Of a DNA stretch of 35,297 nt, positions 1-35,297 are shown piece by piece. The position numbers and the translations under genes are program-made. The notes beneath the pieces are model-generated. The model ran no database searches. It saw only the letters and a list, made by a program, of their open reading frames with translations, and had not been told where the DNA came from. Each line of letters starts with the position of its first letter. Within the stretch, counting starts at the first letter, position 1. This DNA comes from Treponema sp. Its GTDB lineage: Bacteria > Spirochaetota > Spirochaetia > Treponematales > Breznakiellaceae. The stretch is from the NCBI GenBank assembly GCA_031258005.1, contig JAIRNP010000160.1, forward strand, positions 1 to 35,297, written 5' to 3'.

Positions 1-793
1 TATAATCTCTTGGTATCCATTTTTCATAATGATTCTTAAAATACTTTTCACCTTTACGCCACCTATCTTTGAGGGCTTTGGGCAGGCCGCTGATGTACCG
101 GTATACCGTAGCTTCGCCGGCCTGTATGCCGTATTGCTCCAACAATTCACACACTACTTTTACGCTGGGCTTATGGGGGTCAAGATAGAGCCACTCGATA
201 CGGTCTTTCGTTTCTTGGGATAATCCGGCGCACATACCGCCCCTGTCGTGGTATTGGGGTACAAGTCCCTCAAGACCGAATTGCTGATAGCGCCTGAGCC
301 AATTCTGGTAGAACATGGCGGTACTGCCGATGGTTCCCCAGCGCCCGAGGCGTTCTTTAATTTCCGGCAGGATCAACCCATCATTGTAATATTCAACAAA
401 CTGTTTTACTGAAACACCGGAATCGCTGTAATTATCAATGATTTTCTGCCGCTTGAAGGCGATGTCCCGTTCGGTTTCGGTGCAGTTGTCCCAGATTTTA
501 ATTGGTTTTTCCTCTTTTGATCTGCCTTTATAACCGCTTATATTGACCTTTAGGGGCGCTTTTGGCGGGGGTTTTAACTGGGTTTGAAGGGCTTCTAAAG
601 GCATTTGCAAGCCGGCTGCATAGGCGGCTTGGATGTCTTCGGGCAGGTCTTTGAGGTGGAACCGCTTCTGCTTGCCCCCGTTTCCGTTAATGGTTCGATA
701 TGCCCACTTTTCACGTTGCGCCTTTTTTTTGATGGCACTTTTGGTCAGAGATGTTAATTGAGCAATATCGTCAAAGATTAGCCATTTTTCCAT
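1..793 (-). CDS. MuA-like transposase, N-terminal part, runs off left edge (partial)
   Basis: Own translation of minus strand from ATG at 793: MEKWLIFDDIAQLTSLTKSAIKKKAQREKWAYRTINGNGGKQKRFHLKDLPEDIQAAYAAG...GRWGTIGSTAMFYQNWLRRYQQFGLEGLVPQYHDRGG..., open to position 1. The N-terminus resembles the Mu-type DNA-binding domain and is followed by HTH/integrase-like sequence. Absent from the ORF track because it has no stop in the window. Confidence 0.75.
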   Translation of the reverse strand, partial: MEKWLIFDDIAQLTSLTKSAIKKKAQREKWAYRTINGNGGKQKRFHLKDLPEDIQAAYAAGLQMPLEALQTQLKPPPKAPLKVNISGYKGRSKEEKPIKIWDNCTETERDIAFKRQKIIDNYSDSGVSVKQFVEYYNDGLILPEIKERLGRWGTIGSTAMFYQNWLRRYQQFGLEGLVPQYHDRGGMCAGLSQETKDRIEWLYLDPHKPSVKVVCELLEQYGIQAGEATVYRYISGLPKALKDRWRKGEKYFKNHYEKWIPRDY

Positions 794-797
794 TAGA

Positions 798-989
798 CTA
801 TACAACCTTCGCCACCACATGGCGGTCATCAGGCATAAGTCCATATTGATTACGGAGAGCATTTTCCAATAGAATCTCCGCTTGCTGTGTAAAGCTCCGG
901 CGTTCTTCTTGGGCCATCTTCTCGATAATCTGTATCAGAGATCTTTCCATGCTTAAAGTCTTAGTTATTCTCTCTTTCCTCATATTCAC
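798..989 (-). CDS. Small ribbon-helix-helix-like protein upstream of the transposase
   Basis: 63 aa, MNMRKERITKTLSMERSLIQIIEKMAQEERRSFTQQAEILLENALRNQYG; RHH/Arc-like pattern; ends 4 nt before the transposase ATG. Confidence 0.55.
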   Translation of the reverse strand: MNMRKERITKTLSMERSLIQIIEKMAQEERRSFTQQAEILLENALRNQYGLMPDDRHVVAKVV

Positions 990-1002
990 TCCTAATAATC
1001 CA

Positions 1003-1031
1003 AATATAATCTAAATAGAACCCATAGTCAA
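1003..1031 (-). promoter_or_regulatory. Candidate sigma70-type promoter for the RHH-transposase operon
   Basis: Minus strand TTGACT (1026-1031) - 17 nt - TATATT (1003-1008), just upstream of the 798-989 ORF in the divergent intergenic region. Confidence 0.5.
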
Positions 1032-1046
1032 TAATTTTCAAAAAAA

Positions 1047-1310
1047 ATGAAAAAAATTACCGAAAATAAAGATATGGGAATTAAAGGAAATGAGATTAAA
1101 AAACAGTCGATAAATTTCGACAAATGGATGGCGGGTGCTATCCAGGATATAGCCGATAAAAATGGTTTAACATTTACATCTGTGGTAATTGAGCTATTAC
1201 GTCAAGAATTGGCTGCTATGGGCTATACAATGGGAATAGGCCGAGAATCCGTGAAGGAGCAATCGATCAAACAGGATTCCAGAGCAGAAAAAAGAGAAGC
1301 TACAGGATAG
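1047..1310 (+). CDS. Divergent small RHH-like regulator (repressor candidate)
   Basis: 87 aa; INFDKWMAGAIQDIADKNGLTFTSVVIELLRQELAAMGY resembles an RHH fold; divergent from the transposase operon, as with the Mu c repressor. Confidence 0.45.
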   Translation: MKKITENKDMGIKGNEIKKQSINFDKWMAGAIQDIADKNGLTFTSVVIELLRQELAAMGYTMGIGRESVKEQSIKQDSRAEKREATG

Positions 1311-1391
1311 TCCAGTATGAAGGGAATATAATATTTGTAGATTTCTATGGAAAGAACATAAATTTATAGATGTTTATATAGTGGTTATAAT

Positions 1392-1530
1392 TTCCCTACC
1401 TTTCCAAAATTTGGCTTCCCCACCTTATTTCCCCACCTTTTATTTTAGAGCGGGTATAAGTCTATATAATATATAGACTTATACCCAACTTCCCCACCTT
1501 TTCCAAGTTTATTTTTTAATTCCCCACCTT
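1392..1530 (+). repeat. Five same-orientation copies of TTCCCCACCTT (first copy TTCCCTACCTT)
   Basis: Copies at 1392-1402, 1416-1426, 1429-1439, 1490-1500 and 1520-1530. Confidence 0.85.
1452..1486. repeat. Perfect 16-bp inverted repeat with 3-nt centre
   Basis: gggtataagtctatat-aat-atatagacttataccc. Confidence 0.9.
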
Positions 1531-1581
1531 TGTGGTTTTTTCCGGGTTTTCTATCTGCACCTTTGCAAGTAAGCCCTCGGA

Positions 1582-1750
1582 TAAATCTATACAGGATAAT
1601 GACTTAAAGATTCTTAAACGGTCTTAAATGGTAAGTGGCCGTATGACAGTTTTATGGCAGTTTTAGGACATTTTATGACATTTTCTGCATTTTTTTTTGC
1701 AGAGACTTTGTTGGACTTTTGCCGATAAGTCCTTATCCTATATGGATTTA
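1582..1750. repeat. 25-bp imperfect inverted repeats (22/25) flanking a phased T-tract segment
   Basis: 1582-1606 taaatctatacaggataatgactta; reverse complement of 1726-1750 is taaatccatataggataaggactta. Confidence 0.75.
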
Positions 1751-1769
1751 TTGAGATTCCAAGCATTCC

Positions 1770-2876
1770 GTGCAATTCTTATTTTACGTGATCCCCTACA
1801 CAGAAACCGCGCCGCCTGAAACCCCTTCCCCGCCGGAGCTCACACCGGGTAACAAGAAACTGACCCTCACCTGGCCGGCCTCCCCTCGGGCCGCGGGGTA
1901 TAAACTGTACTACAGCGCCGCGAACCGTTTCAGTTCCGCAGAGCTCTATGCCGACTCCATCAAACCCGTCTTCGGTACGGTGCGGGAGGAGCTCATTCTG
2001 CCGACCAACAACCAGACCTATTATGTGTGGATCACGGCGTATAACTCCCAAGGGGATTCAGAGCCAAGTCAAAGCGCCGGCGGCAAGCCTGCGGCCCCGG
2101 TTCCGATTGATTTCACCAACGTGGACTTCACCCTAGGAATGGCCCAGGCGGAATACGTCTTCAGCGAAGTAAACCCTCCGGGCCCCTTCAACACCAGCGG
2201 TAAGCTCTGGGACAGGCTCACCCGCCGTAAGGAAACGGCCCTGGGGAATCTCTTCTGCGACGGCTCCGCCTGGTTTGTCCGAACCCACTACAACGAAACC
2301 TTTGATTTCGTATTCCTCAACGGGGGCTATCTGGATCAGCCCCTGGGCAAGGGTACGGTTACGGTGGGCGCCATCGAGAGCATCCCTCCCCCCAATGCCC
2401 GGGATGATTTCTACACGGTGATCACCCTGAAAGGGCCGGAGTTGAAACTCCTCCTTGACCAGGCTGCGGCCATACGGAACATGGGCAGGGGAGGGAAAAA
2501 TACCGGCGGCTGGGGCATGGTCTCCCAGGAGCTGCATTACACCATCCAGTATCCTGAACGGGGCAGCACCACGAACCTGGAACTGTTCTTCTATGGAACC
2601 ATCAAAGAAGGGTCCGTAAGCCTTAACGGGAAGACCCCCGACTTCAGCGAGGATGCGACCTACCGGATTTGTACCGCCAATTATCTGGCTTCAGGAGGGG
2701 ACGGGTACACCGCCTTTGTCATTGCGGTCCGGGATTATCCGGGCATAGCCAATGTGCGGAACATCCAGGTACCCATCTGGCAGGGGGTAAGCGAGTACAT
2801 CTACGACCAGGGGAAGATTACCCCTTATGTAGACGGCAGAGTGAAACAGGAAGGCGGAGGGGTAATGTGCGAATAG
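1770..2876 (+). CDS. FN3 + 5'-nucleotidase C-terminal domain protein, probably 5'-truncated
   Basis: GTG start, no signal peptide; FN3-like (KLTLTWPASPRAAGYKLYYS...YYVWITAYNSQGDS), then 5'-nucleotidase C-domain-like (ETALGNLFCDGSAWF...FVFLNGGYLDQPL...YRICTANYLASGGDGY). In-frame stop upstream at 1752. Confidence 0.65.
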   Translation: MQFLFYVIPYTETAPPETPSPPELTPGNKKLTLTWPASPRAAGYKLYYSAANRFSSAELYADSIKPVFGTVREELILPTNNQTYYVWITAYNSQGDSEPSQSAGGKPAAPVPIDFTNVDFTLGMAQAEYVFSEVNPPGPFNTSGKLWDRLTRRKETALGNLFCDGSAWFVRTHYNETFDFVFLNGGYLDQPLGKGTVTVGAIESIPPPNARDDFYTVITLKGPELKLLLDQAAAIRNMGRGGKNTGGWGMVSQELHYTIQYPERGSTTNLELFFYGTIKEGSVSLNGKTPDFSEDATYRICTANYLASGGDGYTAFVIAVRDYPGIANVRNIQVPIWQGVSEYIYDQGKITPYVDGRVKQEGGGVMCE

Positions 2877-4961
2877 AAAACCGGATATTTTTGGCGGTAT
2901 GCCTTGTAGGGCTTGCGGGGTTTGCCTTCTCCCAGGAAGGCGCCTTCTTCGAGGAAGGTACCGGTGATGCATCCGTGGATTCATCCATGAATACGAATAA
3001 TGGAACGGATGAAGAGGTCATACTCCTGCCTGAGGCGGGGGTTGAAGCGGAACGGGATACGCCGGAACATATCACCCGGGAGGAGATGGACCGGGACGGG
3101 ACCGCGGATCTGTGGGAGGCGGTCCGGTATGTGCCGGGGGTGGTTCTTTCAGGCGGGGGCCGGCGGAACGATTCAAACTTCAGTGTCCGGGGTTTTGGAG
3201 CGGACAGTGTGCCCATATTCATCGACGGCATCGTCCTAGGCAATCCCTACCGGGGCGAGGGGGATGCGGCGCGGTTTTTAACCGCGGATCTGGAGAGCAT
3301 TGACATACAGAAGGGCTATTCCTCCATGCTCCTGGGGGCAAACACCATGGGGGGCGCCATTGTGATGCGGACCGCCAAACCGAAAAAGCCCCTGGAACTG
3401 TCCATAAAAACCAGTATGGACCTGGACAGCGCTTTTCAATTTGCCGGAACCACCACGGTTTTTAACCTGGGCGGCAGGAACGATACCTTGTACGGACGAG
3501 CGGTCTTTCAGTACCGGGATGTGGATCATTACCGGCTGCCCGCTTCATTCGAGGCGGATCCAGAAGGGGAAAATCCGCAAGAAGCCGGGGACCGGCTGTG
3601 GTCCGACTCGAAAGACCGCAAACTCACCCTGCTTGCGGGTATGACCCCCTTTCCGGCCTTGATGTATGGCTGAGTTATGTGTATCAGGATGCGAACAAGG
3701 GCTTTTCCCCCCCGGAAACCCGGGGACGGGACTACCAAATATGGGAGTGGCCCCTGTGGGAACGGCAGAGTATCGCGCTTAACGGCGCTTACGCCTTTAA
3801 CGATATAAGTCTGGATGTACTAGTCTATTTTGACTCCTATGCTAACCGCTTGGACGAATACTACAGTTGGGACACCTATGTGCTGGAAGTGCACAACGGC
3901 CATTCGGATTATGATGAATATACGACCGGCGGGCGGATCACCGGAAAATGGGATATAAGCCCCCAGCATACGCTCCAGGCTGCACTGACCTATAAGAAAG
4001 AGGATCATCAAGGCTTGTGGCGGGAGGCGTTGCACATGCACGTAAACGAAGACACCTGGTCCCTGGGCGGGGAATACGGGTTCACCCCGTTTTACGGCCT
4101 CACCCTGCGGGGGGACTGGGGTTTGACGCGCTCGTTCCCATTGACTATTGGGGAAAAGAAAACGAGCTTATGAAAAAACTGGGGAGCGCCTACTATGCGG
4201 ATCATTTTATCATCCGCACCAAGCCCATGTTTCTTATGACCTGGCAGGCCGGTGTATTCTACCAGATTACCCCGGATCACGAAGTGCGCCTGACCTATGC
4301 CCGGAAGAACCATTTTCCCACCATGTCCCAGCGGTATTCCACCCGGTTTGGCCGCAGCTTCCCGAATCCGAGCTTGGGCCCTGAAATCGCCAGCCATTTT
4401 GAGCTGGGGTATCACGGCACATTATTGGGAAAACTCACGGTAAACACCGTGGTGTATTACAGCCTCATCACCGGTAAGATCGTCAGCGTGGGCTGGCCCA
4501 GCCCCAACCGGCCGATGAATTCCCTGGACTATGCGAAGAACCTGGATCGGTCCGCCTTTTACGGGTTTGAGCTTGCCCCGGAATGGTATGGGAACGAGTA
4601 TTGCAGCGGGGGCCTCTCTTTTTCGGTGAACCGGTATTATATCTATCACAGCGAGAACAACGTTAAGGAGATACCCTACTATCCGATGATAACCGCGAAT
4701 GCCTATATGGTTCTCAAAGCCTTGAGGGTCCTGTCGATCCTTCCCCGCCTTGAATACCTGGATTCCCGTTACGTGAATACCGAAGGGGAGAAAAAACTAC
4801 CGGCCTATGTTCTGGCCCATCTGAAACTCAGCGCGAGTCTGGGGAAATACCTTGTTCTGTCCGCAGGGGTGGAAAATCTATTCGATACCCTCTACGAGAT
4901 AAAACAATACTTTCCCCTGGCAGGCCGGGTTTTCAATTTGTCCCTGGAGGCGAAGTATTGA
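2867..4961 (+). pseudogene. TonB-dependent receptor, split over three frames
   Basis: GTG start overlapping the previous ORF; signal peptide; plug (VRYVPGVVLSGGGRRNDSNFSVRGFGADSVPIFIDGIVLGNPY...GANTMGGAIVMRT); barrel continues in two other frames to VENLFDTLYEIKQYFPLAGRVFNLSLEAKY. Breaks near 3645-3649 (C5) and 4118-4121 (G4). Confidence 0.8.
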
Positions 4962-4986
4962 TCCCGGTTGGGGCCTCAAGAAGGGC

Positions 4987-5021
4987 TAGCCTGTAGTCTG
5001 GAAGCGCCGGACTACAGGCTA
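4987..5021. repeat. Perfect 12-bp stem hairpin (about 15 bp with G-U pairs)
   Basis: tagcctgtagtc-tggaagcgccg-gactacaggcta, between the TonB receptor and the convergent RAYT-like ORF; no T-run, so terminator or REP-like repeat is undecided. Confidence 0.7.
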
Positions 5022-5064
5022 AACATGACCCACGGAAGGGGAACAAAGAGCCCTATACGAGTGC

Positions 5065-5598
5065 TTAACCCGGTGGATGAACGCCGGAACATAAGAAAAA
5101 CCGTGAAAAAAGGGATGGTACCATCCTTTCCCGGTATTGGGGTCTGACCCTTATATCCCCACTCAAGGCGCTGCCTGGAGTTGCCCCTACAGGGGACCCG
5201 TCCTCCGGTTCCCCCTCCACCACTTGCGACCAATACCGATCCCCCCAGATATGCCCAATCCGCCCCACCAGCCGGTTAAACCTCTGCGCAAACACCTGCT
5301 TTATCCACTTCATAATCTGTGGCAGTTCAAACCCGTCCGCAGGCTTAATGGAGAACCTAAGCCGGTCGTCCACCATCTGTAACCCGTATAGCACAAATCT
5401 AAACCGCGTGGCTGCCTGCCGAAGTACCCGGGTAAACACCGCCAGGGCGTCCCGCCTACGGAACAGGGGTTCCCGGTTATTAATCCGTGTATGAATCTCG
5501 TACCATACATCCTTCCGTAATTCTCGTAAGAGTCTCATACATCGTATTAAGGGGTTACGCGGGGGTTTTGCTTTATTGCGGGTCAAGTTTAGCCTCAT
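5065..5598 (-). CDS. REP-associated tyrosine transposase (RAYT/Y1)-like protein lacking catalytic residues
   Basis: 177 aa; VWYEIHTRINNREPLFRRRDALAVFTRVL...FRFVLYGLQMVDDRLRFSIKPADGFELPQIMKWIKQVFAQRFNRLVGRIGHIWGDRYWSQVVEGEP follows the RAYT layout, but the HUH segment reads MVDDRLRF and the Tyr helix reads KQVFAQRFN. Confidence 0.6.
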   Translation of the reverse strand: MRLNLTRNKAKPPRNPLIRCMRLLRELRKDVWYEIHTRINNREPLFRRRDALAVFTRVLRQAATRFRFVLYGLQMVDDRLRFSIKPADGFELPQIMKWIKQVFAQRFNRLVGRIGHIWGDRYWSQVVEGEPEDGSPVGATPGSALSGDIRVRPQYRERMVPSLFSRFFLCSGVHPPG

Positions 5599-5631
5599 GC
5601 AACACGCCCAAGTGCCTTAGGGGTAGTTATG

Positions 5632-6744
5632 CTATGCCCCTATTCGAGCGCCTCGGTGTAAGAGCATAAGGTCCGCCAGAACCAAGGCGGTCATGGCCTC
5701 TACGACGGGGACAACTCGGGGAACCATGCACACATCATGACGGCCTTGGATGATAAGCTCCCGGACCACGCCGCGGCGATCCAGGGTCTTTTGGGGGGCA
5801 GTTATGGAAGGAACCGGTTTGAAAGCCACCCGGAATTCCAAAGGCATCCCCGTGGATATGCCTCCGAGCATTCCTCCGGCCTTGTTACTTTGATACCCTA
5901 CACCGGGCACTTCCGGCGGAAGCCCCGGGACGCGTGCGGGGATGGGCCGGTCGTTCTGGGTTGAACCTCGCCCGGCTGCCGCCGCGAAGCCTGCGCCGAA
6001 TTCAATCCCCTTGGCCGCCCCTAAGGAGAGCATAGCCCCTGCAAGCCGGGCATCAAGCTTTCCGAAAACCGGCTCCCCCAGTCCAGGAGGCAGGCCCTGG
6101 ACCATACAGGAAACCGTACCGCCTGCGCTATCCCCTGCAGCGCGGATCTGCTCGATCACCCCGAGTACCTGGGCAGCGGTTTCCCGGTGGGGAATCCGGA
6201 GGGGATTTTTTTCCCGCTCCTCCAGATCAAACCCAGGATCCGCAGGATCAGGAACCGGTATCCCCGCCGCCGAGGAGGTCCACGCCTGAATCGTAATGCC
6301 GTATTCCCTCAAGAAAGCCTTAGCTACTGCTCCTGCGGCAACCCGCCCCAGGGTTTCCCGGCCCGAACTCCGTCCCCCTCCTCGGGGATCCCGAAAACCA
6401 TACTTGGCTTCCCAGGTCCAGTCCGCATGACCTGGCCGGTAAACATCCCTGAGGGCATCGTAATCCTCGGAACGCTGGTTGGTATTCCGAACCATGATGG
6501 CAATAGGGGTCCCCAAGGTCTTACCCTCAAATACACCGGAGAGGAGTTCCGGGGTATCCGCCTCAATCCGGGTGGTAGCAGGGCCGCCACCCCCGGGGCG
6601 GCGCCGCTGTAATTCCCGGCTGATCTCGTCGATACCCAGGGGAATCCCTGCAGGACAGCCCGCTACGACGCAGCCCAGGGCAGGACCGTGGGATTCCCCA
6701 AAGGTGGTAACCGTAAAGATGGTTCCAAAATGATTTCCTCCCAT
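5632..6744 (-). CDS. aroC: Chorismate synthase
   Basis: GTIFTVTTFGESHGPALGCVVAGCPAGIPL, ...GHADWTWEAKYGFRDPRGGGRSSGRETLGRVAAGAVAKAFL; 370 aa. Confidence 0.97.
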   Translation of the reverse strand: MGGNHFGTIFTVTTFGESHGPALGCVVAGCPAGIPLGIDEISRELQRRRPGGGGPATTRIEADTPELLSGVFEGKTLGTPIAIMVRNTNQRSEDYDALRDVYRPGHADWTWEAKYGFRDPRGGGRSSGRETLGRVAAGAVAKAFLREYGITIQAWTSSAAGIPVPDPADPGFDLEEREKNPLRIPHRETAAQVLGVIEQIRAAGDSAGGTVSCMVQGLPPGLGEPVFGKLDARLAGAMLSLGAAKGIEFGAGFAAAAGRGSTQNDRPIPARVPGLPPEVPGVGYQSNKAGGMLGGISTGMPLEFRVAFKPVPSITAPQKTLDRRGVVRELIIQGRHDVCMVPRVVPVVEAMTALVLADLMLLHRGARIGA

Positions 6745-6746
6745 GA

Positions 6747-7739
6747 TCAGTCCTTAACCGCTTTCACTTCCGCCAGGGTCGGAGGATTCGCCCCATACCG
6801 GGTACAAACCAAGGACGCGGCTTTATTGGCAAAACCCAGGGCTTCAGAGAGCTCCGCTCTGGTCAAGGAGGCCACCTGGGAAGGGGACAGACGGTCGTGG
6901 AGTTCAAGCCATGCGATGAAAGCCCCGTGAAAGGTATCCCCTGCGCCGATGGTGTCTGCTACGGTAACCGGGAAACCCGGTACCTGTACCTGGAGGACTT
7001 CGTTCCCTTCCCCGCGGAGCAGGGCCAAGGCCCCGGCAGCACCCTGGGTCAGCAGCACTAACCGGACCCCCCGACTCAAGACCCTTTCCACGGCTGCGTC
7101 TCGGTCTCTATCCGGGTAGATATAGGCCAGATCCTCTGCAGACATCTTCAGGATGCTTACCACCCTAAGCCATGTTTCAAAACGGTGTATATAGGCTTTC
7201 CGATCAGGGATCATAAAGGGCCGGATATTGGGATCCAGGGAGATAAGCAGCCGTTCTCTGCCCTGCTTTGAGGTATGTTCCCGGAAGATCAGAGACTCAA
7301 TGGCCGAAGCTACCGGTTCCAGGGTCATGGCAATGGAACCAAACAGTATACACCGGGTCTCTTCAGGCAGGCGCCCGGGAATATCCCTTGGCCTTAGGGA
7401 ACGATCCGCAGTTCCTTCGGTATAAAAGACATACTGAGGTTCCTTGCCTGCTTCAATATGTACAAAGGCCAGGGTTGAAGGCTCTCCGGACCGGATAATG
7501 AAATCAATCCTTACCTGGTTTTGTATGAGCCTGGCCATCAAATGTTCCCCAAAGAAATCCCGGGAAAGCCGTCCCAAGAACTGCACCGGTACGCCGAGTC
7601 GCCCTAGGGTCAAGGCGGTATTATAGGGACTCCCCCCAGGATAGGGAAGAAACCCGGTCTCGGTATCCGGTTTTTTCCCTGCGGGCACTTTTACAGGAAC
7701 CATATCGATCAGGGCTTCCCCGCAACATACAATCATCAA
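6747..7739 (-). CDS. PfkB-family carbohydrate kinase (fructokinase-like)
   Basis: CCGEALIDMVPVK...PGGSPYNTALTLGRLGVPVQFLGRLS...VTVADTIGAGDTFHGAFIAWL. Confidence 0.9.
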   Translation of the reverse strand: MMIVCCGEALIDMVPVKVPAGKKPDTETGFLPYPGGSPYNTALTLGRLGVPVQFLGRLSRDFFGEHLMARLIQNQVRIDFIIRSGEPSTLAFVHIEAGKEPQYVFYTEGTADRSLRPRDIPGRLPEETRCILFGSIAMTLEPVASAIESLIFREHTSKQGRERLLISLDPNIRPFMIPDRKAYIHRFETWLRVVSILKMSAEDLAYIYPDRDRDAAVERVLSRGVRLVLLTQGAAGALALLRGEGNEVLQVQVPGFPVTVADTIGAGDTFHGAFIAWLELHDRLSPSQVASLTRAELSEALGFANKAASLVCTRYGANPPTLAEVKAVKD

Positions 7740-7761
7740 CTACCTCCATAACAGGATAAAG

Positions 7762-7780
7762 CCCTGGAAAACTTCCAGGG
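7762..7780 (-). terminator. Candidate hairpin terminator after a short ORF
   Basis: ccctggaa-aac-ttccaggg, 2 nt past the minus-strand stop at 7783-7785. Confidence 0.4.
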
Positions 7781-7782
7781 TT

Positions 7783-7959
7783 TCACCCTTTTTCCAAGAG
7801 ATCCTCTACAGGAGACTTAAACATGAGTCCCGCCCTCCAAAGGTCTGCTATGGGTTTATCCCCTCCGTTATTCTGAGGCGTACCGAAAAGAGGGTCCTTC
7901 TGGTTCTCATGTTGATACCCTGCTCCTTGTTCTCTACGGGGGCCTCTGGCTTGTCTCAT
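7783..7959 (-). CDS. 58-aa ORF, possibly the 3' remnant of a longer gene
   Basis: Own translation: MRQARGPRREQGAGYQHENQKDPLFGTPQNNGGDKPIADLWRAGLMFKSPVEDLLEKG*; hairpin follows the stop; below the ORF-track cutoff. Confidence 0.3.
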   Translation of the reverse strand: MRQARGPRREQGAGYQHENQKDPLFGTPQNNGGDKPIADLWRAGLMFKSPVEDLLEKG

Positions 7960-8262
7960 CCTAGGGTACCGGTTCTGCTCCTTTTCTGCAAGCTTATCTG
8001 GATTTCACATACGGCAATACCAGGGCATCGAAAATACAGGGCCGTTTCCCGCAGCACATTCAGATTCTCCGCCACACGGTTCGTCCGTACCCGGCAATCG
8101 TCCTCCCCAAAGCATACGTCTAAAAACCAGTGCAGCCGGTTCTCTATGGACCAGCGCCCTCTGGTCAGCCCCGCAGCCTCCTCCGCATCCAATGACCGCT
8201 GCTGATGTACTAGGGGGTATCTACCGTCGTTTTCTCCCCCTTCCGTTCCCGTGCACCGGTAC
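7956..8262 (-). pseudogene. ISAs1-family transposase C-terminal remnant
   Basis: AEEAAGLTRGRWSIENRLHWFLDVCFGEDDCRVRTNRVAENLNVLRETALYF matches the ISAs1/H-repeat C-terminal signature; N-terminal part absent. Confidence 0.75.
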
Positions 8263-8264
8263 TG

Positions 8265-8310
8265 AATGGACTTGTTCAACAACCAACCGGGCTTGTTGAA
8301 CAAGTCCATT
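8265..8310. repeat. Perfect 18-bp inverted repeat, 10-nt spacer
   Basis: aatggacttgttcaacaa-ccaaccgggc-ttgttgaacaagtccatt. Confidence 0.9.
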
Positions 8311-8401
8311 GTATCCCGTCTTTGCTTGGGGCTGGTTTTAAATGACGTTGCCCTGGGGGTATTCTGGTAGAAACTCGGATAATCTACTAGAATCATATAT
8401 C

Positions 8402-9274
8402 ATGAGTAATACACTCCCCATCATGCGTTCCCTTGGTATGAGTTTGGTCGGGGTTTATACGCTGTTGAGCATCGGCTGTTCTAAGACGGAAACCCGAAAT
8501 CCTGCTGAAGGGGACCGGCATAGTACGGAGCAGATCCTTCCCGCGAATCTCGAAGATGATCGGGAAGGACCCTATGCGGTTTTTTTAGCCCGTATCCTGG
8601 AGGAAGCGGAGATCCCTCAGGAAGATGCCCGGCATATTCAGGAGGTGGCAAGGGAAGGACCGGCTTTTCTCATGGATCTTTTGTCTGTCCTTGAGGGAGA
8701 TCCCTGCATCAGAGTGCTGGTGGACAAAGAACACGCCCTGGCTGCGGAGTATGAGCCTGAGGACCTAGTGGATCTTACCCACGGTTCCTACCAGGTGAGC
8801 CGCCCGGGTCTCAGGCTGCGTAAGGCTGCCGAGATGGCCCTGGAAGAAATGGCTGCGGCGGCTAGAGCCGATGGGGTAATCCTGACGGTTTCTTCGACCT
8901 ACCGTTCCTATGCCTACCAGGAAACCGTATATACCCGGAATGTCCGGGAGTTGGGGCAGGAAACCGCGGATAAGGAATCTGCCCGGCCAGGACACAGCCA
9001 GCATCAGTTGGGACTGGTGGTGGACTTTGGCTCTATTGATGATGCCTTTGCAGAAACCAAGGCAGGCCGTTGGCTCGAGGAGCAGGCTTCTTTCTTTGGG
9101 TGGTCCCTCTCCTATCCCCAGGGCTACGAGGGGCTTACCGGGTACCGTTGGGAATGCTGGCATTACCGGTATGTGGGCAGGGAACTCACCTACTTCATGG
9201 ATACCTATTTCAACGGTATCCAGCAGTACGCCCTCAGGTTCATCTACCAATGGGAAAAAGCCTGGGGCTTGTAA
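8402..9274 (+). CDS. VanY-type D-Ala-D-Ala carboxypeptidase lipoprotein
   Basis: Lipobox LLSIGC; SSTYRSYAYQ, SQHQLGLVVDFG (SxHxxGxxxD) and WHYRYVG motifs. Start set at ATG 8402. Confidence 0.88.
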   Translation: MSNTLPIMRSLGMSLVGVYTLLSIGCSKTETRNPAEGDRHSTEQILPANLEDDREGPYAVFLARILEEAEIPQEDARHIQEVAREGPAFLMDLLSVLEGDPCIRVLVDKEHALAAEYEPEDLVDLTHGSYQVSRPGLRLRKAAEMALEEMAAAARADGVILTVSSTYRSYAYQETVYTRNVRELGQETADKESARPGHSQHQLGLVVDFGSIDDAFAETKAGRWLEEQASFFGWSLSYPQGYEGLTGYRWECWHYRYVGRELTYFMDTYFNGIQQYALRFIYQWEKAWGL

Positions 9275-9323
9275 GATCCTTTATTGCCTTAAAGACCCGA
9301 TCCGGGTACACTGGTTTCTATTC

Positions 9324-10169
9324 ATGGTTATTAACCCCCGTTTTCAAAGACTTGCCCTGCTCACCGGTTCTGAAGCCCTGGAGGCCTGTGATCGAACCAG
9401 GGTGACGGTTTTCGGTGTAGGCGGTGTGGGAAGCTGGTGTGCTGAAGCCTTGGTTCGTTCAGGGATCGGGAACCTGGCCATCGTGGATTCTGACCGAGTA
9501 TGCGTTACGAATATAAACCGCCAAGTCCAGGCGATAAGCAGTACCCTAGGACAGGCTAAAGTGGAAGCCCTGAGATCCCGGCTCTTGGCGATCAACCCGG
9601 GATGCCGGGTCCAGGCTTTTGGAAAGGTCTTCTCCCGTGCAACGGCAGATAGCTTTACGATGGAAAAGGCCGACTACATTATTGATGCGATTGACAGCCT
9701 CACCCATAAACTGGATCTGATTGAAGCGGTTACCCGGCGGGGAATACGGCTTTACGCTTCTATGGGAATGGCGCAGAAACTGGATCCTACCCAACTGAAG
9801 ATCGCGGATATTTGGGAGACTCAGGGCTGTCCTCTGGCACGACTGGTCCGGTCCGGTTTACGGAAACGCGGTTTTCAGGGACATGTTACCGTGGTATACA
9901 GCGCCGAGCGGATACCCCTCTCTCGGGGAATTCCGGTTTCCTGCGGTTCCGCCCAATGCCTCTGTCCAAAGGGGGCCGCCTCGAGGGAGGATGAAGCAGG
10001 GGACCTTTCGGTGGAATGGTGCAGTTCCAGGAAGGTGATCAATGGCAGCGCCGTACCGGTTACGGCTGCAGCAGGGATGATCCTCGCCAGCCTGGTGATC
10101 CGGGATATCTATGCCCGGTATGCCCTGGAACCTCAGGGGAAAGCTCCCTTTGAGGCTGCCGGGTTATGA
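9324..10169 (+). CDS. tcdA: tRNA threonylcarbamoyladenosine dehydratase (ThiF/HesA family)
   Basis: RFQRLALLTGSEALEACDRTRVTVFGVGGVGSWCAEALVRSGIGNLAIVDSDRVCVTNINRQ...DYIIDAIDSLTHKLDLI; ATG at 9324. Confidence 0.9.
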   Translation: MVINPRFQRLALLTGSEALEACDRTRVTVFGVGGVGSWCAEALVRSGIGNLAIVDSDRVCVTNINRQVQAISSTLGQAKVEALRSRLLAINPGCRVQAFGKVFSRATADSFTMEKADYIIDAIDSLTHKLDLIEAVTRRGIRLYASMGMAQKLDPTQLKIADIWETQGCPLARLVRSGLRKRGFQGHVTVVYSAERIPLSRGIPVSCGSAQCLCPKGAASREDEAGDLSVEWCSSRKVINGSAVPVTAAAGMILASLVIRDIYARYALEPQGKAPFEAAGL

Positions 10170-10909
10170 GTAATCGCTGCCTCCGCCGAACCGGGGCCGG
10201 TCAAGTGGTGCAAAAATTGCTCATCAAAGCCATTCTGGAGCGGAACCTCATCCGTGAGGGCGACCGGATCCTCATCGCCGCTTCCGGGGGGAAAGACTCG
10301 ACGGTCTTGGCCTGGGCTCTTCAACAGGTGCGGCCGGCCCTTAAAACCGACTACGAACTGGCGGCGCTCCACATTTCCAGCGACTTCTGCGCCTGTTGTA
10401 AAAAATCCGTCCTTTCCCAGAAGCTGGAAGCCTGGGGCATTCCGTTTACGGACCTCTTCGTCCCTATCATGGGCAGACTCAAACCAGGGGAGAAAATGAA
10501 CTGTTATTGGTGCTCTACCCAGCGGCGCACCGAACTGTTACGCTATGCGGTAGCCCATAAGTTCAACCAGATCGCCTTAGGGCATCATCTGGACGACATC
10601 ATCGAAACCTTTTTTATGAACATGACCGCCAAAGGGGAACTTTCCGCCATGTCTATGGTCCTTTCCTATCGAAAGTACCCGGTACGACTCATCCGTCCCC
10701 TGGGGTATGTGGAGGAACAGCAGATAGTCGCCTGCGCTCAAGAACAGGATATCCTCCATGCCGCCTGTACCTGTCCCTACGGCATGCATTCTCAACGCCG
10801 GGATATACGGAACCGTATTGCCCGCTTTACGGATAACTCCAGTGCGGTAAAACGGCGCATCTTTACGGCCCTGTCTGCTTTACCGGTCCAGGGGGAACCA
10901 CGAGCATAG
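10166..10909 (+). CDS. ttcA: PP-loop tRNA 2-thiocytidine synthetase, TtcA-like
   Basis: LIAASGGKDSTVLAW, NCYWCS, ALGHHLDDIIETFFMN; ATGA overlap with tcdA. Confidence 0.82.
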   Translation: MSNRCLRRTGAGQVVQKLLIKAILERNLIREGDRILIAASGGKDSTVLAWALQQVRPALKTDYELAALHISSDFCACCKKSVLSQKLEAWGIPFTDLFVPIMGRLKPGEKMNCYWCSTQRRTELLRYAVAHKFNQIALGHHLDDIIETFFMNMTAKGELSAMSMVLSYRKYPVRLIRPLGYVEEQQIVACAQEQDILHAACTCPYGMHSQRRDIRNRIARFTDNSSAVKRRIFTALSALPVQGEPRA

Positions 10910-10977
10910 GATAAACCCCCAGGAACGGTACAGAAATACCATGGCCCCTGGCTCCCCCGCTTGCCCCAAGGAACCGC

Positions 10978-12153
10978 TTAACCCTGTCCTTTAGCAATGG
11001 AACAGATCCGTTGGGCCATGTTCTCAAGGGGAACCTGTTCCATCACATGGCCCAACTCAAAGGCAACCCGGGGCATACCGTACACCACCGCGCTGGCCTC
11101 ATCTTGCCCAAGGGTAATGCCCCCCTCTTGATAAATAGTACCCAACTGTTCAGCGCCGTCCCGGCCCATTCCGGTCATGATGACCCCCAGGGCCTGATTA
11201 CCGTAGACCTTGGCCACCGAAGCGAAAAGCACATCTGCCGAAGGCCGATGCCCGCTTACCAGGGGGGTATCGGCAAGATGGGCTATTACCGACAAGGCTT
11301 TCCGTTCCAGTTCCAGGTGCTTATTCCCTTGAGCTATCAAGATGCGTCCTGCCTTGATGATGTCCCCTTCTTCCGCTTCCTTGACTTCCAAGGGACAAAC
11401 CCGGTTCAGGCTTTTGGCAAATTCATTGGTAAAGCCCGGGGGCATATGCTGCACTACCACTATAGGTACGGATAAATCCGGATCAAGCCGGGAACAAAGC
11501 AAGCGCAGCGCATCAGGGCCTCCTGTGGAAATACCAATGGCAATGATTTCCGTTTTACCTGGCTTCCGCAGCCGGGCCGGAGGTTCCGCGGGACTTTTAG
11601 GGGAAGACACCCCTAAGTTCGAGCGTATATGGTTAAGAAACGTATCTGCCGGGGGAGGGTGCGTACTGTCATGGGTGAACTCCGGCTTTTTAAACTCATA
11701 CTGCGTATAATCTATGGAAACCAGCTTCTTACCTGCGGAACGCCGGTATTTACTGCCGTATCCTAAGAGCATACTCGTGAGGGCGTCTTTCACCGTATAG
11801 ATATCAGCGTTCCCTAGATCCGAAGGTTTATGGATAAAATCACTAGCCCCCAAAGCCAGAGCTTCCATGGTTAGCTCCGCACCTCGACGGGCCAAGGCGG
11901 AAAGAATGATCACCGGTATCTCAATACCCAGTTTTTTACGCTCTTTAAGAAATTCGATACCGTTCATTTCCGGCATTTCCAGGTCCAGGACAATAATATC
12001 AGGATTGACTCGGGGGATTTTCCGCAGGGCAAAAATTCCATTCATAGCTTTTTCCGCTACCACGAGACCAGGAGTTGACTCCACCATTTTACCTATGAGA
12101 TTACGCATCAGCGCAGAATCATCCACAATTAATACACCAATTTCGTCAGCCAC
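10978..12153 (-). CDS. cheB: Chemotaxis protein-glutamate methylesterase CheB
   Basis: Receiver VLIVDDSALMRN...IIVLDLEMPEMNGIEFL plus methylesterase AIGISTGGPDALR, VVVQHMPPGFT, GVIMTGMGRDGA. Confidence 0.95.
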   Translation of the reverse strand: MADEIGVLIVDDSALMRNLIGKMVESTPGLVVAEKAMNGIFALRKIPRVNPDIIVLDLEMPEMNGIEFLKERKKLGIEIPVIILSALARRGAELTMEALALGASDFIHKPSDLGNADIYTVKDALTSMLLGYGSKYRRSAGKKLVSIDYTQYEFKKPEFTHDSTHPPPADTFLNHIRSNLGVSSPKSPAEPPARLRKPGKTEIIAIGISTGGPDALRLLCSRLDPDLSVPIVVVQHMPPGFTNEFAKSLNRVCPLEVKEAEEGDIIKAGRILIAQGNKHLELERKALSVIAHLADTPLVSGHRPSADVLFASVAKVYGNQALGVIMTGMGRDGAEQLGTIYQEGGITLGQDEASAVVYGMPRVAFELGHVMEQVPLENMAQRICSIAKGQG

Positions 12154-12260
12154 GATTCATCTCCTTACTTCCACTTGTTATTCAAAGAACTAAACAGCGG
12201 CTTTTTTAAAACAGCACATTTTGAAAAAGCAACCGCTAAAAAACGCAGGTTTCGCAGCCC

Positions 12261-12294
12261 GCGAACTTCCGGTTCGTGCGAACTTCCGGTTCGT
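12261..12294. repeat. Exact tandem duplication of a 17-bp palindromic unit
   Basis: gcgaacttccggttcgt x2, within a larger near-palindrome (gcccgcgaac...gttcgtgggc). Confidence 0.85.
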
Positions 12295-12320
12295 GGGCGA
12301 GAAACGGCAAGAAGCGCTAG

Positions 12321-13142
12321 TCATATAAATTTTCTATACAACGTAGCCCATGGGGTCTTTACAAACTCAAATGGGGTATCCATTCCAAAGAGGGACTCGG
12401 AATGACCAATAAATAGAAAAGACCGGGAAGCCATGGAATCCCAGAACCGTTTTATGACCCCGGTCTGGGCTGCTTCATCAAAATAGATAATAACATTCCG
12501 GCAAAACACGATATCCATGTTTCTCAAGCCTGAATCATGTTGCAAGTTATGATAATCAAAACGGACTTTAGCCATAATATCCGGTTTAACCTTATATCCC
12601 CCGGGTATTCTATCAAAATACTTATGAAGATAGGCATCGGGAATTCCCTCCAGATGGTTATCCCCATAAAACCCCTCTTTCCCGCTCATGAGGCACTTGA
12701 GGCTAATATCACTGGCCACGATTTCATATTTCCAGGGATACGGCAAGATTTCACTCATGAGCATAGCGATACTATAGGGTTCTTCACCGGTGGAACAGCC
12801 GGCACTCCAAATTTTCAAAACCGTATTGCCGGTATTCTTTTTTATGGTAAGTAGTTCAGGAACCACAAATTTTTCTAAGGTATCGAATTGGGGTTGATTG
12901 CGAAAGAACCGGGTGAGATTCGTGGTAATGGAATCAAGAAAATTTTTGAGTTCTTCTTTATCCCGGGTAATCATATTAAAATACGTCTGAGGTGAATCTA
13001 AACCCTTTCCTCTAAGCCGTTCTTTGAGCCTACTTTCTAAGATAGAACGGTTGGTTGGGGTAAAATTGATACCACTTTCAGCATAGATAAGGCTTCGATA
13101 CCGTTCAAAGTCAGTATCAGTAAAGAAAACAGCTTGTACCAT
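12321..13142 (-). CDS. cheR: Chemotaxis methyltransferase CheR
   Basis: NLTRFFRNQPQFDTLEKFVVP, KIWSAGCSTGEEPYSIAML, VFCRNVIIYFDE, FLFIGHSESL. Confidence 0.95.
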   Translation of the reverse strand: MVQAVFFTDTDFERYRSLIYAESGINFTPTNRSILESRLKERLRGKGLDSPQTYFNMITRDKEELKNFLDSITTNLTRFFRNQPQFDTLEKFVVPELLTIKKNTGNTVLKIWSAGCSTGEEPYSIAMLMSEILPYPWKYEIVASDISLKCLMSGKEGFYGDNHLEGIPDAYLHKYFDRIPGGYKVKPDIMAKVRFDYHNLQHDSGLRNMDIVFCRNVIIYFDEAAQTGVIKRFWDSMASRSFLFIGHSESLFGMDTPFEFVKTPWATLYRKFI

Positions 13143-13495
13143 AGTATAAATTTAAGAAATGAAGGGTATCCTGTCAATGCTTCCATGCTTCATAACCAGG
13201 GCGAGGGCATATAAAAAAGAGCGCAGGGAGGCATACTTGGCATGGTTTTCTGGGAGGGGAACCCTAGGACAAGCAGAAGGCCGCTGGCGCCGATAATGAC
13301 CTGTTTTTCGGTCATTCAGGACCTGCGGATAGAGCGGAACAAGCAGGACCGGTTGTTTCTCGAAGAGGTTACGTCATCAACGGAAAGCCGTTAATACGGC
13401 CTTCTTGTACAGCAACTACAGTTTCGTTTGAGACCAATCATACTTTGTGGATCACCACCAATGATTTTTTTGGATGGCGTGAAGATTACCGTTCA

Positions 13496-14257
13496 TTAGG
13501 GTGATGCTTCGGTATACCATTCCCGCATCCCTGCCGTATCGGCGCCTAATTCCTCCTGTACATACCGGTTTATCCCTCCAAAGGCAGCGTCTATGGCGGC
13601 AAAGGCCGCTTCCAAGTACCCCCGCCGAACCGACAGAACCGCTTCCAGCAATGGCTCTGCAGCGAGCCATTGCCGGATCATCTCCCTAAGGTATGCCGCG
13701 GAAAGCAGGTAATCCTGGTAGATCCGTTCCCGATCCACTCCCAGGGCAGAAAGTATAAAGGCCGCGGCAAGACCGGTCCGATCTTTACCGGCGGAACAGT
13801 GGAAGAGGAGGGGTGTATGGGCAGGATCCGCGAGGATACTGAAAAATTTCCGGTATTGGGGGCGGGCAATTTCTACCAAGCGGCCGTAGAGCTCCTGCAT
13901 CAAGGCCTCACCGCGGACCTCGGTTTCAGCAGCACATAAATCCAGGATGCTTCCCGCCTCAATAGGAAGCTCAAAGGTCTGTACCAGGGTAGCTAAAGCG
14001 CCGTCAGGAGCCCGGGTTTTTTCCTGGGTTCCTCGAAAATCGACGATGGTTTTGATATGCCGCTTTTCCAGAAAGGCTTGATCTTTTGAGGAGAGGCCGT
14101 GTAAATCTCCCGCCCGGTAGAGCAGTCCCCACCGAAGCTGTCTGCCCTCCTGTGTGGGGTATCCTCCCAGGTCCCGTAAATTATGCACCCCTTCAAGGGG
14201 CAAGAGCCGGCCTGGTTCATCATAGTGTTCCGTGTTCATACTTATATCCTTACTCAT
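13496..14257 (-). CDS. Tyrosine/serine protein phosphatase (Y_phosphatase3-like)
   Basis: HNLRDLGGYPTQEGRQLRWGLLYRAGDL and HCSAGKDRTGLAAA (CX5R). Confidence 0.9.
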   Translation of the reverse strand: MSKDISMNTEHYDEPGRLLPLEGVHNLRDLGGYPTQEGRQLRWGLLYRAGDLHGLSSKDQAFLEKRHIKTIVDFRGTQEKTRAPDGALATLVQTFELPIEAGSILDLCAAETEVRGEALMQELYGRLVEIARPQYRKFFSILADPAHTPLLFHCSAGKDRTGLAAAFILSALGVDRERIYQDYLLSAAYLREMIRQWLAAEPLLEAVLSVRRGYLEAAFAAIDAAFGGINRYVQEELGADTAGMREWYTEASP

Positions 14258-14338
14258 GCGCCTGGTGTTGACCTGCAGGCTTCCCGATAGTGGAGTCCCT
14301 AGACTAAGCAGGGGGAGGGGCGTTATTTTTTAGCCATT

Positions 14339-14360
14339 GAGGCTGTTTTACAACAGCCTC
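14339..14360. repeat. Perfect 9-bp stem hairpin between divergent genes
   Basis: gaggctgtt-ttac-aacagcctc. Confidence 0.65.
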
Positions 14361-14508
14361 CCGTGTAACCTAAGGAAATAGGTTCCCGCCGATACCATAC
14401 AGATCACGGGGTAAATCCTTATCATATAAGAAACTATAATTTTGTAGGCCTTCCCGCCGGTCTAGACTATTCATTTCTCTCAAAATACGGTATACATAGT
14501 AATATAAT

Positions 14509-16326
14509 ATGGAATTTAAAGAATTAAACCTACATCCCGACCTTCAACGGGGTATCGCTGATGCAGAATATACGGTGTGTACCTCAGTGCAGGAACAGGT
14601 ACTCACCAACGCCTTTGGAGGTCAAGATCTTTACGTCCAATCTCAAACCGGGACCGGTAAAACCGCCGCATTTTTAATAGTTATCTTCCAGCGCATCCTC
14701 AGCGAATCCCTCTTAAAGGGAAAAAAAGCGATCATCATGGTGCCCACCAGGGAATTGGCGATTCAGGTGGAGGAAGAGGCCCGGATCCTGGGAAAATACC
14801 TGCCCTTTAAGGTGGGCAGTTTCTATGGAGGGGTTGGATACGGCACACAGCAGCAATTACTCAGGGATAATGTGCAGATCCTCGTTGGAACACCGGGCCG
14901 GGTGTTAGATCTAAATCAATCCGGCCAGATGAACCTCATGGATATCGCCTTCTTAGTGCTGGATGAAGCGGATCGTATGTTTGATATGGGTTTTTACCCG
15001 GACTTACGGAAGCTCATCAAGGTGGTTCCTCCGGCGGATCGCCGGCAGACCATGTTGTTCAGTGCTACCCTGAATGCCTGGGTGAAGAACCTCGCCTGGG
15101 AGTACACGAAATCCCCGTATGAAATAGAAATTGCTCCGGAAACCGTAACCCTTGATGAGGTGGAGCAAGTCCTCTACCATGTACCGACCAAGGACAAGAT
15201 GAAACTGCTTCTCGGCATCTTCCAGCGGGAGCAGCCGGAAAGCGCCATCGTCTTCTGTAATACCAAGCGGCAGACGGAAATCGTGGCAAAACGACTGCAG
15301 ATCAACGGGTTTAGCTGTGAATTTATCATTGGCGACCTGCCCCAATCAAAGCGCTTCAAGATTATCGATGATATTAAGGCCGGTCATATCCGGTATCTGG
15401 TGGCTACTGATGTGGCTGCCCGGGGGCTTGATATTGAGGGCCTTGCCCTGGTGGTAAACTACGATCTTCCGGTGGAAGCGGAAAACTACGTGCACCGTAT
15501 TGGACGGACCGCCCGGGCAGGAAAGACCGGCAGGGCCATTGCCCTGGTAAGTGAACAGGATGTGTATGAACTCGGGGATATCGAGAAATACATCGGGAAA
15601 AAGATCCCCGCGAACATAGCCGAGGAAGGGCTTTATGCCCAGGATACCAGTGAAGGTATGAGGCTTCAGCGTGATGTGATGGAAAAATATGATCGGTCCC
15701 CGGAAGACCGCAGAAGAGACAGAAACCCGGGGCATCAGGAAGAAGAAGGGAGACGCCGAGCCGAGGAACGGGGTAATCGTCGGGGCAAGGAGGGAAGCCA
15801 TGAACGGAGATCCCCGGGGAGAAGAACGGATCCGCAGCGTTCTGTATATAAAACCGCAGGACCGGTGCTGAGGAAAACCCAGGATCCTGACTATCAGGAT
15901 CTGTCCCATCTTTCCTTTGAAGAACGGATGGCCTATTACAAACAAAAATACGAAATGCCCCCTCCGGCGCCCAAAGCCCCGCTCCGGGAAGCAAGCCTGC
16001 AGCAAGGGAATTCGGATAATCCTAAGCGTCGGCGATCCCGGTCCAGGTCCGACAAGCAGGGTAAGGTTTCCCCGGGAAAAAGAAGTGAAGGTCTCCGTGC
16101 TCATACGTCCTATGGACAGAAAAGGTCTGGACAATCCCCTGCGGGGCAGCGTCCTTCGCGGAATCATGTTTCTCCCGATGCGGTTTCCTCGTCCCAGGCC
16201 ATGGCATCAAAGCCGGGGTTCCCAGAAACGCCCGAGCCTGCATCCGTAGGTTCTGGGAAAGAAGGTATTATTGCCCGTATGTTCAGCCTGTTTAGTAAAA
16301 AGTCAAAAAGGAGTCCTGATCTGTGA
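14509..16326 (+). CDS. DEAD-box RNA helicase with basic low-complexity C-terminal tail
   Basis: QTGTGKTAAF, PTRELAIQ, VGTPGRVLDL, VLDEADRMFDMGF, FSATL, VATDVAARGLDI, HRIGRTARAG; R/K/S-rich tail from about residue 390. Confidence 0.95.
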   Translation: MEFKELNLHPDLQRGIADAEYTVCTSVQEQVLTNAFGGQDLYVQSQTGTGKTAAFLIVIFQRILSESLLKGKKAIIMVPTRELAIQVEEEARILGKYLPFKVGSFYGGVGYGTQQQLLRDNVQILVGTPGRVLDLNQSGQMNLMDIAFLVLDEADRMFDMGFYPDLRKLIKVVPPADRRQTMLFSATLNAWVKNLAWEYTKSPYEIEIAPETVTLDEVEQVLYHVPTKDKMKLLLGIFQREQPESAIVFCNTKRQTEIVAKRLQINGFSCEFIIGDLPQSKRFKIIDDIKAGHIRYLVATDVAARGLDIEGLALVVNYDLPVEAENYVHRIGRTARAGKTGRAIALVSEQDVYELGDIEKYIGKKIPANIAEEGLYAQDTSEGMRLQRDVMEKYDRSPEDRRRDRNPGHQEEEGRRRAEERGNRRGKEGSHERRSPGRRTDPQRSVYKTAGPVLRKTQDPDYQDLSHLSFEERMAYYKQKYEMPPPAPKAPLREASLQQGNSDNPKRRRSRSRSDKQGKVSPGKRSEGLRAHTSYGQKRSGQSPAGQRPSRNHVSPDAVSSSQAMASKPGFPETPEPASVGSGKEGIIARMFSLFSKKSKRSPDL

Positions 16327-17963
16327 TAACCGTTACTGATGTCAGCCTCAGCTATGGAGAGCGGGCCCTCTTTAAGGAGGTTAATCTCAAATTTACCCCG
16401 GGCAACTGTTATGGAATCATCGGCGCCAATGGGGCAGGAAAATCCACCTTCTTAAAAATACTCTCTGGGGAAATCGAACACGACCGGGGGACGATTACGG
16501 TCAGTTCCGGGGAGCGTATCGCGGTTCTCAAACAAGACCACTTTGCCTTTGAGGACTTTTCGGTCCTTGAAACGGTGATCATGGGGTATCCCAAACTCTA
16601 TGCCATCCAAAAGGAACGAGAAGGCATCTATAGTAAAGAAGATTTTTCCGAAGCAGATGGTATGCGAGCCAGCGAACTGGAAGGGGATTTTGCTGAACTG
16701 GGGGGTTGGGAGGCAGAGGCCCAGGCAGGGCAGCTCCTCTCCGGGCTGGGTATTGACGAAGCAGACCAGCGCAAGATGATGGCGGAATTGGACGAATCCA
16801 AGAAGGTCCGGATCTTGTTGGCCCAAGCGCTGTTCGGCAATCCTGATATTCTCCTCTTAGATGAACCCACCAACGGACTTGACCTCGAATCCATTGCGTG
16901 GCTTGAGGATTTCCTCATGGATTTTCCCAACACGGTTATCGTGGTTTCCCATGACCGGCATTTTCTTAACGCGGTTTGTACCCAGATCTGTGACATTGAT
17001 TTTGGGAAAATCACCCTCTATTCAGGAAACTACGACTTTTGGTACCAGATGAGCCAGATGCTCCAACGGCAGGCCCGGGATCAGCTTAAGAAACGGGAAG
17101 AAAAGGCCCGGGAACTCAAGGAATTCATCCAACGTTTCGCCTCTAATGCGGCAAAAAGCCGTCAGGCCACGAGCCGCAAAAAGGTTTTGGAGAAGTTGGA
17201 CCTGGAAAACCTCACCGTAACCAGCAGAAAATTTCCCTATGTAGGGTTCAAACCGGATCGGGAGATTGGGAACAAGGTGCTCCAGGTAGAGAACCTGACC
17301 TGTACCAGTGAAGGGACCCCGGTGCTTACCAACCTGTCCCTCACGATACACAAGGGAGATAAGATAGCCTTTGTAGGGACCGAACATCAGGCCAAGACAG
17401 CGTTTTTTGACTGCATCGCCGGAGTACAAAAGCCGAGCCTGGGAGCTTATTATTGGGGGCAGACCACCAGTTTTTCGTATTTTCCCAAGGAAAACAGCGA
17501 TTGGTTTACTGAAGAACTTTCCATTACCGATTGGCTCAAGCAGTATTCTCCGGATCAGGATGATACCTATGTACGGAGCTTTCTGGGACGGATGCTCTTT
17601 TCCGGAGACGAGGCCCTGAAGCCGGTGAAGGTCCTTTCTGGAGGGGAAAAGGTCCGGTGTATGCTTGCCCGGATGATGCTTTCCGGGGCCAATGTCCTCA
17701 TCTTGGATGAGCCTACCAATCACCTGGACCTGGAAGCCATCACTGCCCTCAACGAAGGCCTTGCGGCGTTTAGCGGGGTGGTGTTGTTTAACTCTCATGA
17801 CCATGAATTTGTCAATTCGCTGGCAAACCGCATAGTGGAAATCCTCCCCGCAGGTCATGCACTCATCGACCGGATGATGCTCTTTGACGATTATCTGGCA
17901 GATGCATCGGTCAAAGCATTGCGGGCTGCAGCTTCGGATCCTGCAGGCCGTTTGATGATATAA
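16323..17963 (+). CDS. ABC-F family ATPase (YbiT/EttA-like)
   Basis: GTG start; two ABC cassettes (GANGAGKSTFLK, LLLDEPTNGLDLES; LSGGEKVRCMLARMML, LILDEPTNHLDLEA), no TM segments. Confidence 0.92.
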   Translation: MITVTDVSLSYGERALFKEVNLKFTPGNCYGIIGANGAGKSTFLKILSGEIEHDRGTITVSSGERIAVLKQDHFAFEDFSVLETVIMGYPKLYAIQKEREGIYSKEDFSEADGMRASELEGDFAELGGWEAEAQAGQLLSGLGIDEADQRKMMAELDESKKVRILLAQALFGNPDILLLDEPTNGLDLESIAWLEDFLMDFPNTVIVVSHDRHFLNAVCTQICDIDFGKITLYSGNYDFWYQMSQMLQRQARDQLKKREEKARELKEFIQRFASNAAKSRQATSRKKVLEKLDLENLTVTSRKFPYVGFKPDREIGNKVLQVENLTCTSEGTPVLTNLSLTIHKGDKIAFVGTEHQAKTAFFDCIAGVQKPSLGAYYWGQTTSFSYFPKENSDWFTEELSITDWLKQYSPDQDDTYVRSFLGRMLFSGDEALKPVKVLSGGEKVRCMLARMMLSGANVLILDEPTNHLDLEAITALNEGLAAFSGVVLFNSHDHEFVNSLANRIVEILPAGHALIDRMMLFDDYLADASVKALRAAASDPAGRLMI

Positions 17964-17986
17964 CTTTTTTAAAATAAGGACGTATT

Positions 17987-19966
17987 ATGACCCAAGCAGG
18001 CATGATCAAAATACCCCTGCCTAAGGCGCTCAGAATGATTGGTATGTATGCCGCATCAAAGCTCGGCGCCCAGTTACGGGCAGTTGCCTTTGTCGTGATC
18101 TATCTCTTTCTTGCCCAGACGTTTATTTTAAAAGTACCGGTAGAACATGTCTTTTCAGTGGTCCTCGGCGTGGGGGCTACTGTGGTAGGACTGGCGTTTT
18201 TTCTGGAAGGGCTGTTTTTGGGAATTATGCCCCTGGGTGAACAGTGTGGACTGCGGCTGCCTCCCAAGGTAGGTCCGCTCGGGGTGGGGGTATTTGCCGT
18301 TATTATCGGGGTTACCGCAACCCTGGCAGAACCGGCGATCAGTTTCCTTAAACTGCAAGGGAGTGTGGTGAAATGCTGGGATGCTCCCCTCCTCTACCTG
18401 GTGCTTAACCGAGGTTCCACCTGGCTGGTCCTTGCCATTGCCGTAGGGGTGGGCCTGGCAGTGCTCCTTGGGGTGTTCCGGTTTATTTATGGCTGGCCCT
18501 TTAAACCCGCGGTGTTCATTATGATGCCTATCCTGCTGGTCATCGGGTTTATCTGCGAGCGAGATCCCATCCTCCGTCCGCTCGCTAACCTGGCCTGGGA
18601 TACCGGGGGCGCTACTACCGGCCCGGTAACGGTTCCCCTGGTTATTGCCCTGGGTATCGGGGTTTCCAAGATCGCCGGAGGTAACAAGGGCGGTGCATCA
18701 GGGCTCGGGGTCATTACCCTGGCTTCCGGCTTGCCCGTCCTCGCGGTCTTTGCCCTGGGTTTCTTTCTTTTACCGAAAGTTCCAGGGCCCTCCACTCCCG
18801 CGCAATTCTTTGCTACAGATCCTTTGGTTCGAAGCAAGGCGGAATATGTGGCGGGAAGCGAGGAAGCCTTGGTAAGCCTGGCCCGTCATGCAGTGGCCCA
18901 GGGTTTTTTGGAGGAAAACCAATTCCGTGCTTCCTTCCCCGGATCTGCCCTTGAAGAGAAACCCCTCGTCCCTGTCCCCCAAGCCTCTGCAAAGAACCCG
19001 AAAGCCCTGGTTTCGGGAAAGATCGGGCAATCCCTCAAAGACGCCCTCACGGCGGTGCTGCCCCTCACCCTGGTACTGGTGATTACGATCCTTATCGTGG
19101 TACGGGAACGGATCCGGGAGACGGATGTAAGCCTCCTGGGTATTGCCTTTACGGTTATCGGCATGTTTCTTTTTGGCTTTGGTATGGAGCGGGGGATTTC
19201 CGCCTTAGGTTCCCAAGCAGGTGCAGCCCTTCCCCATGCCTATGAGCAGACCGTCCGGAGCGACGCGGCGGTGGTGGTACGAGGGGTGGATAGGTCATCC
19301 CGGTTTGTGGTGCCAGGGCCTACCGGGGCCAAGCCCTATATCTGGATTAACGATGGTACTGGGCCTAAAGCAGTACCCTTTGACGCTACGCAAATGCAGG
19401 AAGCCACAGGAATTTACCGACATATTCCGGTAGAGGATGCGGTGTTCTCTAAATGGGGACGTATTGCGGGATTGGCAGCAGTGCTGATCTTTGTATTTGT
19501 CCTGGGCTTTGGGGCAACCCTAGCAGAACCATCTTTGGCAGCCTTGGGTATTACCGTGGAAGAACTGACCACCGGAACCTACAAGAAGAATACCTTGGTA
19601 TCCATGGTGGCGATTGGCGTTGGCTTAGGCATGGCCGCAGGGTTTGGACGAATTCTTTTTAACCTACCCCTCGCATGGTTATTGGGTATTCCCTATGCCC
19701 TTGCGATAGTGCTCACCTTGGTGTCTTCCGAAGAATTCGCCGCCATTGCCTGGGATTCTGCGGGGGTTACCACCGGCCCCATAACCGTGCCCTTGGTGAT
19801 TGCTGCGGGTCTGGGTATTGGTCAGAGTGCCGGAGCTGGAGCGGTGGGGGGTGCTTTCGGTGTCGTTGCCAGCGCCAGTGTTTTTCCGATTCTTGCGATG
19901 CTGCTTTCAGGGATGATCAACAACGCCCGCACCAAGAAGGTACTCCCCTTTAAATCAATCTTGTAG
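17987..19966 (+). CDS. Membrane protein with two DUF1538-like halves
   Basis: Internal repeats: GVTATLAEPAIS / GFGATLAEPSLA and AWDTGGATTGPVTVPLVIALGIGVS / AWDSAGVTTGPITVPLVIAAGLGIG; many TM segments. Confidence 0.85.
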   Translation: MTQAGMIKIPLPKALRMIGMYAASKLGAQLRAVAFVVIYLFLAQTFILKVPVEHVFSVVLGVGATVVGLAFFLEGLFLGIMPLGEQCGLRLPPKVGPLGVGVFAVIIGVTATLAEPAISFLKLQGSVVKCWDAPLLYLVLNRGSTWLVLAIAVGVGLAVLLGVFRFIYGWPFKPAVFIMMPILLVIGFICERDPILRPLANLAWDTGGATTGPVTVPLVIALGIGVSKIAGGNKGGASGLGVITLASGLPVLAVFALGFFLLPKVPGPSTPAQFFATDPLVRSKAEYVAGSEEALVSLARHAVAQGFLEENQFRASFPGSALEEKPLVPVPQASAKNPKALVSGKIGQSLKDALTAVLPLTLVLVITILIVVRERIRETDVSLLGIAFTVIGMFLFGFGMERGISALGSQAGAALPHAYEQTVRSDAAVVVRGVDRSSRFVVPGPTGAKPYIWINDGTGPKAVPFDATQMQEATGIYRHIPVEDAVFSKWGRIAGLAAVLIFVFVLGFGATLAEPSLAALGITVEELTTGTYKKNTLVSMVAIGVGLGMAAGFGRILFNLPLAWLLGIPYALAIVLTLVSSEEFAAIAWDSAGVTTGPITVPLVIAAGLGIGQSAGAGAVGGAFGVVASASVFPILAMLLSGMINNARTKKVLPFKSIL

Positions 19967-19975
19967 GAGTATGCC

Positions 19976-21136
19976 ATGTCTGAACAAACCGCTTTTTCAA
20001 AAATAAACTGTGTCGTTAATAGTAGGGTAACCCCTTTAATTGACAAGGCCCTCAAGGACCTCGCCATTCCCGAAGTATACATTCAGCAGGCAAAACAGAT
20101 AAGTCTCCTGGATCGCTCCACCTGGTTGGGCCTGCGTTCATCCACCACATTGGAAGAAGCCCGGGCGGTGTTTTATCGATTTTATGTGCCGACCGCCTAT
20201 GAAACCGGAATCATGCGGCGGATCGCAGAAGCCGCGGATCTGTATTTGCCTGGCCGCGGTTCCATTTATGCCAAAACGGTCAGCCTCCGTCGAAAGACCC
20301 CCTTGGCCTTTGATATGGAAAAGTTGGAAACCCTGGCCGGAAGCGGAGCCCCGGGTAAAGATAACTATGCGGTGATCTACTGTATTGTCCAGCGGGGCGC
20401 CGCTTCCTCCTTAGCCGCGACGGTGCTGGAGATGGGCCTCTGTGTACCCCTGATTTCCTTTGGGCAGGGCATGGGACTGCGGGATCGATTGGGCTTGTTA
20501 CGGATCACCATTCCCGTGGAAAAGGAAGTCATCTATTTCATTGTCCCTAAGATCGATGCGGAACTGCTGGAAAGCGTGATCATCCATAAGGCCCGGCTGG
20601 ATCTGCCGGGGCAGGGCTTTTTGTATAAAACCTACATCCGGGCCGTGGCGGTCAACCTCCATGTACGCCGGGGAAAACGGCATTATGCGGCCACGATGGA
20701 ACAGGTTATCGCTACCCTGGACGATCTTCGGGGGTCCAGTGATTGGCGGCGGCTGGGGGCAAGCCCTACGGAAAAAACAGAACCGGAAACAAAAGAGGAA
20801 CTCATCTGCCTTTCTCTCATTGCTGAAGAAGGTACCCTGGATGTATTCGGTAAAGCGGCTTTGGATTACGGAGCCGGGGGCGCCACGTTTATCATCTTGG
20901 AATTGCGTTCCCATCAGCAAGATGGGGAACATAGCCCCAGCTCTCATGCGCGAGAGATCTGTGATGTGGTAGTATCGAGCGATATTAAGGAGCATATCGT
21001 AGCAGGGATGCAGGGGGCGGGATTCTTTGACGGGGAAAATCCGGGGATGCTTGAAATATCCTCAGCCCATTCTGCAGTAACCTACCTTCGACTGCAGGAT
21101 AAAAGCAAGTCAGCCGCTGCTCATGGAGGTCCGTGA
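19976..21136 (+). CDS. PII-like regulatory protein, apparently three tandem PII-like domains
   Basis: Three betaalphabeta-betaalphabeta-like modules: INCVVNSRVTPLIDKALKDL...YRFYVPTAYETGIMRRIAEAADLYLPGRGSIYAKTV; YAVIYCIVQRGAASSLAATVLEMG...VIYFIVPKIDAELLESVIIHKARLDLPGQGFLYKTYI; ELICLSLIAEEGTLDVFGKAALDYGAGGATFIIL...CDVVVSSDIKEHIVAGMQGAGFFDGENPGMLEISS. Confidence 0.65.
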   Translation: MSEQTAFSKINCVVNSRVTPLIDKALKDLAIPEVYIQQAKQISLLDRSTWLGLRSSTTLEEARAVFYRFYVPTAYETGIMRRIAEAADLYLPGRGSIYAKTVSLRRKTPLAFDMEKLETLAGSGAPGKDNYAVIYCIVQRGAASSLAATVLEMGLCVPLISFGQGMGLRDRLGLLRITIPVEKEVIYFIVPKIDAELLESVIIHKARLDLPGQGFLYKTYIRAVAVNLHVRRGKRHYAATMEQVIATLDDLRGSSDWRRLGASPTEKTEPETKEELICLSLIAEEGTLDVFGKAALDYGAGGATFIILELRSHQQDGEHSPSSHAREICDVVVSSDIKEHIVAGMQGAGFFDGENPGMLEISSAHSAVTYLRLQDKSKSAAAHGGP

Positions 21137-21240
21137 TAGCGGCCGTATGGGATAACCGGTACTTCAATCAAGCTGTCGTCCCGTAAACAGCCCTTCACGG
21201 TAACCGCAATTAAGATAAAAAAGAGTATATTAGAATCATA

Positions 21241-22113
21241 ATGTCCATATCTTGTTACCCTGAACTAGTACCGATAAGTTTTGCATTACAGGCGGAGATA
21301 CAGGGTCGATTATTCCAGATTCCTGACGGGGTTTCAGAATACACTTTTGCCAATCTCTATTTGTTCAGAAAACGGTATAATTATCATATTGCCTTACATA
21401 AGAACAGCGTGATCATTTCTGGAGAACGGGAGGGTACGCGCTTTTTTATGAGTCCTTGTGCGGTTCCTGAACAGGAAGTGATTCGGGAACTTTTTAAAAC
21501 CCACCATTACTGGAAAGGCATACCCGAGTCGGTATTGACACCGAACCGGGAGCGGCTGATGCAGTGGGGGATTGAAATCACCGAGGATCGGGATAATTTT
21601 GACTACCTGTACCGGAGAACGGATCTGGCCCACTTACCCGGGAAGAAGTATCATAAGAAACGTAACTTAGTCAACGCCTTTCTCAGCGCCTATAGCCATG
21701 AAGAACGGCCGTTCAGCCCGGAACTCCTTCCCCATGCCATGATGGTCCTGGAACGATGGCGGCAGGACAAAGGGGAGGATGGGGATTACCATGCGGCCAA
21801 GGAAGCGCTGGAACTATGTACGGTCCTCGGTATGCAGGGGATCATCTATTATATAAACGGAAAACCCGCGGGCTGGTGTTTAGGAGAAGCCGTAGCCCAG
21901 GGGAGTATCTTTGCCATTCATTTTGAGAAAGGCATTGATGAGTACAAGGGGATTTATCAGTTTATGAACCAGACCTTTGCGGCGTCCCTCGCGGAGGAAT
22001 GTACCTATATTAACCGGGAACAGGATCTCGGGGATGAAGGGCTTCGTCAGGCGAAAATGACCTATCGCCCGTGGGGGTTTGTACGCAAATATATCGGTCA
22101 TTACAAGCCGTGA
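21241..22113 (+). CDS. DUF2156 (phosphatidylglycerol lysyltransferase C-terminal-like, GNAT fold) protein
   Basis: YTFANLYLFRKRYNYHI...RRTDLAHLPGKKYHKKRNLVNAF...GWCLGEAV...IFAIHFEKGIDEYKGIYQFMNQTFA...YINREQDLGDEGLRQAKMTYRP. Confidence 0.85.
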   Translation: MSISCYPELVPISFALQAEIQGRLFQIPDGVSEYTFANLYLFRKRYNYHIALHKNSVIISGEREGTRFFMSPCAVPEQEVIRELFKTHHYWKGIPESVLTPNRERLMQWGIEITEDRDNFDYLYRRTDLAHLPGKKYHKKRNLVNAFLSAYSHEERPFSPELLPHAMMVLERWRQDKGEDGDYHAAKEALELCTVLGMQGIIYYINGKPAGWCLGEAVAQGSIFAIHFEKGIDEYKGIYQFMNQTFAASLAEECTYINREQDLGDEGLRQAKMTYRPWGFVRKYIGHYKP

Positions 22114-22208
22114 ACAAAATGCCGGGAGCTGCCGGTTACCTGCGGGGGACCGGTAATTCTCTCGATTGATTGATTTATTTAGTTCAATAGTGCATAGTAA
22201 AAGTAATC

Positions 22209-23588
22209 ATGGATAAAAATTATCAAACCGCCCTTTCTGAAGCCATACAAATTCGACGGGAATATATAGAAAAATCGGTATTGGATCCTTTAAAAGAAGA
22301 CCTCCGTGCATTCTATAACGCGTATGAAGCATTGTATCGTATGTTACTCACCAAGGGGATGGTCAAGGAAGATCCTTATAGACAGGATGTCCAAATCGGG
22401 GAAATTCAAATTCCCGAAACTGAGGCATTCGCAGAAGCTGAAAAGGATAAACACCTTACGATCCGGCTGTCCCATTATGATATACAACTTGATGTATTGG
22501 TAAATTTTTACCAGTTTAATACCGCCTATTTTACCCTTGACCGGATTAAGCGGGTCCTGGGTCTCATAAAATATATTGACTGGATTAATCTCACGCCTGA
22601 TTCTTCATCCCCCATTACCCGGGCGGTGGCTGAAATAACCAATCAATTGCGGAGAGGAACCGATGCTTTGGGAGTGGGGGGTATCATAGGGCTCATCCAG
22701 CGTCTAGCCAGATTAAGCCGTTCGGTTCTGGCTACTTTAAAGATCCTCTTTGATTTTAACCGGGAGGCGTATAAACTTGAAGTACGCACCGCGGTAAGCA
22801 GCCGTATACCCCAAGGGAAAAGCCCCACGGTAGGGGATATCAAGAAGCACATGGCTGCTTCTATGCCGGGTACGCCGGTGTATACTGAATTGCTTGAAGA
22901 ATTGATAAAAGAAGACTATTCATCTATGGGTCCAGAGTTGCAGGAACGGATCCTCCAATCCTTGAAGCTGGCTGAGCATAAGCAAGAGACCGATACCCAG
23001 GAGGTTTCATTCAAGCATTTTCTCGTTGAAGGAGTTCAGATCCTCAGCGGCCTTGCGCCGATTCTGCTGGAAATAGGGATAAAATTAGATGCGAATGAAG
23101 CGGTTCTGGCAAATCGGAAGCTCAGTCTTTGGGATAAAATCAAGCGGCTATTGGCGCAGATGGTGAACAAGGAACCGGAACCCATCCTCTATGAAGTGGT
23201 ATATCAATATTCGGGCTCTACTCCGGTCAGAGAACTCGTTAATTTTGACCAGTTACGCGGTAAAATTGCTAAAAAGGCAAAACAATTTTCCTCTGCCCAG
23301 GCTATGACCCTGGCACAGATTAACGCCCTGGGAGATGAGCAGCTTATGCAATTCCTCGAATATGGTATCAAGGATATCCAGTCCCTGTATAAAACCTTGA
23401 ACGCCGTGGATGATTATGTTAAGCAGAAGGTTGATCCGAAGGATCGGGATCAGATAAAGGGTATAAAACCGGAACTCTCTACCTTGAAGAACAGCTATAT
23501 CAAGGCAAACCAGCGATGTTCTGACTACACCCTCCTTAAGGAAGAAGCAGAACAACTTAAAAAGCTGGATATTGCCCAAAAGGGTTAG
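22209..23588 (+). CDS. Conserved-looking hypothetical protein, helix-rich, no recognised domain
   Basis: 459 aa continuous ORF with normal codon use and ATG start; spirochaete-type hypothetical. Confidence 0.7.
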   Translation: MDKNYQTALSEAIQIRREYIEKSVLDPLKEDLRAFYNAYEALYRMLLTKGMVKEDPYRQDVQIGEIQIPETEAFAEAEKDKHLTIRLSHYDIQLDVLVNFYQFNTAYFTLDRIKRVLGLIKYIDWINLTPDSSSPITRAVAEITNQLRRGTDALGVGGIIGLIQRLARLSRSVLATLKILFDFNREAYKLEVRTAVSSRIPQGKSPTVGDIKKHMAASMPGTPVYTELLEELIKEDYSSMGPELQERILQSLKLAEHKQETDTQEVSFKHFLVEGVQILSGLAPILLEIGIKLDANEAVLANRKLSLWDKIKRLLAQMVNKEPEPILYEVVYQYSGSTPVRELVNFDQLRGKIAKKAKQFSSAQAMTLAQINALGDEQLMQFLEYGIKDIQSLYKTLNAVDDYVKQKVDPKDRDQIKGIKPELSTLKNSYIKANQRCSDYTLLKEEAEQLKKLDIAQKG

Positions 23589-23717
23589 GATTTTGTTCTC
23601 CATATGCTAAAGGGCAGGAAGTATCGATTATAATAAGGGGTTTATCACCTACTGGATGATGGGTAAGTACCTGCCAGTACCTGATGAAGTCGAATCTATA
23701 GGGTAACAGGTGTATAT

Positions 23718-25439
23718 ATGAAAAAGTTCAAGGTCAGGGATCTCGGTTTCAGGATTAGGCTCGTATATATGGTTATCATCCTGGGCGTGGTATCGTGCAA
23801 AAGCGCTTCTATACGGGAAGAAGCGGCGCCGCTGTCTGGGGGATCCCAGGATCGCCTTGTGGATCAGGGGGCAGTCCCTCAAGGGCCGGATTTCGCGGAA
23901 ACTCGGCCTCGGTCGCTGGTTCGAGACCAGCTTACGGTAACCTTTTCCCAGGGGGAATTGGAATTGGATTTCCGGAAGTCCTATCTGGCCTATGAAGCCC
24001 AGCTTTTCACCGGACTATATGAGGGTCTTTTTTCTTATCACCCGGTTACTATGGAACCGGTTCCTGGGCTTGCTGCCCAGTGGGAGGTTTCGGAGGATAA
24101 AACGCAGTGGACCTTTACGATCCGGGAGAATGCCAAATACTGGAACGGGGATAGGGTGAGGGCGGAAGATTTTCGGGCGGCCTGGATCTCCCTTTTGGAT
24201 CCTGCGGCGAATTCTCCCTATTCATCGTTGTTTGACATTATCCAGGGAGCCAGGGAATACCGGACAGGGCGGCTCCGGGACCCGCGACGGATCGGCATTA
24301 AGGCCGATGACGAGCGAACCCTGGTAGTGCAGCTCAATACCCCGGCATCGTTCTTTCCTAGTATGCTCTGCCATCATTCTTTTAGCCCTATTCATCCGTC
24401 TATGCTGAACCAAGCGGATTGGTCCCAGGTCCTCCCGATTTCTAATGGACCTTTTTATATTGAGGAACATAACCAGGATCGTATGGTGCTGGTTAAAAAC
24501 GAGGTATATTGGGGCGCTAAAAATGTATCCTTGAATAAGATCATTTTAAGGTTTACCGAAGATGGGGATGAAGCTACGGCTATGTGGAATTCCGGGGAAG
24601 CCCGGTGGATTTCCGGGGAGGTGAACCTGGAAACCCTTACGGACCGCAGCGGGATCATGGTCAATCCTATGTTTGCCACCCATTATTATTTTATTAGATC
24701 CGCAGAAAAGCCCTGGAACGATCACCGGATCCGGCGGGCCCTTTCCCTGGCGCTGCCCTGGGAGCAAATCCGGGAGGGACACATGCTTCCTGCGAAAACC
24801 CTCATCTACCCTATTCCCGGATATCCGCAAGTAAAAGGCTTGGATAGTACAGATATGGAAGAGGCTCAGCGGCTTTTGGCGGAAGCGGGGTTTCCCAAAG
24901 GGGTGGGCCTTCCGGATCTGGTTATCAAGCTGACCCCTTCTGCGGAGGCTTCCCGTATCGGGACCCTCATGGCTGGAGTCTGGATGGAAAAGCTCGGGGT
25001 TCCGGTAAAAATTACCGTGATTCCCTATAATCAATACTTTCAGTCGCTGAAACAAGACGACTACGAGGTGGGTTTTTCTACCTGGATTGGAGATTTTGCC
25101 GATCCCTATACCTTCCTCCAAATGTGGCGTAGAGATTCCAATCTGAATGATGCCCAGTACAATGATAGGGATTATGAAAACTTGATGGACAAGTCCATGA
25201 CCGAGGATGGGGAAAAACGCTGGGCCACCTTGGCAGAGGCGGAAAAGCTCCTCCTGGACCGGGGTACGGTGCTCCCCATTTCCTATAGTCCTGCTATAAA
25301 CATCGTCGATACGGATGAACTAGACGGGTGGTTTCCCAATGCCCTGGATATTCATCCCTTTAAGTACCTCTCCTTCAAGGCCTATAAGCCCTTACCCGGG
25401 GTAACCCAGGTACCGAGGCAGCGGAAGCTGCGGGGCTAG
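23718..25439 (+). CDS. Oligopeptide ABC transporter substrate-binding lipoprotein (OppA-like, SBP family 5)
   Basis: Lipobox-like GVVSC; LFTGLYEGLFSYHPVTMEPVPGLAAQWEVSEDKTQWTFTIRENAKYWNGDRVRAEDFRAAW; IRRALSLALPWEQI. Confidence 0.93.
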   Translation: MKKFKVRDLGFRIRLVYMVIILGVVSCKSASIREEAAPLSGGSQDRLVDQGAVPQGPDFAETRPRSLVRDQLTVTFSQGELELDFRKSYLAYEAQLFTGLYEGLFSYHPVTMEPVPGLAAQWEVSEDKTQWTFTIRENAKYWNGDRVRAEDFRAAWISLLDPAANSPYSSLFDIIQGAREYRTGRLRDPRRIGIKADDERTLVVQLNTPASFFPSMLCHHSFSPIHPSMLNQADWSQVLPISNGPFYIEEHNQDRMVLVKNEVYWGAKNVSLNKIILRFTEDGDEATAMWNSGEARWISGEVNLETLTDRSGIMVNPMFATHYYFIRSAEKPWNDHRIRRALSLALPWEQIREGHMLPAKTLIYPIPGYPQVKGLDSTDMEEAQRLLAEAGFPKGVGLPDLVIKLTPSAEASRIGTLMAGVWMEKLGVPVKITVIPYNQYFQSLKQDDYEVGFSTWIGDFADPYTFLQMWRRDSNLNDAQYNDRDYENLMDKSMTEDGEKRWATLAEAEKLLLDRGTVLPISYSPAINIVDTDELDGWFPNALDIHPFKYLSFKAYKPLPGVTQVPRQRKLRG

Positions 25440-25580
25440 GGGTCAGGTTTTGCAGAAGCCCTTTAGGGCTTCGATATGCTGGGAGAAAAAAACGTGTCGG
25501 TAGCTATAGGCTCCACCTTATTAACGAGATCGGTAAAGCCCTCCTCCTTACCCTTGTTGCAGGAAGGCTAAAAGTCGGAA

Positions 25581-25693
25581 CGTGAGTTCGACAGAGAGAA
25601 AAAAGTCCGCCGGACTTTAGTCCGCTATTACATAAATTTATTCGAATAATTCGCTAAAATGAGCGTTCATTCGCGGATTCCATCGAACTCACG
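25581..25693. repeat. MITE-like segment: 11-bp perfect terminal inverted repeats enclosing a palindrome
   Basis: cgtgagttcga (25581-25591) and tcgaactcacg (25683-25693); internal aaagtccg-c-cggacttt. Confidence 0.5.
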
Positions 25694-25826
25694 GTACTTA
25701 GCGCTATAAGGCCGGGGTGGATCGGGATACAATTTCGCCAAACCATGAGAGCACAGGCAGCTGATAGTTCTCCCTCTTTTCGGCTGGAATACGTATGAGG
25801 CAACAGCAATTTCGCAGCCCCAACGG

Positions 25827-26795
25827 TTAGCTTGCAAGTCTATTCTTTTCGTTCAGCTTCTTCAAGATAGCTGCATCTATTGCAAGCACCGGTAATTCAA
25901 TTAAAGGACCCATTACCAATACCAATGATATTATAGGCTGTAAAGGAAATGTTATGGTTGCTATGGCCAATGAAACGGGTGAATTCCGTGCCGATGTGGT
26001 AAATATGAGAGGGATAATATTGTTAAACGGCAGTTTTAATACCCTCCCCGTGAAAAATGAACAGAAGAAAATAACCACAAAGAAAACTAATAAGGGAGGT
26101 AATAATCTAACAAATACTATCGTATTTCCCAGCAATAAGGCCCCTTGAGATGCAAACATTGCAATTATGGCGAGACAAAGTAATATAAATTGAATATCAT
26201 CAGATTTCTTTTGAATTTTTGCAAGGCTTTTATGCAGGTTATTTTTTTTTGCAACAGCCTTTACTACGTTTGCAGAGATAAGGGGGACAATTAAAACAAA
26301 TAAAATACTATGCATAATTGTACTAACCTCAAAGGAAACTGCTGTTCCCATAAACAGTAATAAATATACTGGTAATAAACCAATCTGCAAAATCAGATTT
26401 AACGGGAGAATTGAAGCGCCCAACGGGACATTGCCCTGTGCAATGCCGGTGAAAATCAAATACCAGTCCGTACATGGAGTAACCATTAACATGATAAATC
26501 CTATTTGCAAGTCAATCTGTCCGGCAAGAAATATTCTAGAAAGCGCATATATAAATAAAGGAGTTAAAACAAAATTTAATACTAATGCGGTAACAGAAAA
26601 ACGCAATTCGGAAAATGATTTCGTAATTTCCCTTATTTCAACATTCAGAAAAAGGAAAAACAACATAAACATCAGAAATATCTCGATGAATTTTCCTGAA
26701 TACTGCTCAAGAGAAGGGCTTAATTCTCCAACCACAACTCCGATTAAAGCCGAAAGAATGATAAAAACCGGCTGTAACCTGGAAAAAATACTCAT
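25827..26795 (-). CDS. ACR3/BASS-family arsenite-type transporter, AT-rich
   Basis: Multi-TM; LMVTPCTDWYLIFTGIAQGNVPLGASILPLNLILQ is an ACR3/arsB-like hallmark region. Confidence 0.8.
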   Translation of the reverse strand: MSIFSRLQPVFIILSALIGVVVGELSPSLEQYSGKFIEIFLMFMLFFLFLNVEIREITKSFSELRFSVTALVLNFVLTPLFIYALSRIFLAGQIDLQIGFIMLMVTPCTDWYLIFTGIAQGNVPLGASILPLNLILQIGLLPVYLLLFMGTAVSFEVSTIMHSILFVLIVPLISANVVKAVAKKNNLHKSLAKIQKKSDDIQFILLCLAIIAMFASQGALLLGNTIVFVRLLPPLLVFFVVIFFCSFFTGRVLKLPFNNIIPLIFTTSARNSPVSLAIATITFPLQPIISLVLVMGPLIELPVLAIDAAILKKLNEKNRLAS

Positions 26796-28249
26796 ACATG
26801 CATGCCTTTTTCAACGTTTCGAGACGCATCCTTTAGGTACTCCCCTAAGGCGTCAAACCGGGAAAATTCCTTTTCCCTATCAGGCAGCTTGCAGATCCTG
26901 CACCGGATAGTGCTGCCCCAGGAAGGGGGCGCTTCATCGGGAAAGGACACGAGCAGTTTAAGATAATTATCCGATACCGCAGCCGCAAAGGGAGGATTGA
27001 ATTGCTTGGATGCCTCCAGGATCGCTTCTACTTCCCGTCCCTGCCAACGGCGGCTATAGGCCTTTCGTCCCGCACGGCCTAGGCCCTCAAGCTGCGCTAC
27101 CCGCAGGACCGCGTTTCTTTCACTCACCGCCCCCGGATAGGTATATGCCGCAGTACCCGGCCGGGGGGAATAGGGAAAGGCATGGATCCAGGCAAAACCG
27201 CTCCGCTCACAGAGGGCATAGGTCTCTTCAAAGGCTTCCTCGGTTTCACCGGGAAACCCCGTAATAATATCGCACCCAAGAAAGGGGTCGTCTTTTACCG
27301 CCCGTAAGCGGCGTATCCCCTTTTCCACATCCTCCGGGGTATACCTGCGGCCCATCCGCTCCAGGATCCGGGGACTGCCTGACTGGAGGGAAAGATGAAA
27401 ATGGGGCCGAATCCGGGGAGACCTCAGAACCGCAAGCAGATCCTCGGTGATCCCTTCCGGTTCAAGGGAAGAGAGGCGTAACCGGATACGTTCGGTTCCT
27501 GCAAGGAGATACCGCAAGAGTGCACCCAGATGCAGGGCCCCTTCCCGGTGTACACCGGTATCCCGATATTGGGTGATGTTTACCCCGGTTAACACCGCCT
27601 CTCCATACCCTTTGGCTTCCAAGGCTTGTAACGTAGCGCGGATATGGTCCGCTTCACGGCTTACACTCTTTCCTCGGGCAAGCCGTACCCGGCAATACGA
27701 ACAATGATTATCACAGCCGTCTTGGATCTTCACCGAGGCCCGAGCATGGCGGGAAAAATCCCCGGGAATAAATCGGAATCGCTCAGTGGCAGCAGCCTTG
27801 GAAGCCTCCTTTTCCCGAAGCCATTGGGAGAGCGAAACCAGGGCCGCCTCTTCCGGCATGGTTTTCGCAAGAAATTCCGGCAGATCCAAGAACAGGCTCT
27901 TCGTATCCCCGGATACCACCACCAGCCGGTTTGCAGCTAAACCATCAGAACCACCTTCCCTTCCCAGGGCATCCAGGGCCTCTCTCGCCACCTGGGCATA
28001 ACAGCCGGTTACCATAAGCACCGCCTGGGGATGATCCCGCAGGGCTTTTCGAATGACTCGCCGGGCCTTTTGTTCAGCCTTGGAAGTTACCGTGCAGGTA
28101 TTAAACACGAGGATATCCGCACCCGGTTCCCCTGCGGCTCCATCCCACGGCAACACGCTAAAACCCTGCACCCTGAACGCATGGGCGATAGCTTCGCTCT
28201 CAAGCTGATTGACCTTGCAACCCAGGGTATATAAGGAGACGGAAACCAT
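26792..28249 (-). CDS. mtaB: tRNA (t6A37)-C2 methylthiotransferase MtaB
   Basis: SLYTLGCKVNQLESEA, FNTCTVTSKAEQKARR, VKIQDGCDNHCSYCRVRLARGKSVSR (radical SAM CxxxCxxC), GCDIITGFPGETEEAF. Confidence 0.95.
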   Translation of the reverse strand: MVSVSLYTLGCKVNQLESEAIAHAFRVQGFSVLPWDGAAGEPGADILVFNTCTVTSKAEQKARRVIRKALRDHPQAVLMVTGCYAQVAREALDALGREGGSDGLAANRLVVVSGDTKSLFLDLPEFLAKTMPEEAALVSLSQWLREKEASKAAATERFRFIPGDFSRHARASVKIQDGCDNHCSYCRVRLARGKSVSREADHIRATLQALEAKGYGEAVLTGVNITQYRDTGVHREGALHLGALLRYLLAGTERIRLRLSSLEPEGITEDLLAVLRSPRIRPHFHLSLQSGSPRILERMGRRYTPEDVEKGIRRLRAVKDDPFLGCDIITGFPGETEEAFEETYALCERSGFAWIHAFPYSPRPGTAAYTYPGAVSERNAVLRVAQLEGLGRAGRKAYSRRWQGREVEAILEASKQFNPPFAAAVSDNYLKLLVSFPDEAPPSWGSTIRCRICKLPDREKEFSRFDALGEYLKDASRNVEKGMHV

Positions 28250-28253
28250 AGGC

Positions 28254-28907
28254 TTATCGAGCGCCTAAAGCCTGGCGGGCCCGATTCAACCCTCGGCGGG
28301 CATCCCCGAGTTGGGCATTGAGGGACAGGGCCCGTTCATAGGCGATAATCGCTTCTGATAAATCCCCGGCATTTTCCCGGGCATAGGCCAGTCTGGTCCA
28401 CCAGTTTGCATTTCCCGGCTGCCAATGCACCGCGGTGGAGAGGGCAATATCCGCATGGCGAAAGCGGCCAAGGCGGATATAGATCTCGCCGATAAAATAG
28501 TACACCGTTTCGATCCGGGTTCCTTCTGGGGCAAAGTTGATATATTCCTGAAAATACTGCAAGGCTTCCCGATTCCGGCCTTCATAATAGCTGATTTCTC
28601 CGAGAATTTCGATGACCCGAGGATCATAGCGACTGAGATTCCGGCCTACCAGGGCGTAGGGCAGGGCATCTTCGTACCGGTTGAGCCGTATCAGACTCCA
28701 GCAGAGCACCACATGAGCATCCAGGTTATAAGGATTTACCGCGATTTCATCCATACAAATGGAAACTGCCTGTTCGTAGTTACCATTTCGATATTCCACC
28801 AAGGCATCAGGCCGTTGTGCAAAGCCAAATCCCCAGGGAATCAGCAACAGTATAAACCCTAAACAAATACGCTTATGAGATGGGTACATTTCCTGATTTT
28901 TTTTCAT
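28254..28907 (-). CDS. TPR-repeat protein with signal peptide
   Basis: MKKNQEMYPSHKRICLGFILLLIPWGFGFAQ..., several TPR-like units. Start set to ATG at 28907, trimming the 28952 ORF. Confidence 0.8.
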   Translation of the reverse strand: MKKNQEMYPSHKRICLGFILLLIPWGFGFAQRPDALVEYRNGNYEQAVSICMDEIAVNPYNLDAHVVLCWSLIRLNRYEDALPYALVGRNLSRYDPRVIEILGEISYYEGRNREALQYFQEYINFAPEGTRIETVYYFIGEIYIRLGRFRHADIALSTAVHWQPGNANWWTRLAYARENAGDLSEAIIAYERALSLNAQLGDARRGLNRARQALGAR

Positions 28908-29250
28908 GCATAGTACAGTAGCCATTAAAATGGCACCCTGCCTCCAGTGCAATCTCCTGGGTGGTGATGTTCCCCTGAAGCCTTCCTGAGGGACTTATTT
29001 CTATCTTATCCGCGGCGGTAATATTTCCATTGACTAAACCTCGGATGATCACCTGCGGGGCGTTAATATGAGCATCCACCACGCCCTCCTTATCGATCAA
29101 AAGGAGTCCACTGGCAACGATTTCACCCCGTACCTTACCCCGGATAAGAAAGGGCTTTTCAAAGCTCAGGGTCCCTGAGAAATCAATGTCTGAAGATAAA
29201 ATAGTATCGAAATCTTCATCCTCTAACGTATCACTATGCAAATCGATCAT
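28873..29250 (-). CDS. Bactofilin (polymer-forming cytoskeletal) protein
   Basis: DIDFSGTLSFEKPFLIRGKVRGEIVASGLLLIDKEGVVDAHINAPQVIIRGLVNGNITAADKIEISPSGRLQGNITTQEIALEAGCHFNGYCTM. Confidence 0.9.
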   Translation of the reverse strand: MIDLHSDTLEDEDFDTILSSDIDFSGTLSFEKPFLIRGKVRGEIVASGLLLIDKEGVVDAHINAPQVIIRGLVNGNITAADKIEISPSGRLQGNITTQEIALEAGCHFNGYCTMHEKKSGNVPIS

Positions 29251-29431
29251 TACTAGGCCTCCATGAAATGCTTCTCATACAACAAGTTCGATATAGTACC
29301 GGTGAAGCACATAGGGGAGCTTGGGAGAAACCTCTTTATGCTGTAACCATGCACCCATTTTTGGGTATAATGGTTAAAGTATAAAGAAGAAAGGGTAAAG
29401 ACCCCTCACTCCCCGAAGTGCAGAGCAATCT

Positions 29432-30793
29432 TTAGCCGCCGTAGACGGCAATCATAACCCCCGCGGCTATGGCGGTTCCGATCACCCCCGCAACATTCGG
29501 CCCCATGGCGTGCATGAGGAGGAAATTTCCCGGATCCTCCTCAAGGCCCACCTTATTGGAAACCCGGGAGGCCATAGGTACTGCGGAAACCCCGGCGGAC
29601 CCAATGAGGGGATTGATCTTCTCTTTGAGGAACAGGTTCATGAACTTGGCCACCAAAACCCCGGTAGCCGTGGCAATGGCAAAGGCCACCAAGCCCATAA
29701 CTACAATGATCAGGGACGAAGAATTGAGGAATTTTTCCGGGGTCATCTGGCTCCCCACGCCCAGAGACAGGAAGATAGACACGATGTTCATCAGTTCGTT
29801 CTGGAGGGTCTTGCTGAGCCGTTCCACCACACCGCACATCCTGATGAAGTTACCGAACATGAGACAGCCGATAAGCGGCGCCGCAGAGGGGATGAGCAAA
29901 ATAGCCAGAACAAAGACCACCATGGGGAAAAAGATCTTTTCCACATTGGAAACAGGCCTGAGCTGTTTCATTCTAATGAGCCGTTCCTGCTTGGTGGTTA
30001 AGGCTCGCATGATGGGGGGCTGGATGATGGGCACCAGGGCCATGTAGGAATAGGCCGCTACTGCCACGGTAGCCAAGAGGTGGGGCGCAAGTTGGGCGGC
30101 GATGTAGATCGTAGTAGGCCCGTCTGCGCCGCCGATGATGGCCACTGAACAGGCTTCCTTGAGGTTAAAGTTCACCCCAGGGATGAAGTTGGCCAGACTG
30201 ATACCGAACAGGGTACCGAACACCCCAAACTGGGCCGAGGCTCCGAGGATCGCCGTCTTGGGATTGGCGATAAGGGGACCAAAGTCAGTCATGGCTCCGA
30301 TACCCATGAAGATGATCAGGGGAAAGAATTCGTTCCCCACCCCGGTCTCATAGATAATATGGAGGAACCCGTGAGGAGGATCCCCCATCCCTGCAAAGGG
30401 AATGTTCACGAAGATGGTCCCAAACCCAATGGGGATGAGGAGCAGCGGTTCAAAGCCCTTTACCGCACCCAGATACACGATGAGGAAACCTACCGCCACC
30501 ATAAGGAATTCCTGCCAGCCGAAGATGGTGATAGGATCTCCTGCGGGAGTCGCTTTTTGGACCGTATCGGTGATAAAGGCAAAGAGTCCCGTGGTTTCCG
30601 CAATATTCCGGGCAAAACTGCCAAAGGAAATGTTGGGAATATTCTCGCTTCCCGGGATATGATACGCTCCGGAATTTTCCTTCCCTGATGTCTGGGCCAA
30701 GGCCCGGGGCATAAAGGAAAACACCACGGATCCCGCCACCAAAACAAGGCATATTTTTGTAACCCATACCGGGTCCTTTTTATGGTTGCGCAT
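29432..30793 (-). CDS. oadB: Na+-translocating oxaloacetate (or related) decarboxylase beta subunit, with N-terminal extension
   Basis: [78 protein letters not shown]. Confidence 0.93.
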
Positions 30794-30804
30794 GTATGCT
30801 AATC

Positions 30805-32583
30805 CTATTGAATCTCAGCGACGGGCTGCTGGGAAGCTACCTGGGTTCCCGTAGGAACCAGGAAGTGAATCTTTCCCGGGGTAGTAGCCTTAATCTCCAG
30901 TTCCATCTTCATCGACTCAATGATGATGACCGTGGTACCGGAAGTTACCGGGGTTCCTTCACCCACTACATAACGGATGATGGTACCTGCCACAGGCGCC
31001 GGGATCACCGTACCCCCTCCAGAAGGCGGAGGGGCTGCAGGAGCAGGGCTACTTGCAGGAACCGAAACCGGGGTACCGGGAGATACCCCTACACCGGCAA
31101 GGGAAACCACCACCGTATAGTCTGCGCCGTTCACGTTGACCACGTATGTAGCCGGTTGATTCGAAGGGGCAGCGGCGGGAACTGCTGCCGGAGCCGGGGG
31201 TGGAGCTGCCGCTTCCGCGGTAAACTTCACCGGCCCCTGGGACCGTTTCTTGAAGAAGTCTGGAGCAACCTTGGGGAACATGGCGTAGGTGAGCACATCT
31301 TCTACGGTAACCTGGTCGGTTCCCAGTACCTTTTTAGTCTCTCCTTCGAGTTTTTCATATTCCTGGGGAATATCATCCGCGGGCCGATGGGTGATCTCCT
31401 TTTCGAGTTTGAGCGCCTCCAGGGCTTTTTTTACGGCTTCAGGATTTTTGGGAGCCGGACATGCGCCGTATTTACCTGCCAAGAGGTCTATGGATTCACC
31501 GGTGAGTTTATTGTACCGGCCAAAGAGGACGTTGAAGACCGCCTGGGTTCCCACGATCTGGCTTGAAGGAGTAACCAGCGGGGGATAGCCAAAGTCCTTC
31601 TGCACTACCGCGATTTCCTTGAGGACCGCATCGATCTTATCGGAAGCGCCTTGTTCCTTTAATTGCCCCTCCAGGTTAGAGAGCATCCCACCCGGAACCT
31701 GGGACACCAGGATCCGGGTATCGGCTCCCAGGAAACTGGACTCGAACTTCTTGTAATGCTTCCGAACCTCCCGGAAATACGCGGCAATTTCTAAAAGCAG
31801 CTTGATATCCAAGCCCGTGTCGTAGGGAGTCCCTTTGAATATCTCCACCATGGTTTCGGTGGGGCTATGGCTCGTACCCATGGCCAGGGAGGAAATAACC
31901 GTATCCAGAATATCCGCCCCTGCCTCGGCACACTTGACTAAGGTTGCCACGGACATACCCGTGGTCGCGTGAGAGTGGATTTCTATGGGAATATCCACCG
32001 CTTTTTTGAGGGCCTTCACCAAGTTATAGCCTTCATAGGGCTTTAAAAGACCCGACATATCCTTGATACACAAGGAATCCGCGCCCACCGCGGCGTATTC
32101 TTTGGCCAGTTCTACATATTTTTCAATCGTATGAAAGGGAGTCGTGGCATAGGAAATCGCCGCCTGAATATGCTTGCCGGTTTTCTTGGCTGCGTTGGTG
32201 GCGGCCTTGAAATTCCGCGGATCGTTTAAGGCGTCAAATATTCGGAACACATCCACCCCGTCTTTTGCCGCGGTCTCTACGAACTTAGCCACCACATCGT
32301 CTGCATAATGCCGGTACCCCAGAAGGTTTTGCCCTCGCAGGAGCATCATGATCTTGGTGTTGGGTAAGGCTGCCTTAAGCTTCTTGAGCCGTTCCCAAGG
32401 GTCTTCGTTCAAGAACCGAATCGCCGAGTCAAAAGTCGCTCCTCCCCAGGCTTCCAGCGCCCAATAGCCGACCCGGTCTAATTTATCGGCAATAGGAAGC
32501 ATATCACTCGTAACCATACGCGTAGCGAACAGGGATTGGTGGGCATCCCGCAATACCAGATCGGTAAGTTTAACCGTAGCCAT
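30805..32583 (-). CDS. oadA: Oxaloacetate decarboxylase alpha subunit with biotinyl domain
   Basis: [48 protein letters not shown]; Ala/Pro linker and ESMKMEL biotinylation motif. Confidence 0.95.
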
Positions 32584-32610
32584 TTTTAAACTCCTTGTGT
32601 AGAAAAAAAA

Positions 32611-32874
32611 TTAAGAATAAGTCTTGCGATATTCAGCAACTGCAGCGGTGATAACCGCAGTTATCACCTCATCGTTACGGGTGCGGCTTACCATAGGAAC
32701 GGGAGAGGCAACGCTTACCGGGGCCTGCTGGACATCCCTATCCCAACCCAGGGCATGGATTACCTTCCCCAGGGTACTGATACAGATAATCATAATAACC
32801 AAGAATCCAAACACGATTCCCATGCCTAATAGGGTAAGGACCCCGCTTTGCTCTAACATGACCGTTATCGTCAT
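32611..32874 (-). CDS. oadG: Oxaloacetate decarboxylase gamma-type subunit
   Basis: 87 aa; one TM (GVLTLLGMGIVFGFLVIMIICISTLGKVI), immediately upstream of oadA. Confidence 0.8.
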   Translation of the reverse strand: MTITVMLEQSGVLTLLGMGIVFGFLVIMIICISTLGKVIHALGWDRDVQQAPVSVASPVPMVSRTRNDEVITAVITAAVAEYRKTYS

Positions 32875-33036
32875 AAAACCTCCCTCGGTACCGGCAATCT
32901 TCAGGTACCGCCGAAAATCTCATATTAGTATGCTCTATAACGAGCTACCAGTATCTTTTACTATGATACTAGAAATATCTCGATAAATGCAAGGGACTAT
33001 TGCCTCATAAATAACCTAGCAGAAAAGGGGCGGTTG

Positions 33037-33134
33037 GATAAACGCCGCATTGGGCGTTTATCTTCGGAGTTTTGCTTTGCAAAGCTCCAGCCGGTGCATG
33101 CGGGGCAGCCGAAATCAGGCCGCTGGGGCCTGAT
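33037..33134. repeat. Cluster of three hairpins
   Basis: gataaacgcc-gcattg-ggcgtttatc (33037-33062); ggagttttgc-ttt-gcaaagctcc (33066-33088, one G-U); atcaggcc-gctgg-ggcctgat (33114-33134). Confidence 0.7.
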
Positions 33135-33630
33135 CACCTCCCTGATAGGGGGCGTTTCCACTGCAACCCTTTTCACGGTTTAGCTTCAAGAGCTTTTCCT
33201 TCGCCTCCTTCTGCGCCTTTGCGGTTTGAACACCTTCAACAGAGCGGTTGAAACACCTTCAACAAGGCGGTTTGGGTTCCTTTTCGTAGACTTTCTTGTA
33301 TCGTCCATCGGCCTTTTGTCTTTCGACAGTACCTTGAAGGACGGATGCCCATAGTGGTACAGGAATTGGTACACCTCCCCTAGGGCAGCGTACTCGGCGG
33401 GGGGTATCGAAACGGAAGGAGCCGACGGTTTTCCGCACGGCGTCGAAGTTCTTTTGTTCCATATAACCGGTATCGTCTTTGTGGCAGGCCCTGGTTCGTG
33501 TCGGCTCGATATACCCCTCAAGACACCCCTTGAGCAGGGGTTCGCTGATGCATTCCATGCCGTTCCTGTAATGGGGCCCTTTCAGAGTGAACGGAAGCTC
33601 TCGCTGAATGCCCTGGGCAACGCTGATTAA
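33109..33630 (-). pseudogene. DDE integrase-type transposase remnant, frameshifted
   Basis: ISVAQGIQRELPFTLKGPHYRNGMECISEPLLKGCLEGYIEPTRTRACHKDDTGYMEQKNFDAVRKTVGSFRFDTP, then another frame EYAALGEVYQFLYHYGHPSFKVLSKDK, back to GRYKKVYEKEPKPP, then AKEKLLKLNREK. Confidence 0.7.
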
Positions 33631-33700
33631 TTAATGAGATTCAGCTCTTTGTCATTTTTTGAAATCATGAATGCCGGGTAGCCATTTTCCGGACGTGTCC

Positions 33701-33764
33701 GGCGGCCTGCTTCCGTCCCGCCGCGCTTCTCAGGCGGTTTACTTCCGCCCTGCCGCGCTTCTCG
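33701..33764. repeat. Two tandem 32-bp units, 26/32 identical
   Basis: ggcggcctgcttccgtcccgccgcgcttctca / ggcggtttacttccgccctgccgcgcttctcg. Confidence 0.75.
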
Positions 33765-33791
33765 GGGCAAAAGGACACCCCTTCCCCGGCC

Positions 33792-34255
33792 TCACTCGGC
33801 TGACCATGACCACAGAAGCAGGTGGGCGCTACAAAATAGCATATACTGCCGGGCCAGCTTCTTTTTTAATCCCCCGTAAACCGTCTTTCGATACTCAAAC
33901 TTCCCCTTTACCACCGCAAACACGTGCGCCACTTTACACCTCACCTTTGCCTTCATATATTCAATATGCCCCTCCCCGTCCGGCTGCCCGATATACTCAA
34001 GCTGGTTCATCGGATCGCTTAACCGCCGGTCTTTCCGTTTCCGGTCCGCTCCTTTCCGCTTGTTAATCCTGAAATCAACCGTTGATAACGGTTCGTCATG
34101 TTGTATCTCCTTTCCCGCTTTTCTATGCCGCTATAGCCGGCATCGCCGGTCGCCTCCACCGAATGAACCATCCCGGTTCCCGTATCCACCCCTCTATGCG
34201 CCTTCATCCCGAAATGCCATTCATTCCCTTTTTTCGTCTGTTTCATCCCCTGCAT
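33792..34255 (-). pseudogene. IS5-family transposase remnant with internal deletion and frame change
   Basis: [49 protein letters not shown] then another frame EYMKAKVRCKVAHVFAVVKGKFEYRKTVYGGLKKKLARQYMLFCSAHLLL. Confidence 0.75.
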
Positions 34256-35094
34256 AGTCCGGCATCCTTTGCCGAATCAAGGAATATATCGACAAAACTA
34301 TTTCCATCGTGGATATTTCGCCGGTCAAAGATAAATTGCTTTGCGGCGATGATATTCAACCTTGAAACCTGAGCGCGTTTTTTTTCATCGCCGATTGCCG
34401 TCAAATCTTTCACCGGGGCCATACCGATAGTCCGGCGGATAAGCTCCGTGCCGGTGTACGCGGCGGCATCGGCGATTATCGTATCCAGATAAAACCGGGC
34501 AAACCCTTCAGTTTTTGCCATGATTTCAGTTGCCTGTTCGTTAAACGCGGAAAGAAATTTTTGCTTGAAAATATCAATCACCGAACCGGCTGTTTCCATT
34601 ATCCATGTGCAAAACGATTCATCGCCTGATACTTTTCCGTTGCCCCATGCAAAAAAGAGGTTAGCGATAATATTGCCTACATCGTAACCAATAGGACCGA
34701 AGAATGCAAACTCAGGATCAAAAACCCGCGTGGCGGCCTCGTCCGTTTTCCGCATTCGCTTTTACAAAAATAGAACCGGTATGGAGGTCCCCGTGAATTA
34801 GTGCTTGCGCATTGTTCATAAAGTCGAACTTCAATTTTGCAATTTCAATGTGTAGTTTTTTATCTTCGTATAATTCTTTGCGGACAAATTCGCCATTCTC
34901 CGGAATAATGATGTTTCTTTTTTTATATCGTTGTAGGGCTCGGTTAAAACCAGATCCTAGGTAATTTCACACAATTCTGGATTTATAAAACTTTTTACCA
35001 GGGCCTTTTTTTCTTTGTGGTCAATCACCGCATCGGTCGTTGGAAGCGTCGTATGTACAAGATATGTCGTAATATCGTAACCGTTCACCAGTTA
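34243..35094 (-). pseudogene. mtnK: S-methyl-5-thioribose kinase, degraded
   Basis: [110 protein letters not shown], then frameshift to ATRVFDPEFAFFGPIGYDVGNIIANLFFAW. In-frame TAG at 34957-34959; frameshift at A-run 34746-34749. 5' boundary approximate. Confidence 0.8.
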
Positions 35095-35114
35095 ATCATG
35101 AGAGTGAGTATAAT

Positions 35115-35297
35115 TTAGCCTTGCAACAAGGATGGTGAAGGAAGATTGTTCAAACCAGAATAGACACAATCGTACAGAAAATCAATAACCGGTTTCCCCT
35201 GTTGGGTACAGCTTGTCAGTATACTCAAGAACCGTTCCATCCACCGGTTTCCCCATTCACTGCGTGTCCCTTGGGTTATTTTCCGGTCTATTACTAG
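35115..35297 (-). CDS. IS66-family transposase C-terminus, runs off right edge (partial)
   Basis: Own translation: ...LVIDRKITQGTRSEWGNRWMERFLSILTSCTQQGKPVIDFLYDCVYSGLNNLPSPSLLQG*; IS66 C-terminal pattern (TRS/GTqG...PSLL). Confidence 0.75.
   Translation of the reverse strand, partial: LVIDRKITQGTRSEWGNRWMERFLSILTSCTQQGKPVIDFLYDCVYSGLNNLPSPSLLQG

Follow-up and report, generated by a model that had tools for sequence, protein, structure and literature searches.

Is the DUF1538 membrane protein encoded by a Treponema sp. contig (JAIRNP010000160.1) controlled by a PII-like protein encoded directly behind it? The question is raised by two adjacent genes in the window, i.e., the whole stretch of 35,297 nucleotides that was analysed. 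The preliminary description read the first gene as encoding a 659-aa membrane protein with two related halves and the second, 9 nt further, as encoding a 386-aa protein with three PII-like modules. On recheck, the positions, both lengths and the 9-nt spacing were all exact, and plausible ribosome sites precede both reading frames (AAGGA for the 659-aa and AGGAG for the 386-aa protein). The two genes and the features of the first protein are as follows.

17987..19966, plus strand: 659-aa fused DUF1538 protein (A-type), UmpA-like half followed by UmpB-like half (Pfam PF07556, NCBIfam)
18092..18766, plus strand: first DUF1538 domain (genome search, 157.1 bits)
19067..19918, plus strand: second DUF1538 domain (genome search, 167.4 bits)
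19235..19474, plus strand: hydrophilic insertion of about 80 residues within the second half, limits approximate (half-versus-half alignment)
19976..21136, plus strand: 386-aa triple PII-like protein (orthologues, deep profiles, d2 HMM)

The 659-aa protein matches Pfam DUF1538 (PF07556) in two stretches (E 3.8e-94, 314.3 bits; gathering score 22.6), and its halves align to each other with 31% identity (E 2e-13), which upholds the reading of two related DUF1538 halves. In NCBIfam, the best reading is UmpA for the N-terminal half (163.6 bits) and UmpB for the C-terminal half (149.4 bits), below the equivalog cut-offs of 490 and 500 (NF041627, NF041628). As these scores are far under the cut-offs, the substrate of the 659-aa protein may differ from that of UmpAB. 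UmpAB from Halomonas zhaodongensis is a DUF1538 heterodimer for which Na+(Li+,K+)/H+ antiport was measured at pH 6.5-9.5 (PMC5484666), and it is the only characterised DUF1538 pair in the literature searched. The preliminary description, which did not know a substrate of DUF1538 to be established, has to be corrected on this point. Its idea of bicarbonate or a carboxylate was set aside and is not the first guess, because UmpAB is a cation/proton antiporter (PMC5484666). DUF1538 also appears in the gene list of a machine-learning study on growth pH (PMC13255231). UmpAB and the protein described here agree in having two related DUF1538 domains, A being followed by B. UmpAB is a separate pair, however, while here a single fused polypeptide that scores below the equivalog cut-offs is accompanied by a PII partner gene; the UmpAB paper mentions no PII regulator (PMC5484666). 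The insertion in the second half appears to sit where the loop II-III extension of UmpB is described (PMC5484666).

The 386-aa protein by itself has no match in Pfam, NCBIfam or PDB sequences, and homology to P-II (PF00543) was found for each of its modules through orthologues and deep profiles. The profiles cover residues 6-118, 129-224 and 270-371, and were made from 30 orthologues of the same family and 26 more distant ones. Below, T1, T2 and T3 denote the modules of the triple protein, and d2 the second module of a two-module (double) PII protein. The modules, together with the linker between the second and the third, are located as follows.

19991..20275, plus strand: PII-like module 1, residues about 6-100 (T1 versus d2 profile; Pfam P-II in orthologues L126 and L135)
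20360..20647, plus strand: PII-like module 2, residues 129-224 (T2 versus d2 profile; d2 HMM match)
20654..20761, plus strand: conserved linker of about 36 residues, 227-262, AATMEQVIA.LD..GSSDWRR (conservation)
20792..21088, plus strand: PII-like module 3, residues 273-371 (T3 versus d2 profile; Pfam P-II in orthologue L108)

In the deep profile comparison, each a single pairwise comparison, d2 is matched by T1 with E 6.6e-13, by T2 with E 2.3e-15 and by T3 with E 3.4e-14. The modules reach best scores of 69-83, whereas none of the column-shuffled controls, 40 for each module, exceeded 16.4. When the profile of the 30 orthologues is compared by hhalign to the two-module PII protein, the latter aligns co-linearly twice, once over residues 4-222 (modules 1 and 2) and once over residues 130-373 (modules 2 and 3). 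Scores above the Pfam gathering threshold of P-II were reached by module 1 of L126 (31.1 bits) and L135 (25.9 bits), as well as by module 3 of L108 (25.9 bits). For module 2, a search of L135 against all plasmids matched annotated P-II proteins (E 6e-4). Two stretches of the 386-aa protein itself, 130-224 and 273-357, are moreover matched by the d2 HMM (2,422 ORFs searched; sequence E 8.9e-9), which gives three separate matches each in L121, L122 and L123. Classical spirochaete PII proteins, combined in a quick alignment, gave no significant match to the modules in hhalign. The structure models rest on shallow alignments: AlphaFold2 reached a pLDDT of 33 for the whole protein with 7 sequences that are 83-96% identical to the query, and of 54 for module 2 alone with equally close sequences (83-96% identical). 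With the latter model, the top four Foldseek matches comprise GlnZ, GlnK2 and a PII-like protein at E 0.33-0.52, and none reaches E<=0.001; the abundance of PII and PII-like entries in the first ranks is a weak hint. Pfam also matched an EMC1 beta-propeller in 18 members (best E 0.0042), which is regarded as a chance result. The homology thus bears out the earlier reading, and at the level of sequence the 386-aa protein is supported as three tandem PII-like modules in one chain. Neither Pfam nor NCBIfam labels the triple-PII family, which therefore easily goes unnoticed in present-day annotation.

The modules differ in what they conserve, as counted over 56 triple proteins. A B-loop-like PGRGS is kept in module 1 of most of them. 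Module 2 keeps both GxGxGxRD[RK]LG at the T-loop base and a PGxGF B-loop. In module 3, the GxG of the B-loop is lost and a GAxGAT between the first helix and the second strand is kept. The classical GlnB/GlnK signatures, i.e., a GDGKIF-type B-loop and a YRGAEY T-loop, were not found in the 386-aa protein: the B-loop position reads PGRGS in module 1 and PGxGF in module 2, and YRGAEY is absent. The divergence between modules that had been put forward earlier is therefore real, with a different set of conserved motifs in each. This is how specialised, non-interchangeable modules would be expected to look, although the loss of a motif is no proof of lost binding. The linker is among the best-conserved parts of the triple proteins, and A239, Q243, D249, W257 and R258 are invariant in 24 divergent sequences.

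Conservation of the gene order connects both proteins. Within the family to which the window belongs, a triple-PII orthologue is present in 32 of the 203 genomes, and a DUF1538 gene is located immediately upstream in 30/30 of those for which DNA was fetched. A wider draw of 395 Spirochaetota genomes, 148 of which have DUF1538, yielded the triple protein in 28 further genomes outside the family. DUF1538 is directly upstream in all 25 of those fetched with upstream sequence, a count that leaves out L137, which starts at a contig edge, and two partial matches. The total thus amounts to 55/55 testable genomes, and the pairing is not due to chance. The gap is mostly -23 to 14 nt, larger apparent overlaps being caused by over-extended start codons, and no other neighbour of the pair is recurrent across genera. 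A neighbourhood survey had been set beforehand as the check on the proposed DUF1538/PII linkage, and the linkage is recurrent. As in SbtA-SbtB, a transporter gene directly before a PII-like gene is conserved across genera. The DUF1538 and triple-PII genes are a real, conserved and largely unannotated unit, and their constant pairing in the genomes checked suggests that the transporter comes with a metabolic switch of its own.

Relatives with fewer modules extend this arrangement. The genome with the pair, probably that of a termite-gut Treponema as judged from its nearest named relatives and from isolate codes, contains another fused DUF1538 gene (516 aa; G000:C68, locus L011:3906-5453), the end of which overlaps with a gene for a two-module PII protein of about 240 aa, P0004 (L011:5446-6168). 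The second module of P0004 matches Pfam P-II (E 9e-8), and profile comparison shows its two modules to be mutually homologous. Among the B-type DUF1538 loci fetched from the 395-genome search, a double PII gene lies directly downstream in 26 of 29; L070, L073 and L090 have no adjacent PII gene, and sister genomes of L070 and L073 keep the double. In a tree of 86 fused DUF1538 proteins, which is a quick search with long branches, one branch (SH-aLRT 100) separates 48 triple-partnered from 33 double-partnered proteins, and the partner type changes state once. This split points to two old transporter-regulator units in the Spirochaetota, of which the present genome has one each. Outside this phylum, plasmids of Peptoclostridium, Paraclostridium and Vescimonas encode a fused DUF1538 protein followed by a 'P-II family nitrogen regulator' of about 222 aa, while in those of Methylocystis and Chelativorans DUF1538 is split over separate genes and the 'P-II family nitrogen regulator' behind them is single. 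The order DUF1538 then P-II is therefore widespread, with a single P-II in Alphaproteobacteria and a double one in Clostridia. Like the triple protein, the two-module proteins (P0004 and those of Clostridia) have tandem PII-like modules encoded directly after a fused DUF1538 gene, but they have two modules, do not contain the WRR linker and accompany a different DUF1538 clade. The single P-II of Methylocystis and Chelativorans likewise follows DUF1538 and is homologous to module 2, but consists of one module of 112-122 aa beside a transporter split over two genes, compared to three modules and a fused transporter here.

In two genomes, G006 and G175 (L055:866-6297 and L056:2458-7988), both units form a four-gene cluster, with an A-type DUF1538 gene and the triple followed by a B-type DUF1538 gene and the double. 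At L129:4739-9905, there are two divergent A-type DUF1538 genes, and the PII partner of the second is broken or cut near the contig end. In addition to the two PII-like genes mentioned, the present genome has a classical GlnB-like gene elsewhere (C64:4750-5067), and a weak third P-II match lies at C160:15303-15533 (22 bits, under the cut-off).

Several transporters with an adjacent PII gene have been described. SbtB is a PII-like trimer with an AMP site between its subunits; its T-loops enter SbtA, and GlnK likewise acts on AmtB by T-loop insertion (PMC8352866). The locus shares with SbtA-SbtB and AmtB-GlnK the order of a membrane transporter gene and a PII or PII-like gene, and a similar gating logic is proposed by analogy. 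It differs in that SbtB and GlnK are homotrimers of single-module chains, while each chain has three modules here, and SbtA and AmtB are not known as relatives of DUF1538. The pair would thus be a known transporter-plus-PII arrangement, but with an unusual three-in-one regulator. Given the antiport by UmpAB and the gating by PII proteins of transporters encoded next to them, the simplest account is that of a cation/proton antiporter which has a PII-like switch dedicated to it. Both genes probably form a self-contained unit, in which an antiporter of the UmpAB type is gated by the triple PII-like regulator in response to a small ligand. The 659-aa protein would be the fused antiporter, and the 386-aa protein a soluble regulator with its three modules joined in one chain. 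The latter probably docks onto the antiporter from the cytoplasmic side and, depending on the ligand, would slow or permit transport. The ligand would most likely be an adenine nucleotide (ATP, ADP, AMP or c-di-AMP), the type of ligand that members of the PII family have in common, and may bind in modules 1 and 2 close to their PGxG loops. The several candidates include c-di-AMP, as a diadenylate cyclase gene is present in the genome.

How the modules assemble can be envisaged in different ways. The preliminary description proposed that the three modules of one chain fold into an intramolecular pseudo-trimer, the three interfaces of which are not equivalent. The number of modules equals that of subunits in a PII trimer, and in all lineages each module conserves different motifs, as specialised positions would; this assembly is a serious candidate, if somewhat short of an even chance. 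A single chain of the homologous double proteins, however, cannot make up a trimer, which means that other assemblies are tolerated in the family. For the same reason it is equally simple that three chains stack as PII-like trimers, with one ring per module, or take another multi-chain arrangement. Double proteins would then form two rings, and the conserved linker could space the rings of modules 2 and 3; the ring of module 3, on the other hand, would have no standard site, as its B-loop motif is missing. Such stacking is a tentative option, well below even. It is doubtful whether the most elaborate model holds as a whole, in which a single-chain asymmetric pseudo-trimer, with ligand at some interfaces only, gates the fused UmpAB-type antiporter, transporter and regulator having been fused in parallel. 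The combinations concerned are split DUF1538 with a single PII, fused DUF1538 with a double and fused DUF1538 with a triple.

What is transported and what is regulated can be questioned as well. The DUF1538 proteins of this clade may move something besides Na+/K+ and H+, the PII-like protein sensing the pathway of that substrate. The low UmpA/UmpB scores (149-164 bits, with cut-offs of 490-500) and the large soluble insertions present in A-type DUF1538 proteins are in line with this. UmpAB, the only pair of the family to be characterised, is a cation/proton antiporter, however (PMC5484666), and a different substrate is considered rather unlikely. PII proteins have many soluble targets. The triple protein could accordingly serve nitrogen or transcription control, with the linkage reflecting co-regulation only. 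Such a role is improbable in view of the linkage in 55/55 testable genomes, the split of the transporter tree by partner type and the absence of any other conserved neighbour. The preferred reading remains that of a cation/proton antiporter with its own PII-like regulator.

No published regulator of DUF1538/UmpAB antiporters was found in the literature searched, and neither was a link between DUF1538 and PII, subscription journals being mostly outside that search. The conserved linkage proposes such a regulator, and an E. coli strain deficient in antiporters, which already exists, would allow the proposal to be tested with the two genes. In a homotrimer, the three PII sites cannot be mutated separately. 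With three diverged PII modules naturally joined in one chain, the influence of one site on another, a long-studied question, would become addressable by separate mutations in each module.

The surroundings of the pair vary. In the window, an ABC-F ATPase gene (16323-17963) ends 23 nt before the DUF1538 gene and, together with the DEAD-box helicase gene at 14509-16326, may share a transcript. The helicase gene is also upstream of the pair in four loci of the same genus; outside this genus, neither it nor the ABC-F ATPase gene is a recurrent neighbour. In L124, L126, L127 and L128, which belong to one family, the gene after the triple encodes a protein of 350-548 aa; by eye, that of L126 starts like a membrane protein and is possibly an ion channel. 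In the window itself, positions 22209-23588 encode a TP0584 family protein (NF053715, 439.8 bits), and an OppA-like binding protein is encoded next at 23718-25439.
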